Shown here: in pieces, positions 1 through 64,000 of the stretch | Numbering within the stretch: position 1 is the stretch's first letter | Layout of the letters: each line of letters starts with the position of its first letter | Assembly: GCF_009914315.1 (NCBI RefSeq) | Contig: NZ_CP042596.1 | Span: 3,906,001-3,970,000, forward strand | Length of the DNA stretch: 64,000 bases | Direction: 5' to 3' | Source: Granulicella sp. WH15 | Lineage (GTDB): Bacteria > Acidobacteriota > Terriglobia > Terriglobales > Acidobacteriaceae | Translations under genes and position numbers: made by a program | The notes under the pieces: model-generated | What the model was told of the DNA's origin: nothing | Database searches by the model: none | What the model saw: the letters and a program-made list of their open reading frames with translations, nothing else

Positions 1-978
1 GAGTCGGTGCGCGAGGAGATCCTCTTTGAGAACCGCAATTGGGTTCTCATTCAGAAATGCTTCCAAGGGACGAAACGTTCCGATGAGGAGCAGTTTCGCA
101 GGAGAATGTCTCCGCGCGAATTCGGCTATGACGTCCACTGAAGCGCGATCAACCCACTGAAGGTCATCCAAGATCACGACAAGTGGCCGAGACTCTCCCA
201 CAACCTCAAGCGCATCCAGGACCTCGCGCAACATGCGGCCGCTCGTTGCCGACCGAACGTCAGTGTCCAACGCCGCCCGTTCTTCGCGACTGATGAGATC
301 TGAGAATTGGACAATGCAAGTCGGTGCCTTCGCCTTGAAGATTTCTATCAAAGGCGGCCCCTCAGCACGACATAGATCCCCGATCGCCTTTAATAAGGGA
401 AAGTAGGGCTCCTGCACTCCATAGCCTTCATTGCATTGGCCCCACGTAGCGTAAGGGGCGTCTGAGCTGCGCACCTGGCAAAGGAACTCTCGGCAGAGCG
501 CCGTCTTGCCGATACCTGGCTCGCCAGTGACAAACACCAGTTGCCTCGATCCCGTAAGGGCTGTGCGGTAACACTGATGCAATTTGGCAAGTGCATAGTC
601 CCTCCCGACGAGTGCCTGGCCTGACGATGGCAATGTGTGCTGAGCGAGAGTGGACGACGCATTCTGATCCACCAAGGCAATGAAGCGATAGCCCCGTCGT
701 GACACCGTCTCGATGTAGCGAGGCCTCCGAGCGCTATCGCCCAGGGCCGCCCTGATATCCCGGATGTGACTAGACAAGACCTCCGGCTGAACGAATGTGT
801 CTGGCCATACTTTCTCCATCAGTTCGTTGTGAGGAACAAGCCTACCCGCATTCTCGACGAGAAAGCGCAGAACGGCGAATGCCTTGGGAGGCAGGTGAAT
901 CCTCTCGTCTCTTCCGGACAACTGTCGCAACAGAGACTCATCGATTGGGTCGAGGCTGTAGGGGAGGAATCTGTACAT
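1..978 (-). CDS. Winged-helix regulator with AAA ATPase domain (C-terminus beyond window)
   Basis: Predicted cytoplasmic transcription regulator of which 326 residues are visible; it runs off the left edge. Residues about 1-100 form an OmpR/CadC-like winged helix, recognisable by LPPKAFAVLRFLVEN and ETVSRRGYRF. An AAA/NB-ARC-like ATPase follows, with Walker A GEPGIGKTAL near residue 152 and Walker B VVILDDLQW near 267. This arrangement (Trans_reg_C plus AAA_16, often with C-terminal TPR repeats) is common in Acidobacteria and resembles BTAD/SARP-like signal ATPases. The ATG at 976-978 is the only ATG after the in-frame stop at 1015-1017. Target genes are unknown; the AraC gene starts divergently about 330 bp away. 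Confidence 0.85.
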   Translation of the reverse strand, partial: MYRFLPYSLDPIDESLLRQLSGRDERIHLPPKAFAVLRFLVENAGRLVPHNELMEKVWPDTFVQPEVLSSHIRDIRAALGDSARRPRYIETVSRRGYRFIALVDQNASSTLAQHTLPSSGQALVGRDYALAKLHQCYRTALTGSRQLVFVTGEPGIGKTALCREFLCQVRSSDAPYATWGQCNEGYGVQEPYFPLLKAIGDLCRAEGPPLIEIFKAKAPTCIVQFSDLISREERAALDTDVRSATSGRMLREVLDALEVVGESRPLVVILDDLQWVDRASVDVIAEFARRHSPAKLLLIGTFRPLEAFLNENPIAVLKEDLLAHRL

Positions 979-1309
979 GGCATCGGACGCCCAGAGGAGA
1001 AGTTCAGAGTAAAATTAGGGTCTGAAAGAGAACTTCCCTGTGGCGGACGCTCCTTTCTGCTGAACATCTTGAGCGACCTCCTGCAGCATGAGGTCGGAAC
1101 CCAGATTGGCGAAGCGAAGACCGTCATCGAACCCGCATACCGAATCGGACACGGGCCAAAGGCTGTGGTTCGATTTTCGTAAGGCAGCAAGTTTGACTGC
1201 GTTTATTTCGGTCATCGAATTCATGATCTCAGGTTGGCCGGGGTGCATAAGTGCTTACGTGGGTGATACTTGCTGAAACGAGTGGATTCTTGCTGCGAAG
1301 ATCGAAGAT
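979..1309. other. Intergenic region between divergent regulators
   Basis: About 330 bp between the divergent AAA regulator and the AraC gene. It presumably holds both promoters, but I see no clear hexamers, dyads or RNA gene. Reading frames crossing this stretch lack ribosome binding sites and family features. Confidence 0.4.
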
Positions 1310-2287
1310 ATGGCCAATCACGCAAATTCGGGGATGCCAAGAAGGCTAGGCGAAGCAACTTCCAGTACGGAAGTGCCTGCGGCACTTGAGTCTCACCCGC
1401 TCGGTGGCCGACGGTTGGTTGTTCGCGTCGGCGACGGAGAAATGCCGCTATTCGAAGATCAGCCTATCTTGGACAGCCTCAGGTCACCGTGGCATGGCCT
1501 GATCCTCGAAATGCATCATCATCGGGGCTGCGAGATTCCTGTGCACGACCATGAGACTCTCTGTCTGCATCTCCAAACAGGCGGCCAAGTGGATATGGAC
1601 TGGTTCTGTTCAGGGAAAACGGGCAGAACACGCTCGGTGCCCGGAAGCATGATGCTCTTGCCCGCGGGCACACGCGACTCAGTAATCTGGCACGGCTCCA
1701 CCCAGCGGATGGTGGCAGGGATTGAACCTTCGCTATTGAAGGATGCGGCCGAGCAGATGGGAATCAAAGGGCTGTTTGACTTCAATTTGAAGTGGTCTTT
1801 TCGCGACCAACAGCTGGAAGCGCTTTTGAACGAGATGAACCGGGAGATGAGGTCTGGATTTGCTACAGGAGGTCTGTACGGGGACCTTCTTGGGATGGCC
1901 CTCTCTGTGGGGCTCATCCGTCGATACGGCGAGCTGTCTCATCGTATTCCCTCGTTTAAGGGCGGATTGTCGCGCCCGCATATAAATCGCATCCTCGGAT
2001 ACATCGAAGAGAACCTTTCTGACGGCATTCGGCTCGATGATCTTGCCGTCTTAAGCTCTTTGAGCCGCTATCATTTCGCACGGTCGTTTCGGGAGTCGCT
2101 GGGCGAGACCCCCTATCAGTACATTCTCAAGAAAAGAATTGAACGAGCGAAGACGCTCCTCAGGCAGCCACGTACCGCGGTCGCGGATATCGCTCGGAGC
2201 ACCGGGTTCTCCGATGCACGTCAGTTCGCTCGCATGTTTCGGAAAATCACGGGTGTTTCCCCCGCTGAATGGCGGCGCAACGCATAG
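1310..2287 (+). CDS. AraC-family transcriptional regulator
   Basis: A 325-residue AraC/XylS regulator. The N-terminal part (about 50-160) has a cupin-like ligand-binding look with clustered histidines (MHHHRGCEIPVHDHET). The C-terminal 105 residues hold both helix-turn-helix units of the AraC domain: LDDLAVLSSLSRYHFARSF and the second with VADIARSTGFSDARQFARMF, followed by the typical GVSPAEWRR ending. No strong Shine-Dalgarno sequence precedes the ATG, and an internal ATG at 1334 is an alternative. The gene stands alone between divergent and convergent neighbours, so the regulated target is unknown. The nearby hydrolase and PPOX genes are candidates by proximity only. Confidence 0.9.
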   Translation: MANHANSGMPRRLGEATSSTEVPAALESHPLGGRRLVVRVGDGEMPLFEDQPILDSLRSPWHGLILEMHHHRGCEIPVHDHETLCLHLQTGGQVDMDWFCSGKTGRTRSVPGSMMLLPAGTRDSVIWHGSTQRMVAGIEPSLLKDAAEQMGIKGLFDFNLKWSFRDQQLEALLNEMNREMRSGFATGGLYGDLLGMALSVGLIRRYGELSHRIPSFKGGLSRPHINRILGYIEENLSDGIRLDDLAVLSSLSRYHFARSFRESLGETPYQYILKKRIERAKTLLRQPRTAVADIARSTGFSDARQFARMFRKITGVSPAEWRRNA

Positions 2288-2367
2288 CAACACGCGATAA
2301 CTGTAAGCCTGGTCGCCCACTCAACGAGATCGTTAATCAACGCGGAAGGACCTCTTTGAGACCGATC

Positions 2368-3012
2368 TTAGCCTCTGGCATCTGTAGTCGTAGCAAGCGT
2401 ATTTGCTAGCTCCTGCCGGAGGCGCTGATTTTCGCTTTCGAGGTCGTGTAGCCGATCTTCAATTTCGCGGACGGCTGCGTGTATCTCGGCGGAAGTGTAC
2501 CGCGGAACGATGTGCTGTTGGCAGTTCCAGTCGAATGCTTCTATGTCGATGATGAAGGCCCGTTCGACGATGGCTTTATATTCCTTTACCTGAGTCCGCT
2601 TGATCCAAGGTGCAGCCTCTTCGCCTTCCACAACCTTGGCCCGGCCAAGGATTTTCAGCCTCGCCTGATTTGGATAGTCAACGAGAATCATCGCGACTCG
2701 GTCGTCGGTCAACAGATTTCCGGTGGTGATGTATTGTCGATTTCCAGCGAAGTCGGCGAAAGCAAGAGTCCGATTGTCGATGACCTTGAGAAAGCCCGGG
2801 GGACCTCCTCGATGCTGCACGTACGGCCAACCGGACGAACTGACGGTTGCCCAATAGAAGCTGTCACGTTCAGAGAGAAATTCGATCTCGAACGGCGTTA
2901 GCTGCGTTCGTGTTGCCTCCGATGAAGCGATTCTCTCGTATTGGCGCCTGCTGCCATAGCGCTCCTGAAGCTTTTGCACTACCGGCGTGAAGAGAATCGA
3001 ACCGAATTTCAT
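2368..3012 (-). CDS. Pyridoxamine 5'-phosphate oxidase-family (FMN-binding split barrel) protein
   Basis: A 214-residue cytoplasmic protein with a PPOX/FMN-binding split barrel at about 35-150. It is recognisable by FEIEFLSERDSFYWATVSSSGWPYVQHRGGPPGFLKV, here quoted as the stretches FYWATVSSSGWPYVQHRGG and LAFADFAGNRQY. Members of this branch bind FMN, or sometimes F420 or heme; the substrate here is unknown. The last 40 residues are charged and predicted coiled coil (IHAAVREIEDRLHDLESENQ), an unusual tail that suggests oligomerisation. The gene lies downstream of and codirectional with the alpha/beta hydrolase, 58 bp apart, so the two may be co-transcribed. Confidence 0.8.
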   Translation of the reverse strand: MKFGSILFTPVVQKLQERYGSRRQYERIASSEATRTQLTPFEIEFLSERDSFYWATVSSSGWPYVQHRGGPPGFLKVIDNRTLAFADFAGNRQYITTGNLLTDDRVAMILVDYPNQARLKILGRAKVVEGEEAAPWIKRTQVKEYKAIVERAFIIDIEAFDWNCQQHIVPRYTSAEIHAAVREIEDRLHDLESENQRLRQELANTLATTTDARG

Positions 3013-3070
3013 AGGACCTCACGGTGGGGAGACGGTGAGCAGAGTCTAAACCCTGCTCACCCGCCTAGGT

Positions 3071-3955
3071 TTACTTGGACGAGAAGAAGCCTTCAATGCG
3101 TGAGGCGATCTCTTCACCGTGAGTTTCGAGTGCGAAATGTCCTGCGTCGAGCAGGTGCGTCTCGACCTTCGGAAGATCGCGCTTGTAAGGGGCTGCGCCT
3201 TCCGGAGGGAAGATAAAGTCGTTCTTTCCCCAAACGATCAGCATCGGCGGCTGAAACTTCCGGAAGAACTCCTGAAATGCAGGATAGAACGGGACGTTCG
3301 TCCGATAGTCATAGAGCATGTCGAGCTGAATATCGGCGTTTCCAGGGCGATCCATGCCAGCCTGGTCGAGGGTATAGGTGGTCGGGTCAACCAGTGTCTT
3401 ATCGGCGACACCGTTTTCATACTGCCACTTTGTTGCGTCCGGCTTTGTCAGATATTCGAGCGCGGCACGATTTTCAGGCGTAGCGGCTCCCCAATACTTT
3501 TTAATGGGGTCCCAGAATTCACGCAAACCTTCGTCGTAGGCATTTCCGTTTTGCACGATGATGCCGGCAATCTTCTCGGGATGACGAATCGCCAAGCGGT
3601 AGCCGATCGGTGCGCCGTAATCCATGACATAGATGATGTATGTCGAGAGCTCAAGCTTAATGGTCAGCTGCTCGACAAGGTCGGTCATCTTCTCGAATGT
3701 GTACGAGAACTGCGCGCGGTCCGGCATGCTGCTGAAGCCATAGCCCGGGTAATCCGGTGCAATGATGTGAAACGATCCGGATAGGCGGCTGATCAGGTTG
3801 CGAAACATGTTCGATGAAGTCGGAAAACCGTGAAGCAACAAGAGTACGGGTGCACCCTTCTTGCCCGCCTCCCGGTAAAAGATGTCCACGTTTTCGATAC
3901 GGACTGTGTTGTAGTGGACCGTCGACGAGTGTTCAGAGGCTGCGTTCGTAGTCAT
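3071..3955 (-). CDS. Alpha/beta hydrolase of the epoxide hydrolase / haloalkane dehalogenase type
   Basis: A 294-residue hydrolase with the alpha/beta fold. The oxyanion motif HGFPTSSNMF lies near residue 43. The nucleophile elbow is IYVMDYGAPIG near 110, so the nucleophile would be Asp, as in epoxide hydrolases and haloalkane dehalogenases. WGKNDFIFP near 244 supplies an acidic residue and LLDAGHFALETH near 270 the catalytic histidine. The cap region lies between about 135 and 225. No signal peptide is seen. The start is an ATG with an AAGGAG-like site on the minus strand. It diverges from the FAD oxidoreductase operon. The substrate is unknown. Confidence 0.85.
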   Translation of the reverse strand: MTTNAASEHSSTVHYNTVRIENVDIFYREAGKKGAPVLLLLHGFPTSSNMFRNLISRLSGSFHIIAPDYPGYGFSSMPDRAQFSYTFEKMTDLVEQLTIKLELSTYIIYVMDYGAPIGYRLAIRHPEKIAGIIVQNGNAYDEGLREFWDPIKKYWGAATPENRAALEYLTKPDATKWQYENGVADKTLVDPTTYTLDQAGMDRPGNADIQLDMLYDYRTNVPFYPAFQEFFRKFQPPMLIVWGKNDFIFPPEGAAPYKRDLPKVETHLLDAGHFALETHGEEIASRIEGFFSSK

Positions 3956-4164
3956 GATGAACTCCTTGGGATGTGGTGAAAGAAGGCTCCGGCCCTCGGC
4001 AAGAACATATAGAAATCAAAGCGCCATGCCTATCACGTCTTCCCATTAAGGTGTCTCCCGTAGCGCGGAGACCTGATTGTCGCTGCCCGACGACTCGCGT
4101 AGAGTGTGGCGATGCGATAGGGACATAAGAGTGCCCATTGACAGGTGCCAAACGGGAGATGGAT

Positions 4165-5568
4165 ATGGCGGCGATTGTAGAGGTTGGTGCAGAGCAATTC
4201 GATGTCGTTGTACTCGGGAGCGGCGAAGCCGGGAAGTATCTCGCTTGGACGTTGGGTGCAGACGGAAGACGTGTGGCGTTGATCGAAACGCGCTATGTGG
4301 GAGGATCCTGTCCAAACATCGCGTGTCTTCCGAGCAAGAATGTTATCCATTCGGCCAAAGTGGCTTGGTATGCCCATCGGCTCAAAGAGTTCGGCTTCGA
4401 AGTAACGGTGCCGAAGGTAGATATGAAGGTCGTCCGTGAGAGAAAGCGGACGATGGTACGCGAGCTCGTCGAAGTCCACAACAAGCGCTTCGCGGCGAAT
4501 GGTGTCACCTTCATTTGTGGAGATGGGCGGTTTGTAGGACCACGTGAGGTCGTTGTTACGCTTCAGGCAGGGGGCACCAGGCAGATCTCGGGAGATACGG
4601 TCATCGTGAGTACCGGCTCGCGTGCCGTGGTCACCGATATCCCAGGCTTGCAGGAAGCTGAGCCAATGACTCACATCGAGCAACTAGAACTGGACGTCGT
4701 CCCGGAGAGCCTGATCGTTTTGGGTGGGGGCTACATAGGGCTCGAGTTTGCACAGGCAATGGCACGATTCGGTTCTAAAGTGACGGTGGTTGATCGCAAT
4801 GCCCGATGCCTGACGCACGAGGACGAAGACGTCGTCAGAGTGCTGACAGACTTGCTTTCGAAGGAAGGCATCGAGTTCAAGTTGGGCAGCACGGTCGAGT
4901 CCGTCACCGGACGTTCCGGTGATGCCGTCGAAGTCATTCTCAAAACCCAAGAGCGTCATGAAACGCTGCGAGCCACACATATCTTGGCCGCGGTCGGACG
5001 CATTCCAAATACGGATTCGATCGGCACGCAGATGGCGGGCATCGAACTGACAGCGAATGGGCACATAAAGGTGAACGAATTCTTGCAGACCACCGCTGAG
5101 AGTGTGTTCGCCGTCGGCGACTGTGCAGGCAGTCCGTACTTCACCCATGCCGCCTACGACGATTTCCGCATCGTTTACCAAAGTATCCAAGGGCACAAGC
5201 GGGTAACAACGGGACGCCAGATTCCTTACACCTTGTTCACCGATCCAGAACTTGCTCACGTTGGGCTTCACGAGGACGAAGCGAAGCGACAAGGTATCAG
5301 CTACCGTCTGGCCAAACTGCCCATGGCGGCGGTCCTCAGAACACGCACCTTGGGGGAAACGGAAGGTTTCCTCAAAGCCCTGATTGGCAAAGATGATCGC
5401 ATCCTTGGATTCACAGCTCTTGGGGTTGGCGTAGGCGAGCTCCTAGCGCCAGTCCAATTGGTGATGAACTCCGGCTTACCTTACACAGCGCTGCGTGACC
5501 TAATCGTCACCCACCCGACATTGTCGGAGGGGCTAGTCTTTCTGTTTGCCAGCCTTGGCTACAAATAA
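4165..5568 (+). CDS. FAD/NAD(P) disulfide oxidoreductase (class I, MerA/Lpd-like)
   Basis: A 467-residue class I pyridine-nucleotide disulfide oxidoreductase. The FAD-binding motif VVVLGSGEAG is at about residue 12. The redox-active pair is in GGSCPNIACLPSKN (CxxxxC). The NAD(P) motif is LIVLGGGYIGLEFA, the second FAD motif is VFAVGDCAGSP, and the C-terminal dimerisation domain has THPTLSEG. It resembles mercuric reductase in sequence but lacks both an N-terminal metal-binding domain and the C-terminal vicinal cysteines, so Hg(II) reduction is not supported. I chose ATG 4165 because GGGAG lies 6 nt upstream; TTG 4138 and ATG 4159 have poor spacing. It heads an operon with a DUF302 gene and rpiA. 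Confidence 0.85.
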   Translation: MAAIVEVGAEQFDVVVLGSGEAGKYLAWTLGADGRRVALIETRYVGGSCPNIACLPSKNVIHSAKVAWYAHRLKEFGFEVTVPKVDMKVVRERKRTMVRELVEVHNKRFAANGVTFICGDGRFVGPREVVVTLQAGGTRQISGDTVIVSTGSRAVVTDIPGLQEAEPMTHIEQLELDVVPESLIVLGGGYIGLEFAQAMARFGSKVTVVDRNARCLTHEDEDVVRVLTDLLSKEGIEFKLGSTVESVTGRSGDAVEVILKTQERHETLRATHILAAVGRIPNTDSIGTQMAGIELTANGHIKVNEFLQTTAESVFAVGDCAGSPYFTHAAYDDFRIVYQSIQGHKRVTTGRQIPYTLFTDPELAHVGLHEDEAKRQGISYRLAKLPMAAVLRTRTLGETEGFLKALIGKDDRILGFTALGVGVGELLAPVQLVMNSGLPYTALRDLIVTHPTLSEGLVFLFASLGYK

Positions 5569-5604
5569 CGGATCTCAGCAACAAATCAACTTCGGAGAAG
5601 AATC

Positions 5605-6000
5605 ATGACAAATGGTCTCGTAAGTCTTATCAGCCCCTATTCCGTGAAGGACACGCTATCTCGGCTTGAAAATCTCTGCAAACAGAAGGGGGTGCCCGTC
5701 CACTTCAGAGTCGATCATTCAGGTGACGCCGCGCGCGTCGGTTTGAAAATGAATCCCTCCGAAATGTTGATGCTTGGCAATCCGAAAAACGGCACCCCGC
5801 TGATGAACGCATCACCCACAGTGGCGATCGATCTGCCACTCAAGGCTTTGGCTTGGGAGGACTCGGCGGGCAAGGTCTGGCTGACTTACAACAGCCCGGA
5901 ATATTTGGCTGAGCGGCACAATCTCCCCGTAGATCTGATCGGGAACATCGCCGTACTCAAAGAGCTCTGTGAGAGCACGGTAGCAGCAACGGCGCTCTGA
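5605..6000 (+). CDS. DUF302-domain protein
   Basis: A 131-residue protein of the DUF302 family, with the pattern SVKDTLSRLENLCKQKGV near the N-terminus and a second half with MNPSEMLMLGNPKNGTPLM. The family is often found beside metal-resistance, cytochrome and redox genes, but its biochemical role is not established. No signal peptide is visible. A good GGAGAAG site precedes the ATG. It sits 36 bp after the FAD oxidoreductase and 19 bp before rpiA, so the three are very likely one transcript. Confidence 0.8.
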   Translation: MTNGLVSLISPYSVKDTLSRLENLCKQKGVPVHFRVDHSGDAARVGLKMNPSEMLMLGNPKNGTPLMNASPTVAIDLPLKALAWEDSAGKVWLTYNSPEYLAERHNLPVDLIGNIAVLKELCESTVAATAL

Positions 6001-6019
6001 TGAGAGTGTGAGGTTGGAC

Positions 6020-6703
6020 ATGACGCAGGATCAATCAAAGCTGCTAGCAGCGAAGCGTGCCACAGATCTCATTTCTGATGGAATGAGGGTTGGCCTCGGC
6101 ACGGGAACGACGTCAACGTTCTTCATCGAGGAACTTGCAAAGCGTGTCAGGTCTGGACTTCGCCTCAAGGCGATTGCAACCAGCACCGAAAGTGAAAGAC
6201 TTGCGACGGAACAAGGAATCGAACTCACAAGCTTCGCGGATTCGCCGGTGTTGGACTTGACCGTCGATGGTGCGGACGAAATCGGGCCCGGACTTTCCTT
6301 GATCAAGGGGGGCCACGGTGCACTCCTTCGAGAGAAGATCATCGCGTCCGCAGCGAAAGCATTTGTAGTGATCGCCGATGAGTCGAAGATCGTATCAACC
6401 CTCGGAAAGTTTCCCCTTCCGGTCGAGGTGATTCAGCTGGCGGAACCCCTGGTGTATCGGAAGCTACTTGACCTTGGTTTGAACCCAATGCTGCGACTCG
6501 TGGCGAATGGTGCTGTCCCGTGGCAGACAGACGAGGGCAACTTCATCCTCGACTGTCATTGTGGCTCCATTCAAGACCCCGAAAAAACCGCAGCGGAGAT
6601 TCGAAGCATCATCGGAGTGGTTGAACATGGCCTGTTCCTGCGCATGGCGTCCATGGCTCTCATTGCAGGGCAAGATGGTGTTCGCGAAGTCCATCCGAGC
6701 TAG
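6020..6703 (+). CDS. rpiA: Ribose-5-phosphate isomerase A
   Basis: A 227-residue cytoplasmic isomerase that interconverts ribose-5-phosphate and ribulose-5-phosphate in the non-oxidative pentose phosphate pathway. Signatures are GLGTGTTSTFFIEEL (phosphate loop), DGADEIGPGLSLIKGGHGAL with the catalytic carboxylates, and REKIIASAAKAFVVIADESK. Length is normal for RpiA. ATG 6020 is preferred to GTG 6008 because GAGG lies 6 nt upstream of it. As the last gene of an FAD oxidoreductase-DUF302-rpiA operon on a mobile element it is probably an accessory copy feeding NADPH and sugar phosphate supply under stress; that role is inference. Confidence 0.95.
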   Translation: MTQDQSKLLAAKRATDLISDGMRVGLGTGTTSTFFIEELAKRVRSGLRLKAIATSTESERLATEQGIELTSFADSPVLDLTVDGADEIGPGLSLIKGGHGALLREKIIASAAKAFVVIADESKIVSTLGKFPLPVEVIQLAEPLVYRKLLDLGLNPMLRLVANGAVPWQTDEGNFILDCHCGSIQDPEKTAAEIRSIIGVVEHGLFLRMASMALIAGQDGVREVHPS

Positions 6704-6769
6704 GTCCTCGGATCTGCACTCCGACGACGTTTAGCACGGGACGGCGGCGGTGAGACGCGGACAGCGTCT

Positions 6770-7588
6770 TTACCGCCAAACGCGTACCCCAAATACGAAA
6801 GAGCTAGTATGCGTTGCGTCACCTGTCGCCCGTGTAAAGGCGGCCGAGCTTCCATAGGAACCTGAGTATACGTACCCAATGTACGGGGCGAATTTTCGAT
6901 TGATTTCGTAGCGAAGCCGAATCCCGCCATCGAGGTCGCTCAAGCCTGAACCTACTTTTCGGGCCTTATCATCCTTGCTATAGAAATTCAGCTCGATCTG
7001 AGGCTCTAAAACGAGCCGTTGGCGAACGCGGAACGAATAGGCACCTTCAATCCGGCCCGCGACCCTACCGTCGTTGCGGATGTACAGAGTTGGGGCAAAC
7101 TCGAATTCGTAGGGAGCAAGACCCTCCAGTCCGATCGCTGCCCAGGCGCGGGTTGGGTCCGAGTCCAGGTCGGCGCGGACTCCGATCTGCGCGTCGAAAT
7201 AACGCATGCGAGGAATCGGCCGGTCATACAGGAATTCCTGATCGCCGTCGCTCATCGACGAACGAGCGATGTTCCCTTCAGACTTTACCCAGAATCGGTT
7301 AAAGTCTGTGCCCGCCCATGCTTCGCCGTCCCATTTGAACTGTGTGCCCGTCGCAGAGGCGCGCCCTTCTAATTGATCCAACAAAACATGAGCAAAGGGT
7401 TCGTTGTCCATGACAGGAGGGCGCCACGCCATACCCGTGGAACTGCTTTGAATGTCTGCAGTCTGAGCGGAAGCCGCAGTCAAGAAGCAGGCATACATAG
7501 CCGCCGAGACGAGCAAGAACGCGATTCGTCGCGTTCTCAGGTTGCCGCTGCGCGTCCGAAGACACTGAAACCGATGGAGGCCACTCAT
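6770..7588 (-). CDS. copB: Copper resistance outer membrane protein CopB
   Basis: A 272-residue CopB/PcoB-family outer membrane protein. A signal segment (about 20-42, AFLLVSAAMYACFLTAASAQ) is followed by the conserved start of the mature domain, MDNEPFAHVLLDQLEGR, then WKSEGN-like beta-barrel strands and a C-terminal aromatic residue two from the end (FGVRVWR). The methionine-rich N-terminal region found in longer homologues is reduced here. It is thought to act with CopA in periplasmic copper handling. Its ATG overlaps the copA stop codon by four bases (ATGA), so translation is coupled. Confidence 0.9.
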   Translation of the reverse strand: MSGLHRFQCLRTRSGNLRTRRIAFLLVSAAMYACFLTAASAQTADIQSSSTGMAWRPPVMDNEPFAHVLLDQLEGRASATGTQFKWDGEAWAGTDFNRFWVKSEGNIARSSMSDGDQEFLYDRPIPRMRYFDAQIGVRADLDSDPTRAWAAIGLEGLAPYEFEFAPTLYIRNDGRVAGRIEGAYSFRVRQRLVLEPQIELNFYSKDDKARKVGSGLSDLDGGIRLRYEINRKFAPYIGYVYSGSYGSSAAFTRATGDATHTSSFVFGVRVWR

Positions 7589-9504
7589 GCCACAACCACC
7601 GTTCTGAACATCCCAGCCTCCATGTGAAACATGAGGTGACAGTGATAAGCCCAGTGGCCTTTTACATCCGCGGAGACGAGATAACTAAGTCGCTCTGCAG
7701 GCTTGACGATAAGAGTGTGCTTGTAGGGGTTGAATGATCCATTTCCGTTTTCCAGTTCGCTCCACAGGCCGTGCAGGTGAATCGGATGTTCCATCATCGT
7801 GTCGTTGACAAGGATGATCCGTACGCGCTCTCCATAGCGCAGAGTTATCGGCTGAGCCTGTGAGAACTTCTTTCCGTCGAAGCCCCAAATGAACCGTTCC
7901 ATATTTCCCGTCAGGTGCAGTTCGATCTCCCGTGTCGGAGAACGACGGTCCACACCCGGGTAACGAGCTTTCAGGTCTGAATAGGCAAGAACCCTGCGTC
8001 CATTGTGCTGAAGTCCGACACCTGGATCGCTTAGCTTGGGGCCGGTGATAACTGCAATCCCCGATACTTCTGGCCCAACCTTGAGGACGCTGGCAAGATG
8101 AGGGAGAGGGGATGGCACAGATGTGGGAGTTCCGACTGGAAGTACATCGCGACCGGGTTGGGGCAGTGGAAACTGATCCCACATTGTTCGGGCCACCTCT
8201 TCCGGTGGTACGTGCATGTTCATCGCACTATCAGATCGCACGGTCATCGACGACGTATCGTGACCCGCAGCGACATGTGCGGTGTTCGCCGGCATATCCA
8301 TGTTCGACATGCCCTCCATACCGCCTCCCTGCATGCCTGACATGTTCATCTTCCCGTCGCCTGACATGGCGGGCATCGCCATACCTTTCATCTTCATTCC
8401 CATGTCAGCCATTGTGCGGATGGGTCGGGGATCCATCGTCGGTGTCTTGGCCTCGTTATTAGCGCTTGTGGCCAGGATGCCTTTTGCGTAGCCGGTTCGG
8501 TCTTCCGCCTGAGCGAAAATGACGTACGACATGTTTTCGGGGGAGACGATTACGTCATATGTCTCTGCTGTCCCAATCCGAAACTCGTCCACCATCACCG
8601 GCTCGACCGCATTCCCATCGGCGGCAACCACCTTCATCTGCAACCCGGGAATGCGGACATCAAAAAAGGTCATTGCCGAACCATTGACGATGCGCAACTT
8701 CACTTTTTCGCCCGGTTCAAAAAGGCCTTTCCAGCCGAGCGAGGGTGGCACTCCGTTGCAGAGATAGGTGTAGACGGAGCCTGAGACATCGGCGATGTCA
8801 GTCGGGCTCATGTTCATCTTTGACCACATCAGGTACTGCGCGAGGGCCGTGGAGAACTTCTTCGTCTGCGGGTCTCCGGACAGGTGATTCAGCGCAGGCC
8901 GGTGGTAGTTGTAGTAGCTGCCATCTTCCTTCAGGTTACTGAGGATCGTATGTGGATCGACGTCAGTCCAATCGGACAGGAATATCACATATTCGCGGTC
9001 GACCGCTTCGGATTCGGCAGTTTGGGGCTCGATAATGATCGCGCCACTAATGCCTGTTTGCTCTTGATATCCGCTGTGGCTGTGATACCAGAACGTACCG
9101 TTCTGCCTCACCGGAAAGCGATAGGTAAATGTCTCGCCCGGGCGAATACCCTCGAAGCTCAACCCAGGAACGCCATCCATGTCGGTCGGAATTCGCATGC
9201 CGTGCCAATGAATCGATGTGTTCGTCTTGAGCCTGTTCGTTACGTTGATTGTTACGGTCTCGCCTTCGCGCCAGCGAAGGGTCGGGGCTGGCACGGATCC
9301 ATTCACGGCCACTGCGGTGCGTGGCTTGCCTGAGAAATTGACGGACAGCTTATCGATCGTTAGATCGAACGTCGTTCCTTCCAATATCTTCGGAGATTGA
9401 GAAAGCATCTGGGCCGCACCTTGACCCGGGGCCCAAGTGACAATGCCCGCCGCTATCAAGCTCTGCATAAAGTGGCGACGGGTAAGACAATTCGATGTAT
9501 GCAT
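7585..9504 (-). CDS. copA: Copper resistance multicopper oxidase CopA
   Basis: A 639-residue periplasmic multicopper oxidase. The N-terminus has a twin-arginine signal (LTRRHFMQSLIAAGIVTWAP). Copper ligands are visible in all four motifs: HWHG at 98-101, WYHSHSG around 141, HPIHLHG at about 573 and HCHLMFHMEAGM near 621, so the type 1, 2 and 3 sites look complete. A methionine-rich central stretch (MGMKMKGMAMPAMSG and following repeats, about 360-410) is typical of CopA and binds Cu(I). The family oxidises Cu(I) and protects the periplasm. It is followed directly by copB and preceded by the universal stress gene on the same strand. Confidence 0.95.
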   Translation of the reverse strand: MHTSNCLTRRHFMQSLIAAGIVTWAPGQGAAQMLSQSPKILEGTTFDLTIDKLSVNFSGKPRTAVAVNGSVPAPTLRWREGETVTINVTNRLKTNTSIHWHGMRIPTDMDGVPGLSFEGIRPGETFTYRFPVRQNGTFWYHSHSGYQEQTGISGAIIIEPQTAESEAVDREYVIFLSDWTDVDPHTILSNLKEDGSYYNYHRPALNHLSGDPQTKKFSTALAQYLMWSKMNMSPTDIADVSGSVYTYLCNGVPPSLGWKGLFEPGEKVKLRIVNGSAMTFFDVRIPGLQMKVVAADGNAVEPVMVDEFRIGTAETYDVIVSPENMSYVIFAQAEDRTGYAKGILATSANNEAKTPTMDPRPIRTMADMGMKMKGMAMPAMSGDGKMNMSGMQGGGMEGMSNMDMPANTAHVAAGHDTSSMTVRSDSAMNMHVPPEEVARTMWDQFPLPQPGRDVLPVGTPTSVPSPLPHLASVLKVGPEVSGIAVITGPKLSDPGVGLQHNGRRVLAYSDLKARYPGVDRRSPTREIELHLTGNMERFIWGFDGKKFSQAQPITLRYGERVRIILVNDTMMEHPIHLHGLWSELENGNGSFNPYKHTLIVKPAERLSYLVSADVKGHWAYHCHLMFHMEAGMFRTVVVA

Positions 9505-9664
9505 ATTTAGACTCCAGTGCTCCCGGCTTCACTCACCAGACCTAATGTCTCGGTCCCCATGTACTCCGCTAACCCAATCGATACAAGTGTCATCGAGATA
9601 GGTTGACCACGAAGTTTGTTACCGAGCCATGTCTGAGCAGTCGCAGCAACCACGCCCCGTCAGC

Positions 9665-10096
9665 TCAGATGACAGCGAGAATCGAACACTTAGCTTGGTT
9701 GGCGATCTGCCGCACTGTGCCGACCCATTCCACGTGATGGATATGCGGTCGCAGCCCGACGACCAGCAGAGTGGCCTTCAGACTGGTCGCCGCTTGGATG
9801 ATGCCCGCAACCTCGGAGGCCTCGATCAGGGTCGTCTCTATGACCAAGCCATTGGCTTTCGCGATTTCGGCAGCCTTTACCTGCAGCGCCCCGAGGTTTG
9901 CTAATTGATATTGGCGAAAGTTCTCTGGCTCTTCGGGGGCAACCATCGCTGCCAACCCGACGTAACCTGGTGCGGGCTCCGCAACAGTGGCAAGCGTCAC
10001 ATGGGATCCAAGTGTTTTGGCCAGCGCGACGCCTTCTTCAAGAGCTCGTTCCGATTCTTTTGAACCGTCATATGCAATCAAGATTCTCTCGTACAC
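9665..10096 (-). CDS. Universal stress protein (UspA family)
   Basis: A 143-residue single-domain Usp. The N-terminus YERILIAYDGSKESERALEE and the ATP-loop region LLVVGLRPHIHHVEWVGTVRQIANQAKCSILAVI match the family, although the usual GxxGx9GS(T) nucleotide loop is altered to GLRPHIHHVEWVGTV. ATP binding is therefore uncertain. It lies 2 bp after the upstream oxidoreductase gene and is surely co-transcribed with it; a 160-bp gap separates it from copA. The grouping suggests a general stress role. Confidence 0.9.
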   Translation of the reverse strand: MYERILIAYDGSKESERALEEGVALAKTLGSHVTLATVAEPAPGYVGLAAMVAPEEPENFRQYQLANLGALQVKAAEIAKANGLVIETTLIEASEVAGIIQAATSLKATLLVVGLRPHIHHVEWVGTVRQIANQAKCSILAVI

Positions 10097-10098
10097 GG

Positions 10099-11850
10099 TT
10101 ACTGCCTCCCTTCGACACGGTCTGGTGTGTCATGGGCTGCCGCGGCGTTAGCAGAACGCAATGCTGCTAGTGCCGAGTTGCGTTCAGCTGCCAAGCTGTT
10201 TCTATGATCTGCAAGATAGCGGTGGACATCGCTTATCACTACTGATCCTTCCCCGACCGCAGATGCAACCCGCTTCACGGACTGTGCACGTACATCACCG
10301 ACGGCGAACATGCCTCGCATGCTTGTGGCATAAGGTGTGTTTTCAAATCCGACCGATCCCCCCGTAAGAATGAATCCCTTCTTGTCGAGGGTTACGCTTC
10401 CGAAGAGCCAGCCAGAGTTGGGTTCGGCTCCGATCATCACAAAGACGTTGGAAACGGGGGCGGCGGTGATTACCCCGGTCCCGTGATGCACCCACTTGAC
10501 TTGGTCGAGGGATAGATCCCCATCCAGCGCTACGATCTCCGATCGGGTATGGAGGGTGATGTTTGGCGACTTTTCAATTCGAGAAATCAAGTACTGCGAC
10601 ATAGTCTTCGCAAGCGAGTGGGTTCGCACAAGATGGTGCACATGCTTAGCAATCCCCGAGAGGAAGAGGGCTGCCTGTCCAGCGGAATTGCCCCCTCCAA
10701 CAACAACCACTTCTTTATCGCGGCAAAACACCGACTCCATGGCCGTCGCAGCGTAATAAATCCCGCAGTTCTCGTAACGTCGGTAATTCTCCACGGAGAG
10801 CGTGCGATATTGAGCGCCCGAAGCAACGACTACAGACCTCGCACGTACAGGAATCCCACCTGCGAGTGTCAATTGATGAATGCCGTCAATCTCTTCCGAA
10901 CGAACTGTTTCTCTCGAAATCGCAAAACTTACGCCGAATTTTAATGCTTGTAGCTGCGCACGACTCGCGAGTCTGAGACCTGAGACGCCGGTTGGAAAGC
11001 CGAGGTAATTTTCGATCTTCGAACTGGTGCCCGCCTGCCCGCCGGGCGCCACGCCCTCGATCACGATGGTGCACAGTCCCTCGGAAGCTGCGTATACAGC
11101 GGCTGCCAAGCCCGATGGTCCGGCCCCTACGATTGCGACGTCGTAGATCCTGCCGGGGTCCGGAAGCTCTGTGATGCCAAGCTCATCGGCCAGGCCGGAA
11201 ATAGTCGGCTTGTGCCACGATCGTCCGTCCGAGAGCACTACTGTCGGGAATCTGGAGAGTCCTGCATCAACTTCCGAGGTCGCGCGCTCCATTGAGCTCG
11301 GCTCGGCAACTCGGTGGGGATAGCTATTGCGGACAAGGAATCGCTGAAGTTCCCTGGTCGCTGCGTCATTCGAATGTCCAATGAGGGTGACGCCCGCAGT
11401 CTCTTCTCCCAAGATGCCAATGCGACGCCAGATGACGGCGGAGGTGATCAGATTGGCAATATCTCCCTCCTCGCGCATGAGTCGCTGCAGCTCTTGGCGT
11501 GAAATCCGAAGCACTGTTGTGTCCCCGACAGTCTTGCCATCGACGAGACAGGCCTGCGTCGTCAACAAATTCAGCTCACCGGCGACAGCAAAGCGGCGGT
11601 GTTTCCAAATGGTCTTGCATCCGGCGACGGATGGAGGAAGTGAGACGTCTACCTCTCCTTGCAAGATGACGAACATGTCCACGCCTCGATCGCCGTGAGT
11701 GAACAGGGGTGAATCCGTTGGATAGCTCTCCTCCTTTCCATACGTTCTGAGGCGTTCCACCATCGCCTCTGTCAAAGGTGTGAACGCAAGATCCGGTCGG
11801 AACTCAGGATCATTGGCGATCTTCAGCGGGCTTTCATCTCTTACAGTCAT
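10099..11850 (-). CDS. Cyclic nucleotide-binding domain fused to thioredoxin reductase-like FAD oxidoreductase
   Basis: A 583-residue fusion. Residues about 10-135 are a Crp-type cyclic-nucleotide-binding domain (FTHGDRGVDMFVILQGEVDV). Residues about 160-235 look like a degenerate thioredoxin fold. Residues about 245-560 are a thioredoxin reductase-like module with GAGPSGLAAAVYAASEGL, GGGNSAGQAALFLS and MFAVGDVR for FAD and NAD(P). At the place of the CxxC redox pair it reads CGIYYAATAMES, so the disulfide is missing and it cannot be an ordinary thioredoxin reductase. ATG 11850 follows AAGGAG at 9 nt; longer upstream extensions lack support. It heads the usp-copA-copB gene run. Confidence 0.88.
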   Translation of the reverse strand: MTVRDESPLKIANDPEFRPDLAFTPLTEAMVERLRTYGKEESYPTDSPLFTHGDRGVDMFVILQGEVDVSLPPSVAGCKTIWKHRRFAVAGELNLLTTQACLVDGKTVGDTTVLRISRQELQRLMREEGDIANLITSAVIWRRIGILGEETAGVTLIGHSNDAATRELQRFLVRNSYPHRVAEPSSMERATSEVDAGLSRFPTVVLSDGRSWHKPTISGLADELGITELPDPGRIYDVAIVGAGPSGLAAAVYAASEGLCTIVIEGVAPGGQAGTSSKIENYLGFPTGVSGLRLASRAQLQALKFGVSFAISRETVRSEEIDGIHQLTLAGGIPVRARSVVVASGAQYRTLSVENYRRYENCGIYYAATAMESVFCRDKEVVVVGGGNSAGQAALFLSGIAKHVHHLVRTHSLAKTMSQYLISRIEKSPNITLHTRSEIVALDGDLSLDQVKWVHHGTGVITAAPVSNVFVMIGAEPNSGWLFGSVTLDKKGFILTGGSVGFENTPYATSMRGMFAVGDVRAQSVKRVASAVGEGSVVISDVHRYLADHRNSLAAERNSALAALRSANAAAAHDTPDRVEGRQ

Positions 11851-12454
11851 CGCGCCAATCTCCTTGACAGTGGGTGAAAGATGCTCTTCGCCAAAGCGAA
11901 GTTCGATCCGATTTGTTCCAAATCGAGCACGGGCATCGAGTGTTCGAGAACGGTCGCAGTAAGCGGAGATTTGGCACAGCCGGCATGCCACGCCATCGAC
12001 ACCTGGCTTGTCCTTGGGTCGCCTGACCGTAGGCGATGGTTAGTGACACAGCAGTCCTAAGGCATGGAACCAGCGCACAAGACCTTCCAAGAAAACCATA
12101 TGAAATCAGCTGCCGGAAACTCTGGGGGAGTTGTGGAGAAACTATGAAGGCGACGCAACGTTCAGCGTAAGACGGGAACCTCGCAAGAATGGGGCAGCTC
12201 TGCGCAACCTTGGTCTCATCGCCCATGACTGCGGTCCGAGAAGCAATCGGCGCTGGGCGGTGCACATTTTGTTGGTTCGAAGCAAGTCCGCGAAATCTCC
12301 AGAACTTACACAGGTAACTTGCGCCCCCGATCGCCTATGGTGCAGTTGTGCGACGATTCGCGGATCCGCAAGGGTTTGCTTTCGGAGTTGAGTGCATCTG
12401 CCCTTCCTTTCACGTCATCACGGCAACGCAAACATCAAGGAGACACCCCAACAA
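11851..12454. other. Intergenic region upstream of divergent oxidoreductase and azoreductase genes
   Basis: About 600 bp between two divergent genes. Reading frames here on both strands have no convincing ribosome site or family similarity. Apart from the two presumed promoters and the AAGGAG sites next to the flanking genes I see no repeat or RNA gene. Confidence 0.4.
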
Positions 12455-13192
12455 ATGTCTAAGCTGCTTCGTATCGATGTCAGTCCCCGAGGAAAAGATT
12501 GGTCTGTCTCCAAGCGACTCGGCGATGTCTTTGTCTCGCAATGGTTGAAACAGAATCCACGTGGTGAAGTGTGCTTGCGCGACATATCGGCGGGCCTGCC
12601 GATGGTCGATCTTTCATGGATCGCAGGCTCCTTCAACTCGCCCGATCAACGTACCGACGAGCAGAAGGCCGCTTTGAAGATCTCTGACGAGTTGATCGCC
12701 GAGATTCTGTCTTCAACCGAGATCCTGATTGCCACCCCGATGTGGAATTTCTCACTTCCGACAATGCTAAAAAGCTGGATCGACCTTGTCGTCCGAATCG
12801 GACTCACTTTCTCCGCTACGTACGAGGGTCTTGCGGCGGGGCGCAAGGTCTGGGTCATACGTGCAAGCGGCAGTGGCTATGGACCAGACTCGCCGATGGC
12901 AGCAATGAATCAATTCGATCTTCCTCTGAGGACGATCCTCGGTTTCATTGGGCTCAAGGACGTGACGATCTACGGGGCGGAACATACGAATCACGTGGAG
13001 CATGGACGCTTTTCTCTCGACGCTTATACCACGGAACACGCACCCGACTCCGATGTTGCTGCGGAGGTAGCGAAAGCAAGGGTCTCGATGGACGCATACA
13101 TCGATAAGCATGTACAGCAAGTCGAAGACCTCATTGCGGTCTCGACGCTTTCCGGGCAGATGGGTACGGCGGCCGTGACGGCTGGTGAGTAA
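12455..13192 (+). CDS. azoR: FMN-dependent NADH azoreductase
   Basis: A 245-residue flavodoxin-fold oxidoreductase of the AzoR family, which reduces quinones and azo compounds with NADH. Visible family features are LLRIDVSPRG near the start, SDELIAEILSSTEILIATPMWNFSLPTMLKSWID (seen in two parts, with PMWNFS contacting FMN) and the segment RASGSGYGPDSP near 140. The C-terminal 40 residues are longer than in E. coli AzoR. ATG 12455 has AAGGAG 12 nt upstream. The next gene is 17 bp away, so the two form an operon aimed probably at quinone or electrophile stress. Confidence 0.88.
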   Translation: MSKLLRIDVSPRGKDWSVSKRLGDVFVSQWLKQNPRGEVCLRDISAGLPMVDLSWIAGSFNSPDQRTDEQKAALKISDELIAEILSSTEILIATPMWNFSLPTMLKSWIDLVVRIGLTFSATYEGLAAGRKVWVIRASGSGYGPDSPMAAMNQFDLPLRTILGFIGLKDVTIYGAEHTNHVEHGRFSLDAYTTEHAPDSDVAAEVAKARVSMDAYIDKHVQQVEDLIAVSTLSGQMGTAAVTAGE

Positions 13193-13209
13193 GAAAGAAA
13201 GGGACTGAG

Positions 13210-13980
13210 ATGGAAAAATGCAAAGTTCGCTTAACGTTGATCGACGGCCCCACGCTGTTCATCGAGTACGCTGGCCTCCGAATCCTTACGGATCCCACGT
13301 TCGATCCGCCACAGGTTTACACGATGGGAGACGAAAAGCTCACGAAGTTCAATGGCCCTGCGGTGGATCCGGATTCGCTGTTGCCGGTTGACGTGGTCCT
13401 CCTCAGCCACGATCACCATATGGACAACTTGGATCAGGCTGGACGCGCTTTCCTTCCAAAGGCGAAACGCGTCATCACCACAGCTAGTGGATCTAAGAGG
13501 CTCGGCGGCGGGACCATTGGACTTCATCCATGGGAAAAGTCCTCGATTCCTCTACCAGGGGGCGGGAACCTCACGATCACTGGAACACCTGCGCGGCATG
13601 GCCCAACTGGAATCGAGCCGATCATCGGCGACGTGATAGGGTTCGTACTTTCTGTCGATGGAAATCCTGACATCTACATAACTGGAGACACGGTTTGGTA
13701 TGAGGGCCTCGAACCTGTGGCACAGAGGTTTGACGTAGGGCTGGCTGTACTGCACGCAGGAGCGGCTCAACCTCGAGGTCCGTTCAATGTAACTATGAAC
13801 ACCAATGACGCCATCGAAACGGCAAGTCGCTTCAAAGGCGCCAAGATCACTTCGGTGCACAACTACGGTTGGAGCCATTTTATTCAGAGCCGCGAAGATC
13901 TTCAGAAGGCCTTCAAGGTTGTTGGAAACGATCGGCTGTTGACTTTGGAGCCGGGTACCCCCCTGGATTTGACGCTCTGA
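13210..13980 (+). CDS. Metallo-beta-lactamase-fold hydrolase (UlaG-like)
   Basis: A 256-residue MBL-fold metal-dependent hydrolase without signal peptide. The metal motif LSHDHHMDNLD sits near residue 65, further ligands are in GTPARHGP near 122 and ITGDTVWYEG near 155, and a late histidine is in SVHNYGWSHF near 217. It belongs to the UlaG/YtnP-like group with a wide range of substrates. An AAAGGGA site precedes the ATG. It follows the azoreductase and is followed by a long perfect hairpin that probably ends the transcript. Confidence 0.85.
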   Translation: MEKCKVRLTLIDGPTLFIEYAGLRILTDPTFDPPQVYTMGDEKLTKFNGPAVDPDSLLPVDVVLLSHDHHMDNLDQAGRAFLPKAKRVITTASGSKRLGGGTIGLHPWEKSSIPLPGGGNLTITGTPARHGPTGIEPIIGDVIGFVLSVDGNPDIYITGDTVWYEGLEPVAQRFDVGLAVLHAGAAQPRGPFNVTMNTNDAIETASRFKGAKITSVHNYGWSHFIQSREDLQKAFKVVGNDRLLTLEPGTPLDLTL

Positions 13981-13990
13981 AGGCGTCGGC

Positions 13991-14025
13991 GTCATACCCA
14001 CGCGGTGGTCTCGCGTGGGTATGAC
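13991..14025 (+). terminator. Perfect 14-bp hairpin after the azoreductase operon
   Basis: The arms GTCATACCCACGCG and CGCGTGGGTATGAC pair perfectly around a 7-nt loop, starting 10 bp after a stop codon. No T-run follows, so it may be a processing barrier rather than a classic intrinsic terminator. Confidence 0.6.
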
Positions 14026-14130
14026 TATGAGCGAAGTTGTGCAGGTTGGGCTAAGCCGTTTCGGCTCCTTCCCGCAGCACGAAACGACTGGCAATCGGGA
14101 CACACGAGCGCCGGCGAACCAGAGGACCGA

Positions 14131-14298
14131 ATGAATATTTTGAGTTTCATAACACGAGCGTTTATCGACTTCTTCGGTATCACGCCACCCGACAAAGCCG
14201 GCCAGAGACGCGCGATGTTTTACATCTGCGGTCTTCTACTTCTTATAGTGCTTCTTTTTGCAGGCTTCTTTGTCTTTATGCAGATTCGCACACACTAA
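14131..14298 (+). CDS. Small single-pass membrane protein
   Basis: A predicted 55-residue protein with an N-terminal amphipathic part (NILSFITRAFIDFFG) and one strong hydrophobic helix at about 29-50 (FYICGLLLLIVLLFAGFFVF). AGAGGA lies 4 nt before the ATG. I do not recognise a family. It lies between the hairpin after the MBL gene and a zinc-ribbon gene. Confidence 0.55.
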   Translation: MNILSFITRAFIDFFGITPPDKAGQRRAMFYICGLLLLIVLLFAGFFVFMQIRTH

Positions 14299-14367
14299 GG
14301 CAATAGAGAACGTGTGGCACCGACCGCTGTTTCGCACGGCGCGGCATAGACAACTGAGGCTCCTCTC

Positions 14368-14580
14368 TTGACGACGAACAATGCACAAAATACCGGCGTG
14401 AGACTCTTGCACTTTCAGGTATGTGTCCACTGCGGTGCGGCATTTCGTCGGGAGGAGCTCGAAGGGCGCCAAAACACGACGGGGATCTATCCTTGCTCAA
14501 ATTGCGGAATCGACGGGCCATTAAATATCGAGATCCGCGAGGTGGATACGTCCGTCGGTGGACCATCACGGGATGAATGA
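14368..14580 (+). CDS. Small zinc-ribbon protein, copy 1
   Basis: A 70-residue protein with two CxxC pairs (CVHCGAAF near 19 and CSNCG near 45), so it is a probable zinc ribbon. Its C-terminal half, TTGIYPCSNCGIDGPLNIEI, aligns with two paralogues later in the window (TTGVITCPKCEMSGPINVKI and a third). The start is a TTG with TGAGG about 9 nt upstream; GTG 14398 is an alternative. Its stop codon lies 1 bp from the end of a convergent LysR gene, an arrangement repeated at 41745-42871. Function is unknown; a partner or modulator of the LysR protein is possible by context only. Confidence 0.7.
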   Translation: MTTNNAQNTGVRLLHFQVCVHCGAAFRREELEGRQNTTGIYPCSNCGIDGPLNIEIREVDTSVGGPSRDE

Positions 14581-14581
14581 T

Positions 14582-15517
14582 TCAGCCCGTTAGTGGAAGC
14601 CTGCCTTGCGCTCTCTGACCCACGCTGCCAAATTTCTTGCCCGCAGCTTTGACAAACTCATTTACCAAGCGGGACTTGCTGTCGACGCGCACTGCAAGGC
14701 TCGTGACGAGACGAAGCCGGTCTTCCATTAGTGGACGCATGGTGAGGCCATCGCGGGAGATTCTCCACGCTGAAGCCCGTGGAAGGAATGCCAACCCTCT
14801 ATGTTCACGAACCAACTCAGATGCTTCTTCTGGACTCGTGAAGTGGTAGAGGTCCGATGGATGCACTCCGTTATCGGATGCGACTGACTGTATCAAGTCA
14901 TAAAGATAAGCATTTGCGTGTTGTCCGAGAAGCATCCAGTTCCGACTGTTCATCTGTTCCAGGCGAACTTCCTTATGCGATGCAAGAGCGTCGTCCATGG
15001 ACATGACAATGTAGTACGGATTATTTGCAATGGTCATGTTGCTGAGCTTCGGCTTGTGAGGCACGCCTGTGATCAAGGCAAGATCAAGAGTACCCGCAAT
15101 GACTCGCTGCGCCGAATCATTTGAGTAGTTGCTCCACAGCTTCACCTTCATCTCTGGGAAGAGCGGTAGATGAATAGCCAGAAGAGTCGAAACAAAGAGA
15201 GGGTCTGTGTACGAAGACTTACCAATATTGAGAACTTCGACAGGGCCATCGGCGATAGCTCTGGCTGACAATATCGCTCGTTCCGCGTGAGCAACGACCT
15301 CACGTGCCTCGGGTATGAATACGCGCCCCGCATCCGTGAGTTCCGCGGCCTGATGATTGTGCTCAAAGAGCCGGAAGCCGATGTCATGTTCAAGCTTAAG
15401 AATTTGCTTACTCAGCGTCGACTGGCTCATATTTAGCCGATCTGCGGCGCGCGAGAAATGGAGTTCTTCCGCGACCGCAATCGCAGCCTGAAGCAAGCGA
15501 ATCTCCGGTAGGACCAT
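14582..15517 (-). CDS. LysR-family regulator of the element 1 integration module
   Basis: A 311-residue LysR-type regulator. The N-terminal winged helix-turn-helix is clear (AAIAVAEELHFSRAADRLNMSQSTLSKQI), and a two-lobed effector-binding domain covers about 90-300. GGAGG precedes the ATG. It is divergent from the excisionase-integrase pair, and a T-N11-A dyad lies in the intergenic region, as expected for a LysR operator. A paralogue with the same neighbours lies at 41936-42871 and shares the pattern AAIAVAEEL.FSRAA.RL..SQ. The likely role is control of excision and integration; the effector is unknown. Confidence 0.9.
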   Translation of the reverse strand: MVLPEIRLLQAAIAVAEELHFSRAADRLNMSQSTLSKQILKLEHDIGFRLFEHNHQAAELTDAGRVFIPEAREVVAHAERAILSARAIADGPVEVLNIGKSSYTDPLFVSTLLAIHLPLFPEMKVKLWSNYSNDSAQRVIAGTLDLALITGVPHKPKLSNMTIANNPYYIVMSMDDALASHKEVRLEQMNSRNWMLLGQHANAYLYDLIQSVASDNGVHPSDLYHFTSPEEASELVREHRGLAFLPRASAWRISRDGLTMRPLMEDRLRLVTSLAVRVDSKSRLVNEFVKAAGKKFGSVGQRAQGRLPLTG

Positions 15518-15652
15518 GACTATCCTCCAAGATGGGGTTCTGGGAAGGAAAGCAATCAGTGCAACGCCATCGTAATTGGATGGCGGATGCTCTTAATTCT
15601 AATCCTCAGGCGCCGTAATCCATGCTGAATTGGGCGAGCTCATGTGGCCTCG

Positions 15653-15695
15653 TCATTCCAAAAAGGAATGACGATCACCCTATATTTCATTGGAC
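15653..15695 (+). promoter_or_regulatory. LysR-type operator and promoter region, copy A
   Basis: The dyad TCATTCCAAAAAGGAATGAC (15653-15672) contains a T-N11-A core, and ATTGGAC follows after exactly 16 bp. The same arrangement, with the same spacing, occurs at 19613 and 43065. It lies between the divergent LysR and excisionase genes. TTGGAC could be the -35 element, about 30 bp below the dyad centre; the -10 is poor. Confidence 0.65.
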
Positions 15696-15753
15696 GTGTA
15701 GAGGTCGCGCTACCCATCATTGGCCAGAGCTTGATGCTTGGGAGTCAGAGTCA

Positions 15754-16002
15754 ATGACACATCTTCTTCTCGATGCGCAAGAGGCCGCACAAATCCTTCG
15801 GATGGACAGACGGACATTGGTGCGATGGGCACGTATTGGTTACGTTCCAGCACATCCACTGGGCGAGGGGAAGCGTAAGCTTTGGCGGTTCCGTGAGCAC
15901 GAACTGTTGGCCTGGGTCGAGGCGCGTGAAACCGAGAAAAAACGGCCCCCGACGAGTACGATAAATGCAGCTATCAGTGCCCATGCAAGGAGATCTGCAT
16001 GA
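15754..16002 (+). CDS. Excisionase-like MerR/HTH_17 protein
   Basis: An 82-residue DNA-binding protein with a winged-helix excisionase fold: LLDAQEAAQILRMDRRTLVRWARIG, then the wing KRKLWRFREHELLAWVEARE. Such proteins direct integrase towards excision. Its stop overlaps the integrase ATG (ATGA), so they are translated together. Longer upstream starts are possible but would run into the operator region. Confidence 0.8.
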   Translation: MTHLLLDAQEAAQILRMDRRTLVRWARIGYVPAHPLGEGKRKLWRFREHELLAWVEARETEKKRPPTSTINAAISAHARRSA

Positions 16003-17231
16003 GCCGTTTACAACAAGGAAGCCTCTTGAAGCTGAAGCGCAAATCCGGTCCCGATGTGTGGGTGTTCCGTTGGTACGAAGAGACCAACGGCGTCCGCACG
16101 TATCGGAAGCGGACCCTCGGTACAGTAGCCCGCTATCCGCATCTCCGAGATGCGGAGAAAGCAGCCGATGCGCTTCGCAACACAATCAACTCAGAGTTCG
16201 AGGTACCGGAGACCGTATCCGAACTCGTAACCCACTACCGCAAACACGAACTGACCGAGGAGAAGAAGGCCTATGCCACCATCGAGGCAAATACTCTCTA
16301 TCTTGCGAATCACATTGTCCCAAAATGGGGAACAACGTATCTGCAGGATGTCCGCACCGTAGATGTGGAGTTGTGGCTGCATACGTTGACGTTTGCCCCA
16401 GGAACACGGAGCAAAATCCGCAACATCATGTCAGCAGTCTTCAATCACGCTATCCGGCATGAATGGATGGATCGGAACCCAATCACGAAAGTGAGAGTTT
16501 CAGCCAAGCGGTTGCGAGAGCCCGACGTGCTCTCTCCGGCAGAGATCGCTTCGCTCATCGCCGTGCTCGACCTTCGGGAGCGTGCGATGGTGATGCTTGC
16601 CGGGAGTACCGGCCTGCGGAGATCGGAGTTGGTCGCCCTCACTTGGGCAGACATCGACCTCGAACTCATGCAGGTGAATGTACGCCGTTCTTGTGTGCGT
16701 AATCACTTCGGCGACACGAAGACTGAAGCAAGCCGCAAGCCGGTTCCGCTTCATCCGTCGGTCGTGAAGTGCCTCGACCTCTGGCGGAAGGAATCGCCTT
16801 ATCCAGGCGAGACCGACTTTCTCTTTCCATCGACTCGGCTCAAGGGAAAGAAGCCTCTGTCTCCCGATACCTTGCTGAAGAAAGTCATTCGCCCCGCGCT
16901 AAAGCGAGCACGGATCGAAAACAAGGCCATCGGTTGGCACAGCTTCCGTCACTCTCTGGCGACGAACCTGAGATCGGCAGGCGTAGACCTCAAGACGGCG
17001 CAGGAACTTCTGCGTCATGCCAACTCGCGGATCACGCTCGACGTTTACACGCGAGCCATATCCGCGACGAAGCGTGAGGCCAACAATCGAGTAATGGAGA
17101 TGGTCTTCGAAGCGGGAGAGAAGGCACTTTCAGCACCCTCTTCAGCACCCTCGAAGGGTGCAAAGGGGGAAATGAAAAAAGGTGCGGATCGCTCCAGCAC
17201 CCTCGTCAGCACCCTCAAAGGAGGATCGTGA
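15999..17231 (+). CDS. Tyrosine recombinase (integrase) of element 1
   Basis: A 410-residue phage-type tyrosine integrase. The N-terminal part (about 1-60, PDVWVFRWYEETNGVRTYRKRTLG) is an arm-binding-like domain, about 65-170 the core-binding domain, and 175-360 the catalytic domain with ATGL-type AGSTGLRRSELVALTW, HSFRHSLATNL, and the tyrosine in SRITLDVYTRA. Arg, His-x-x-Arg and Tyr residues are all present, so it should be active. AGGAG precedes the ATG. Its 3' end carries four short repeats and is followed by a hairpin and the tRNA-Asp att copy. The element 2 enzyme at 43604 is a paralogue. Confidence 0.95.
   Translation: MSRLQQGSLLKLKRKSGPDVWVFRWYEETNGVRTYRKRTLGTVARYPHLRDAEKAADALRNTINSEFEVPETVSELVTHYRKHELTEEKKAYATIEANTLYLANHIVPKWGTTYLQDVRTVDVELWLHTLTFAPGTRSKIRNIMSAVFNHAIRHEWMDRNPITKVRVSAKRLREPDVLSPAEIASLIAVLDLRERAMVMLAGSTGLRRSELVALTWADIDLELMQVNVRRSCVRNHFGDTKTEASRKPVPLHPSVVKCLDLWRKESPYPGETDFLFPSTRLKGKKPLSPDTLLKKVIRPALKRARIENKAIGWHSFRHSLATNLRSAGVDLKTAQELLRHANSRITLDVYTRAISATKREANNRVMEMVFEAGEKALSAPSSAPSKGAKGEMKKGADRSSTLVSTLKGGS
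17131..17216 (+). repeat. Four copies of CAGCACCCTC, probable integrase arm sites of element 1
   Basis: CAGCACCCTC occurs at 17131, 17143, 17195 and 17207, as two pairs with a 12-bp period, inside the 3' end of the integrase gene and 55-140 bp from the att core. Paired decamers at this place fit arm-type binding sites of tyrosine integrases. Confidence 0.6.
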
Positions 17232-17243
17232 TCTTGTCACTTG

Positions 17244-17275
17244 CCATAAACCTTTTCTTTTCTTGAGGTTTATGG
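17244..17275 (+). terminator. Hairpin joining integrase 3' flank to the att core
   Basis: CCATAAACCT and AGGTTTATGG pair perfectly (10 bp) around a T-rich 12-nt loop. The right arm enters the first bases of the att repeat. A similar hairpin is found at the second att site. Confidence 0.55.
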
Positions 17276-17317
17276 CGGGGACGACGGGGCTCGAACCCGC
17301 GACCTCTGCCGTGACAG
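17271..17317 (-). repeat. Att site: 3' part of tRNA-Asp(GTC), junction of elements 1 and 2
   Basis: Read on the minus strand this is the anticodon loop CTGTCAC, anticodon-stem 3' strand, T arm with GGTTCGAGCC and an acceptor end with encoded CCA. The 5' half of a tRNA is absent on the higher-coordinate side, so this is an att copy and not a functional tRNA. It is identical over 47 bp to 44872-44918. Confidence 0.85.
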
Positions 17318-17396
17318 TGAGCCAGAATCCCGTAACTTATAGCAACAACGGGCAATGGATGGCTCCATTTAGCGCTAATAGGCACACCAAGGAACC

Positions 17397-17418
17397 CTTA
17401 TCGTGTCCTTATTGTGTC
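17397..17418 (+). repeat. Left arm-type repeats of element 2
   Basis: CTTATCGTGTC and CTTATTGTGTC lie in direct tandem (11-bp period), 80 bp inside the left att copy. CTTATTGTGCC and CGTAATGTGTC occupy the mirror position at 44799-44820, as expected for arm sites of one integrase. Confidence 0.6.
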
Positions 17419-17548
17419 CCGATTTTCGACTCAAAATCACCCCGAGACCTCTGCCGTCCTGCGGCATTAGTCGCGTTTTTTGGCCCTTTCCTCTGCCCCG
17501 CAGCAGCAGAGGTCGCGGAGCCGAAAAGTTCCAAACCTGCCGAAATAC

Positions 17549-17574
17549 GGGCACAAGGGCACAATTGTGCCCTT
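17549..17574. repeat. GGGCACAA direct repeats within a 20-bp palindrome
   Basis: GGGCACAA occurs twice in tandem and is followed by its inverse, giving the perfect palindrome AAGGGCACAATTGTGCCCTT at 17555-17574. The words match the reverse of the arm-type repeat core, so this may be an additional integrase or excisionase site. Confidence 0.5.
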
Positions 17575-17731
17575 GCCTGTGGAAAACATCAAATCCGACG
17601 CATGAACCGACAAAGCCGTTGCTTCATTACTGGTTGCGATCACCGGAGCAACGAGGCGTCGGAAGATAATGGTAGGGCCATCCTCCGGCTTTCCTCGCAC
17701 TCCATCGGAAACTTACAAAGCAGCCTGAGAG

Positions 17732-18049
17732 CTATCCCCGCTTCAATGCAACAGGCTCGTGATTGGGTTCAAAGCTGATACGAAGTCGAGTGCGGGTCGC
17801 TTTCGCAAAGCGCTCCAGCGTGCGCGTAGAGGGCAAGACTTTGCCGCTCTCAAGCCGCGCAACGACGGCCTGCGTCGTTCCCATCGCCTCCGCAACCTCT
17901 TCCTGTGTCATGTCGGCATTTCCCCTGGCCTCGATCAATGCGGACGCAAGTGCAAACTCCTCCTCTAACGCAGCATATTCAGCGACGTACTTCGGATCTT
18001 TCTTCCACTGTGCGAAGGACTCTTCAGCCGGTATAAATTTACGCTTCAT
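17732..18049 (-). CDS. HigA-type XRE antitoxin
   Basis: A 105-residue antitoxin with an XRE helix-turn-helix at about 48-95 (MTQEEVAEAMGTTQAVVARLESGKVLPST). It would neutralise the toxin encoded just upstream and repress the operon. The toxin-first order and the four-base overlap of its ATG with the toxin stop are typical of higBA loci. Confidence 0.88.
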   Translation of the reverse strand: MKRKFIPAEESFAQWKKDPKYVAEYAALEEEFALASALIEARGNADMTQEEVAEAMGTTQAVVARLESGKVLPSTRTLERFAKATRTRLRISFEPNHEPVALKRG

Positions 18050-18369
18050 TGAACCTCCTTTGCCCGTTTGAGGGCGGTTAGAATCTCCCGCCTTGGTGTT
18101 TTCTGCGTTTTCTTCTCAAAGACATGAACGACGACGACCCGCTTCCCCACGGCAGTGACATAACAGGCCCGCGCAATTCCGCTCCTGCCCTTCATACGCA
18201 TCTCCCACAGCGGACCCTCCAGGTGTTTCACATAGGGTTCCCGCACCCGCTCCAGACCATGCGACTGAATCAATTCGGATATGCGTTGGAAGCTCGCTCG
18301 AATGTCCAAAGGGAACGCATCGAGCGATGCCTTTACCTCTTCATTCAAAAATCCAACCACCCATCCCAT
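18046..18369 (-). CDS. HigB/RelE-type toxin (phage-derived Gp49-like)
   Basis: A 107-residue RelE-superfamily toxin, expected to cleave mRNA at the ribosome. Family features are VKHLEGPLWEMRMKGRSGIAR and VVVVHVFEKKTQKTPRREI with the basic and aromatic residues used by the group. It is the first gene of the pair, read leftward, with its promoter in the 200 bp that separate it from the divergent phd/PIN pair. Confidence 0.88.
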   Translation of the reverse strand: MGWVVGFLNEEVKASLDAFPLDIRASFQRISELIQSHGLERVREPYVKHLEGPLWEMRMKGRSGIARACYVTAVGKRVVVVHVFEKKTQKTPRREILTALKRAKEVQ

Positions 18370-18540
18370 TTTTCAATTATACCTTTTTTGCAATGTTGGC
18401 AAGATGTCCGGCATGGCAATTTCTCCCGGCTGGGAACACAACTATCATCCCGCGATTCCGAATAAATGGCGTGTGTTCAGGCGAGCACACGTTGGACCGC
18501 CGCCGATTTGACCTCCTCCGTGCCCTCGATTGTGAAAGTG

Positions 18541-18554
18541 GTACACTTGTGTAC
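18541..18554. promoter_or_regulatory. Dyad operator before the phd/PIN pair
   Basis: GTACACTTGTGTAC is a perfect 14-bp dyad, and a further half-site GGTACGC lies 6 bp downstream, just before AAGGAG. This fits autoregulation by the Phd-type antitoxin. Confidence 0.55.
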
Positions 18555-18577
18555 GCAATGGTACGCAAGGAGCCGCT

Positions 18578-18841
18578 ATGGAAACCCTGAAGATCGGCAT
18601 GAGAGAGTTCCGCGACAAACTCGCCACCTACCTGCTGGAATCGGAAGCGCCGGTGGCGATTACCCGCCACGGCGATACAGTCGGCTACTTCATTCCCGCT
18701 CGCCGCAAGCGTAGCGAAACGGAGCGGGCGGCCCTGAAAGAAGCCTCTGCACGCTGGCAGGAGATTCTTGACGCCGAGGGTGTTTCTGAGGAAGAGGCGG
18801 TGGCCGACTTCAAGCGTTGGCGGGCGGAACAAAAGCGATGA
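18578..18841 (+). CDS. Phd/YefM-family antitoxin
   Basis: An 87-residue antitoxin. The DNA-binding fold is MREFRDKLATYLLESEAPVAITRHGDTVGYFIP, here with MREFRDKLATYL and VAITRHGDTVGYFIP as the clear family parts; the charged C-terminal half would wrap the toxin. AAGGAG is 5 nt before the ATG. It overlaps the PIN toxin gene by four bases. Confidence 0.9.
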   Translation: METLKIGMREFRDKLATYLLESEAPVAITRHGDTVGYFIPARRKRSETERAALKEASARWQEILDAEGVSEEEAVADFKRWRAEQKR

Positions 18842-19266
18842 CGGAACAGAAGCGCCTGGTGCTCGACGCCAACATTCTCCTCCGGGCCGTCTTCGGCGTC
18901 CGGGTACGCAGTCTTCTCGAAACCTATGAGGATTCCGTGAGCTTCTATACCCCGGACGTTTGCTTTGGCGACGCCCGGAAGTACATTCCCACAATCGCCG
19001 CGACCCGCCACTTCGATCCAGCCGCAGGTCTTCTTGTCCACGATCAGTTGGCCCGTCTCGTTGAGATCGTAGACCTCAGCCTGTATGAAGAATATGAATC
19101 GTCAGCGCGGGAAAGAATGATCGCCAGGGACGTTGAGGACTGGCCCATCGTGGCAACCTCATTGCTACTTAACTGCCCGGTCTGGACAGAAGATCAGGAT
19201 TTCTTTGGCAGCGGCATCGCAACGTGGACAACCAACAACGTTGAATTGTATCTGCGAGACGCATAG
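18838..19266 (+). CDS. PIN-domain toxin (VapC-like ribonuclease)
   Basis: A 142-residue PIN-domain protein. Acidic residues of the active site are visible in VLDANILLRAVFG near the start, in RDVEDWPIVATSLLLNCPVWTED near 100-120 and the final DQDFFG. Expected to be a Mg-dependent endoribonuclease inhibited by the Phd-type partner; this branch usually has roles as a toxin. ATG 18838 is chosen because it overlaps the antitoxin stop. Confidence 0.88.
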   Translation: MTEQKRLVLDANILLRAVFGVRVRSLLETYEDSVSFYTPDVCFGDARKYIPTIAATRHFDPAAGLLVHDQLARLVEIVDLSLYEEYESSARERMIARDVEDWPIVATSLLLNCPVWTEDQDFFGSGIATWTTNNVELYLRDA

Positions 19267-19272
19267 CTCTCA

Positions 19273-19473
19273 TCAGGGCTGCGACTTGCTCTCTTCTCTG
19301 ATTCCCCTGTCTACAACCCCAGGAGTGCGTGCGCGGATTCTGCTCTCCTGTTCAGACTGCCAAGCAAGTACCCGCTTGATAGCGGCGTTTTCTATCTCGC
19401 CTCGATACCCGTCTTTTTCCAAGAAGTCATCGAAGCTCGATCCGCTGTGTATTTCTACCGCTCCGTTTGCCAT
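19273..19473 (-). pseudogene. Truncated antitoxin-like fragment
   Basis: A 66-codon frame whose first 40 residues (SSFDDFLEKDGYRGEIENAAIKRVLAWQ, read as SSFDDFLEKDGY and AAIKRVLAWQ) resemble the N-terminus of a XRE/Fis-type antitoxin family in which a helix-turn-helix follows. That domain is missing here and is replaced by an unrelated arginine-rich tail. It is probably a fragment left by a deletion or recombination. Confidence 0.5.
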
Positions 19474-19612
19474 CTCACTTTTCCCTTTTCAGCTCCGTTC
19501 TCAGAGTACGCAGCAACACGGCATGATGACAAATACCCGAAGCAACAATCACCCTCGGATCATCCGTCACACTCGAAACTGCCGCTAACCCGGAACTCCA
19601 ATCCGTGACTTG

Positions 19613-19655
19613 TCATTCCAAATTGGAATAACCGATCCTTCGCACGTTATTGGAC
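19613..19655 (+). promoter_or_regulatory. LysR-type operator and promoter region, copy B
   Basis: Dyad TCATTCCAAATTGGAATAAC (19613-19632), then 16 bp, then ATTGGAC. It is the same arrangement as at 15653 and 43065, but here it precedes the trbC-relaxase remnant instead of an integrase module. Confidence 0.65.
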
Positions 19656-19720
19656 ACGGCGGATGGAGGAACCTTAGTTTTGCGCCATAGCTGACAACAT
19701 CAGGTCAGCGGAGGTGCAAT

Positions 19721-20458
19721 ATGCTCAGAGTCCGCCGCCCATTCCGACTGGAAAAGCCTCCCATTCGGTTGCTCAATTCCCCCGCCAAACCGCGGGCACA
19801 ACTCCTCTCGAAACGAAAACTACTCCATGCAGCGCATGTGATGGGGCCGACACTTCTGGCGCTCACCATCGCGGGCATAGGCAGCGGCGTTGCCCATGCA
19901 CAAGGAACGATGGACTTCTCAGGAGCGCAAACGCTGATGGGAACCTTCAAAACTTTTGCGATTTACGCTGGGGCCGTTATCTGTTTCGGCGGCCTCATTT
20001 TTGCGGGAATCCGCATGATGAGTGGGCGTTTTCAATTTACGGCTCCGTCGAGGGATTTGCAGGTTGCCAATCGTGACCTCGGCACCATCCAGCACATCAG
20101 TGACGATGGCAAGATCAGCGTCCGCATGGATGGGGCAAAAGAGCGTACCGTCCGCTTCGATGCGAGCGAGATGCGACACCTCGACCACGGCTACGCCGTG
20201 ACCTCACACAGTTCGCAGGGACTTACCTCCGAGCGTGTGCTGGTGAATATGGATACCGAGGTTCATCCCGAATTGATAAACAGCAGATTTGCGTATGTAT
20301 CTGTCTCTCGTGCCTCGCACGATGCGCAGATTTATACCAATGATGCCGCCTCACTCGTGGGCAAGCTCAGTCACGATGTAAGCAAGAGCACGGCTATCAA
20401 TTTCGGCAATGCACAAAGCAACGCGGCGGCGCAGGGGTTAGCTCTGACCTTGCGTTGA
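19721..20458 (+). pseudogene. Chimera of TrbC/VirB2-like pilin N-terminus and MobF relaxase C-terminus
   Basis: One open frame of 245 codons with two unrelated parts. Residues 1-103 look like a TrbC/VirB2 pilin precursor: basic N-terminus, hydrophobic segment ending at AHAQ, then MDFSGAQTLMGTFKTFAIYAGAVICFGGLIF with two hydrophobic helices (about 42-60 and 76-98). From about residue 104, QFTAPSRDLQVANRDLG, DASEMRHLDHGYAVTSHSSQ and VSVSRASHDAQIYT match the C-terminal helicase part of TraI/MobF relaxases. The joint is near 20033. GGAGG precedes the ATG. An internal deletion between pilin and relaxase genes explains it best. A functional fusion is unlikely. Confidence 0.75.
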
Positions 20459-20543
20459 GCCATTCTCCTGTTTCATCCTTGTAGTGCATACCCTGCTCGG
20501 TCAGGCTGGCGATGAGAGTAGTGCGATTTGCGGAAGGGGGATT

Positions 20544-20927
20544 ATGAAAGCCACGATTATGGTCACGGATGTATTCGTAAGATTCCGCATGATCGCCATC
20601 CTGCCTTTTACCCAACCGCCGCAAGCATGGGAAATGCAGGTTATGTGTATCGAGCAGGTTGCAGGCATTCTCATTTCGCTTGGCTTTCTGGATTCCGAGA
20701 CTGCGACTCGCCTCGCCGCAGCCAGTACGACCATCACACCGCAACCTGGAATCACCACCACTCCCATGACGGATTTCGTTGCTCTGACCGAGCTTGTCTA
20801 TCCCGATTTGGAACCGGTCAGTATGGAAACGCAAGAGGGGCATGTGCTGATTGCCCAGGGAGACACGACGGAAGAGGCGCTGGCTTCTGTTGGCTTCGTA
20901 GTGAAACTGGATAGTCCCATACAGTGA
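20544..20927 (+). CDS. Hypothetical protein after the conjugation scar
   Basis: A 127-residue protein that I do not recognise. GAAGGGGG lies 4 nt upstream of the ATG. The middle is rich in threonine and proline (TTITPQPGITTTPMTDF), and the end is acidic and hydrophobic (EEALASVGFVVKLDSP). There is no signal peptide. It may be a retained accessory gene from the lost transfer region. Confidence 0.5.
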   Translation: MKATIMVTDVFVRFRMIAILPFTQPPQAWEMQVMCIEQVAGILISLGFLDSETATRLAAASTTITPQPGITTTPMTDFVALTELVYPDLEPVSMETQEGHVLIAQGDTTEEALASVGFVVKLDSPIQ

Positions 20928-20978
20928 GAACAGTCTGACACTCTCGCGTATTCAACAAAAAGTTCTCCAAATTCGGTG

Positions 20979-21758
20979 TCAGTCGGAGGTCTTCCCGAGT
21001 TCCGTCAACTTCTGACGACCTGCCCTGCTCATTCGGAGTTTTTGTCCATCTGTGAGCACAACTGTACCATCTGCCTGACCGTCCCGATAGATTTCCTGTA
21101 TCTGGTCGAGATTCACGATCGAAGACCGATGGATGCGAACGAACTGTTTGGGATCAAGTTTATTGCTCAGATCGCCGATGGTTTCGCGCAGCATGTACCT
21201 GCGACCATTTACATGCAGACAGGAATAATAATCCGCCGCTTCAATCCAATGGATCTTCTCTACGGAAACAAGAATCTCCTTTTCACCGTCTTTCACCAGA
21301 AACCGCGAGGAATAGGATTTTGATTCCTCAGTTGAGTTCCGCAGCCCATTCAACACAGCCGCAAGCTGCTCCTGTGTCATAAGAGCTGTCTCCGCCGCAA
21401 TCTTCTTGCGGACACGCTCCAGAGCCATCCCCAATCGTTCCGGCTCCACAGGTTTGGTCAGGTAATCGACTGCATGAACATCGAAGGCCCGGACTGCATG
21501 TTCGTGATAGGCCGTGACAAAGATGGTTGGCGGCAGGTGCCGCAGTCCTACCCGCTCCACAACATCGAAACCTCCCATCTCTGGCATCTGAACATCCAGA
21601 AACAGAAGTTCCACCGGCCTCGATTGCAGATAAGCCAATGCCTCTTGACCGTTTTTGCATAGCGCGACAACCTCAATATCCTTATGCGATGCGAGTAACA
21701 TTCCAAGGAAGTCGCGGGCGAGAGGCTCATCATCCACGATGACAGTTTTGAGAGTCAT
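20979..21758 (-). CDS. LytTR-type response regulator
   Basis: A 259-residue response regulator. The receiver domain (1-120) has the acidic pocket near VIVDDEPLARDFL, the phospho-acceptor in LLFLDVQMPEMGGFDV and the lysine in YLTKPVEPER. The C-terminal LytTR DNA-binding domain (about 155-255) includes IHWIEAADYYSCLHVNGRRYMLRET and FVRIHRSSIVNLDQI. It overlaps the sensor gene by four bases. Its regulon is unknown; the TonB receptor upstream in the same run is a candidate. Confidence 0.92.
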   Translation of the reverse strand: MTLKTVIVDDEPLARDFLGMLLASHKDIEVVALCKNGQEALAYLQSRPVELLFLDVQMPEMGGFDVVERVGLRHLPPTIFVTAYHEHAVRAFDVHAVDYLTKPVEPERLGMALERVRKKIAAETALMTQEQLAAVLNGLRNSTEESKSYSSRFLVKDGEKEILVSVEKIHWIEAADYYSCLHVNGRRYMLRETIGDLSNKLDPKQFVRIHRSSIVNLDQIQEIYRDGQADGTVVLTDGQKLRMSRAGRQKLTELGKTSD

Positions 21759-22858
21759 ACGATTGCACGCTCATAGGGAATTTGAATGGTGACCTCATAG
21801 CCGCCGTCAACCGGGGACACAGTATCGAACTTGTAATTGTCGGGGTAGAAGTATGCAAGACGCTCTCTTACGTTCTGCATGCCGATACCGTGTCCTTGTG
21901 TGGTGGAACCATTGGGGCCACCGCCATCATCCCGTACCTGCATCCAGAGTTTATCTCCAATTCGTTTGACGGATGTTTCTATCAAACCGCCTGCCGCCCT
22001 GGGTGCGATGCCGTGTTGGATGGCGTTTTCGACAATGGGCTGGAGAAGAAAGCAGGGCACAAGGCCATCCAGTGCTTCCTGCGTTGCATCAATCTTGACT
22101 TGGAGGCGGTCGGCAAATCGGACTTTCTGGATCGCAAGGTAGCTCTCTATGACGCGAAGTTCTTCGGCAAACGGCACTTTCTCAGGAGCTTTGCGCTGGA
22201 GAGTTATACGCAGAATCGTATTGAGATGCGTCAGGGTCTTCATTGCCTCTGGATTTCTGCCTTGTGCAACCAGGCTCGTAATCGCATTCAACGTATTGAA
22301 GAGGAAATGAGGCTCCATCTGCATCTGGAGTGCCTTGAGTTGGGCCTGCGTGAGCTGGCGCTCTATCTCCAACTTTTGTTGTGCCTGCATGCGGGAGTGG
22401 AGGAACGCGCACGCGCCGCCGATAACTCCATAGATGGCGAGTTCCACTCCGAAGCGTTCCAGAGTCCACACCCAAACTGTGTGAAATAGGCGGCCCCATG
22501 CAGGCCAATACCACGAGCCGAACCAGAGGGTGTGTTTGAGCAGAGCTAAATGCAGGGTCGCAAGGACGCACGCCGCTCCAAGATGAGCCATGACTATCAG
22601 CCCTGAAGGCTTGAACGTAGCTGGCCATCGGTCCGCGAGGGTCCACAGAACCAACGTCACGACAACCCACCATATCCAGTACGCGCAGCCATAGAGGAGA
22701 GACGGAGCGAAGGAGGCTTGCAAATGGTGCAGCGCGAGATTGCGATTGCACTCTTCTGCGGTCCACACCGCAAGGAATCCTGCGATCACGCAGACGACCG
22801 CCAAACCAACGGCGGGTCTCACCGGGAGAATTCTTGAACCCGAATTCGGTCTACTCAT
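21755..22858 (-). CDS. LytS-like sensor histidine kinase
   Basis: A 367-residue membrane kinase. Four or five hydrophobic segments fill about 12-160 (VGLAVVCVIAGFLAVW, WIWWVVVTLVLWTLA and others). The histidine-kinase motif of the His_kinase family is QMEPHFLFNTLNAI near 195, and the ATPase part has CFLLQPIVENAIQHGI and RDDGGGP with GIGMQNVRERL. It pairs with the LytTR regulator encoded downstream. The TonB receptor lies 46 bp upstream, so sensing and uptake may be linked. Confidence 0.92.
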   Translation of the reverse strand: MSRPNSGSRILPVRPAVGLAVVCVIAGFLAVWTAEECNRNLALHHLQASFAPSLLYGCAYWIWWVVVTLVLWTLADRWPATFKPSGLIVMAHLGAACVLATLHLALLKHTLWFGSWYWPAWGRLFHTVWVWTLERFGVELAIYGVIGGACAFLHSRMQAQQKLEIERQLTQAQLKALQMQMEPHFLFNTLNAITSLVAQGRNPEAMKTLTHLNTILRITLQRKAPEKVPFAEELRVIESYLAIQKVRFADRLQVKIDATQEALDGLVPCFLLQPIVENAIQHGIAPRAAGGLIETSVKRIGDKLWMQVRDDGGGPNGSTTQGHGIGMQNVRERLAYFYPDNYKFDTVSPVDGGYEVTIQIPYERAIV

Positions 22859-22904
22859 GCTCGCTCCTCAGAACTCGCCAGGATTGTATTCCCATAGGTT
22901 CCCG

Positions 22905-25679
22905 TCAGAATGAAAACCGCATCCCCAATTCAACACGCCGCGCTGTCTCAGCAGCAACGGGCTGACCGAGCGCTCCAGAAGACAGAATGGTGTTCACCGC
23001 AGTTACATTCGTGTGATTCAGCAGGTTGGCGCTGCGAGCGTTAAATGTAAGTGTGCGAGGATGATTTTTATCTTTGGGGTTCAAGGTGAAAGCGCGGCTC
23101 AGATTCATATCGAGGTGAACCACTCCCGGCATGGTTCCAAGATCGGCCGGAACGTTTCCGTTGATGGTATTGGTCGTCATCAGGCCGTAGGGCGTCTTGT
23201 AGACTCCAGGGCCGGGCGCAGACGCATACGAAGGACGATCAGTGTAATTGCCATCACCATTATTATCCGTGCCGGTGGTGATGTTGTAGGGAACGCCGTT
23301 GGAAAAATCAAACTGGGTTGTAGCTTCAATGTGGTACGGAAGGATCAGGTTTGCGGAAAGGGTGACACTGTTTCTTGACCAGTTATAACGTCGTGCGGAC
23401 TCTCCTTGTTTTGAATAACTCGATTGCGGAGTCGGATTGCTCAGAGTGTCGGATTTCATATTTCTCCACAAGTATCTTGCCGACAGACCAAACCGCTTGT
23501 AACTGTGCTGGCTGAGCGTAAACCAAGCGGCGTTGCCGGATATGTGGCCGGAATTTTGATACTGAATCAAGTTCTCGCCAGGAGCAATCGGACGCGGTGC
23601 AAGCAGAGCCGCCGTGGGATCTGGAGCGACACCGACACTGCTGGCTACGAGCGGAGCGTTGATGTTCACAGTGCGAATGAGACCATAGGCTCCTCCGCAG
23701 AAAAAGTTGCTACTGGCATGCCATTGATGGGCGAACTCATGCTCGATGTTGACAAAGCAATTGAATACCTTGGATTGAACAAGTGTAGGCGAAAACAGAT
23801 TCGTCGTGGCTACCTGAACGGAGCCAGGAACAGGGGTTAGGGGGGCGCTATAACTTGGTGAATACACGGTGATCTGCCGTTGCAGGATTCCATTCAGCCG
23901 ATAAACATCGGTTGCGTCAGTTTGGGGAATCGGTTCACTAAAGAATCCTGCGCGGGCGTGAAACACCCACGTTTGCTTTTTGCCCGGTGCCCACGCAAGG
24001 CCCAATCTTGGGTTGTAGTTGGCAAAGCTTCCTGGGGTTGTCTGTAAGGAATAACGAAAGCCGGTATCGAGGCTCCAGTGCTGCGTGAGCTTCAGGGTGT
24101 CCTGCACATAAAGATTGACCTGCCATTGCGTGAGCGGAACCAATGGCGTTCCCGTGGTGACCTGGTAGGTCGTCGGCGATCCTCCGGGGAGGTTGAGCAG
24201 GGCGCGCCGGTATTGTTCGAGAGCACTGATGGTCGTTGTCTGGTTGGTTGGGTTATTGTTCGCATCGAGCACAGGAGCGCTCCCACCGCCAAACACATAG
24301 GCACCATTGAATGTGTTTGGGTCGTAATTATGCACGAAGATGCCAAACGATTGTGCGCCGAAAGCAACCGTGTGCTTGTCATGCACCACAGTCATTTCGT
24401 CATCCACTTCGAGATCGCGTTCCCGGTCGTTCAGGCTTTGGCTGGTTGCTCCGCCGCCTGTGAAGTACCCGGAAACCTGCACCGAAGGAGTATTCGTCCC
24501 TGGTGTCTGTGCTGTCCGTCTCCAGCTATATCCAATGCGAGTTTCGTTCAGGATGTTCGGGCTGATGGTCTGCGTGTTGTGGAATCGCAGATCGTATTCG
24601 CTGACCAGGCTCGAATATCCGGCGTCTGCGAGTGTGAGGCCGCCGACGCCTTGATTGCCTTCGTTGTTCACATTCGCGGAGAATGAGAGGCTGGCTACGT
24701 TACTCGGAGTCACCTGCCAGTCTCCACGCGCCGACGCAATCCAGAGCCGCTCTGGAGCTGAGACCGTCTGCTGAGACGGAACGCCGTTTCCATTCGGCCC
24801 CAAGCCGCCGTTTGCGTCAAGCGTGACGGCATCCACCACATTGAATTCGTCGATGTCGCGCTTTTCGAGTGCCAACGCAAAGCCGCTCTTCTTCGAGAGG
24901 ATCGGCCCACTCAGTTCAAAGCCGTATCGCCGTCGGCCAGCGGGCGTAGCGGTAACTGAAAACGGGTCGGTGGCATTGAATATGCCATCGCTGTCCGTGA
25001 AGAAGACCGCACCGTGGAAAGCGTCGGCTCCCGGCTTGGTTGTAATTTCGATGACGCCTCCGAAAAAGGGGGGATACCTATATTTGGCCGAAAAGAGATC
25101 GGGGTTGATGCGAATTGAAGCAATCGAGTTCTTCGGCGGGAGGGCGCTTGGGTTTTGGAAACCGTCTACCATAATCATCGCCGTAGCCGGATCGCCGCCA
25201 GCTTCAGAAGCCAGCACTTGAAGCTCGCGCAGAAAATCATCCGGGTCATCGGCCAGCCCCTGTACAGCCTTCGTGTTCAGGGTCATTGAGGCACCGCCGC
25301 TGTCGATGCCTGAATCTCCGCTCACCTGAACGTCCGACTGAACGGCGGCAACGGCCAGTTGCAGATTGACCTGAACGGTCTCTCCCTGGCGGGCACGCCC
25401 CGAGGCCGTGCCACTCGCAAAGCCGTCAGCCTGTGCCGTGAGGGTGGTTGAGGTTGCTGGAATGCACGGCAACACATAATGGCCCGCTGTGTCCGTCGTA
25501 GCTGTCTCTCCACTGGACGCACGCACCTGCGCTCCCGGAATCACCGCCCCGGTAGGGTCAGTAATTGTCCCTTCGACCCGTACCCCGATGGCGCAGTTCT
25601 CCTGACCATAGCTCAAGGATGAAACCAGTATTCCAACCAGGGCCAGCCATTTCATCCAGTTCTTGAACATGGAACGCAT
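22905..25679 (-). CDS. TonB-dependent receptor-like protein with carboxypeptidase-regulatory domain
   Basis: A 924-residue outer membrane protein of the large acidobacterial TonB-receptor family (OmpA-related). Signal peptide WMKWLALVGILVSSLSYGQ; carboxypeptidase-regulatory beta sandwich at about 33-115 (GTITDPTGAVIPGAQVRAS); plug-like region near 140-230 with MIMVDGFQNPSAL; the rest is a 22-strand-type barrel ending in GMRFSF with the terminal aromatic. Members usually import large carbohydrates or siderophore-like compounds; the ligand is unknown. The ATG at 25679 has AGGAG 3 nt upstream, while TTG 25694 lies before that site. The gene leads the run with LytS and LytR. Confidence 0.88.
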   Translation of the reverse strand: MRSMFKNWMKWLALVGILVSSLSYGQENCAIGVRVEGTITDPTGAVIPGAQVRASSGETATTDTAGHYVLPCIPATSTTLTAQADGFASGTASGRARQGETVQVNLQLAVAAVQSDVQVSGDSGIDSGGASMTLNTKAVQGLADDPDDFLRELQVLASEAGGDPATAMIMVDGFQNPSALPPKNSIASIRINPDLFSAKYRYPPFFGGVIEITTKPGADAFHGAVFFTDSDGIFNATDPFSVTATPAGRRRYGFELSGPILSKKSGFALALEKRDIDEFNVVDAVTLDANGGLGPNGNGVPSQQTVSAPERLWIASARGDWQVTPSNVASLSFSANVNNEGNQGVGGLTLADAGYSSLVSEYDLRFHNTQTISPNILNETRIGYSWRRTAQTPGTNTPSVQVSGYFTGGGATSQSLNDRERDLEVDDEMTVVHDKHTVAFGAQSFGIFVHNYDPNTFNGAYVFGGGSAPVLDANNNPTNQTTTISALEQYRRALLNLPGGSPTTYQVTTGTPLVPLTQWQVNLYVQDTLKLTQHWSLDTGFRYSLQTTPGSFANYNPRLGLAWAPGKKQTWVFHARAGFFSEPIPQTDATDVYRLNGILQRQITVYSPSYSAPLTPVPGSVQVATTNLFSPTLVQSKVFNCFVNIEHEFAHQWHASSNFFCGGAYGLIRTVNINAPLVASSVGVAPDPTAALLAPRPIAPGENLIQYQNSGHISGNAAWFTLSQHSYKRFGLSARYLWRNMKSDTLSNPTPQSSYSKQGESARRYNWSRNSVTLSANLILPYHIEATTQFDFSNGVPYNITTGTDNNGDGNYTDRPSYASAPGPGVYKTPYGLMTTNTINGNVPADLGTMPGVVHLDMNLSRAFTLNPKDKNHPRTLTFNARSANLLNHTNVTAVNTILSSGALGQPVAAETARRVELGMRFSF

Positions 25680-26030
25680 CGTCTCCTGCGTCAAAAATCC
25701 CAGAGACGCCAGCCACGCTCCACTGTTTTGCAGGAAAGGCCCTCTCGGGCCGAAGAATCGACAAATTCTTGCTATGAATTACTAGGGAGCTTGTCTCCCG
25801 CCCTCCCTGCGACTGCCTGGCGATCTCCACTTCCCACCGCTCTGCCGGTACGTTCCTGCCGCATTGCCGACCCCGGAAGCAATTAGGAAGGCTTCTAATT
25901 TTGTTCATTTATCAAGGCCACCGTTGCAAGCGTCTTTATGGCGAACCGCTCGGGCTGCTGCAAACTCTCCCGGTTGGATGAACCTTGCTTTTTCCACCCA
26001 GGTTAGAAATGATTGGGTGGGGCGGGTACG
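25680..26030. other. Intergenic region before the TonB receptor
   Basis: About 350 bp that must contain the receptor promoter on the minus strand. I see an A/T-rich tract near 25770-25790 and a GGGTGG/CCACCC pair near 25994-26019 flanking the structured RNA, but no clear gene. Confidence 0.4.
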
Positions 26031-26257
26031 CACTGCCCTGGGGTGTGGAAACCCCTAACCAAGTAGTAGTGCGCCGGACTGTCTTCGGTGTGCTTAGGAC
26101 TCCCTTCGCCTTTGCGTCGGGGAGCTTGTGACGAATGTCCAGGCCCCTAAAGCTAAAGGTCACAGGAACCGTACTTGGTTCGGTTTTCCAACTCCCCGAC
26201 CTGGGGTTTTTAAGGGCAGTTTGCGGGGGCGCACCGCAAACGTTTCTCCCTTGACCG
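26031..26257 (+). ncRNA. Candidate structured leader RNA, copy 1
   Basis: Homologous to 46998-47221 although the flanks are unrelated. Visible helices: closing helix 26032-26039 with 26213-26220; hairpin 26040-26044/26051-26055 with loop GTGGAA; long helix GTCGGGGAG/CTCCCCGAC (26116-26124/26192-26200); inner helix TGTGAC/GTCACA (26127-26132/26159-26164); and hairpin GTTTGCGG/CCGCAAAC (26219-26226/26234-26241) with loop GGGCGCA. Several pairs change in a compensatory way between the copies. A GGAGGAG site and a small frame follow, which puts it on the plus strand as a leader. I cannot assign it to a known family. Confidence 0.7.
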
Positions 26258-26271
26258 TTGGAGGAGACCGC

Positions 26272-26409
26272 TTGATCTTCCTTGACGCCAAAGATGCGCA
26301 GCGCCGAAAGTCCCGGCGTATGTTTACTGTTCACGACTACCGTTCCGGTGGTCGTCGGCACAACCGCGCTTGTCGCGAATTCATAAAGACGATGTTGCAT
26401 CAGGTCTGA
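26272..26409 (+). CDS. Possible small ORF behind leader RNA copy 1
   Basis: A 45-codon frame with a TTG start 5 nt after GGAGGAG. The product would be basic (DAKDAQRRKSRRMF, RSGGRRHNRACREF). No family is recognised, and it does not resemble the small frame behind RNA copy 2. Support comes from the ribosome site and the position only. Confidence 0.35.
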   Translation: MIFLDAKDAQRRKSRRMFTVHDYRSGGRRHNRACREFIKTMLHQV

Positions 26410-26548
26410 GAAGTGCAGATCCCGTGCTGTTGATTTTGTTTTAGGAAAATTGAGTATCGGCCTAAAGAGTAGCCATTATCTGAGAGCGCACCGTCCTCTT
26501 TCCATCGACCCATGAGGTCAATAGAGTGGAGGCAGAAAGGAATCCTGA

Positions 26549-26767
26549 ATGGTGGTTTGTGAAGAATTTATTGGGAAAGTCGTGAAAGCCTTCACGCTCT
26601 ACGAAGACAGCGGCGAAGGCCCTGAAATCTGTATCGAGTTCACCGATGGCACGGTCTTTTCCTCTTGTCTGAAAACTTCTACCTCGCTCGAAGCCAAGAT
26701 GACTCGGGATGACGGGGGACAGCCCCGGCTCCTCAAGGATTACTCCACTCCCGCTATTCCCCGGTAG
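26549..26767 (+). CDS. Small hypothetical protein
   Basis: A 72-residue acidic protein with a beta-rich middle (GKVVKAFTLYEDSGEGPEICIEFTDGT, of which ICIEFTDGTVFSS is most typical). AAAGGA lies 7 nt before the ATG. I know similar small proteins of unknown function near ArdC genes on mobile elements, but assign no function. Confidence 0.6.
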   Translation: MVVCEEFIGKVVKAFTLYEDSGEGPEICIEFTDGTVFSSCLKTSTSLEAKMTRDDGGQPRLLKDYSTPAIPR

Positions 26768-26779
26768 TCCAGCCCCAAT

Positions 26780-27179
26780 CATTGAGAAAACCCTGCTCGC
26801 TGGGGAGGTGTCTCCTCCCCGGCGTCAGCCGCTCTGCGTCTTGCGCCACCCTCCTCTGCGGGCCTGTTTCCTGCCCGCAACGCCGACCCTGAAAACCTAA
26901 AAGCAAGTACAACAGCAAACCCTATGTTGCGCTGACGCGCGGCTTGGCCCCACTTCGGTTCGCAAGGGTGGACGGCCCCTCAAGCGGGCCTTGTGGAGTC
27001 CGTTCGGATAAGCGTGTCTCGCGCCAAACGATAGAGCGTGTTTGTCACGCGCCCCGCCCACCACTCCGGCCTCCCCACCCTCACTGCCCTCGTTCTGCTC
27101 TGTCTGCCAGTGGATCGTTTTGGTCTCGCTGCGCTGTGAGAAACACAAAACGCCCACCGGGCAGACAGAGGCAAAAACA
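26780..27179 (+). other. Long leader with many hairpins upstream of the ArdC operon
   Basis: About 400 bp without a convincing gene but dense in hairpins: GCTGGGGAGG/CCTCCCCGGC near 26799-26823, GCGGGC/GCCCGC near 26857, GGCCC/GGGCC near 26975-26991 and GCGTG/CACGC near 27029-27043. G+C is high and frames here are broken. It looks like a second structured leader, found once in this window. Confidence 0.45.
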
Positions 27180-28160
27180 ATGGAATATCAAAGCAACATC
27201 AACAGCAACAGCGCATCCACCGCCAGCAATGGCATAGCCACCACCGTAGCCACTACCCGCCGCAATCGTCCCACCACCGAAAACCCTGAAAGACCGCAGC
27301 AACAGCCACAGACGGCGAAAGAAGTAATCGCCGCCAACGTGCAGAACCTCATCGAGCAGCTAGAGGCCGGACACTCCGATGCACTCACCGCTTACCTCAA
27401 TGCGATGAGCCGCTTTCATAACTACTCGTTTGGCAATATCCTCGAAATCGCACGGCAGAAGCCGGATGCAACCCGCGTTGCCGGATTCTGGAAGTGGAAA
27501 GAGTTTGGCCGCAGCGTGAAGAAGGGCGAGAAGGGCATCCGCATCCTTGCCCCCATCGTCGGCATTCGTCGCAAGAAAGACGAGGAAGTGCAGGCCAGCA
27601 AAGACCCCGCCGCGATCAATAAGCCCGTATTGGTTGGGTTTCGTTCGGCGTATGTCTTCGATGTGTCGCAGACCGAAGGCGCGGAGATTCCCACGATGCG
27701 GGAGATTTCCGGCGATGTAGGCGAGAACCGCGACCGTCTCATTGCCTTCATCGAACGTCAGGGCATCGAACTTGCTTTTACCGAGCGCATCGCCCCCGCG
27801 CTTGGCATGAGCTACGGCGGACGCATCGCCATCCTGCCCGGTCAGTCGAAGGCCGAGGAGTTCAGCACGCTTGTTCACGAGCTGGCGCACGAGATGCTGC
27901 ACAAGGCCGAGCGGCGCACGGCAACGACGAAGACAGTGCGCGAAACCGAGGCCGAGGCTATCGCCTTTGTCATCGGCAAGGCCGTAGGGCTGGAGACGGG
28001 TTCGGCCAGTGCCGACTACATCCAGCTTTACCACGGCAATGCTTCACTCCTAGCCGAAAGTCTGGAAGTCATTCAGCAGACCTCAGCCGTCATCCTTGCC
28101 GCATTGCAGCCGTCCGCAGCCGCGACGATGCCCGATGCAGAACTGGCGAAGGTGGCGTAA
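27180..28160 (+). CDS. ArdC-like antirestriction protein with zincin domain
   Basis: A 326-residue protein. The ArdC N-terminal single-strand DNA-binding domain lies at about 45-170 (MSRFHNYSFGNILEIARQKP, FGRSVKKGEKGIRILAP). The C-terminal part holds the metallopeptidase motif HELAHEMLHKAE near 236 with a downstream glutamate in RETEAEAIAFVIG. ArdC proteins protect incoming plasmid DNA from restriction or act on ssDNA during transfer. AGAGG precedes ATG 27180; an earlier in-frame start lies within the leader and lacks a site. It is translationally joined to the next gene. Confidence 0.88.
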   Translation: MEYQSNINSNSASTASNGIATTVATTRRNRPTTENPERPQQQPQTAKEVIAANVQNLIEQLEAGHSDALTAYLNAMSRFHNYSFGNILEIARQKPDATRVAGFWKWKEFGRSVKKGEKGIRILAPIVGIRRKKDEEVQASKDPAAINKPVLVGFRSAYVFDVSQTEGAEIPTMREISGDVGENRDRLIAFIERQGIELAFTERIAPALGMSYGGRIAILPGQSKAEEFSTLVHELAHEMLHKAERRTATTKTVRETEAEAIAFVIGKAVGLETGSASADYIQLYHGNASLLAESLEVIQQTSAVILAALQPSAAATMPDAELAKVA

Positions 28161-28576
28161 TGCAGACCATCCTTCAAATCCTCAAGATGGCCGGGGGTTG
28201 GCATCCCGGCCTGTACGTCAAAATCGACAATGCCCCATACATGGAGCTTGTCATCGAGGCGATGGACGAGTCCGGCCCGATGGGACTCCCCGCGCTCTCT
28301 GTCGCGCACTATGGCGAACAGAACGGCGATGCCATGCGTGACCCGGAGATGTGTTTCGAGCTTGGCCTAGCCGGTGGAGCGCATCTCTCCGCGTTCTACT
28401 ATCGCAACGATTATTTAGGCGTGGAGCAGTGGAGCCGGAACATCGTGCGCGGGAACTACGTTCACCTGATCGCGTTGCACGAGCAGCACCAGCGTTTCGC
28501 TAAGACGTGGGACAACAACCTGCGCTTGCAGGGATTCGTGGAAGCCTTCGAGCGGCAGAAGACCCCACGCGCCTAA
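28160..28576 (+). CDS. DUF6908-like mobile element protein
   Basis: A 138-residue protein whose middle, LSVAHYGEQNGDAMRDPEMC, resembles the DUF6908 group found between ardC and parB genes on mobile elements; the family name is from memory. No membrane segment or catalytic motif is visible. The ATG shares one base with the ArdC stop (TAATG), so the two are coupled. Confidence 0.6.
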   Translation: MQTILQILKMAGGWHPGLYVKIDNAPYMELVIEAMDESGPMGLPALSVAHYGEQNGDAMRDPEMCFELGLAGGAHLSAFYYRNDYLGVEQWSRNIVRGNYVHLIALHEQHQRFAKTWDNNLRLQGFVEAFERQKTPRA

Positions 28577-28661
28577 ACCCTTTCCGCAGCGGAGCGGACA
28601 CAGGGCAGCGCGTTCGCTCCACAACCTCATGCAGTGCAACCGCTCGAAAGGAGCCATCCCC

Positions 28662-30269
28662 ATGAACACCACCGTTATCAACGCTACCGAGTACCGCAAT
28701 CTTCCGCTTGCCTTGCTCACCGAGTCCACCACCAACCCGCGCCGCATCTTCGAGGATGCAGCTTTGAAGGAATTGGCAGAGAGCATCCGCACCCAGGGCG
28801 TTCTCTCTCCCTTGCTTGTGCGTCCCTTGAATGAACGCGGTTTTGAGATCGTGGCAGGAGCACGGCGTTACCGCGCCGCGCAGATGGCCGAGGCTGAAAC
28901 TGTACCCGTCCGTATCGTCAATCTCACCGACGCTGAAACCTTAGAGGCTCAATTGGTCGAAAACCTGATGAGGCGTGACGTTCATCCAATGGAGGAAGCC
29001 AGCGGTTTTCGCGCTCTCCTGAATCTGGACGAGCCGAAATACTCCATCGAGCAAATCTCCGCACGTACCGGGAAAAATCCGGCTTACGTCGCGGCTCGTG
29101 TGAAGCTGACCGAGCTTGCGCCGATAGTGGTCGAAGCCTTCTACCGCGAGGAGATCGGCGTCGGTCATGCGCTCTTACTGGCGAAGCTCCAGCCCGATCA
29201 GCAGGAACAGGCGCTTGCCGCTTGCTTCAAACAGGATTGGAGCGCGGGAGGCGAGAAGCCGAAACGCATCCTGCTCCCCGTCCGCAGTCTGCAATTCTGG
29301 ATTGAGTCGAACATCTTGCTCATCCTCAAACTCGCGCCGTTCGACAAGCGGGACGGGCAGCTTGTGCCAGCAGCCGGGAGTTGCGTGGACTGCCCCATGC
29401 GGACAGGGCATAACAAACTCCTGTTCTCCGACCTTGGCAAACTGGACGCTTGCACTTCGCCTAGCTGCTATCAGGCTAAGGTGGATGCCCACGTAGCTAA
29501 GACCATCGCCACCAAACCCAAGCTCGTGCAGATCAGCACGGCCTATGGACAGCAGAAGGAAGGCAGCGCCACGTTGCCGCGCAACCAGTACGTTGAAGTC
29601 CGGCCTGAGAAGCCCGCGACCAAAGAAGAGGCCACGCGACCGGAGTTCAAGACCTGCAAATACACCACCGAAGCTATCGTCTCCGAAGGCATCGACAAAG
29701 GGCAATTGCGTAAGGTATGCACGGAGCCAACCTGCCCGGTGCATCATCCCAAGCAGCGTCCGCAGAAGGTCGCGGACGATACGAAGTGGAAGGCCGAACA
29801 GGAGAAGCAGCGCAGGGAGGCCGCAATTTCCAATGCGACCGGCATCCGCATCCTTGCCGCCATCACCGCAGCCGTTCCGGTGCGTCTGATGAAGCGTGAC
29901 CTGCTTTTCGTGGTGGAGCGGCTGGCTTCCTTGCTGGACGAAAACCGTCTCGCTGTGGTCGCCAAGCAACACGGCATCAAGAAGGCCAAAGACAGCGACT
30001 CCATCGGGAAGCTGTTTGCCGCCTATGTGCGACGTGCTGAAGAGAACGTGTTAGGCCGCGTGTTGGTCGAACTGACCATCCTCCACGCAGCCACACGGCA
30101 GAACGCCGCGCTGGTTCTCCGCGATGCCGCCACCGTGTACAAGGTGGACACCGATGCTATCGCTCTCAAGGTGAAGCAGGAGTTTGCTGCCAAAGAGAAA
30201 GTGCAGTCCGTGAAGAAGCCTGTAACTAAAACCCCACCCAAGGCCGCGAAGAAGGCGAAGGCTGCCTAG
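28662..30269 (+). CDS. ParB/RepB/Spo0J-family protein
   Basis: A 535-residue ParB-like protein. The N-terminal nuclease-like domain (about 10-110) has NPRRIFEDAALKELAESIRTQG-type sequence, with GAEIVAGARRYRAAQMAEAE (present as FEIVAGARRYRAAQMAEAE) and ENLMRRDVHPMEEA. A helix-turn-helix follows (YSIEQISARTGKNPAYVAAR). The middle contains several cysteines (CVDCPMRTGHNKLLF, CTSPSCYQAK, CTEPTCPVHH) that suggest metal binding. The end is lysine-rich. No ParA partner is adjacent, so partition in the usual sense is doubtful; a role in element maintenance or transfer regulation is more likely. AAGGAG precedes the ATG. Confidence 0.9.
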   Translation: MNTTVINATEYRNLPLALLTESTTNPRRIFEDAALKELAESIRTQGVLSPLLVRPLNERGFEIVAGARRYRAAQMAEAETVPVRIVNLTDAETLEAQLVENLMRRDVHPMEEASGFRALLNLDEPKYSIEQISARTGKNPAYVAARVKLTELAPIVVEAFYREEIGVGHALLLAKLQPDQQEQALAACFKQDWSAGGEKPKRILLPVRSLQFWIESNILLILKLAPFDKRDGQLVPAAGSCVDCPMRTGHNKLLFSDLGKLDACTSPSCYQAKVDAHVAKTIATKPKLVQISTAYGQQKEGSATLPRNQYVEVRPEKPATKEEATRPEFKTCKYTTEAIVSEGIDKGQLRKVCTEPTCPVHHPKQRPQKVADDTKWKAEQEKQRREAAISNATGIRILAAITAAVPVRLMKRDLLFVVERLASLLDENRLAVVAKQHGIKKAKDSDSIGKLFAAYVRRAEENVLGRVLVELTILHAATRQNAALVLRDAATVYKVDTDAIALKVKQEFAAKEKVQSVKKPVTKTPPKAAKKAKAA

Positions 30270-30288
30270 TCTTCACCTTTGTTCTCTT

Positions 30289-30320
30289 AGGAGCCTGCCT
30301 GCCGGCAGGCTCCTTTCTTT
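30289..30320 (+). terminator. Intrinsic terminator after the ArdC-ParB operon
   Basis: AGGAGCCTGCC and GGCAGGCTCCT pair perfectly over 11 bp with a 4-nt loop, followed by a T-rich tract, 20 bp after the ParB stop codon. Confidence 0.85.
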
Positions 30321-30444
30321 GCGCCCGTCCTTCCCGCCCCGTGCGTTGCCGCTTCCACAGGAAGCGGCGCCATGCACTCCCACCCGACGGGCTTGAAATT
30401 GTTAACAAGATAAGGATTTGCCGATGCCGTGCGGGAGCATGACC

Positions 30445-32013
30445 CTATAGAACTCCATTGGGAGTGTCCTGCACTTGGGCGGCAGCTACCGCTTTGGCTA
30501 AATTAGCCCACGGTGTCGGACCGATGTGCATCATGAAGAACTGCTCCACAGTCAGATGCTCTCGCACAACAGCATCCATCAATTCCGTCACGGTTTGAGG
30601 GTAGAAGAATGAGCCATCCTGACGACGTTGGAAAGGATCGCTGCCGTAGAGGAGACGATGCTCCGGGAAGTAGACCATCATTTGCCGTTCACTGGTCTCT
30701 CCGTGTATCGGATAGATTTCGATACGATTTGCGCCAGTCCCAAGGACTGTCTTGTCGTGAACCAAATGGAATACAGGTTTGCGTGGACTACGCTCCAGAG
30801 CATCCGGTCTGCTTGTATACGGAGCTGCGATGACACGTTCAAGAATCGGTTGGTTGAGATCGAGCGCGTAGATCGGAATGCCTTGTGCGACGCACTCCCG
30901 TATGCCTGCGAGATGGGGCCATGAATCCGATGTCGTGATGACCGCCTTGATCGGTTGTCCGGGGAAGCGATGGCGTGCCTCCGCAATGACCTTTGCCGTA
31001 TAGCCGGAGGAGATAGGTGCTTCCAGAATCACGATGCCATCGTCCTGGCGTACAAAGGTCGCGTTCCACGATCCGGGGATAAACACAATGCCAGGTGCTA
31101 ATTCCTGCGCTGGTTTGTTGGGATTGCCCAATGGAATGCTGTCAAGGTTCAAAGGGGGAGTATCAGGCTTGTATTGAGCACGGACCTCTTGAGGGATCGT
31201 CAGGTCCGCTTCGATCAGCGGTTCATTGATTTGCAGTTTGCGAATGACATACATCTGATCCGGCAATCCATTGCTCTCAATGTTCCATTGCATCGGAAGG
31301 TGAATCCCGCCCTTCGCCAGCCACCAGAGGCTGTAATAGGTACGCATCGTCACGTCGCCAAGGAACTTCCAGTAGCCGCTCCGTGCCAGTGGGCCGGAGT
31401 AATCAACCGCCGTAGGCAGATGAGTGAATGCGTTGAGGTAGATGCGCACCGGGGCGTCGTCCAAGGTGAATGCCACCACGTTTTGAGGAACGGATTGCAA
31501 AACTGCATCCGGTTCTGTGTGAGTATCCGGTGCGTCCAGAGCTGTAAGAAGCAGCCGCTCCGGGCTTAAAGCCTCGCGCTCGCGTATCACTTCCAATTGC
31601 TGCGGCGTGCCTGCGCTCTTGGTCGTGCCCGAAACGCGCATGACGATGTTGCCATCGGCGACACTGCCGGACGAGGACTTGAAGACGGGATAAACCACGC
31701 CGTCTGTGACGTTGCGATAACGGTTGCCCGCGAAATCATGGACCTCCGTTAGCGTGTCGAACTCAGTAATGTACGGGCCTTCGGGCCGTTCGGACTCTTC
31801 CAATTCGTTCCGATAGCCAAAGGCTTCCCACTGCACATTCTTTAATGCGCGCAGTGATTGTTCGCCCCCCTGTGCCTGAATCGCTTGGTGAAGCAGCGCG
31901 GTCGATTTGCGGTCGGCTCCGTAAGTGCATGTGGGAACCAACAAGAAACCAATGACTACAAGTGACGACAAAAACAATTCTGCACTGATTTGAATACGCA
32001 GGGCCACAAACAC
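30445..32013 (-). CDS. Secreted MBL-fold-like protein with degenerate metal site
   Basis: A 522-residue exported protein: signal peptide at 1-32 (SSLVVIGFLLVPTCTYGA), a lipoprotein-like beta-rich N-terminal half (about 35-280), then an MBL-like fold from about 285 (LAPGIVFIPGSWNATFVRQDDGIVILEAP). Where an HxHxDH motif is expected it reads ITTSDSWPHLAGIREC (near 360), so most metal ligands are lost, although PIHGETSERQMMVYFPEHRLLYGSD retains later features. A catalytic role is doubtful; binding or a vestigial enzyme is possible. It is alone on its strand. Confidence 0.7.
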   Translation of the reverse strand: MFVALRIQISAELFLSSLVVIGFLLVPTCTYGADRKSTALLHQAIQAQGGEQSLRALKNVQWEAFGYRNELEESERPEGPYITEFDTLTEVHDFAGNRYRNVTDGVVYPVFKSSSGSVADGNIVMRVSGTTKSAGTPQQLEVIREREALSPERLLLTALDAPDTHTEPDAVLQSVPQNVVAFTLDDAPVRIYLNAFTHLPTAVDYSGPLARSGYWKFLGDVTMRTYYSLWWLAKGGIHLPMQWNIESNGLPDQMYVIRKLQINEPLIEADLTIPQEVRAQYKPDTPPLNLDSIPLGNPNKPAQELAPGIVFIPGSWNATFVRQDDGIVILEAPISSGYTAKVIAEARHRFPGQPIKAVITTSDSWPHLAGIRECVAQGIPIYALDLNQPILERVIAAPYTSRPDALERSPRKPVFHLVHDKTVLGTGANRIEIYPIHGETSERQMMVYFPEHRLLYGSDPFQRRQDGSFFYPQTVTELMDAVVREHLTVEQFFMMHIGPTPWANLAKAVAAAQVQDTPNGVL

Positions 32014-32308
32014 ACCTCTTTTGAAGGAGCTATTAAAGCGGTTGGTTCACAACAAGTCATTGCAGATCGTTCCCATTACGTCAGAAATAATCAGCCAGGT
32101 TCACTTGCCGGACAGATATAGTTACGATGCCAGCGGTAAGTACCAATGCAGCAACAGACGACAGCCTCATTTACGATTTCCTTCCGATGTGGTTGAGTTC
32201 GATAGACTCATCCAAACCCTAATTTGTTATGCCATGCCCCAACACGACGGGCATGTACAACAGAATCGCGTGCTTGACAGCATTACTGAGGTTCTTTAAT
32301 TCGGCATG
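32014..32308. other. Gap between two minus-strand genes
   Basis: About 300 bp between the NarL regulator stop and the MBL gene start. It should hold the MBL promoter. The frame crossing it has no family features and no good ribosome site. Confidence 0.4.
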
Positions 32309-32947
32309 TTAGATACAACCGATCTCCAAACCTTTCAGCACAGCACGGACCCGGTCTCTCACACCCAGCTTCGCAAAAATTGCCGACGCTTGTGTCTTGA
32401 TGGTTGCTTCGGTGACACCCTGGCTTTCCGCAATCTCTTTATTGCTGAGGCCCGCAGTCATTAATGCCAGCACTTCCAGTTCTTTCTTCGTTAGGGGTTC
32501 TGGAAGTTCCATACTCTCGAACTTCGGCTGGAAGGCTTCAAGGCCGGTACGCGCACTCTGAGTCACCGAGGGACGGAACACCCGCTCTCCGGCAATCACT
32601 TTCTCGATACATGAAGTCAGGTCCGCTAAAGTAGAATCTTTGCGGATAAACCCATTCGCGCCGTTCTGGATTGCGCGAAAAAACATATCGTCATCGTCGA
32701 AGGTAGTAATCAAGATGATCGGCGTTGTCAGTCCTCGTTGTCGCACTTCCTTGAGCACGTCAACCCCGGACAGACCAGGAAGGCGAACGTCCATCAACAC
32801 CACGTCCGACTCCGTTTGCATGATCGTTTCGATTGCGCCTACGCCATCATCGGCCTGCGCCACAATCTCAAAGCCCTTGTTCAGATTCAGAAGCTCACAC
32901 AGGCCAAGCCGCACCAGCGTTTCGTCCTCTACGAGCACAATTCTCAT
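32309..32947 (-). CDS. NarL/FixJ-family response regulator
   Basis: A 212-residue regulator. The receiver domain (1-120) has VLVEDETLVRLGL, DVVLMDVRLPGLSGVDV with the phospho-acceptor Asp, and FIRKDS. The LuxR-type helix-turn-helix (about 150-205) has LTKKELEVLALMTAGLSNKEI and VTEATIKTQASAIFAKLGV. It overlaps the kinase stop by four bases, so the pair is translated together. Confidence 0.93.
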   Translation of the reverse strand: MRIVLVEDETLVRLGLCELLNLNKGFEIVAQADDGVGAIETIMQTESDVVLMDVRLPGLSGVDVLKEVRQRGLTTPIILITTFDDDDMFFRAIQNGANGFIRKDSTLADLTSCIEKVIAGERVFRPSVTQSARTGLEAFQPKFESMELPEPLTKKELEVLALMTAGLSNKEIAESQGVTEATIKTQASAIFAKLGVRDRVRAVLKGLEIGCI

Positions 32948-34161
32948 GCCGTCTGTTCCTCCTCAATAGGAACTCCTATAGCTACAGCAAATCCTCCATC
33001 GCTGAGAGAGCCTACGTGGAGCGTGCCGCGCATTTCTTCTACTCTCGATTGCATCCCGCGTAGCCCATTGCCTTTCGTAACTTCACCGCAGCCGCCTCCA
33101 TCATCCTTGATCGTAAGGACGATAGCTCCATCTTGGCGGGCCAACTGAATCCATAGATTTTTCGCTTCGGAATGTCGAAGCACATTTGTTACCGCTTCTT
33201 GTGCGCAGCGATACAGACTATGCGATACCGAAACCGGTACACCCGCAATGTCTCCCTGTATGTCGAGGTGGGTCTGCACACCCGTTACATCCCGCAGCAG
33301 CTCTTTCAGCGCACTCGAAAGCTCTCTTGTTTCGTCTTCCCTCCATGCCGAAACCGATTCTCGTATCTCCGCCAGCAGCACCCGCGTAATGAGTTGCGCT
33401 CTTGCAATGGGCGGTAGTACCGCTTCCGCAGCCCGATGTTGTGCAATCTCCAACTGAATGCTCAAACTGGTGAGATAGTGTCCCGCAGCATCATGCAGTT
33501 CACGGGACAGCCGGAGTCTCTCTTCAATTCGTGCCGATTCCTTTATCTGAGCTTGCAGATCGACCAGCTTATGATTTGCAATCACTAACTGATGCTGGCG
33601 TTTCGCAAGTTCAAATAACAAGCACGCACCCAAAAAGCTGAAGCCAAACCAGATATAGTTCCCGGTCATGTCAAACAAGGCCACTACTATCTTGAATGGC
33701 GAATGTGCTATCTGAGCCAATTGGGGGAGCGCAACGTTTCTGTAGATGAAGATGCGGATCAGTTGTGCCGCGAACGTGAAAGCGACAGCGATTGCGCCCC
33801 AGCGATAGCGGCGGTTTACAGGAACGCAGAAGGGGATACAGAACACCGACAGATTTGTGAGATCAAGGCTCAATGCCACTCCAAGGAGAATTTGCAGCAG
33901 CAGGGAGCGTTCTCTATGTGGTGCCAGATTGATCCGCAGGGGAATGTTGCGCACAAAAAGAAAGCCATATACGAGTGCAAAGGCAATCTTGCTCCAAAAC
34001 AGTAGATTCAGGCTTCTGTAGGTTCCAGGAAGGGTCTGCATCCCGCTCACAACATCGGTGAGAGCGAGCACGAATCCACCCCAACGGAGCCAGAAAAAGA
34101 GCGGTTTCCGCAAGACCATGAAGCTACCGTACGAGAGATCGACCTCCTGCGCATCGGCCAT
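32944..34161 (-). CDS. NarX/DesK-type sensor histidine kinase
   Basis: A 405-residue membrane kinase with about six transmembrane segments in residues 20-190 and a HisKA_3 dimerisation motif, RLRLSRELHDAAGHYLTSLSIQLE near 225, followed by an ATPase domain with VTNVLRHSEAKN and KDDGGGCGEVTKGNGLRGMQSR. It diverges from the gene at 34344 across about 180 bp that would contain both promoters. Confidence 0.92.
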   Translation of the reverse strand: MADAQEVDLSYGSFMVLRKPLFFWLRWGGFVLALTDVVSGMQTLPGTYRSLNLLFWSKIAFALVYGFLFVRNIPLRINLAPHRERSLLLQILLGVALSLDLTNLSVFCIPFCVPVNRRYRWGAIAVAFTFAAQLIRIFIYRNVALPQLAQIAHSPFKIVVALFDMTGNYIWFGFSFLGACLLFELAKRQHQLVIANHKLVDLQAQIKESARIEERLRLSRELHDAAGHYLTSLSIQLEIAQHRAAEAVLPPIARAQLITRVLLAEIRESVSAWREDETRELSSALKELLRDVTGVQTHLDIQGDIAGVPVSVSHSLYRCAQEAVTNVLRHSEAKNLWIQLARQDGAIVLTIKDDGGGCGEVTKGNGLRGMQSRVEEMRGTLHVGSLSDGGFAVAIGVPIEEEQTA

Positions 34162-34343
34162 TAGTCAGAGACTCCTCAGCACTTCTCTTCTCTCTAGGAT
34201 AAATGCGATACGCTCCCGTCTCCCCCAGAAGTAGGAGAACCGTTCTCATGCTGATGGCCGATTCCTTATTTCTTTCATTCCAATACAGTCAATCCATGTG
34301 TGATCGGGACAACCACTGGGATGGTGAAGGAAAGCATAACGGC

Positions 34344-35465
34344 ATGAAACGTTGGCGACCGGCGACGGGAGGGACAAGATGCAAGTTCTTCATCTGCCCC
34401 TCTTGGGCCGTCATCGTCATGCTTCCATTCCTTGCCGCAAGTTTATCGGCGCAGCAAGCGTTGCTGGCGTCGGGCGAGCTGCCCGATGCCCCTGTTCCCC
34501 AGGTCTCCACGTCAGTTTCAGCCGATCAGCCGACGGCGAACGTCAGTGGCGCTGTGACAGACGTTAGTGGCGCGGTCATCGCCGGTGCAGCGGTAACACT
34601 CGAAAATGCCGTTAGCCATGACAAGAAAACGGCCGTAACGAACGAACAAGGCATCTTTACTTTTGCCCCGCTGGATGCGGGCATCTTTACGATCACGATT
34701 CAATCCAAGGGTTTTGCCCCGGTTGTGAAAACCGGCATCTCTCTCCACGCGGGCGAGAATTATCAATTGTCCCCCACCACAATGCAGGTTGCTGCCGCGA
34801 CCGCGACGGTCGAGGTAGGTGCTCAGACGCAATATGAATTAGCCGAAGCGCAGATCAAGGCGGAGGAAAAGCAACGGTTCCTTTTCATCGAGCCGAATTT
34901 CTACGTTACCTACATTTCAAATCCAGCCCCGCTCACGGCGGGGCAAAAAATGCGGCTTGCCACGAGATTCGCCGTCGATCCCTTTACCTTCATTTACGCC
35001 GGAGCCGTCGCTGGTGTCGAACAGGCGAACAATGACTATCCCGGCTATGGACGCGGTGCCGCCGGATACGGCAAACGGTATGGTGCTACGGTCGGGGACA
35101 TCGTAACCGGCAGCATCATCGGTGCAGGTGCCTTGCCCGCTCTGTTACATCAAGACCCACGCTACTTCTACAAGGGGACGGGTAGCATTCCATCGCGGAT
35201 AGGCTATGCCCTTGCAACCATCGTGAGAACCAAAGGCGACGACGGAAAGTGGCAACCGAACTACTCAGGAATTCTCGGCGATCTTGCTTCGGGCGCGATC
35301 TCCAACAGCTACCTTGCTCCGGGTGACAGAAAAGGGGCTGTGACGGTTATCAATGGTGCTGTAGAAGGCTTCGCGTTGAGAGGCGTAACAGCTCTGGAGC
35401 AAGAGTTCTTAGCTCGATGGATTACAACTCACTCCAAGGACAAAGGAACCATCGGACGCCACTGA
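34344..35465 (+). CDS. Secreted acidobacterial protein with carboxypeptidase-regulatory domain
   Basis: A 373-residue exported protein. Signal segment at about 18-40 (SWAVIVMLPFLAASLSAQQ), then a carboxypeptidase-regulatory-like domain near 65-150 (GAVTDVSGAVIAGAAVTLE), then a conserved region with LLHQDPRYFYKGTGSIPSRIGYAL. That motif recurs in the protein at 40873 (LLHEDPRYLPAPEG), so both belong to one acidobacterial family of unknown function, probably in the outer membrane or periplasm. ATG 34344 follows GAAGGA; upstream starts are less likely. It is followed 5 bp later by a TolC gene. Confidence 0.7.
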   Translation: MKRWRPATGGTRCKFFICPSWAVIVMLPFLAASLSAQQALLASGELPDAPVPQVSTSVSADQPTANVSGAVTDVSGAVIAGAAVTLENAVSHDKKTAVTNEQGIFTFAPLDAGIFTITIQSKGFAPVVKTGISLHAGENYQLSPTTMQVAAATATVEVGAQTQYELAEAQIKAEEKQRFLFIEPNFYVTYISNPAPLTAGQKMRLATRFAVDPFTFIYAGAVAGVEQANNDYPGYGRGAAGYGKRYGATVGDIVTGSIIGAGALPALLHQDPRYFYKGTGSIPSRIGYALATIVRTKGDDGKWQPNYSGILGDLASGAISNSYLAPGDRKGAVTVINGAVEGFALRGVTALEQEFLARWITTHSKDKGTIGRH

Positions 35466-35469
35466 TGCC

Positions 35470-36939
35470 ATGTTCGCCTTCTTCCCATCTCTTATCACGA
35501 GTTTCAGTGGAGTCCTGGCGGGCGTCCAATGCACAGCGATTGCAGATGGAATCGTACATCACGTATTGGAGAGCTGGGTCAATCTGTCTGTGCGTCGAGT
35601 CAGTCTTTCGGTAGTTATCGTTATTTGTTTGTTCACCACAATTTCGGCTTCTGCCCAACTTTCCTTTACCTCGGCAGTGGATCTTGCCTTACAAAATAGC
35701 CCTCGGGTCAAAATGGCCCAGGACGATCTAAACAAAGCGACGGCCAGTCTTTCGGAATCGAAGGCAGTATTTATTCCGAGCCTATCCGGTAGCATCGGCG
35801 CAGGGCCGTCATACGGAATCACGACGAGCGTACCAACGATATTCACGCTCAACGCGCAATCACTGGCATTCAACTTCTCTCAGTTCGATTACATCCGGGC
35901 GGCGCGGGCAGGCGTCCAGGCCGCAAGCGCAACGCTGGTGGACGTTAGGGAACAGGTCGAGGAAGATACAGCGATCACCTATATTTCTCTGGACCGGGTG
36001 CAGCAACGGCAGAAAGCAATGAGCGATGAATATGGCTATGCCGTCAGGCTGGTTTCGATTGTTCAGCTCCGGCTTGATGCGGGCATGGAATCGCAATTGG
36101 AACTGAAACAGGCCCGTCGCACCGCCCTTCAAATCAAACTTCAGCAGGAGCAGCTTGAGGACGAGGTTGCTTCTCTTCATGACCATTTCTCTCAACTCAT
36201 CGGCTTGCCAGCCGACCAATTAGGAACAGTATCGAGCAGCATCCCGTCCCGCCCGTCGTCCCTTCTATCGTCAACAGAGGGTCCGAATGAGTATCCAGAT
36301 ACGCCTAGCGTGCTGTCCGCCGAGGCGAATGCGCTTGCAAAACGTAAGCAGGCTATTGGCGATTCGCACAATACATGGCGGCCACAGATCGCATTTTCAG
36401 CGCAATATGGGCGAATCAGCCCCTTCAATGGAGCGGCCACTTACTACAATCTCAACGGCAATTACAACACGGCTTATGCTGCCGCCCAGGTTCAGTTGCC
36501 ATTCTTCGATAGCACACGCAAGGCAAAGGCTCGTGAATCATTGGCGGAAGCACAGCACGCCGAGCACACCGTAGAGTTTCTACGCGAGCAACAAAGCGCG
36601 ACTCGCGTAAAGCTCCAGCACTCTATTACGGAACTTGAGACCAAAGCAGAGCTTGCCGAAGTCGATCAAGGCATTGCACAGGACCAACTCGACGCGATGC
36701 TTGTGCGGCTCACGTTCGGTAACGGGACGGGTTCCACTTCCCCGATGACTCCCAAAGATGAGATGAATGCCCGCATTCTTGAGCGGCAGCGTTACTTGGA
36801 GATGCTAGACGCAACATTCCAATTGCGGAAGCAGCAAATTTACCTGCTGCGTCAGACGGGGCAGCTCCAAAATTGGATTCAGTCTGTCGCCAATGTTCAA
36901 CCAACGACTCCAATGAAGCCGGTAACGGGTTCGCCATGA
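35470..36939 (+). CDS. TolC-family outer membrane channel
   Basis: A 489-codon frame encoding a TolC/OEP-type channel: repeated helical hairpins with AVDLALQNSPRVKMAQDDL near the start of the mature part and QVEEDTAITYISLDRVQQRQ, then a second repeat with VQLPFFDSTRKAKARESLAEAQHAEH. The signal peptide is SLSVVIVICLFTTISASAQ, about 40 residues in, so the true start may be a GTG near 35590 rather than ATG 35470. No pump subunits adjoin it; partner proteins may be encoded elsewhere. It follows the secreted protein gene closely. Confidence 0.82.
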   Translation: MFAFFPSLITSFSGVLAGVQCTAIADGIVHHVLESWVNLSVRRVSLSVVIVICLFTTISASAQLSFTSAVDLALQNSPRVKMAQDDLNKATASLSESKAVFIPSLSGSIGAGPSYGITTSVPTIFTLNAQSLAFNFSQFDYIRAARAGVQAASATLVDVREQVEEDTAITYISLDRVQQRQKAMSDEYGYAVRLVSIVQLRLDAGMESQLELKQARRTALQIKLQQEQLEDEVASLHDHFSQLIGLPADQLGTVSSSIPSRPSSLLSSTEGPNEYPDTPSVLSAEANALAKRKQAIGDSHNTWRPQIAFSAQYGRISPFNGAATYYNLNGNYNTAYAAAQVQLPFFDSTRKAKARESLAEAQHAEHTVEFLREQQSATRVKLQHSITELETKAELAEVDQGIAQDQLDAMLVRLTFGNGTGSTSPMTPKDEMNARILERQRYLEMLDATFQLRKQQIYLLRQTGQLQNWIQSVANVQPTTPMKPVTGSP

Positions 36940-37000
36940 ACAAATCTATTGTGATTACGCTTCAGCACCTTCTCGATGCTCTGAGCCGGAGACATAACGG

Positions 37001-37183
37001 ATGATCTCACGAGAAGGGGCCATAAAGATTCGATGGGAACACACTCACCAATGTCGCAAGTGCGGGCACGTTGTCCGGGCTGATGACATCGACCCCAAAA
37101 CAATTACAACAGGTGTCATCACCTGTCCGAAGTGCGAAATGTCTGGACCCATCAACGTAAAGATATTGCAGATGAAACGCTGA
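37001..37183 (+). CDS. Small zinc-ribbon protein, copy 2
   Basis: A 60-residue protein with CRKCG and CPKCEMSG pairs, a probable zinc ribbon. It is paralogous to copy 1 at 14368 and closest to copy 3 at 41745, with which it shares a near-identical 3' end. From here on it is followed by the last codons of a LysR gene and not by a complete one. Confidence 0.75.
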   Translation: MISREGAIKIRWEHTHQCRKCGHVVRADDIDPKTITTGVITCPKCEMSGPINVKILQMKR

Positions 37184-37197
37184 CAGGCGCTTTTCCC

Positions 37198-37240
37198 TTA
37201 GACGGGAATAGGCAATGACATTTGATCTTCGACCTTCAGG
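37198..37240 (-). pseudogene. LysR C-terminal fragment
   Basis: The last 14 codons of a LysR gene (ending EDQMSLPIPV) remain on the minus strand after zinc-ribbon copy 2; the rest is absent. The surrounding 100 bp (37141-37240) match 41879-41978 at 98 of 100 positions, so this is a recent partial duplication. Confidence 0.8.
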
Positions 37241-37313
37241 AAGCAGTCTGCCGCTAAGTCGAATGCCTGAAATCAAAGGGTCATACCTCTCTTGAATGCG
37301 ACATCGTATCTGT

Positions 37314-38708
37314 TTATAAAACGGATATGGGTAGCTCAATGGTGACGGTCAATCCACCACCTTCGGAACTACGAGCAAAAATCTTTCCCCCATTGGCGAT
37401 GACCGCTTGGCGGGCAATCGCAAGTCCGAGTCCAGAACCTTCATTCGCTCCCGTCGCGCCGTTTGGAAGTGTGACGAACGGCTCAAAGATCATCTCTTCC
37501 TGGTCAGGAGCAATGCCGGGTCCGTCATCCTGTACGGTGATGGTGCCGACACTTTTATCCGCACTATGAGTTACATCCACCCGCACCGATCCCGCTTCGC
37601 GCGCAAAGCGCAGGCCGTTGCGAAGGATATTGTCGAGTGCCCGGCGCAGTAGCTCACGATGGCCCGTGACTTGGAACGGTTCGGTTTTCTGGAGTACGAC
37701 GGACTTTTCAACCTGTGCCGCTTCAAAGCTGGCGTCCGCACATGCCTCCTCGATCATGGATGCAGCGTCAAACAATGACGTCTGTCGACTCAATTCATTC
37801 CCACTCTCCAGACGGGCTAGGAAAAGTAACTCTTGAACCAGAGTATTCAGGCGCTTCGTCTCATGGCCGATGCGATTCAACTCTGGTTGCAACGCGGAGT
37901 CCGCTTTTTTTCGTGCCAGACCAAGGGCGATGTTCACGCGGGTCAACGGAGAACCCAATTCATGCGAAGCATGAGCCAGAAAATGCTTGTACCGCGTGAC
38001 CAGAGACTCGATCTCGCTCGCCATCTGGTTAAACTTGCGGCTGAACTCCCCCAGCTCATCTTTTCTGGTGAGGAGCGGACCTTCAATCCGCGTTCCAAGC
38101 TCGCCTTCACCCAACTGCTCTGCCATCTGTCCGAGGCCGATGATGGGCCTGACGAGATACAACGTCAGGACGTAACAGCAAATACCGGACACGACCGCCA
38201 GCAGCGCAATCCTCGATAGCAGCAGCAACAGCAAAGAGTGCAACGAGCGCGGACTGTTCAAAAAGAAGACGTAGGGAGACCGCAGGAGCAGGAAGAAACC
38301 GGGGGCATTTCTTCCCAGGGGGCCGGGCATCGCCACCACGGTATGTAGCGGCAGCTCGCGCACTGTGACACTTGCGGTCTCGGGAGTCGGTTGCGCGGTG
38401 GCACTTTCCAAGGAGGAGAGCTTCGGGCCAAGGTCCGAGAACTGGCGATTGTCACGAGCATGGACAACAACACCCCCGGAGCAGCTTGTTCTCGATGTGC
38501 CCAGGTAACGAGCCAGTACATCGCGTCCGCCTCGTTCGTATTCATCCAGAGTCGCAACCGCGCATGTATGTATTGGGTAGATCGGCAGAACGCGGGGATG
38601 ATTGGGCCGTATCAGCGAAACGGTCGTGACGGCCAGTGCGAGAGTCATCCCAATTAGCGCGACGATCATCAGCCAGAAGCTGAAAAAGATGCGGGCGAAC
38701 ATTCTCAT
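37314..38708 (-). CDS. CpxA-like sensor histidine kinase
   Basis: A 464-residue kinase with an N-terminal transmembrane segment (FSFWLMIVALIGMTLALAV), a periplasmic loop to about 155, a second membrane segment near 155-185, a HAMP domain (LVRPIIGLGQMAEQLGEGEL), the H-box FLAHASHELGSPLTRVN, and ATPase boxes DNILRNGLRFA and VQDDGPGIAPDQEEMIFEPF. It is coupled by a four-base overlap to its response regulator. Confidence 0.93.
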   Translation of the reverse strand: MRMFARIFFSFWLMIVALIGMTLALAVTTVSLIRPNHPRVLPIYPIHTCAVATLDEYERGGRDVLARYLGTSRTSCSGGVVVHARDNRQFSDLGPKLSSLESATAQPTPETASVTVRELPLHTVVAMPGPLGRNAPGFFLLLRSPYVFFLNSPRSLHSLLLLLLSRIALLAVVSGICCYVLTLYLVRPIIGLGQMAEQLGEGELGTRIEGPLLTRKDELGEFSRKFNQMASEIESLVTRYKHFLAHASHELGSPLTRVNIALGLARKKADSALQPELNRIGHETKRLNTLVQELLFLARLESGNELSRQTSLFDAASMIEEACADASFEAAQVEKSVVLQKTEPFQVTGHRELLRRALDNILRNGLRFAREAGSVRVDVTHSADKSVGTITVQDDGPGIAPDQEEMIFEPFVTLPNGATGANEGSGLGLAIARQAVIANGGKIFARSSEGGGLTVTIELPISVL

Positions 38709-39427
38709 ATTTCGCCTTTCTCCGTGACGTAGACATAGCCGACGTTACGAATGCCCTTGATACGTTCAATGCCACCTAAATGCGGTCCTAATTTCTTGCG
38801 GAGGTTGGCGGCTAAGTTGTCGATGCTGCGATCAAAGCTAACGGCATCCCGGCCAAAGATTTGGGGCACGAGTTCTTCTCGGGTCAATGGCTTTCCAGGG
38901 CTTTCGAGCAGCAACCGAAGGAGATGAAATTCGGCTCCGGTCAGATCGGTCAAAACAGATCCCACCGTTACCGACCTTTCGCTTTCGTCAAGGGTGATGT
39001 CTCCCACCTCCAGATGAGCCATTGTCTCTGTCGGATAGGCTCTCCGCAGGATGGATCGTATCCGCGCAATCAGCTCCTCCGGCTCAAAAGGTTTCGGGAG
39101 ATAGTCATCCGCGCCGCCTTGCAATCCCTGAATGCGGTCCCGCGCTGCTCCCCGTGTCGTCAGCATCAGCACAGGAACATTCGAGCGTTGCCGGATGCGC
39201 TTCAACACCTCGAATCCATTGATGCCGGGAAGCATGACGTCCAGAATGACGAGTTGGAACCGCTTTTGCTGCGATAGATAGATACCTTCCTCTCCCGTTC
39301 CGGCAGAGGTCACGGTCAAACCATCGGTCTCGCAATAATCACGGATCAGGCGGCTGAGCGACAGATCATCGTCGATCAGCAGCAGAGGCGGGGAGGCATC
39401 GTTAACCGATTGTGCGAAAGCGCTCAT
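38705..39427 (-). CDS. OmpR/CpxR-family response regulator
   Basis: A 240-residue regulator: receiver domain with LLLIDDDLSLSRLI and LVILDVMLPGINGFEV, and a winged helix with TGAEFHLLRLLLESPGKPL and FDRSIDNLAANLRKKLGP. The start is set at ATG 39427 because a 15-bp site, probably its own binding box, lies at 39462-39476 and would be inside the gene with the earlier ATG. It diverges from the VWA gene. Confidence 0.9.
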   Translation of the reverse strand: MSAFAQSVNDASPPLLLIDDDLSLSRLIRDYCETDGLTVTSAGTGEEGIYLSQQKRFQLVILDVMLPGINGFEVLKRIRQRSNVPVLMLTTRGAARDRIQGLQGGADDYLPKPFEPEELIARIRSILRRAYPTETMAHLEVGDITLDESERSVTVGSVLTDLTGAEFHLLRLLLESPGKPLTREELVPQIFGRDAVSFDRSIDNLAANLRKKLGPHLGGIERIKGIRNVGYVYVTEKGEI

Positions 39428-39461
39428 TTCATTCTTATTTTGCGCCCGGTGAAGCGAAGTC

Positions 39462-39476
39462 ATGTCGAGAAGTGTC
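39462..39476 (-). promoter_or_regulatory. Predicted response-regulator box in its own promoter
   Basis: On the minus strand it reads GACACTTCTCGACAT: two GACA(C/T) half-sites with 10-bp spacing, one helical turn, as used by OmpR-family regulators. It lies upstream of the regulator gene. Confidence 0.6.
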
Positions 39477-39530
39477 GTCGAGCTTACCACCTGATCGGAG
39501 CACCACAAGACGATTATCCTCTCCTCGCTC

Positions 39531-39545
39531 GACACTTCTTGACAT
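39531..39545 (+). promoter_or_regulatory. Predicted response-regulator box before the VWA gene
   Basis: GACACTTCTTGACAT, the same box as at 39462 (one difference) in the opposite direction, about 95 bp before the VWA start codon. It overlaps a TTGACA that could be a -35 element. Confidence 0.6.
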
Positions 39546-39637
39546 TCGACGGGTGCGGTCCACGCGAGGATAGGTCTCAGGAATACCGGGCGGCCACTGC
39601 AAGGAATCGTGTCCCATGCCCCTTCATGTGGTGATTC

Positions 39638-40738
39638 ATGAACCTGTATCTCGCAGCCTTGCTCCTGGTGTCTCTTCCTGCCAGCGCGTTGGCACAGAAC
39701 CAGCCTGCCCCAACCGCCCCGGCATCACAGGAGGCGACCGTATCCTTGAGAACCGAGGCCAATCTGGTTCTCGTTCCTACTTGGGTCACGACGCAGGCCG
39801 GAGAGACCGTGTTCTCGCTCTCATCGCAGGACTTCGCCCTGTTCGACAACGGAGTGGCGCAGAGGGTCACGGTGGATGATGACATCAACCCGGCACCCCT
39901 TTCGATTGTCGTGGCCATCGAAACCGGAGGCTTTGGGCGGCAGGAGATCGCCTCACTTGGCGGCGTCGAGACCATGCTTGAAGCCATCATCGGGGAGCAG
40001 CCCCACGAAATCGCATTGGTCGCCTTCGATAGTCAGCCCCATCTGATGCAGGACTTCACGCCCTCTATGGAAGCTATGGGAACTGCATTGCAACGACTAC
40101 ATCCTGGCGATCATGACGCCGCCATTCTGGATACGCTCCAGTATGCTGCGGGACTGCTCCAATCGCGTCCCGCAGCGAATCGCCGGGTCGTGCTGCTCAT
40201 CAGCGAAACCTTCGATCAAGGCAGTCAGGCCAAGCCCGATGATGTCTTTCAGGCGCTTCGTTCCACCAATACCCCAATCTATAGCGTGGCCTTCTCAACC
40301 ACCAAAGCAGAGGTACACAACACGCTCACGACACCCTCTCCCGGTCGAGCCAAGAAGGCGAAGTGCCTTCAGGAAAATCCGGGTGCGCCTCCAGGAACTT
40401 GTATGGGTTATGGAGCGCTGGGAAGATTCCTCGTGATGGCGAGCCGGTTGGGCCAAGACGACGACGGCTCCGAAGCCAACGTGGCGCAGGTCGCGGCATC
40501 AGTCACAGGCGGCAAATATCTCCCGTTCGACGCGGGAGCGGGAAGAAAAGACCTGGAAGCCAAGCTCTACACCATCGCCAACGACCTTCCCAATCGCTAC
40601 ATCCTAAGTTTCCGCCCTTCACTGACTCCCGGCCTTCACACGCTTCAGGTCGCCGTAAAGGGACACCCCGAGTTACAGGTTTCGTCGCGCACGAGTTACT
40701 GGGTGAAGGAGACTACGGCGACAGAACCGCATCCTTAG
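39638..40738 (+). CDS. Secreted VWFA-related acidobacterial protein
   Basis: A 366-residue exported protein. Signal peptide LYLAALLLVSLPASALAQ. Von Willebrand type A-like domain at about 85-290, in the form known as VWFA-related acidobacterial domain: VLVPTWVTTQAGETVFSLSSQDFALFDNG is typical at the front. The DxSxS metal site appears as VVAIETGGFG, so it is degenerate. The C-terminus contains LEAKLYTIANDLPNRYILSF. Function is unknown; probably a surface-bound protein. Its promoter region contains the predicted response-regulator box. Confidence 0.82.
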   Translation: MNLYLAALLLVSLPASALAQNQPAPTAPASQEATVSLRTEANLVLVPTWVTTQAGETVFSLSSQDFALFDNGVAQRVTVDDDINPAPLSIVVAIETGGFGRQEIASLGGVETMLEAIIGEQPHEIALVAFDSQPHLMQDFTPSMEAMGTALQRLHPGDHDAAILDTLQYAAGLLQSRPAANRRVVLLISETFDQGSQAKPDDVFQALRSTNTPIYSVAFSTTKAEVHNTLTTPSPGRAKKAKCLQENPGAPPGTCMGYGALGRFLVMASRLGQDDDGSEANVAQVAASVTGGKYLPFDAGAGRKDLEAKLYTIANDLPNRYILSFRPSLTPGLHTLQVAVKGHPELQVSSRTSYWVKETTATEPHP

Positions 40739-40753
40739 TGTCCCTGGTTGCAA

Positions 40754-40768
40754 GACACTTCTTGACAT
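40754..40768 (+). promoter_or_regulatory. Predicted response-regulator box before the gene at 40873
   Basis: GACACTTCTTGACAT, identical to the box at 39531 and continuing as TCG in both, about 105 bp before the start codon. Confidence 0.6.
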
Positions 40769-40872
40769 TCGGAGGGGTCGAACTGAGGGACGATTATTCC
40801 AAAGTGGTCGCTCAGACTGACATAACGACGATGACTGTTTTTCAAGTTTGACCTGATCGCGCAGGGAGATAA

Positions 40873-41718
40873 ATGACACAGGGTTTCGCACTAGAGTTCG
40901 CTTCCACGATGACAAAGTTAATTCTTATAGCTTCAGTTGTCGGGGTTCCTGCATCGGCGCAACAGGCAACCAGCACGCAGTCTTCATCCGAGGCCGCTCT
41001 CGTATCTACGCTACCGGATGCGCCTTCATCTCAAGCCTCGCAGAGTGGTGCTTCCCCACAGGAACAGGCTCCAGTCAGCACCAGTTCCTCGCCAGTTTTT
41101 CAGGGTTCGATTGGACCAATGCCTCCGATTCTGACGAAGACTCGACTGACATTCCACGATAAGTTCAGGATTTATGAGCATCAGGCGTTTGGACCGCCTG
41201 CATTGGTCTTCCCGGCGCTCGGCGCTGGCCTGCGTATGGCAGACCCTCCGAAGAACTACCCCCACGATTGGGTCGATGGTGGAGGCGCTTTTGGCAGACT
41301 CTACGGCAGCGCACTTGCGACGCAAACATCCAAACGCACGGCTGGATTCCTTGCGGAGTCTTTGTTGCATGAAGATCCACGCTATCTACCCGCGCCGGAA
41401 GGCGCGAATGCGGGCTCGCGAATCCTTCATGCTGTCGCATTCTCATTTGTCGATAGAACCGACTCAGGCGGCCACACACTTGCATTCTCCAATTTTGCCA
41501 GCGCCACAGCCGGAGGCTTCGTTGGTATGGCTTATCTGCCCCCAGGCTTCAATGATGCTTCTCATGCCGGACAGCGTGTAGGCACAGAGTTTCTGGATAT
41601 TGTCATCGCAAATGTTGCGAGAGAATTCGCACCGCAATGGACACCCCTCGCCCGCAAACTTCATATTCCGAAGATCGTGCCTGCATGGTGGGTGCCGGAG
41701 CGTCCACAGCATCCCTAG
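40873..41718 (+). CDS. Secreted acidobacterial protein with HxDPRY motif
   Basis: A 281-residue exported protein: signal peptide ending near ASAQ, a Ser/Gln/Ala-rich linker with LPDAPSSQASQSGAS, and a conserved C-terminal region of 170 residues with FLAESLLHEDPRYLPAPEG and FSNFASATAGGFVGMAYLPP. It is related to the C-terminal part of the protein at 34344. GGGAG is 5 nt before the ATG; ATG 40909 is an alternative start with a shorter signal. A response-regulator box lies upstream. Confidence 0.7.
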   Translation: MTQGFALEFASTMTKLILIASVVGVPASAQQATSTQSSSEAALVSTLPDAPSSQASQSGASPQEQAPVSTSSSPVFQGSIGPMPPILTKTRLTFHDKFRIYEHQAFGPPALVFPALGAGLRMADPPKNYPHDWVDGGGAFGRLYGSALATQTSKRTAGFLAESLLHEDPRYLPAPEGANAGSRILHAVAFSFVDRTDSGGHTLAFSNFASATAGGFVGMAYLPPGFNDASHAGQRVGTEFLDIVIANVAREFAPQWTPLARKLHIPKIVPAWWVPERPQHP

Positions 41719-41744
41719 TCAATTTAAAAACAGGCTTCCGGTAA

Positions 41745-41921
41745 ATGATTTCACGAGCAGTCACGGTTCGATGGGAGCACACGCATCAGTGCCACAAATG
41801 CGGGCACGTTATCCGGGTTGATGACATTGATCTGAAAACAATTACAAGAGGTGTCATCACATGCGCGAAGTGCGATGCGTCTGGACCCATCAACGTAAAG
41901 ATATTGCAGATGAAACGCTGA
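41745..41921 (+). CDS. Small zinc-ribbon protein, copy 3
   Basis: A 58-residue protein, MISRAVTVRWEHTHQCHKC at the start, with CHKCG and CAKCD pairs and the ending SGPINVKILQMKR shared with copy 2. It ends 14 bp before the convergent LysR gene, as copy 1 does. It is part of the recurrent zinc ribbon-LysR-excisionase-integrase module. Confidence 0.78.
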   Translation: MISRAVTVRWEHTHQCHKCGHVIRVDDIDLKTITRGVITCAKCDASGPINVKILQMKR

Positions 41922-41935
41922 CCGGCGCTTTTCCC

Positions 41936-42871
41936 TTAGACGGGAATAGGCAATGACATTTGATCTTCGTCCTTCAGGTGGTTCATCCGTCGCATGAAGC
42001 TTCGTACCAGCTCGCTTATCACTTGTGATTCGTTATCTGCACGGGAGATGAGTAGCGTGTTCATCATCAATCTGGCTTCATCCAGCGGCCTCATTGTGAG
42101 GCCAGCCCTCGCAATTCGGAGAGCGCCCGATTTGCCGACGATGACCAATCCGCCCGGCTCGTTGAGTAGAGGAATTGCTTCCTCTGGAACCATGAAGTGC
42201 TGAATCCCAGATGGGATAATTCGTAGCTCATTTGTGAGTTTCTGGATCAGGTCATAGAGTGGAGGATGGTTTTGACGCTGAAAAAGTATCCAACGCTTTC
42301 CGGCAAGCTGAGCGAGATTCAGTGATGGATAATTAGCCAGCTCATCGTCTTCTGACATCACGACGTAAAAAGGCGATTCGTCGATCTTTAGGCCCGTCAG
42401 CAAACCGGAGTCGGGTGGTTCAATGACGAGTGCCAAGTCAAGCTCCCCTGTGAGAACTTCGTGAGCCAAATCGCAAGAAAAGCCGCTCGACAAGTTCAAC
42501 CGCAGACGTGGATATAAAGGAAGCCTTGTAGCGAGAATCGTCGATGTGAAGAATGGGTCTGCATAAGGCGTTCGCCCTACGTTCAACATCATCTCCGCAT
42601 CCCTTCCCGCCGCTCGCGCCGCTTGCACTGCGCGTTCCGCGTGGAGAACGGCTATGCGAGCTTCTTCGACATACGCTCTGCCCGCATCGGTCAGAGACAC
42701 CAAATGATGGTCTCGAACAAAGAGAACCACGCCAAGGCTTTCCTCCAGTTCAGCAATATGCTTCGTAACGGCTGGCTGGCTGAGGTGAAGGCGCTTGGCA
42801 GCGCGAGAAAAACTCAATTCTTCCGCTACCGCGATTGCCGCTTCCATGTACTTCAGTTCGTTTCGTGCCAT
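41936..42871 (-). CDS. LysR-family regulator of the element 2 integration module
   Basis: A 311-residue LysR regulator: helix-turn-helix AAIAVAEELSFSRAAKRLHLSQPAVTKHI, then an effector domain with LDLALVIEPPDSGLL and PSGIQHFMVPEEAIPLL. ATG 42871 has a GGGGGGC stretch 5 nt upstream; the earlier GTG-type start is less likely. It faces the excisionase-integrase pair across a region with the conserved T-N11-A dyad at 43065. It is paralogous to 14582-15517. Confidence 0.9.
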   Translation of the reverse strand: MARNELKYMEAAIAVAEELSFSRAAKRLHLSQPAVTKHIAELEESLGVVLFVRDHHLVSLTDAGRAYVEEARIAVLHAERAVQAARAAGRDAEMMLNVGRTPYADPFFTSTILATRLPLYPRLRLNLSSGFSCDLAHEVLTGELDLALVIEPPDSGLLTGLKIDESPFYVVMSEDDELANYPSLNLAQLAGKRWILFQRQNHPPLYDLIQKLTNELRIIPSGIQHFMVPEEAIPLLNEPGGLVIVGKSGALRIARAGLTMRPLDEARLMMNTLLISRADNESQVISELVRSFMRRMNHLKDEDQMSLPIPV

Positions 42872-43064
42872 GCTGCCCCCCTTGACGCTCAACCTGGGTT
42901 CAGAAGGCCCGAGACCCGTACAGAGGACGGGTACTAAGGCATGGGAAAGACAGTTTCAGTGGATCGTACATGCGCCCAGCGGGTCTTAATTGAGACCTCT
43001 GTAACACCTTTAGACGTTTTCACACCACAGACCGTTACAAATTCTATCGACCGCTGCGATGTGG

Positions 43065-43107
43065 TCATTCCAATTTGGAATAACCGTCCTTAAGAAAGTA
43101 ATTGGAC
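43065..43107 (+). promoter_or_regulatory. LysR-type operator and promoter region, copy C
   Basis: Dyad TCATTCCAATTTGGAATAAC (43065-43084) with T-N11-A core, 16 bp spacer, ATTGGAC. It is located between the divergent LysR gene and the excisionase gene as in copy A. Confidence 0.68.
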
Positions 43108-43234
43108 AATTCGAGCTGCTCCCGTCAATCGTAATCAGCAAGGCAGTATCCGAACGCAATACACTCTGCTCGCGCGTGGAAGAGAAATTGGAGCTGACCA
43201 CTCACGATCAGGGATTCGGGATGCCGGGACGCTG

Positions 43235-43525
43235 ATGGATCGTCCGAGGGGGTCGCCAGTGCTACGCAAAACGTCAGAGGAAGGGTTCTCAGAGCACAAG
43301 TTTGAGGGAGCACCCGAGCTGCGCCGCAAGCCAGTTGCCAGCGAGCCATTCATTCCCGAACCCCTGCTGGACACAGACCAGGCCGCCGCGATCATGCGAG
43401 TACATCCTAAAACTCTTCAGCGTTATGCACGGCAGGGCATAGTGCGGGGCTTTCAACTCGGAACGATGTGGCGTTTTCGGGCGAGCGATATTGACCGCTG
43501 GATTTCGGAACAACTCGCAAGTTGA
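43235..43525 (+). CDS. Excisionase-like HTH_17 protein of element 2
   Basis: A 96-residue protein. The C-terminal 50 residues form an excisionase-type winged helix (LLDTDQAAAIMRVHPKTLQRYARQG and FQLGTMWRFRASDIDRWISE). The N-terminal 45 residues are extra compared with the element 1 protein and may be overcalled; an internal start is possible. It lies 79 bp before the integrase. Confidence 0.8.
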   Translation: MDRPRGSPVLRKTSEEGFSEHKFEGAPELRRKPVASEPFIPEPLLDTDQAAAIMRVHPKTLQRYARQGIVRGFQLGTMWRFRASDIDRWISEQLAS

Positions 43526-43603
43526 GTTTTCCTCTCGACCTCTGCCCGGCATAGCGATAGGCTTTAAGAAAGCCATCCGTTGCGCCGGAGAAAGGGAGTA
43601 GTT

Positions 43604-44794
43604 ATGCCAAGGCGCACACGGTATCAACAAGGAAGCGTGCAACGTGACAAGCGGCTAAGCGGACCGGATGTTTGGGTCTTTCGTTGGAGGGAAATCGGAC
43701 CAGATGGCAAAAGCGCTCAGCGCAAAACGGTCATCGGAACGGTAGTCACTCTCCCCTCAGAAGCATCCGCCCTCAAAGCAGCCCAAGCGTTGCGCATCGA
43801 CGCCAACCAACAAACCCCGCGAGCGGATAGTCGCCCGAGCACGATAGCGGAACTGATCGAACATTATCGGTTGAAGGAACTGACCGAAGACGAACAGGGA
43901 CGCAAGGCGCACTCAACACGAGCCGCTTACGAATGTTACCTAAACGTCTGGATTGCTCCTCGTTGGGGCAATCACCGGCTCCAGCAAGTGAAGTCTGTAG
44001 CCGTCGAGGAATGGCTGGGGAACATCGAACGGGCAAGAGGAACCAAAGCGAAGATTCGGAACATTATGAGCGCTCTCTTCAGTCACGCAATGCGGTACGA
44101 GTGGACGGACAGAAATCCGATCCGTCTCGTTCGGCAAAGTGCGAAACGAGAGAAGATTCCCGATGTTCTCGAATTGCACGAACTCCAGACACTTCTCACC
44201 AAACTGGCCGTCAGGGAACGCACGTTAGTATTGCTCGACGCGGCGACCGGATTGCGGGTGAGCGAACTTCTCGCTCTCAAGTGGGATGACATTGACTTTG
44301 AGAATCTGGAGATTCGCGTCACCGAATCCATTTGGCATCAGGTATTGGGTGTCTGCAAAACAGAGGCGTCGGCGAGACCCGTCCCAATGGACGACTACAT
44401 GGCCGAGGATCTTCTGCGTTGGAGAAAAACCTGTCTATATCCGATGGAGAGCGATTGGGTCTTCGCCAGCCCGACCATGAAAGGCACACAGCCCTACTGG
44501 CCGGACAACCTCATGAAGCGGTACATCAAGCCAGCGGCAAAGGCTGCGGGCATCCACAAGAACATCGGCTGGCACACCTTCCGCCACTCCTTCGGCACGC
44601 TGCTGAAGGCGAACGGGGAAGATGTGAAGACCGTCCAGGAGCTTTTACGACACGCCAACAGCAAGATCACGCTTGACGTTTATACGCAGGCCGTGAACTC
44701 GCATAAGCGTGCCGCACAGAGCAAGGTTGTACAGATGATTGTGCCCGGCGTGGGCACAATGGCGAAGGGAGCACGTACAGGTACAGAAGCGTAA
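43604..44794 (+). CDS. Tyrosine recombinase (integrase) of element 2
   Basis: A 396-residue integrase paralogous to that of element 1. The N-terminus QQGSVQRDKRLSGPDVWVFRW matches the arm-binding-like start of the other enzyme. Catalytic residues are in DAATGLRVSELLALKWDDID, HTFRHSFGTLL and KITLDVYTQAV (tyrosine). ATG 43604 has GGGAG 6 nt upstream. Its 3' end is directly followed by arm-type repeats, a hairpin and the att copy. Confidence 0.95.
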   Translation: MPRRTRYQQGSVQRDKRLSGPDVWVFRWREIGPDGKSAQRKTVIGTVVTLPSEASALKAAQALRIDANQQTPRADSRPSTIAELIEHYRLKELTEDEQGRKAHSTRAAYECYLNVWIAPRWGNHRLQQVKSVAVEEWLGNIERARGTKAKIRNIMSALFSHAMRYEWTDRNPIRLVRQSAKREKIPDVLELHELQTLLTKLAVRERTLVLLDAATGLRVSELLALKWDDIDFENLEIRVTESIWHQVLGVCKTEASARPVPMDDYMAEDLLRWRKTCLYPMESDWVFASPTMKGTQPYWPDNLMKRYIKPAAKAAGIHKNIGWHTFRHSFGTLLKANGEDVKTVQELLRHANSKITLDVYTQAVNSHKRAAQSKVVQMIVPGVGTMAKGARTGTEA

Positions 44795-44798
44795 TCCG

Positions 44799-44820
44799 CT
44801 TATTGTGCCCGTAATGTGTC
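44799..44820 (+). repeat. Right arm-type repeats of element 2
   Basis: CTTATTGTGCC and CGTAATGTGTC in tandem with an 11-bp period, 4 bp after the integrase stop and about 50 bp from the att core. They match the left-end pair at 17397. Confidence 0.6.
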
Positions 44821-44843
44821 TGGATTTGCTTGTCACTTAGGTC

Positions 44844-44876
44844 CCATATATTCCGTAAGTCCTTTGGAATGTATGG
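44844..44876 (+). terminator. Hairpin abutting the att core
   Basis: CCATATATTCC pairs with GGAATGTATGG (11 bp, one G-T pair). As at 17244, the right arm enters the att repeat. Confidence 0.5.
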
Positions 44877-44918
44877 CGGGGACGACGGGGCTCGAACCCG
44901 CGACCTCTGCCGTGACAG
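44872..44918 (-). repeat. Att site: 3' part of tRNA-Asp(GTC), junction of elements 2 and 3
   Basis: Identical over 47 bp to 17271-17317. Again only the 3' part from the anticodon loop onward is present, so the intact tRNA-Asp is expected to the right of element 3, outside this window. Confidence 0.85.
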
Positions 44919-44975
44919 CTAATCCGTAACACGTAACTTGTTGATACCAGGCGTAGCGGATGGCTACCTGAGCGC

Positions 44976-45019
44976 CTTATTGGACCCACGGAAACGGTTA
45001 TTGGACCCTTATCGGACCC
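44976..45019 (+). repeat. Left arm-type repeats of element 3
   Basis: CTTATTGGACCC at 44976, GTTATTGGACCC at 44997 and TTATCGGACCC at 45009, the last two in tandem. A reversed copy, GGGTCCAAATGA, lies at 45129. The word differs from that of element 2, so a different integrase specificity is expected. Confidence 0.55.
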
Positions 45020-45157
45020 GTGACCTTTGCCCTCTAAACCTTTGCCCTATTCTCGATTTTCAAGCAATTTTAGGCCATTTTGCGGTCGATCTCGACCGAC
45101 TCCTCTGCCGCGTGAAGGCAGATGTCGCGGGTCCAAATGATACCCGAATCACGGATC

Positions 45158-45174
45158 GTTCCCTACGAGGGAAC
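45158..45174. promoter_or_regulatory. AbiE operator 1
   Basis: GTTCCCTACGAGGGAAC, a dyad with 6-bp arms, upstream of a TATGAT -10-like hexamer at 45201. A second copy of the dyad lies at 45223. Confidence 0.65.
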
Positions 45175-45222
45175 ATTTCATGCAGACACTAGTATCCAGT
45201 TATGATACTGTGTTCTTATTTC

Positions 45223-45239
45223 GTTCCCTGCGGGGGAAC
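45223..45239. promoter_or_regulatory. AbiE operator 2 overlapping the ribosome site
   Basis: GTTCCCTGCGGGGGAAC, same arms as the first dyad, ending 3 nt before the antitoxin ATG. Bound repressor would block both transcription and start of translation. AbiEi antitoxins are known to repress through two inverted repeats. Confidence 0.65.
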
Positions 45240-45242
45240 AAT

Positions 45243-46094
45243 ATGAGCACAGAATACAATCCGAAGACTGCCGGACCCGGATCGAAAACTCTGGGACCAA
45301 GATCGTCTGCGCTATGGGTGGAACTCAACGAACGCGGCAAGACCACGTTCACTCTCCAGGATGCCGAGGAGATAACCGGACTGCGCGGCTCATCGGTGCG
45401 GACCCTGATCCATAAGGCGGAGCGGCGGGGACTCGTCACGCGGCTTCGCTCCGGCCTCTATACGCTCGTTCCCTTTGAGCTGGGCCGGGCAACGGAGTAT
45501 GTGGGCGATCCCTATGTCATCGCCCGCGAGATGTGCGAGGGACGCCCCTACTTCCTCTCGCACGCCTCGGCGATGGAGCTGCACCGCATGGTCACACAAC
45601 CGCAGTTCACGATCTATGTCAGCTCGACGATGCGGACGCCGCCGCGCTCCGTGCATGGACACGAGTATCGTTTCGTCACGGTCAAGCCGGAGGATTTCTT
45701 CGGACTGACGCAAGTGTGGATTACGAAGCAGCAGTCCGTCATGGTCAGCGACAAGGAGCGGACGATCCTCGACGCCCTGCGCCAGCCTCAATACGCGGGC
45801 GGCATCCCGGAGGTGGCGAAGGCTCTCTGGATGAGTAGAGAAGCCATCAAGGTTCCGCAGCTTCTCGACTACGTGCAGCACTTTTCGAGCGGCGCTCTGC
45901 GGCGGCGGCTCGGCTTCCTGTTGGAACTCTACGCAATGGCTTCGCCGGAGCAGCTTGAACCGCTGCGCTCGAAGCTGACCTCGACTTATGACCGCCTCGA
46001 TCCGACGCTGCCGAAGTCTGGTTCTTTTCAAGCGCGCTGGCGTCTGCAACTCAATATCGGTATCGACGAACTGGAGGCGATTCCGCACACATGA
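45243..46094 (+). CDS. AbiEi-type antitoxin (type IV toxin-antitoxin)
   Basis: A 283-residue antitoxin. The N-terminal winged helix (about 15-80) has FTLQDAEEITGLRGSSVRTLIHKAERRG and LVTRLRSGLYTLVP, as in AbiEi. The C-terminal AbiEi_4-like domain has YFLSHASAMELH and VWITKQQSVMVSDKERTILDAL. It should repress its promoter through the two dyads and neutralise the toxin. ATG 45243 is chosen because the earlier in-frame start lies between the operators. It overlaps the toxin gene by four bases. Confidence 0.9.
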   Translation: MSTEYNPKTAGPGSKTLGPRSSALWVELNERGKTTFTLQDAEEITGLRGSSVRTLIHKAERRGLVTRLRSGLYTLVPFELGRATEYVGDPYVIAREMCEGRPYFLSHASAMELHRMVTQPQFTIYVSSTMRTPPRSVHGHEYRFVTVKPEDFFGLTQVWITKQQSVMVSDKERTILDALRQPQYAGGIPEVAKALWMSREAIKVPQLLDYVQHFSSGALRRRLGFLLELYAMASPEQLEPLRSKLTSTYDRLDPTLPKSGSFQARWRLQLNIGIDELEAIPHT

Positions 46095-46927
46095 TTCCGC
46101 AGCGCAACATCTCGCTTCTCGCCAACCGGCTGTACAAGGAACATGGTGGCCGTCGGATTCCCGAGGCCGTACTGGAGCGGGATTACTGCCTAGCTTGGTT
46201 TCTGGTGGGCTTGAGCCAAAGCAAGCTCCGCGACCTTCTCATCTTCAAGGGTGGCACTGCGCTCAAACGCTGCCACTTCGGGGACTATCGTTTTTCCGAA
46301 GACCTGGACTTTACCCTTGCAAGAAGAGTGGAATTCACGGAGATCCGCGAAGGGTTGGAAGAGGTGTATGAGCTGGTGGCCCAAGCCTCCGGCATACGCT
46401 TCTCTTTCGAGGCTGAGGACCGACAGACGCACGTCAACAGCTACACCTTTTATCTCCGGTATCAAGGACCGCTGCCGACATCAAACACGGTCAAGGTGGA
46501 CATCACGGTCGCGGAGATCCTGCTTTTTCCGGTAGAGCAGCTTCCGGTTCTACGCACCTACCCAGAATTTGAGGACGTACCGGAAGATCGCCCAATCTCC
46601 GTGTACAGCCTGAACGAGATCGCTACTGAAAAAATCGTCGCTCTTCAGGACCGGGCTCGCAACGAGCCTCGTGACCTCTACGATCTGTGGTTCCTGACCT
46701 CTCATGCGGGTATCGAAATCGGCCATCTCATCGGAGCCATCACGGGAAAACTGCGCTTCCGAGAGAAAAGCATTAATGGCGTCGAAGACCGCATCATCGC
46801 AAAAGAAGTCCGTTTGAAGGCGCTGTGGGACGGTCGCCTTGGACATCAGATGGAAGCGTTGCCCCCGTATGATGAAGTCTTTCGCACCGTGCGGCGCGAG
46901 CTTCGTCAGGCAGGCTTTCCCCAGTAA
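46091..46927 (+). CDS. AbiEii/AbiGii-type nucleotidyltransferase toxin
   Basis: A 278-residue nucleotidyltransferase-like toxin. The active-site motif is LIFKGGTALKRCHFGDYRFSEDLDFT (read GGTALKRC then FSEDLDFTL), with the two aspartates of the DxD site, and later VKVDITVAEILLF and SLNEIATEKIVALQDRARNEPRDLYDLWFL. Family members modify tRNA or bind GTP and stop growth. The pair also protects against phages in other bacteria. Confidence 0.92.
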   Translation: MIPQRNISLLANRLYKEHGGRRIPEAVLERDYCLAWFLVGLSQSKLRDLLIFKGGTALKRCHFGDYRFSEDLDFTLARRVEFTEIREGLEEVYELVAQASGIRFSFEAEDRQTHVNSYTFYLRYQGPLPTSNTVKVDITVAEILLFPVEQLPVLRTYPEFEDVPEDRPISVYSLNEIATEKIVALQDRARNEPRDLYDLWFLTSHAGIEIGHLIGAITGKLRFREKSINGVEDRIIAKEVRLKALWDGRLGHQMEALPPYDEVFRTVRRELRQAGFPQ

Positions 46928-46997
46928 AGCAAAATATTCAGGGCTCAATAGCAAGCCATTGCCATTCCCGGTTACATGCCCGATGATGGAATCGGAC

Positions 46998-47221
46998 GGT
47001 ACGCACCGCCCTGGGTGTCGAAACCCATGCAGAAACGCCGTGGATCGGAGACGGTCACGGATAGATTCCCTACGCCTTTGCGTCGGGGAGCTGTGGACGT
47101 ATGTCCAGGCTTCACGGCTAAAGGTCCATGGAACCGAGTGTTTCTGCCGGTTTTCGAACTCCCCGACGAGGGTTACTAGGGCTGTTTGCGGGGGCGCACC
47201 GCAGACGTTTTTCCCTTTCCC
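46998..47221 (+). ncRNA. Candidate structured leader RNA, copy 2
   Basis: Homologous to 26031-26257. Helices: closing 47005-47012/47178-47185 (one mismatch); hairpin 47012-47016/47023-47027 with loop GTCGAA; GTCGGGGAG/CTCCCCGAC (47082-47090/47159-47167); GTGGAC/GTCCAT (47093-47098/47124-47129); GTTTGCGG/CCGCAGAC (47184-47191/47199-47206) with the same GGGCGCA loop. A GAGGAG site and small frame follow. The conserved loops and changed stems are those of an RNA, not a protein. Confidence 0.7.
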
Positions 47222-47241
47222 GCCAATGCGAGGAGTTAGCT

Positions 47242-47400
47242 ATGATTTCTCTTGCGACAAGCAGTGTAGCGGGTATTTTGCTCAACCGGAGGAGCAGTGC
47301 AGATCCATACCTCTGTGCTCTGCTGAGAGCCGTTCGGACCCTGCGGTCGATTTTGCCTCCTGCGTTCATTTTCGGAGGATGCACAGGAACCTCAGCATGA
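47242..47400 (+). CDS. Small ORF between leader RNA copy 2 and the zincin gene
   Basis: A 52-codon frame with ATG 6 nt after GAGGAG, the best ribosome site in this stretch. Its stop overlaps the next ATG by four bases, so it would couple translation of the zincin gene to the leader. The product (MISLATSSVAGILLNRRSS at the start) is mildly hydrophobic and arginine-rich. It is unrelated to the small frame behind RNA copy 1. Confidence 0.5.
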   Translation: MISLATSSVAGILLNRRSSADPYLCALLRAVRTLRSILPPAFIFGGCTGTSA

Positions 47401-48401
47401 GCGAGTCTATTCGATTACGGTTTCATGGCGACGAGGAAGGTAAACTCCCACTTCCAAAACAATGCAGCATTGCCATCTCAAGCTGTGAGACCCCGGAGAT
47501 ATGTCAGGCCGTCGCCGCTGTCATGGAGCAAATCTTGTATGCGTTGGCTCTCTTTGGTCTGGACCTTCGTGCTCTGGACGGAATCACGCTTTCCCGCGAT
47601 TGCCGGACGGATGGGGCTGCATTACAAAGCATCCCGGAGGGACAGGTTCCTTTGGAGATGACTGACCGACCCGACACGATGGAGATGGGTCGAACCGTTG
47701 CCGTTTGGCGAGAGAAAGAGCTTCGATTCCATATTGTTCTCCGGGCTGGCATCGGACTGATGACGCTTTCGCCGGAGAAGGAACAGCAAGCGCTGGCGTA
47801 TGCGTGTATCGCTCACGAAGCCGCGCACGTCGATCACGAAGGGCATCTCTATCGAACCTTTCCCGGCATCTATGGCCGCCCTCTGGAGTGCGGGGACCGT
47901 TCCCGGCAGACGTTCCTCAAAGCGATGGATGTTTGGAGTGAATACGCGGCGTGCCGGTCCTCGGCCACGTTCCGGCCAGAGGCCGTGGAGGAGTTTGAAG
48001 GTCTGTTCTGCCGGGTACTCGAAGAAAGTCTCACCGCCTGCAAAGAACGGATCGCAGCCTACCGGCGCGATCAAAAGACTCTACAGGTATTCATGGACAT
48101 TCAGCAGCTCTTTGGGGATGTCTTTATCCATGCCGGATATTTCCTGGGCCACCTCGACGGATTGGAACTCACTTTAGAGGGACATGCCCCCCATGCTTCC
48201 ACACTGCTCCGGCAGCACCCGCAGATTGAAGCGTTGGTGATCCGCCTGCGCCGCGTGCTACATGAACTTTGGCTTGGTGAATATGGTTGGAAGTCTATTG
48301 AAGTCTTTGCGCCCATTTATGACTTGATCTGCGAGATGATGGCACTGCATGGGCTGGCCTTCGCAAGACACAACGACGAATGGCACATGGTCGTCCTGTG
48401 A
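47397..48401 (+). CDS. Putative zincin-like protein of element 3
   Basis: A 334-residue protein without known family. CIAHEAAHVDHEGHLYRTFPG near residue 140 has the HExxH zinc motif, with a possible third ligand in H/E residues that follow. Two later helical regions have YRRDQKTLQVFMDIQQLF and GHLDGLELTLEGHAPHAS. AGGA lies 8 nt before the ATG. After its TGA the same frame stays open for 22 codons (DDDAADGIQDALADWMKRAE), so the stop may be a nonsense change that shortened the gene. Longer upstream starts run through the RNA and were rejected. Confidence 0.6.
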   Translation: MSESIRLRFHGDEEGKLPLPKQCSIAISSCETPEICQAVAAVMEQILYALALFGLDLRALDGITLSRDCRTDGAALQSIPEGQVPLEMTDRPDTMEMGRTVAVWREKELRFHIVLRAGIGLMTLSPEKEQQALAYACIAHEAAHVDHEGHLYRTFPGIYGRPLECGDRSRQTFLKAMDVWSEYAACRSSATFRPEAVEEFEGLFCRVLEESLTACKERIAAYRRDQKTLQVFMDIQQLFGDVFIHAGYFLGHLDGLELTLEGHAPHASTLLRQHPQIEALVIRLRRVLHELWLGEYGWKSIEVFAPIYDLICEMMALHGLAFARHNDEWHMVVL

Positions 48402-48550
48402 GAAGACGACGACGCGGCGGATGGCATTCAGGATGCTCTTGCAGACTGGATGAAGCGGGCCGAAACAATCTGAGGTCTGTTCCATGCGAGCGATCCCGAC
48501 GAGATGCGGCAATTCGATCATGGCTATGTCGTGACCTCGCACAGCCTCGT
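48402..48550 (+). pseudogene. Relaxase fossil and gene tail
   Basis: Within this stretch, 48486-48548 encodes DPDEMRQFDHGYVVTSHS, which matches the MobF relaxase tail in the chimera at 19721 (ASEMRHLDHGYAVTSHSSQ). Flanking codons on both sides are not relaxase-like. The first part of the stretch is the open continuation of the zincin frame. It is what remains of a relaxase gene. Confidence 0.65.
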
Positions 48551-48560
48551 ATGTCGAAAA

Positions 48561-48893
48561 TCATTGCCTCTTGTTTGCATCTGCATTAGCGGACTGTCTG
48601 ATCTGCGTCCAAAGCTCCAGTTGTTCCAATAGAAGGCAGGTCGCTGGTTTTATGGATTCTACAAGGCTGTATTCCACATGCCGCACTACGCCGCCGTTGC
48701 TAAGGTCACGGCGCTCTACCAGACCTGATGACACAAGCTGCTTCAGTTCTGTCATCAGTACCTTCTTGGATGCTTCAGGAAGCAATCGAGAGAGTTGTCC
48801 AAGTCGTACTGGACCGGCCCGCATCACGCATAAAATATGCACTCGCCACTTGCCCTGGAGCAGGGCGACCGTTGTTGATGCAGGACAGGTCAA
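48561..48893 (-). CDS. HxlR-family transcriptional regulator
   Basis: A 110-residue winged-helix regulator of the HxlR/MarR-like type: CPASTTVALLQGKWRVHIL matches the family start, followed by LSRLLPEASKKVLMTELKQL and a wing with VRHVEYSLVE. The start is a TTG with TTAGGAGA 9 nt upstream; the first cysteine is at position 3, as in redox- or aldehyde-sensing members. It lies downstream of the minus-strand efflux operon by about 140 bp, and could regulate it. Confidence 0.85.
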   Translation of the reverse strand: MTCPASTTVALLQGKWRVHILCVMRAGPVRLGQLSRLLPEASKKVLMTELKQLVSSGLVERRDLSNGGVVRHVEYSLVESIKPATCLLLEQLELWTQIRQSANADANKRQ

Positions 48894-49031
48894 ATGCTCT
48901 AGTCTCCTAATTACTCAGTTCTTCACTGCGCACAACTGAGATTTCTTGAAGCTTGATATCGATGCGCTCTAGCACGGCGATTTCTCAACTTTGTGTGAAT
49001 GACCTGGGAAAGAAAATCCCAGCCATACAGT

Positions 49032-50903
49032 TCAATGCACCTTCGCCACTATGCCTTGCTTTGCATCATCAATTGCAATGTTGTGGTTTTCCAGTGTCGA
49101 TCCGACTGCACGCTCCAATTCAATACGGCTCTTTTCATAGAGCGTTTCTGCTTCTGTCAGCGAAGATTCTGCAAGAGCCAAATCACGCTGCGCGAGGAGA
49201 GTCTGATAGTTTGACCCTGCCCCAAGCTGCTGCTCCTGTTTGGAAATATCGAATGTCTTCTGAGCGAGGTCGCGCCCACGGCGAGCGGAGGCAACGCGAG
49301 CCTGGCTCTGTTGCAGAGCATAGAGAGCATTGCGGACTTCGATCCGAATCTGTTTTTTTTGTTGTTGGATGAGAAGTTCCGATTGGCGATATTCCAGTTC
49401 GGATCGATATTGGTCTGACTTCAACACGCGATTTCTTAAAGGGATTTTGACGGAGACGCCCACGAGATAATCGGGGGAACTGTTGTCGAAGGCTCTGCGC
49501 ACGGAAGAGGAATAATCGGTAGGTACGGAGGACTCGTAGCCAGATGCCGGATTATCTACTCCCGCAAGGCCCGATCCCCCGTAATATGCCTGAAGGTTCA
49601 CTGTAGGCAGTAAGGCATTGCGAGCCGCAGCCCTGCTGATGTTCCGACTATCTAAGTCGATGCTTGACTCTTGCAACTCTGGTCGGTCACGCAGAGCCTC
49701 GTTGGTCAAGCTCTCAAGCGTGGCATCCGCCGCAGCCTCCTTGACTTCCATTTTCTCGGTCGGCACGACTGGAATCTCTTCCAAGGCGAGGTCATCAAGG
49801 TTCTTCGTCAGCGCATTCTTTATGAGGGATTCTTGAAGAACCAGAGTGGTTTTGGCAGAGGTCAACTCCTGCTCACGGTTCTCCATCTCTGCCCCTGCTT
49901 TGGTCACGTCCATTGCGGGAATTGCACGGAGTTCCAATCGCTTTTGATCTCTTTCCAGTGTCTCCTTAGCGAACTGGAAGGAACGCTCCTTGACCTGTAC
50001 ATCCTGATACGCATTCGCCAAGTCCCAGTACATATTGGCGATCTGCGTGACTGTCGCAATCACTTGATCTTTGAAAGCGATGTCGGAAATCTTCCGATTG
50101 TTTTTTGCGATACGCAGATAACGAAGGTTCGGTCCTAAGCCGAAACCTGCCAAGAGCTGCTGCTGAAACGCGATTCGATAATAGACATTCAGTGCCGGAT
50201 TCAGGTAGTTGTAAATGCTATTGCCGGTTTGCCGGTTGTTTTCAAGAGTGAAGCTCAAAGCGGTTCCCGTAGGAAATGCCTGGGCGTATGCCAGGTTCGC
50301 AGTAGTCGTGTTCTGCTGCAAGGAAGGGACACCATATATTTGGAGGTTGGATAACGGCTGGGTGTAATGTTCAACACTTGCCGTTCCCGTGATCGTGGGG
50401 TCATAGGACGAAACGGTTGTCCCTGCGCCCAATGTTGACTGCACGATGCCAGATGCGCCGCTGCCCGCACCTCCCGCTCCCCCTGTGGTTCCTCCTGCAC
50501 CAGCGCCCGGCGCACCTGCTCCTAGCCCACCAACACCGCCGCCCGGCGTATTTTGAACAATGCCAGCGTTGACACCACGGAATGCGCCACCGGCCCGCGT
50601 CCGCTCTACATCGGCTTCGGCAATGGGAAGGTTGTAACGCGATATGGCGATGTCAAGATTGTTTTCGAGCGCCAGGAGAATGGCGTCATCGAGCGATAGA
50701 TATAGCTTCCCATCATGAATGAGCTGATCGATCCTTGGCGAATTGGCGAGACTCGCTGCTGGAACAAGACTAGGCATGTAAGGCCCAAATGGATTCTTCG
50801 ACTTTGGAAGGTTCAAGCTCAAAGCTGGCGTCTGCGCGCTCGTTTGATAGCAGGAGCCAATCGCACAACAAATCATGATGCCTGAGACACAGAGCTTATT
50901 CAT
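49032..50903 (-). CDS. TolC-family outer membrane efflux protein
   Basis: A 623-residue TolC-like channel with signal peptide (GIMICCAIGSCYQTSAQT) and two OEP repeats: LSLDDAILLALENNLDIAI and, in the second half, LRNRVLKSDQYRSELEYRQ and RVASARRGRDLAQKTFDI. It is longer than usual because of a glycine/alanine-rich insert at about 105-140 (GGGVGGLGAGAPGAGAGGTT). It is the last gene of an adaptor-ATPase-channel operon. Confidence 0.9.
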   Translation of the reverse strand: MNKLCVSGIMICCAIGSCYQTSAQTPALSLNLPKSKNPFGPYMPSLVPAASLANSPRIDQLIHDGKLYLSLDDAILLALENNLDIAISRYNLPIAEADVERTRAGGAFRGVNAGIVQNTPGGGVGGLGAGAPGAGAGGTTGGAGGAGSGASGIVQSTLGAGTTVSSYDPTITGTASVEHYTQPLSNLQIYGVPSLQQNTTTANLAYAQAFPTGTALSFTLENNRQTGNSIYNYLNPALNVYYRIAFQQQLLAGFGLGPNLRYLRIAKNNRKISDIAFKDQVIATVTQIANMYWDLANAYQDVQVKERSFQFAKETLERDQKRLELRAIPAMDVTKAGAEMENREQELTSAKTTLVLQESLIKNALTKNLDDLALEEIPVVPTEKMEVKEAAADATLESLTNEALRDRPELQESSIDLDSRNISRAAARNALLPTVNLQAYYGGSGLAGVDNPASGYESSVPTDYSSSVRRAFDNSSPDYLVGVSVKIPLRNRVLKSDQYRSELEYRQSELLIQQQKKQIRIEVRNALYALQQSQARVASARRGRDLAQKTFDISKQEQQLGAGSNYQTLLAQRDLALAESSLTEAETLYEKSRIELERAVGSTLENHNIAIDDAKQGIVAKVH

Positions 50904-50979
50904 GGGTCATCCATTCATCTTCACGGAGCCAGACTCGATATATCGCTTCGGCATCAGGTACACCGCCACTGGATCGTCA

Positions 50980-51705
50980 TTACGCCTCAATCTCCAAGAG
51001 CTTTTGCCTTAGCTGTTCTTCGGAGATAACCTGACCGTCGAAGAGATGTACTTGGCGATCAGCATGGGCAGCGAATCGCGGATCATGAGTCACCATACAG
51101 ATTGTTGCCCCTTCCTTATGAAGCTCTGCCAGAAGTTGCATCACTGCCTCGCCATTCTTGGAGTCAAGATTTCCCGTAGGCTCGTCGGCCAGAAGTATGG
51201 AAGGAGTGCCAGCTAACGCCCTTGCCACTGCCACACGCTGTTGCTGACCACCGGAAAGCTGTGACGGATAATGCTTCATGCGGTGGGCCATGCTTACCCG
51301 TTCAAGTGACTCCTGTACCCGGCGTTTTCGTTCGGCGGCAGGCATCCCGGCCCGGTATGTCAAGGGAAGCTCGACGTTCTCCGCGACGGTAAGATCGCCG
51401 ATGAGGTTGAAGCTCTGAAAGATGAATCCGATCTCCTGGTTCCGTATTCGTGATCGTTCGGAAAAACTCAGATTGTCCACGGCTCGCCCATTCAGTTGAT
51501 AGCGTCCGTTCGTTGGGGTATCCAACAGTCCAAGAATCGAGAGCAGGGTCGATTTTCCGCAGCCGGAAGGACCGGACATTGCGATGTATTCGCCACTATT
51601 GACGGAAAGCAAAACGCCAGAGAGGGCGTGGGTCTCAACCTCGTCGGTGTAAAAGACCTTCGTTAGATTTTCAATCTCAATCAGCGGCCCGCCATTATTT
51701 CCCAT
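50980..51705 (-). CDS. ABC transporter ATP-binding protein (MacB/LolD type)
   Basis: A 241-residue ABC ATPase. Walker A GPSGCGKSTLL near 43, Q-loop FIFQSFNLIG, signature LSGGQQQRVAVARAL near 145 and Walker B ILLADEPTGNLDS are all present; the His switch is in VTHDP. It belongs to the type VII (MacB/LolD/FtsE-like) exporters. No permease is encoded beside it on this strand; the ADOP permeases on the opposite strand are the likely partners. Confidence 0.93.
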   Translation of the reverse strand: MGNNGGPLIEIENLTKVFYTDEVETHALSGVLLSVNSGEYIAMSGPSGCGKSTLLSILGLLDTPTNGRYQLNGRAVDNLSFSERSRIRNQEIGFIFQSFNLIGDLTVAENVELPLTYRAGMPAAERKRRVQESLERVSMAHRMKHYPSQLSGGQQQRVAVARALAGTPSILLADEPTGNLDSKNGEAVMQLLAELHKEGATICMVTHDPRFAAHADRQVHLFDGQVISEEQLRQKLLEIEA

Positions 51706-51714
51706 CTGTCACCT

Positions 51715-52974
51715 CTATTGGAGCTGTATGTGATTTGCTGCATCCCACCGAGACATATCGGAAAGAATGACGGTATCTCCCTCGTTCAAACCAGACAACA
51801 CCTGAATGGTGTTTACCGAAGACCGTCCCACCTTCACAGGCACACGAGTTGCGGTGCTGCCGTTGTTGTCGAGTTTGAAGAGGCTAATGGTGCTGCTTTC
51901 GTTCCCGAATGCTGGCCTGCCGACATACAGCACGTTCTGCAACAGATCGAGGTCAATCGTCCCATCGACGCTTAAGTCCGGGCGCGCTCCCTGGGGCAAT
52001 GGGCCAGCGAGTTGGACATCAACTGTCACCGTGCCGTTTTGAACAGCCGGGTCGATTCGCACGACGCTTCCCGATATGACTCCATTGTGTGTATCGACCT
52101 CCGCGGATTGGCCGATTTGAATGTCACGCGCCTGTGTCTCCGCAATCTTGAGTGACGCTTTCAATTGATCTGGCTGAACGACTTTCGCCAAGGTCGTTCC
52201 TGGTGTGACATGCTCGCCGACTTGATGAGGAAGGTCTACTAACACTCCTCGTATTCCGGCACGTACTCGCAAGGCGTCCGTCTGCCGCTGCTTCAGGCCC
52301 AACAGGGTTTTAGCTTGCTCCACTTTGGTTTGCTGTACTTCAAGCTGGGTGACGATTGCATTCTTGTTTACGTCTAGCCGCTGCCTTTCAATGTCTGTCC
52401 GTGTGAGGTACTCGTCGGCCTTGCCCTGGGATGCGTCGTAGGTCAATCCACTGATGACCCCAAGTTGGTAGAGAGCCTTATCCGTCTGTGCTTGCTTCTG
52501 AGCCTGCTGATTGTCCGTATTGACGGTCGCTTGCCCCGCGCGTTCCGTCATCAAGTCACTTTGAAGCTTTGCTCCGAGATTTCGATATTCAACGGTAGCG
52601 GCCTTCAATTGGAGTTGCGCATCAACAAGCTCCTGTTCCAACTGCGGGTCAGTCAGTTCCATCACTACGGAGTCCGGCTCTACTTTGGCACCGGGGAGAA
52701 TATCGATACGCACCACTGTTCCGTCCGTCTCCGCAGGAATCAACCGGAGCCGATCCTCTCTGGGAACCAAGGTTCCTATTCCCCGCACTTGCCGAATCAT
52801 CGGGCCTCGCTTCACGGTATCTGTCCAGATTGCGCTTCGCTCCACGGAAGGCAGGGCTGGACGGAGACGGGAGACCCCATATATAGCCGCTCCCGATAAT
52901 GCAGCGAGCGACAGAATCATAAATGTGATTCTTCTTCGCCGTTTTCGCTTTAAGTCTGGACGCTCAATATCCAC
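51715..52974 (-). CDS. MacA/HlyD-type periplasmic adaptor
   Basis: A 419-residue membrane fusion protein: N-terminal cytoplasmic basic tail and membrane anchor (RRRRITFMILSLAALSGAAIYGV), lipoyl half-motifs (VRIDILPGAKVEPDSVVMEL and LPHQVGEHVTPGTTLAKVVQ), a coiled coil about 110-225 and beta-barrel domain after 290. It is first in the operon with the ATPase and TolC genes and likely bridges inner-membrane permease and channel. Confidence 0.92.
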   Translation of the reverse strand: MDIERPDLKRKRRRRITFMILSLAALSGAAIYGVSRLRPALPSVERSAIWTDTVKRGPMIRQVRGIGTLVPREDRLRLIPAETDGTVVRIDILPGAKVEPDSVVMELTDPQLEQELVDAQLQLKAATVEYRNLGAKLQSDLMTERAGQATVNTDNQQAQKQAQTDKALYQLGVISGLTYDASQGKADEYLTRTDIERQRLDVNKNAIVTQLEVQQTKVEQAKTLLGLKQRQTDALRVRAGIRGVLVDLPHQVGEHVTPGTTLAKVVQPDQLKASLKIAETQARDIQIGQSAEVDTHNGVISGSVVRIDPAVQNGTVTVDVQLAGPLPQGARPDLSVDGTIDLDLLQNVLYVGRPAFGNESSTISLFKLDNNGSTATRVPVKVGRSSVNTIQVLSGLNEGDTVILSDMSRWDAANHIQLQ

Positions 52975-53185
52975 AGCTAGAAAGCCCTTTCAGGATCGCC
53001 AGAGACCGACATTGACCCATCCATGCGTTACCCATCCCCTAGATAGCTAGGGCTATGGTTAAGACCTATAAGCTCTGTCATACCTAGATGTCAAGGATCG
53101 CGCAGCTTAGAACGAGTCCGACTGCTGAGGGTTTGACACCCCTAGCGCCCTATGGATAGCATCAGTCGCAGCGAGGTTTAGATAA
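52975..53185. other. Divergent promoter region of the efflux operon and PadR-ADOP operon
   Basis: About 210 bp between the adaptor gene (minus) and padR (plus). It contains the imperfect dyad TAGCTAGGGCTA near 53044 and CCCTAGCGCCCTATGG near 53139. PadR may act here; the site is not defined. Confidence 0.4.
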
Positions 53186-53512
53186 ATGGCCAAGTCCGAT
53201 CTTCAAGGCACCTTGGATCTTCTCGTCCTCAAAACTCTTTCTCAGACGGGCGAGCTGCATGGGTATGGAATTGTCCTGCACATCCAGACAGCCTCGGCTG
53301 AACTGCTCCGGGTTGAGGAAGGTTCTCTTTATCCTGCACTTCATCGCATGGAGCAGAATGGCTGGATCAACTCGCAATGGGCGCTTACCGAAACGAACCG
53401 GAAAGCGAAGTATTACAAGCTGACCGCCCTTGGACGCAAGCAACTTCAGGAAGCCGAAAAGAGTTTTGAACAACTGGTGAAAGGCGTGCGTGCCATGTTG
53501 CGCTACGCGTGA
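53186..53512 (+). CDS. PadR-family transcriptional regulator
   Basis: A 108-residue PadR regulator: LQGTLDLLVLKTLSQTGELHGYGIV and VEEGSLYPALHRMEQNGWI form the winged helix, followed by a C-terminal helix. PadR genes of this type typically precede ADOP permeases in Acidobacteria. GAGG lies about 11 nt before the ATG, and the next gene starts 8 bp after its stop. Confidence 0.93.
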   Translation: MAKSDLQGTLDLLVLKTLSQTGELHGYGIVLHIQTASAELLRVEEGSLYPALHRMEQNGWINSQWALTETNRKAKYYKLTALGRKQLQEAEKSFEQLVKGVRAMLRYA

Positions 53513-53520
53513 GGTATCCC

Positions 53521-56157
53521 ATGTCGCTCTTTCGCCGCATCTCAAACCTCTTTCGGCGCTCAAGAATGGACCGTGAGATCGATGCCGAGATCAAGTCCCA
53601 TCTGCAAATGAGGACTGAGGACAATATCGCTTCCGGTATGCCGCCAGATCAGGCACGCCGGGACGCCTTGCTTCGTTTCGGAAATCCCACGGCAACCAAG
53701 GAACGAGTCACGGCCTCGGATGCCGCACTCACACTGGAGAGTATCGGGATGGATATACGGTATGCGTTTCGCCGACTCGCAAAATCGCCGGGGTTTTCGA
53801 TTACTGCGATTCTGACACTCGCTCTTGGTATCGGTGCAACGACTGCCATATTTAGCTGTGCGTATGCGTTGCTGCTCCGGTCGCTGCCATTTCAACACGC
53901 GGATCGCATCGTCACGATCAACGAGACGCATCCACAGGTCGCCGGGGGAGGAGAGGTAACTTTTCCCGATTATCTGGATTGGCGTTCGCAGCAATCGAGC
54001 TTTGAGCAGTTGGCCGGATATTCCATAGTGAGTCCCGAAACCGTATCGCTGGTTTGGGATGGACATGCTGAGCAGGTTCACAGGGTTCTCGCATCCAGCA
54101 GTTTGTTCTCGCTTCTCGGGGTTACGCCATCTTTGGGTCGTACCTTCGTGGAACAGGATGACAACCCGAACGCAAACCATGTCGTCGTAATCAGCGCTGA
54201 AGCCTGGCAGCGCTATTTCGGGGCAGACCGAACCATCATTGGCCGCAACGTCGATCTGAATAGCGTTAGCTACACCATTATCGGTGTGCTTCCTCCTGGA
54301 AGTGCCTATCCAGCGACAGGCGAGTTCTGGATGCCGTTGTCGCTGATGGATAAGGAATCGCAGGCTTCCCGCGTTTGGCATACGGTCAACGTCTTAGGTC
54401 GCCTCAAACCTGGGATTGCATTGGGACAGGCTCAGGCGGACATGCAGACCATCGCGGCGCGGTTGGCGGAGTCCTACCCGGCGACGAATCGGAATATCGG
54501 AGTGCTCCTTACCCCATTGCGTGAGCAACTCGTGGGTTCCTTGCGTCCCGCGATACTCAGCCTCATGGGATGTGTGGTACTGGTCCTGCTCATTGCCTGT
54601 GCCAATGTCGCCAATCTCCTGTTAGTAAGAGCCGCAGCGCATCTCCGAGAAGTTGCCGTAAGACAGGCCCTTGGAGCAAGCCGTCTCCGCCTGTTCACGC
54701 AATCTCTTTCCGAAACTCTCCTCCTGTGCCTGCTTGGAGGCGTGCTTGGGACGGCATTGGCCGCATTCACTCTCCCGCTCTTGCGGGTGGCGTTCGCGCA
54801 TACGGCGGGCGCGGACCCGTCGTTGGTTCAATCGATCCAGCTCAATATTCCGGTACTGCTCGTCACGTTAGGCGTGTGTTTGTTTACTGCGATTCTCTTC
54901 GGGTTGCTGCCAATGTTAAAGACACCACGCAAGCTGGCCGAGGCATTACGTTCTGGAGACCGTGGCAGCAGCGGCAAACAGAGCAGGAGAAGAAGCGCAC
55001 TGGTTTCGGCAGAGATAGCTATCGCTGTCGTAGTGCTGTTTCTTGGGTCACTGTTGATTCGTAGTTTTCAGAAACTCATCCAAATTGATCCGGGGTTTCG
55101 CACCGATCACTTGCTCAGTCTTGAAATCACCTTGCCACAGCCTCGGTATGAGGACCAAGCGGCTGCAACGAACCACTTTTATGAGGCACTGATCGATAAG
55201 CTCCGGCAATCGCCCGGCATCGCATCAGTCGGAACTACCAACGCTGTACCACTCAATGCTTCTCATTCCATGACCCGCTTTCTCATAGCAGGGGCGGCTC
55301 CCTTAGCTCCAGGGGCATTCCCATTCGCGCAGATTCGCTACGTCAGCCCGGACTTCTTCCGCACTATGGGACTCGGACTGCTACAGGGCAGAATTTTCGA
55401 ACTGAAAGACATTGAGAACAATACCAATTCATTTGTCGTCAATCAGGCATTTGCCCAACGCTATCTTTCCGGCAAAGACCCGCTGACATCAAGCATCCTG
55501 ATCGGTGTTCTCAGTCCCCACCCCGATAAACTTCCCGTGATCGGAGTCGTCTCGAACGCACGCGATTTGGGAGTGGAGACCGATGCTGAGCCCGAGCTGT
55601 ATCTTCCGGGATTCGGCACACACGCAGTGCTTCTGCTCCGCACCGATATTGATCCGGCCAGCATCGCCGCTGAAGTACGCGATGCAGTCCGGGAACTTGA
55701 TCCGAATCAGCCCATCTACCATGTCCAGACCATCGATGCGGTACTCTCCGACTCCCTGGCAAGGCAGAAGATGACTGCTGTTTTGCTCGGCATCTTTGCA
55801 TTGCTGGCGCTCACACTTGCGTCCATCGGGATTTATGGAGTGATTGCATATTCCGTTGCGCAGCGCACACGCGAAATCGGAGTGCGGATGGCCGTTGGAG
55901 CCAGCCGGACAAATATCCTGCTGCTGATATTGCGCGAAGCGGCTACCTTGACGGGAATCGGAATTTTGGCGGGACTCGTCGCTGCTTTCGTATGCGCACA
56001 TTTTGCAAGCACGCTGCTGTACCACGTTAGCAGTGCTGATCCTGTCTCCATCTGCGCATCGGTTTTTGCTTTGTTGATTGTTGGTATGTTGGCTGCTGTC
56101 ATGCCCGCTGGCCGGGCCTCCACAATCAATCCCACTGAAGCTCTTCGATCTGAATAA
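53521..56157 (+). CDS. ADOP-type ABC transporter permease 1
   Basis: An 878-residue permease made of two fused MacB-type halves (ADOP: acidobacterial duplicated orphan permease). Typical N-terminal region with MSLFRRISNLFRRSRMDREI and LRFGNPTATKERV, a first transmembrane helix near 80-110 (TAILTLALGIGATTAIFS), two periplasmic MacB_PCD domains, FtsX core segments near 345-460 and 745-870 and the ending AGRASTINPTEALRSE. It carries no ATPase domain and needs an ATPase in trans. ATG 53521 follows GAGG by 6 nt. Confidence 0.93.
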   Translation: MSLFRRISNLFRRSRMDREIDAEIKSHLQMRTEDNIASGMPPDQARRDALLRFGNPTATKERVTASDAALTLESIGMDIRYAFRRLAKSPGFSITAILTLALGIGATTAIFSCAYALLLRSLPFQHADRIVTINETHPQVAGGGEVTFPDYLDWRSQQSSFEQLAGYSIVSPETVSLVWDGHAEQVHRVLASSSLFSLLGVTPSLGRTFVEQDDNPNANHVVVISAEAWQRYFGADRTIIGRNVDLNSVSYTIIGVLPPGSAYPATGEFWMPLSLMDKESQASRVWHTVNVLGRLKPGIALGQAQADMQTIAARLAESYPATNRNIGVLLTPLREQLVGSLRPAILSLMGCVVLVLLIACANVANLLLVRAAAHLREVAVRQALGASRLRLFTQSLSETLLLCLLGGVLGTALAAFTLPLLRVAFAHTAGADPSLVQSIQLNIPVLLVTLGVCLFTAILFGLLPMLKTPRKLAEALRSGDRGSSGKQSRRRSALVSAEIAIAVVVLFLGSLLIRSFQKLIQIDPGFRTDHLLSLEITLPQPRYEDQAAATNHFYEALIDKLRQSPGIASVGTTNAVPLNASHSMTRFLIAGAAPLAPGAFPFAQIRYVSPDFFRTMGLGLLQGRIFELKDIENNTNSFVVNQAFAQRYLSGKDPLTSSILIGVLSPHPDKLPVIGVVSNARDLGVETDAEPELYLPGFGTHAVLLLRTDIDPASIAAEVRDAVRELDPNQPIYHVQTIDAVLSDSLARQKMTAVLLGIFALLALTLASIGIYGVIAYSVAQRTREIGVRMAVGASRTNILLLILREAATLTGIGILAGLVAAFVCAHFASTLLYHVSSADPVSICASVFALLIVGMLAAVMPAGRASTINPTEALRSE

Positions 56158-56178
56158 CGCTACGTGTGAGGTAATCCC

Positions 56179-58863
56179 ATGTCGCTTTTTCGCCGTATCT
56201 CTAATCTATTCTCACGCGGGAACCTGGAGCGGGAGATACAGGACGAGCTGCGTTCCCATCTCGACATGCGCACAGCGGAAAACGTTGCGGCAGGCATGAC
56301 TCCTGAGCAGGCTCACCGAGATGCTCTTCTACGATTTGGAAACCCTGCGTTGATGAAGGAACGAATTGTGGCCGAAGATGCCGCGCTGACGCTGGAGAGT
56401 CTGTTTGCAGATGTCCGCTACGCGATTCGTCAGCTCCTGCGCAATCGTGGATTCGCCGTCATTGCCATCCTGACGTTGGCCCTTGGCATCGGTGCTACGA
56501 CAGGCATCTTCTCGATACTGAATGCCTGGATCATTCAACCTCTACCGCTGAAAGACCCGCAGCAACTCGCCATCTTCTGGCGTGCAGCGGCAGACAGCCC
56601 GAATGAACCGGCTTACTACTTCAGTTGGCGGGATTATTTGTATTTCCGTGAACGCAGCCATGCGTTTCAATCGCTCGGCGCATCCTTCGAGCGCGGATAC
56701 GCCTTGACGGGAGGTGGGGAGCCTGAGAGTTTGCATGGTGGGATAGCCAGCAGGACTCTCTTCGCCACGCTCGGAGTATCAGCCTTTCGTGGGCGGCTCT
56801 TTCTGACGGATGACGACACTGGGCCTCCTGTTGCAGTGATTAGCTACGCTTTGTGGACGCAGCGATTTCACCAATCCTTATCGATGTTGGGCGAGACACT
56901 GACACTCAATGACAAACCTTTCAAGGTCGTCGGGATTCTTCCTTCGGGCTTTTCCTACCGGGTCCTCGATCAACCGCACGATATAGACGTCTGGACGTTA
57001 ATTCAGGCCGGAGATCCCCAATACAAACAGGACTCGGTAACCGCAGTAGCGATCATTGGACGACTCAATCCAGGCGTGACCATCGCGCAGGCGAAATCGG
57101 AGATTTCACTGTTGCAGGCGGAAAACGACCGGCATTATCCCGACATTCCGAAATCGACCGCGTATCTCTCAACCCTGCAACAGGACAACACTCGCGAAGT
57201 CAGGGCTTCGCTTCTTGTGCTGGGTGGAGCGGTCGGATTATTGCTCCTCATTGCCTGTACCAATACCGCGAGTCTGATCGTCGGCAGAAACATCCAGCGA
57301 GAGAAGGAGTTTGCCATTCGCGCCGCTTTGGGATCGAGCGCGCGTCGCCTCCTGGTCCAACTGCTGGTTGAAAATCTGGTGCTGTATGGGATCAGCGGGG
57401 CTCTGGGCCTATTGATCGCCTTCGGCTCGGTGCGTGGTTTCATCGCGTGGAATCCTTTTGGCGCGCTCCCAGCGCAGCCGGTAACAGTCAGCCTGCCGGT
57501 ATTGGCGGTGGCAGCGCTGCTCACTGTATTGTCCGGGTTGATCTTCGGAGCATACCCGGCACTTCAGGCAGCGCGGCTCAATGTTAATCAGGCGTTGCGT
57601 TCGAGCGGCTCCGGCGCTTCTGCTGCTGCGGGAAAGTTGCGCTCACGGAACATCATTGTGCTGACGCAGATTGCACTTTCCGTCATCCTCTTGATTGGCG
57701 CGTCGTTGTTGCTGACGACCTTCCTTCACCTGAATGCACAGCCTCTTGGATTCAACCCGGAAGATACTCACGTCATCAACCTCTCATTGCCGCATAAGCG
57801 TTACGGTTCCGACACGCAGCTTACCCAATTTGCGGATCGCTTATCAGAGCAACTGAGAGCACTTCCTGGCGTAGATGCCGCAGGAATGACGTACTTCCTC
57901 AGACTGTCGGACGCCGGGACAGAGCCGTTCCAAATGGAAAGTCGAGGCGATCTCACGGAGGAGCATCTGCCGCAGGCCGTTCCCGTTACAGTTGGGCCTG
58001 GATATTTTCGGGCAATGGGTATTGCGACGGTGGGGGGCCGAGACTTTGCGGACTCCGATGTGCAGGCGACACGCCCGGTCGCAGTCATCAATGAAGAAGC
58101 GGTGCAACGGTATTTTGGGGGCAAGAACCCGATTGGAGAACATCTCCGCATCGGAGACCCGAAAGACCCGGAAACACAGAAGAATCCCTGGCTCGAAGTG
58201 GTTGGTGTTGTGGCAAGTACGAAATCAACTCGGTACAACCAGATTGCCTGGGAGGCCCGCCCGGAAGTCTATACGGATTACCAGCAACAGCAGATTCACC
58301 AGTATTTCGCAAATTCGGACTATACAACCATGTTCTTTGTCGTGCGCACGCAACCGGGCGTGGCATTGAGTGACGCGATCATTCAGAAGACAATTTGGAG
58401 CGACGATCCCAATTTACCCGTAGGGGCAATCAAGTCTCTCGGAGAGATGGTCGCCGGACTCCAGACGCAACCACGTATCCGAGCACACCTGCTTTCGGTC
58501 TTTGCAGGTCTGACTTTGCTACTAGCCGCTATCGGCATCTACGGGGTCATGGCGCAATCCGTGGCGCAACGGTATCGGGAGATCGGTATACGCATGGCAT
58601 TAGGCGCGGATCGTCATAATGTTCTCCTGCTGGTACTGAAGCAAGGCATCACCTTAACACTCGCGGGAGTGCTTCTCGGAACGGTGCTCGGTCTAATCGC
58701 TGTCCGATTTATGAAGAGCCTCCTTTATGGAGTCACCGCTACCAATCCTGAAACCTATATCGGGGTCGTTGCTGTTGTCTCCCTGGTTGCCGTCGTCGCC
58801 AGCGTTCTCCCTGCGCGGAGAGCAGCATCGATCGATCCGGTTCGTTCGCTGCGCACAGAGTAG
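56179..58863 (+). CDS. ADOP-type ABC transporter permease 2
   Basis: An 894-residue paralogue of the preceding permease with the same start (MSLFRRISNLFSRGNLEREI), the conserved TLALGIGATTGIFSILNAW, periplasmic domains and FtsX segments, and the ending ARRAASIDPVRSLRTE. GAGG sits before the ATG, 21 bp after the first permease gene. Together they may form a heterodimeric permease with the MacB-like ATPase at 50980. Confidence 0.93.
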   Translation: MSLFRRISNLFSRGNLEREIQDELRSHLDMRTAENVAAGMTPEQAHRDALLRFGNPALMKERIVAEDAALTLESLFADVRYAIRQLLRNRGFAVIAILTLALGIGATTGIFSILNAWIIQPLPLKDPQQLAIFWRAAADSPNEPAYYFSWRDYLYFRERSHAFQSLGASFERGYALTGGGEPESLHGGIASRTLFATLGVSAFRGRLFLTDDDTGPPVAVISYALWTQRFHQSLSMLGETLTLNDKPFKVVGILPSGFSYRVLDQPHDIDVWTLIQAGDPQYKQDSVTAVAIIGRLNPGVTIAQAKSEISLLQAENDRHYPDIPKSTAYLSTLQQDNTREVRASLLVLGGAVGLLLLIACTNTASLIVGRNIQREKEFAIRAALGSSARRLLVQLLVENLVLYGISGALGLLIAFGSVRGFIAWNPFGALPAQPVTVSLPVLAVAALLTVLSGLIFGAYPALQAARLNVNQALRSSGSGASAAAGKLRSRNIIVLTQIALSVILLIGASLLLTTFLHLNAQPLGFNPEDTHVINLSLPHKRYGSDTQLTQFADRLSEQLRALPGVDAAGMTYFLRLSDAGTEPFQMESRGDLTEEHLPQAVPVTVGPGYFRAMGIATVGGRDFADSDVQATRPVAVINEEAVQRYFGGKNPIGEHLRIGDPKDPETQKNPWLEVVGVVASTKSTRYNQIAWEARPEVYTDYQQQQIHQYFANSDYTTMFFVVRTQPGVALSDAIIQKTIWSDDPNLPVGAIKSLGEMVAGLQTQPRIRAHLLSVFAGLTLLLAAIGIYGVMAQSVAQRYREIGIRMALGADRHNVLLLVLKQGITLTLAGVLLGTVLGLIAVRFMKSLLYGVTATNPETYIGVVAVVSLVAVVASVLPARRAASIDPVRSLRTE

Positions 58864-58883
58864 GACTACCGAAAGGAACGTGT

Positions 58884-60023
58884 ATGTGGATTAGTTTGGT
58901 TTTGGCCTCGGCCCTGATGCAACAGCCATCGACCGGCACGGCCACTCTATCGGCCAAGGTCGTCGATGCCATAGACCGCAACTATCTCTATGTGGATACC
59001 GATTCCTGGAAGCGCCTCCGCACCGATCTTCTCAGCAACACAGACACAACAGTCTCTTCGATGGACCAACAGTTGGCGAAGCTCCATGACGGAGACCTCC
59101 GCATCATCACATCCCAGCAGATGGCTGCGATGCAAGCGGAAACGGCTGGCAAAGAACAAGGAATTGGGTTGGTGGATTTTGCTGTAACCGTAGAACCATC
59201 CACAGGTGACGCAAAAGTAGTGACTCCACTTGTGACCTCGCCAGCGTTCAAAGCGGGCTTGCAGCCTGGAGATGTAATCGTAAGCGTCAACGGGCGAACG
59301 ACGCGGGGACTGATCCATGAGGATGTCATGGCGATGTTGCGAGGTAACTCCGGCAAGATCGATTTAACAATTCGCCGTGATAACAGGCAGATTCAGATGC
59401 AAGTATCAAAAGAGGCGTGGATCGAACAGGCTGTTGACTCGCACAGCTTGGTCGCGGACAAGCAACAGTTGGGATATATCAGCGTTCGTCTCTTTACATC
59501 GGATTCAGGAGAACAGGTGCGCCAGGCAGTGGACGCGCTGACGATTCACGGTGTCAATAAGTGCATCATTGATTTACGCAACAATCCTGGGGGCTATCTG
59601 GATGCGATGGCGGTGGCTGGAAGCGCATTTACGGATCAGACGCTCGGCTGGAAGGTGAGGCGAGATGGGACGAAGGAGCCGATCCGCGCAACAGGCAAGC
59701 CATTCAAAGCCATGCAGCTTGTCGTTCTCGTCAACGAGGGCACCGCAAGCGCTGCGGAGGTGCTCGCCGCTGCTCTCCGCGATACAACGGGCGCTCGTCT
59801 CGTTGGAGCAAGAACCTATGGGCGGGGACAAATCCAAACCTACGTCGCTTTGAACGAGAGCGCAGGGATCGTGATTCCGGCAGCGAGCGCCGAAAGTGTG
59901 AAGGCGATTCGTTTCAACAAAGGGTCCGGGCTTTCACCCGATGTTTTTGTTGCCTCCACCATAGGAACGCAGACCAACGACGTGGCCTATCAAAGAGCTG
60001 TTGAATTGCTGACACATGGCTAA
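58884..60023 (+). CDS. S41 (C-terminal processing) peptidase homologue with altered catalytic Lys
   Basis: A 379-residue protein with a PDZ domain at about 105-175 (VTSPAFKAGLQPGDVIVSVNGRT) and an S41 core (LGYISVRLFTSD, CIIDLRNNPGGYLDAM, LVNEGTASAAEVLAAALRD). The serine is in place at about 289. The catalytic lysine normally found 25 residues later in KTFGKG is an arginine here (ARTYGRGQIQ), so ordinary Ser-Lys catalysis is unlikely. Only a short, weak N-terminal hydrophobic stretch (WISLVLASALMQQ) serves as export signal. It lies 20 bp after permease 2. Confidence 0.88.
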   Translation: MWISLVLASALMQQPSTGTATLSAKVVDAIDRNYLYVDTDSWKRLRTDLLSNTDTTVSSMDQQLAKLHDGDLRIITSQQMAAMQAETAGKEQGIGLVDFAVTVEPSTGDAKVVTPLVTSPAFKAGLQPGDVIVSVNGRTTRGLIHEDVMAMLRGNSGKIDLTIRRDNRQIQMQVSKEAWIEQAVDSHSLVADKQQLGYISVRLFTSDSGEQVRQAVDALTIHGVNKCIIDLRNNPGGYLDAMAVAGSAFTDQTLGWKVRRDGTKEPIRATGKPFKAMQLVVLVNEGTASAAEVLAAALRDTTGARLVGARTYGRGQIQTYVALNESAGIVIPAASAESVKAIRFNKGSGLSPDVFVASTIGTQTNDVAYQRAVELLTHG

Positions 60024-60124
60024 GCGGAGAACATGCCGAAGATGGAATCGCAACCTTCATCGGCACAGTCACGATTGATCCGGTGTCTAAATGTCTAAGG
60101 ATGAATCTCTGAGGAGCAAGAGAT

Positions 60125-61039
60125 ATGCGATATGAGAACCTTTGGAGACTTTGGTTGGTGATGGCGATCACTTTCCTAGTGACGCCGATACCTGGCTATC
60201 CGCAAAGCCAAACCGAACGGCCAGGACTGATGAAAGGCAAGCCAGTTGAATCTCCTGAAAAGATGTCCGGCGTATGGGAGAGCAGTGACGGTTCGCAAGG
60301 TATCGTCGGACTGCATTTCCTGTTGACCACCAAGGTCGCGGGCGCTCCAACGACATTGGCTGGTATTCCGCAGACCGAGGAACACCTGATGATCGGCGTG
60401 TATCAAAGAACCAGCCTGCAACTTCGTCAAGGCGACCATAATTATTTTATGGATACCCCGGACAGCGGTGTCTCCTGGGATGGGAAGCGTCTGGTTCTCG
60501 AATGGACACCTCGGGTAGCCGGAGACCCGGCTATCGATCTCGACCTGATCTACGACAAGCATCAAGAAATATGGAGCGGACGATTTCATCGCGGAGAGTT
60601 CTCCGGCCATGTAATGTTGCGCCGCCCGACCGTCAGAGGCAATGGGGCGGCTAGTTCCTTGACCGGGACATGGGTAAGCAACAGGCCGGGGATGAACGGC
60701 TGCGTGCATATTGTTCAAGGGTCCGACGGAACACTGATGGGATGGTCTGACGATCTGCAATTATCGGGGCGCTATCGTTACGCCAACGGTCTGAAACCGC
60801 CAGAACAGACATTTGAACAATATGGCGATCTCGTCAAGGCGGAACAGACGGGTAAGAATTCGTTCTCCATCGAATTCAAGGCATACACGGCGATGTGTTG
60901 CTCTCGTACTTACATTGGCATTCTGTCGGACGATGGTTTGACTTTGAATGGGGGATGGCAGGCGGGGCCAAATCAAACGCCCATAAATCTGGCATGGCGG
61001 AAGGTGCGGGGCGATTCCTGTGTCGGTCAGGCTTTTTGA
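60125..61039 (+). CDS. Secreted protein of unknown function
   Basis: A 304-residue exported protein with a signal peptide (WRLWLVMAITFLVTPIPGYPQ) and two similar halves of beta-rich sequence (SGVWESSDGSQGIVG and LTGTWVSNRPGMNGCVHIV are the fronts of each). The second half resembles small DUF2147-like secreted domains (SGRYRYANGLKPP). No catalytic motif is evident. Its stop codon shares bases with the next ATG (TGATG). Confidence 0.6.
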   Translation: MRYENLWRLWLVMAITFLVTPIPGYPQSQTERPGLMKGKPVESPEKMSGVWESSDGSQGIVGLHFLLTTKVAGAPTTLAGIPQTEEHLMIGVYQRTSLQLRQGDHNYFMDTPDSGVSWDGKRLVLEWTPRVAGDPAIDLDLIYDKHQEIWSGRFHRGEFSGHVMLRRPTVRGNGAASSLTGTWVSNRPGMNGCVHIVQGSDGTLMGWSDDLQLSGRYRYANGLKPPEQTFEQYGDLVKAEQTGKNSFSIEFKAYTAMCCSRTYIGILSDDGLTLNGGWQAGPNQTPINLAWRKVRGDSCVGQAF

Positions 61040-62040
61040 TGCTTATGCGAATAGCGTTCCTTCCATTTGTGGCGGTCTCACTTTGCGGTGGTTATACCTA
61101 TGCACAGGCAGGAGAAACCGGAAGCGTGCAAGGGATCGTTCTCGACGAAGCCAGGAATCCGATTCCGTATGCCACTGTCTACGGAACCCCAGGAAAGGAT
61201 ATGCACAAGCCCCTTCGTGCCACTGCTGATGCCGAAGGTAAGTTCATTCTCTTGAATCTACCCCCCGGAGTGGTGTATCTGGACGCAGCGAACGAGCATG
61301 AAGGGTATGTTCACAGCATCTTTTCCTTCTATGTTATGCCCGGTGAGAGAAAGCCAGTCGTAAACCTTCACGTCGATGAAGCGATCCATAATACCGTCAT
61401 CCAGATTGGGCCGAAGGCCGCATATCTTCAGCTCAACATTCATGATGAGAGCGGCAACCCACTCCAAGCCACTCTGAATCTCTCGCGTCCCAACATGGGC
61501 CATTCTGGCGATTTGAGCAGCAGTAAACCGGAAGACGGGGTCTTTCCCGTGCCTCCTGTTCCATTCCACGTCGGCGTCTTCGCTCTGGGATACGAGCCGT
61601 GGGACTACGCTGATGCCGACTCAAATGATAGAGACGGCCTGCTTCGGATCAGATCGGGCGAGACGCTCAATCTTGATATATGTCTGCACAAAGACACTGT
61701 GATGGTCCGGTCTTCTTATCCTCCGTATGGTCATGCTCTCGCTCCTCGTCAACAACTATCCATCGATAGCTCTTTCGTCCAATCTGTTTCCGAAGCATTG
61801 AGGGCGACGGAGGCCATCAAACCCGGAATGAGCCGGAGGGCGCTTCTCACAGCGTTTACAGAAGAGGGGGGACTTTCCTCGCGGACACGTAGGACATACG
61901 TCTCCAAAGCATGTCCGTATCTGAAGGTGGATGTTGACTTCAATTGGTCGCACACTTCGGACAATGAGACTGCCGAGATGGATGACGACAAAGTCGCAAA
62001 CATTTCGACACCATATCTTCAATACACGGTAGCGGATTGA
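61039..62040 (+). CDS. Secreted protein with carboxypeptidase-regulatory-like domain
   Basis: A 333-residue exported protein. Signal peptide at 1-30 (AFLPFVAVSLCGGYTYAQ). A carboxypeptidase-regulatory beta sandwich occupies about 35-110 (GSVQGIVLDEARNPIPYATV). The C-terminal 80 residues (RATEAIKPGMSRRALLTAF and TEEGGLSSRTRRTYVSKACPYLKVDV) resemble a small conserved domain found in other acidobacterial secreted proteins. Function is unknown. ATG 61039 couples to the preceding gene; ATG 61045 is an alternative. Confidence 0.7.
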   Translation: MLMRIAFLPFVAVSLCGGYTYAQAGETGSVQGIVLDEARNPIPYATVYGTPGKDMHKPLRATADAEGKFILLNLPPGVVYLDAANEHEGYVHSIFSFYVMPGERKPVVNLHVDEAIHNTVIQIGPKAAYLQLNIHDESGNPLQATLNLSRPNMGHSGDLSSSKPEDGVFPVPPVPFHVGVFALGYEPWDYADADSNDRDGLLRIRSGETLNLDICLHKDTVMVRSSYPPYGHALAPRQQLSIDSSFVQSVSEALRATEAIKPGMSRRALLTAFTEEGGLSSRTRRTYVSKACPYLKVDVDFNWSHTSDNETAEMDDDKVANISTPYLQYTVAD

Positions 62041-62064
62041 TCGTTGAATGAAGGAGGAGTGAAC

Positions 62065-62772
62065 ATGCGTCGGATAGATTGTTTAGGCGTGGGGGTGTTG
62101 ATGATCTTGATGGCCATGCCCGTTCATGCGGAGACTGCTTGCTCAGCGATCACGATTGTCGCCAGTCCTCAGCAGATACCTTTGGGTAGTCGCAGTCCGA
62201 TCCCAAAATCAGCAACCGGATTCACCGGAGATTTTCCCATCGGCCTGAAGTTGGTTCCCAATCTCTCCACGAATCAAGGAGATGGTGCGGTTGCGGTGGA
62301 ATACCAATTAACAAATCTCGGCTCCGAGCCATTGAAGATGCCGATTCGACCGGACCAAGGCCCCCTGACTGATCTCAACAGCAAGAAGCCATTTACGATC
62401 ACCATCCTCACTTTGTACATATCATCGCCGAATGGTCCGAGTCCTCTCATAGCTCTCAATCAACAACCGCATCCGTCCGCCCCGGAGGATCACTTTCCGC
62501 CGCTGCTCGAAGGACAATTCTCTCTCTATGCAAGAGAAGGCTTTGACCAAAGCTGGTGCTCTCTTGCTCCTGGTACGACGATGCGTATCACAGCGCAGAC
62601 AAAGATTCCTGTTGGACTGCCCCGTGTCGAGATGCAGGGCCATGCGGAACTGCTGCAAGAGCGCTTCGACCAAACCACTTCATCGACCGAGGTGGGAACT
62701 GCCACCTCGAAACCTCTCGTTACGGTGATGAACAAATCTGGTGACAACCCAGCACCGGGTCCGCACAGATGA
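62065..62772 (+). CDS. Secreted hypothetical protein
   Basis: A 235-residue exported protein: GGAGGAG lies 6 nt before the ATG, and the signal is CLGVGVLMILMAMPVHAET. The mature part is beta-rich with PLKMPIRPDQGPLTDLNSKK, and I do not recognise a family. Translation is coupled to the next gene by a four-base overlap. Confidence 0.6.
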   Translation: MRRIDCLGVGVLMILMAMPVHAETACSAITIVASPQQIPLGSRSPIPKSATGFTGDFPIGLKLVPNLSTNQGDGAVAVEYQLTNLGSEPLKMPIRPDQGPLTDLNSKKPFTITILTLYISSPNGPSPLIALNQQPHPSAPEDHFPPLLEGQFSLYAREGFDQSWCSLAPGTTMRITAQTKIPVGLPRVEMQGHAELLQERFDQTTSSTEVGTATSKPLVTVMNKSGDNPAPGPHR

Positions 62773-63269
62773 GATCATTCTTCCTCCTTCGACTTCCAAT
62801 CGTTGTCATTAGTGTGGTGCTTTATTGGCTGGCCCTCACCCATCCTGCACTTCTCTTTCGTTTCGTTTCCACAGATTACCGGCATATTCGTGTCGTTGGG
62901 AAAACACACATCTACACCGGTTTAGAGATGCTTCATTGGAGCATCCTCGGGCCGTTTCAGGCGAACTTTGCCGGAATCGCCAACCTACTACTTTGGTTCA
63001 GTTGGCTATTGCTGCTGATCGGTCACAACAAATATCTGCTTGCAAGCTCACGTTGGGCCACCATCCTCTCGTTGCAAACATTCCAGATATTCCTCATGCC
63101 CATGCCTATGGATGAAAGCGGAGGGAATCATGCCGAACTGATCCATCCATTGCTCGGCTATTATCTTTGGACCGCGAGCATCGTGATCGTGCTGGCTGCT
63201 GCCTGGTATTTACGTCCCGAGTCTCAGACCGAACCCCATCGCTTCGCTGAAGCTGAACGAAGTCGCTAG
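62769..63269 (+). CDS. Small membrane protein with four helices
   Basis: A 166-residue membrane protein: transmembrane segments at about 8-25 (LPIVVISVVLYWLALTHP), 66-85 (ANLLLWFSWLLLLIGHN), 92-110 and 134-152 (LLGYYLWTASIVIVLAAAW). No family recognised. It is part of the same gene run of secreted and membrane proteins. Confidence 0.55.
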   Translation: MRSFFLLRLPIVVISVVLYWLALTHPALLFRFVSTDYRHIRVVGKTHIYTGLEMLHWSILGPFQANFAGIANLLLWFSWLLLLIGHNKYLLASSRWATILSLQTFQIFLMPMPMDESGGNHAELIHPLLGYYLWTASIVIVLAAAWYLRPESQTEPHRFAEAERSR

Positions 63270-63336
63270 GGTGTCAATCACTTAGCATGAACGGCGACTC
63301 TTCTGTTGTCGCTCATTATTCAAGAAAGGTAAACCT

Positions 63337-64000
63337 GTGGCGATACGCCTTCGATTCAGTGCTGTACCAGCTCTAATGTCACTCACATGGATGACGCTAT
63401 GCAGCGGTGCGATATTTGCTGCTGCCGCGCCGCACAAACATACTGACGCCGCCTACTATCTGAAGCCTGCTCCCCGCGCTGGAGACATCGTAAGCGACAT
63501 CACTTATCGGGTGATTGCGACTCACGGGCCAGGCATGGAGGACAATGTTTGGCAGGTTCCTGCCACAGGAACGTACACCATTCTCAGCAGCGATGCTCCC
63601 AGCGTCATCAAGTGGAATGTCTCCGTCCGTATGGATGGGAAGATGGTGATTCAGGGTGCAGACGGGGACTATCGTGATGATGGCAAGACGATGTGCTTCA
63701 AAGGTAAGTGCAGCTTTACGACAGATGCCAGCGGGCCATTTTTCAACCCCACCTTTTGGGGCAATCCGACGGGCGATCTAAAACCCGGAATGAGTTGGAC
63801 GGTCGAGCTTACACAGCCCTGGGAACTCGGGCCTGCGGGCAAACAGACCATCACCGTCCTGTCTATCGATAAAGCGAATGGCATAGTGATTCTGAAGCGG
63901 GAAGGCCAGGGTGTTGGTTCCTATGAGGGAGCGCGGGATGTCGCTCTCATCAAGCGCGACGGCAAACAGTATCGTGTCACAGTGAAGCGGGGCGATGCCC
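63337..64000 (+). CDS. Secreted hypothetical protein, C-terminus beyond window
   Basis: Starts at a GTG preceded by AAGAAAGG. The N-terminal signal segment has SLTWMTLCSGAIFAAAAPH. The 221 visible residues are beta-rich, with repeated APRAGDIVSDITYRVI and a cysteine pair (MCFKGKCSF). It continues past the right edge. Function is unknown. Confidence 0.65.
   Translation, partial: MAIRLRFSAVPALMSLTWMTLCSGAIFAAAAPHKHTDAAYYLKPAPRAGDIVSDITYRVIATHGPGMEDNVWQVPATGTYTILSSDAPSVIKWNVSVRMDGKMVIQGADGDYRDDGKTMCFKGKCSFTTDASGPFFNPTFWGNPTGDLKPGMSWTVELTQPWELGPAGKQTITVLSIDKANGIVILKREGQGVGSYEGARDVALIKRDGKQYRVTVKRGDA

Follow-up and report, generated by a model that had tools for sequence, protein, structure and literature searches.

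A structured leader RNA of mobile elements in Alphaproteobacteria and Acidobacteriota with a layout like that of the phage C4 and CI RNAs

Two copies of one RNA in the window

The 64,000-nt stretch of the Granulicella sp. WH15 genome analyzed here (the window) contains two segments, 26031-26257 (copy 1) and 46998-47221 (copy 2), which an earlier note made from the sequence alone had called homologous in spite of differing flanks, and the question raised by this locus is what kind of RNA they encode. The homology is borne out: both segments encode the same structured RNA, which reads on the plus strand, has stems that covary and occupies a leader position. Its first hairpin, P0, starts slightly more 5' than the ends given in that note (at 26020 and 46994), and the note picked up P2, P4, part of the inner helices and P7 but overlooked both long-range pairings. 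As it had observed, the long helix GTCGGGGAG/CTCCCCGAC is unchanged (26116-26124/26192-26200 in copy 1, 47082-47090/47159-47167 in copy 2), the P7 loop GGGCGCA reads the same in both copies, and in the hairpin at 26040/47012 the outermost pair changes from G-C (copy 1) to T-A (copy 2). SD-like sites at 26260 and 47230 are each followed by a short frame (from TTG 26272, 45 aa, and from ATG 47242, 52 aa), and judged by eye the two frames show no relatedness, again as the note had it.

The plus strands have folding z values of -2.63 (copy 1) and -2.06 (copy 2), and the minus strand of copy 1 has -1.15. These values, together with the covariance-model confirmation of 128 of 129 pattern-found stretches from public collections (below), show that the copies are not chance resemblances. 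A third copy is present in the same genome (4.67 Mb in one contig) on the minus strand at G000:C1:1070963-1071105.

No Rfam 15 family reaches its gathering score in the window; this search rejects HEARO together with every other family at that score, and the HEARO/IsrB-type RNA suggested earlier is further disfavored by the lack of an IscB/IsrB domain among the frames scanned. In a permissive Rfam search the sole match at both sites is sRNA-Xcc1 (RF02221), with 19.2 bits at copy 1 (26116-26208) and 16.8 bits at copy 2, against a gathering score of 53.

From 5' to 3' the order of elements is a promoter-like site, P0, P2, seqA, a variable hairpin P3, the 5' strand of P1, P4 around P5 and P6, the 3' strand of P1 (P1'), P7, the SD and a start codon. 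The features of copy 1, with their basis where one applies, are as follows.

25985..26013, plus strand: promoter-like site, TTGCTT, 17 nt, AATGAT, 7 nt ahead of P0 (read in the sequence)
26020..26038, plus strand: P0, a 5' hairpin with an ACGC loop, at the expected transcription start
26040..26055, plus strand: P2 hairpin GGGGTGTGGAAACCCC, whose loop (site a) is complementary to the linker 26185-26190 (covariation test)
26057..26065, plus strand: seqA (AACCAAGTA), complementary to seqB in the P6 loop (covariation test)
26100..26106, plus strand: P1 5' strand, of which CCCTT pairs with 26212-26216 (consensus fold)
26116..26200, plus strand: core of P4, P5 and P6 (consensus fold and covariation; the sRNA-Xcc1 model aligns)
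26116-26124/26192-26200, plus strand: P4
26125-26132/26159-26166, plus strand: P5
26167-26171/26181-26185, plus strand: P6
26172-26180, plus strand: seqB (TACTTGGTT) in the P6 loop
26185-26190, plus strand: linker a'
26212..26216, plus strand: P1 3' strand AAGGG, alternative partner 26248-26252
26219..26241, plus strand: P7 terminal hairpin, loop GGGCGCA (alignment)
26260..26409, plus strand: SD GGAGGAG and the 45-aa frame from TTG 26272 (sequence)

The corresponding features of copy 2 are these.

46959..46987, plus strand: promoter-like site, TTGCCA, 17 nt, GATGAT, 7 nt ahead of P0
46994..47011, plus strand: P0 hairpin, 5 of 6 pairs
47012..47027, plus strand: P2 hairpin TGGGTGTCGAAACCCA, whose loop TCGAAA pairs with TTTCGA at 47152-47157
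47029..47038, plus strand: seqA GCAGAAACGC, which pairs with seqB GTGTTTCTGC at 47138-47147
47082..47167, plus strand: core of P4, P5 and P6
47184..47206, plus strand: P7 hairpin
47230..47400, plus strand: SD GAGGAG and the 52-aa frame from ATG 47242, whose stop overlaps the next start (ATGA)

Distribution

By BLAST the RNA is found in 13 of 100 relatives, the source genome included, all of them within one of 29 genera. A covariance model built from 23 sequences (R1), applied with stricter filters to a sample of the phylum, finds it in 5 of the 297 genomes, which fall into 2 of the 166 genera, again counting its own. Searches of PLSDB returned 167 plasmid records for copy 1 (153 predicted to be conjugative), 129 for copy 2, and 336 for a copy on a Ti plasmid (185 from Agrobacterium and 250 predicted to be conjugative); in all 60 of the matches listed for the Ti-plasmid query the match touches annotated traM. 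BLAST of phage records gave no match to the RNA.

A degenerate pattern of the core is present in at least 120 stretches of species genomes and 9 of IMG/VR, and R1 at E<=0.01 confirms 128 of the 129 pattern-found stretches among the matches listed (L058 is the miss). The covariance model, a check proposed in the earlier note, did find further homologs, about 150 among the matches listed (103 after thinning), in Alphaproteobacteria and Acidobacteriota. From their genus names we take the orders among the matches listed to be Rhizobiales, Sphingomonadales, Rhodobacterales, Caulobacterales and Acetobacterales; at least nine of these matches are Acidobacteria and at least two carry a Gammaproteobacteria label, one of the latter seemingly through mis-binning. 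A 6806-base contig binned as Rhodanobacteraceae equals a contig of an Acidobacterial genome in size and RNA score (L122/L011) and is probably mis-binned.

Sampling was by one exact pattern, so that counts by taxon are lower bounds, and the model E-values are rough. Of 157 model matches 155 were used, an antisense echo (L101, 16 bits) and a weak match (L141, 18.3 bits) being left out; some matches are one contig reached twice. For the statistics 7 of the 155, which lie below 60 bits, were excluded, and the remaining 148 were thinned to 103 at 92% similarity.

Variation among copies

P0 can be drawn with all six pairs in 75 of 85 copies, with five in 8 and with four in 2, taking the best of several offsets. 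When 84 copies are aligned on P0, the best -10 match falls in two adjacent columns in 59, and 28 of the 84 have at least five of six -10 bases, as against 9 after shuffling; the information per column is modest, and the TTG columns of the -35 hold only 0.3-0.5 bits. The core of copy 1 carries the conserved GAATGTCCAGG..CTAAAGG, and the P7 loop is GGGCGTA or one of a few further variants in other copies. P2 loops are A-rich across the copies, a property that the P2 search itself demanded and that is biased accordingly. A kissing contact between the P0 loop (ACGC) and the P7 loop (GCGYA) was rejected by eye.

Three Sphingomonas sequences (L030 2100-2185, L062 4867-4949 and L133 6486-6562) have the P4-P5-P6 core alone, with very short P6 loops, and the model finds no 5' half in them. 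Two broken copies (L098 2806-2951 and L134 3159-3315) have lost the core and share a TCTCTAGCCGCG-like sequence in its place, as if recombined at a similar point.

Two long-range pairings with variable arms

The best-supported pairings of the RNA are two long-range ones, which join seqA to the P6 loop and the P2 loop to the linker after P6. In the window they read AACCAAGTA/TACTTGGTT (copy 1) and GCAGAAACGC/GTGTTTCTGC (copy 2) for the first, and TGGAAA/TTTCCA (copy 1) and TCGAAA/TTTCGA (copy 2) for the second, which is TTAGAATCC/GGATTCTAA or TTTGTAACC/GGTTACAAA, among others, in further copies. For seqA and seqB the mean score is 17.65 compared with 9.96 for swapped partners (z=32, reached in 0 of 40 shuffles; 81 of the 103 copies, the pattern having missed P2 in 22), and for the P2 loop and linker it is 14.92 compared with 11.91 (n=96, z=12.0, reached in 0 of 100 swaps). 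Since the swap partners are related sequences these controls are conservative, yet phylogeny is still in them.

The pairing arms are also the most variable part of the RNA, with 85 distinct seqB sequences in 96 copies, certain calls being doubtful (for example that of L081). The earlier note had named riboswitch-type leaders for comparison, and of this the leader position holds. A riboswitch-type leader may apply, but that the most variable parts are arms which covary closely with their partners agrees better with antisense specificity loops of the C4/CI type than with an aptamer. In the 13 genomes with several copies seqB differs in 18 of 19 pairs; 85 of 96 seqB sequences are distinct in any case, so this is compatible with specificity without proving it. 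The nineteenth pair is in genome G011, where two copies (L012 and L023) have identical seqA and seqB, a combination that strict incompatibility through the RNA would forbid if both copies were active.

Folded strand and helix P1

Counted in helices whose anchoring took no account of pairing, there are 73 G-U against 4 A-C cells in P5 and 76 against 7 in the P7 extension, an excess that identifies the plus strand as the folded strand; the counts for P4 and P2 are biased towards pairing, and the strand reading is for this reason based on P5 and the P7 extension. A minus-strand or single-stranded DNA fold was rejected on this asymmetry and on the copy 1 minus-strand z of -1.15. Frpo-type single-stranded DNA promoters fold in the transferred strand and have the promoter inside the fold. 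A conjugation element of this type, whether it served as a promoter or for priming, with its fold in the transferred strand, would suit the many predicted conjugative plasmids, with the RNA in up to three places per record among the matches listed, and the unrelated genes behind it; but both G-U ratios and the position of the promoter-like site outside the structure speak against it, and we find it scarcely credible.

The earlier note had proposed a switch in which AGGGC pairs either with a 5' GCCCT or with a 3' CCCTT. Pairing of AGGG with a 5' or a 3' CCCT can indeed be drawn, but GCCCT at 26035-26039 lies mostly inside P0, and the consensus fold prefers the later CTCCCTT (26100-26106) as the 5' partner. 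In 88 copies (12 lacked a P7 match and 3 were dropped), helix P1 is not significant against swapped partners (z 1.3 and 1.4), and the alternative pairing of its 3' strand with the strand behind P7 has z=5.0 in 67 Alphaproteobacterial copies and a nonsignificant z=0.4 in 21 Acidobacterial copies. Ribosome-site accessibility with P1 formed versus open is 0.431 v 0.428 in 68 sequences (changes above 0.05: 14 up, 18 down) and 0.306 v 0.342 in 19 (7 up, 5 down). A simple ribosome-site switch driven by P1 finds no support in this near constancy across 87 sequences and was set aside.

These results bear on a cis-acting leader, riboswitch-like or protein-binding, in which seqA/seqB and P2 loop/linker would be tertiary contacts and the choice between P1 and an extended P7 stem would control the frame. 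Because seqA and seqB lie in one molecule, a pseudoknot in cis explains their covariation equally well, and the RNA resembles pseudoknotted riboswitches and leader attenuators in being a promoter-proximal structured leader with a pseudoknot and two mutually exclusive pairings that can be drawn. It lies directly ahead of frames with unrelated products, its GTATGTCCAGG, CTAAAGG and P7 loop are strongly conserved, the alternative pairing is significant in Alphaproteobacteria, and a downstream antisense site is absent (below), all of which a cis leader would accommodate. It differs from those leaders in that the genes behind it do not form a shared metabolic set (TraM, HTH, HD, KH, PAS/GGDEF and small frames are found) and in lacking a supported expression platform. 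The alternative pairing is nonsignificant in Acidobacteria, and the ribosome site barely responds to P1. The great variability of the arms, and the antisense partners that the same arms have in phage relatives (below), count for antisense over a cis leader, which we regard as rather unlikely.

Genes behind and around the RNA

The RNA usually lies 20-40 nt ahead of an open frame. Frames were chosen by rule, without annotation (for copy 2 the rule picked a 391-aa frame), and those of at least 40 aa are in reach of 88 of the 103 copies among the matches listed, 15 having none; by the start-picking rule the median distance from P7 to the start is 27 nt in 68 sequences and 36 nt in 19. Among these 88 frames Pfam matches are to TraM (33), HTH_3 (11), HD (3) and KH (2), with single matches to PAS/GGDEF, AraC and others. 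The frame behind copy 3 (L002 1006-1455) has a KhpA/KhpB-type KH domain, an RNA-binding fold, and the second of the two KH-domain frames belongs to L083 or another copy of the set.

In Acidobacteria the first gene behind the RNA is a small frame, and in 10 of the 19 Acidobacterial copies that have a frame it runs into, or ends right at, another frame of at least 80 aa. In 8 of the 19 this coupled frame belongs to one protein family, whose members follow the small frame at window 47242-48401 and in L073, L122, L009, L015, L016, L021 and L072. Seven of the eight have AHEAAH, an HExxH motif as in zinc metallopeptidases; the remaining one is cut short at 141 aa. The member in the window has no Pfam or PDB match and matches phage family PHROG 11743 (function unknown; E 8.5e-20); one thought is that this family may be an ImmA-like antirepressor protease. 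It and the other neighboring genes of the two copies are listed here.

27042-28160, plus strand: gene with an ArdC N-terminal domain, behind copy 1
28160-28576, plus strand: DUF6908 gene, behind copy 1
28629-30269, plus strand: ParB gene, behind copy 1 (best NCBIfam model PRTRC ParB, below its cut-off)
43580-44794, plus strand: tyrosine integrase, before copy 2
45180-46927, plus strand: AbiEi-like and AbiEii toxin-antitoxin pair, just ahead of copy 2
47397..48401, plus strand: 334-aa protein with AHEAAH (HExxH), its start overlapping the stop of the 52-aa frame; its frame is open back to an alternative start at ATG 47226 (391 aa)

The genes at 27042..30269 behind copy 1 are of plasmid type. 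A further frame of 245 aa, at 19721-20458, has a match below the cut-offs to the helicase end of TraA/TraI relaxases and is probably what is left of a conjugation module of the first element.

Such neighborhoods bear on whether the RNA is instead a free-standing small RNA whose true targets are other mRNAs of the host or element, the frame behind being incidental. A title cited in PMC12444791 does call sRNA-Xcc1 a trans-acting sRNA; a start codon close behind at the medians above and TraM as 33 of the 88 frames (among the matches listed) point the other way, and this seems to us quite improbable.

Comparison with sRNA-Xcc1, C4 and CI

The sRNA-Xcc1 model scores 16.8-25.2 bits on the RNA, less than half of its gathering score. 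Over the 4.67-Mb genome at E<=1 it matches copy 3 alone (23.5 bits, E 0.224), and at the same threshold 2 of the 14 control genomes give a match too. Conversely, R1 finds plasmid-borne sRNA-Xcc1 at the correct places (L159, E 0.0008; L158, 0.0033; L160, 0.13). In the full-length model alignment the two have the same three-way-junction core and helix order, and sRNA-Xcc1 also shares the upstream complement. It stands 37-46 nt ahead of a frame in two annotated plasmid loci, and in integron cassettes it sits upstream of symE in the passages of PMC12444791 that describe it, ahead of a small gene as here.

The C4 model (RF01695, gathering score 45 bits) has no match at E<=10 in the source genome, and R1 scores at best 1.7 bits on the CI stretch of phage P4, with nothing at the CI core. 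The C4 model does match phage P4 with 74.9 bits (8420-8507, within the region annotated as cI) and phage P1 with 68.8 bits. By eye the P4 leader has GCGTGAGAACCCG and then AGCAATTCACAG, CI having TCCTGTGAA and TTCTCA, and the P1 leader has TTTTGACAGCC, then GTTAGTG, CGG and a terminator, C4 having CACTAAC and CTGTCAA; both pairings can thus be read in the two phage leaders in the same order as in our RNA. Excerpts on these systems describe seqA and seqC around CI of phage P4 (PMC4825925) and, for phage P1, a' and b' loops of C4, a 5' end cut by RNase P and a processed form of about 77 nt (PMC5320573). The arms of C4 and CI are in addition complementary to the ribosome site of the next gene.

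A broader phage-type set was gathered with the sRNA-Xcc1 core pattern and comprises 92 non-redundant loci among the matches listed, 89 from viral contigs and 3 from plasmids. Rfam was put to a subset of 15, of which 14 reach the sRNA-Xcc1 cut-off (L218 has 51.6 of 53 bits); some loci resemble chance matches to the pattern and were kept. Loci of the sRNA-Xcc1 type (L158-L160, L162-L281) are common in viral contigs. Among the matches listed the P6 loop (z=14.6) and the linker (z=10.8) pair upstream (n=90), and they pair downstream as well (z=9.7 and z=6.9, n=92), where in 65 of 91 the partner runs up to an SD-like triplet ahead of a start. This arrangement is the one published for P4 CI and P1 C4. 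The pairing on both sides, so often at an SD-like site, makes the family look C4-like rather than like a free trans-acting sRNA; if the role proposed below is right, sRNA-Xcc1 may primarily be a C4-like RNA that serves the gene it precedes.

Our RNA shares with C4 its encoding in a leader, its location on mobile elements and its variable specificity arms, as well as a bipartite upstream site (a and seqA), a hairpin and a closed core in which one loop and one linker are complementary to that site. Among the matches listed, 69 of 87 phage-type loci have CGG behind seqA, as do 54 of 95 copies of the RNA; in the phages proper, the hairpin comes with CGG in P1 and without it in P4. The upstream hairpin, seen in 69 of 87 phage-type loci versus 52 of 87 random places, is weak as a test. 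The RNA differs from C4 in its added P0, P1 and P7, in other conserved core sequence to which the C4 model is blind, and in two further respects. Among the matches listed, 69 of 87 phage-type loci have a U-run terminator between seqA and the core, versus 2 of 95 copies of the RNA, leaving 93 of 95 without it; from P1, P4 and the phage-type loci we infer that an intrinsic terminator between upstream site and core is a C4 feature. The P6 loop, unlike sRNA-Xcc1-type loops, has no partner at the downstream ribosome site, z being -0.2 (n=21) and -0.1 (n=67) for the 80 nt behind P7 and -0.9 and 0.3 for 400 nt, and a second, phage-style antisense site downstream was rejected for this loop on all four tests.

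The layout behind the RNA is also familiar. In phage P1, icd-ant lies behind C4, likewise a small frame and a phage-type gene. The small frame coupled to the phage-family HExxH protein also resembles the orf45-anrP coupling that an excerpt of PMC4825925 describes for the IsrK operon.

The earlier note had held that a match to a known RNA class would overturn its view of the RNA, and this applies by half: the RNA has a core distantly related to sRNA-Xcc1 and the layout of C4/CI, but scores below both cut-offs, and it is filed in neither Rfam family. It is probably distantly related to C4, CI and sRNA-Xcc1.

Proposed role

On balance we think it probable that the RNA is a divergent plasmid/ICE relative of the C4/CI immunity RNAs, acting as an autogenous antisense RNA on its own leader. 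The promoter-like site, structure, covariation, position and kinship of layout appear in the DNA itself; processing of the core, action in trans, the direction of the effect and a zygotic role we infer. Both stretches would be 5' leaders of mobile-element operons, from which the core would be released, or left, as a stable RNA as in C4/CI. Its two arms would anneal to site a and seqA on new transcripts of the same leader, and annealing would stop or damp the frames behind (TraM, HTH regulators, and small frames coupled to the HExxH protein). An established element would in this way hold the gene down, and a burst of its expression would follow when an element arrives in a naive cell. Specificity would be set by the two hypervariable arms. 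Counting against this antisense role are the missing downstream site, the U-run in only 2 of 95 copies, the silence of the C4 model, the low sRNA-Xcc1 scores, the G011 pair with the same seqB and the 15 of 103 copies without a frame.

More tentatively, phage-type RNA immunity might have been taken over in two phyla by ICEs and conjugative plasmids, among them Ti plasmids, and there govern how TraM and other conjugation regulators are expressed zygotically; C4, CI, sRNA-Xcc1 and this RNA would then form one superfamily of self-recognizing leader RNAs, with members in phages and satellites as well as in integron cassettes and plasmids. If so, a third RNA joins two Rfam families now filed apart, seqA/seqB is a readable specificity code by which mobile elements may recognize their own kind, and such elements may check their own genes by the old trick of the self-recognizing immunity RNAs of phages P1 and P4.

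Searches of the open-licence literature (listings and passages) found no publication on the RNA. C4 and the motif c4-a1b1 are listed for Proteobacteria or gamma-Proteobacteria and phages in an excerpt of Weinberg 2010. As to the traM leader as an Agrobacterium sRNA, the excerpt of PMC3738593 has counts and a table without Ti-plasmid entries, that of PMC2881028 has nothing on it, and the terms are absent from PMC6341043. If the proposal is true, conjugation of Ti plasmids would be controlled at an additional RNA level, through the traM leader, for which the open-licence searches gave no print record.

The gene order on one annotated Ti plasmid is a ProQ/FinO gene, the RNA and traM; in L027 9569-10464 (pTiFPH-AT4) a ProQ/FinO-family gene stands directly 5' of the RNA and traM. 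As proteins of the FinO type are binders of structured RNA, the ProQ/FinO protein encoded ahead of the traM leader could be a partner of the RNA.
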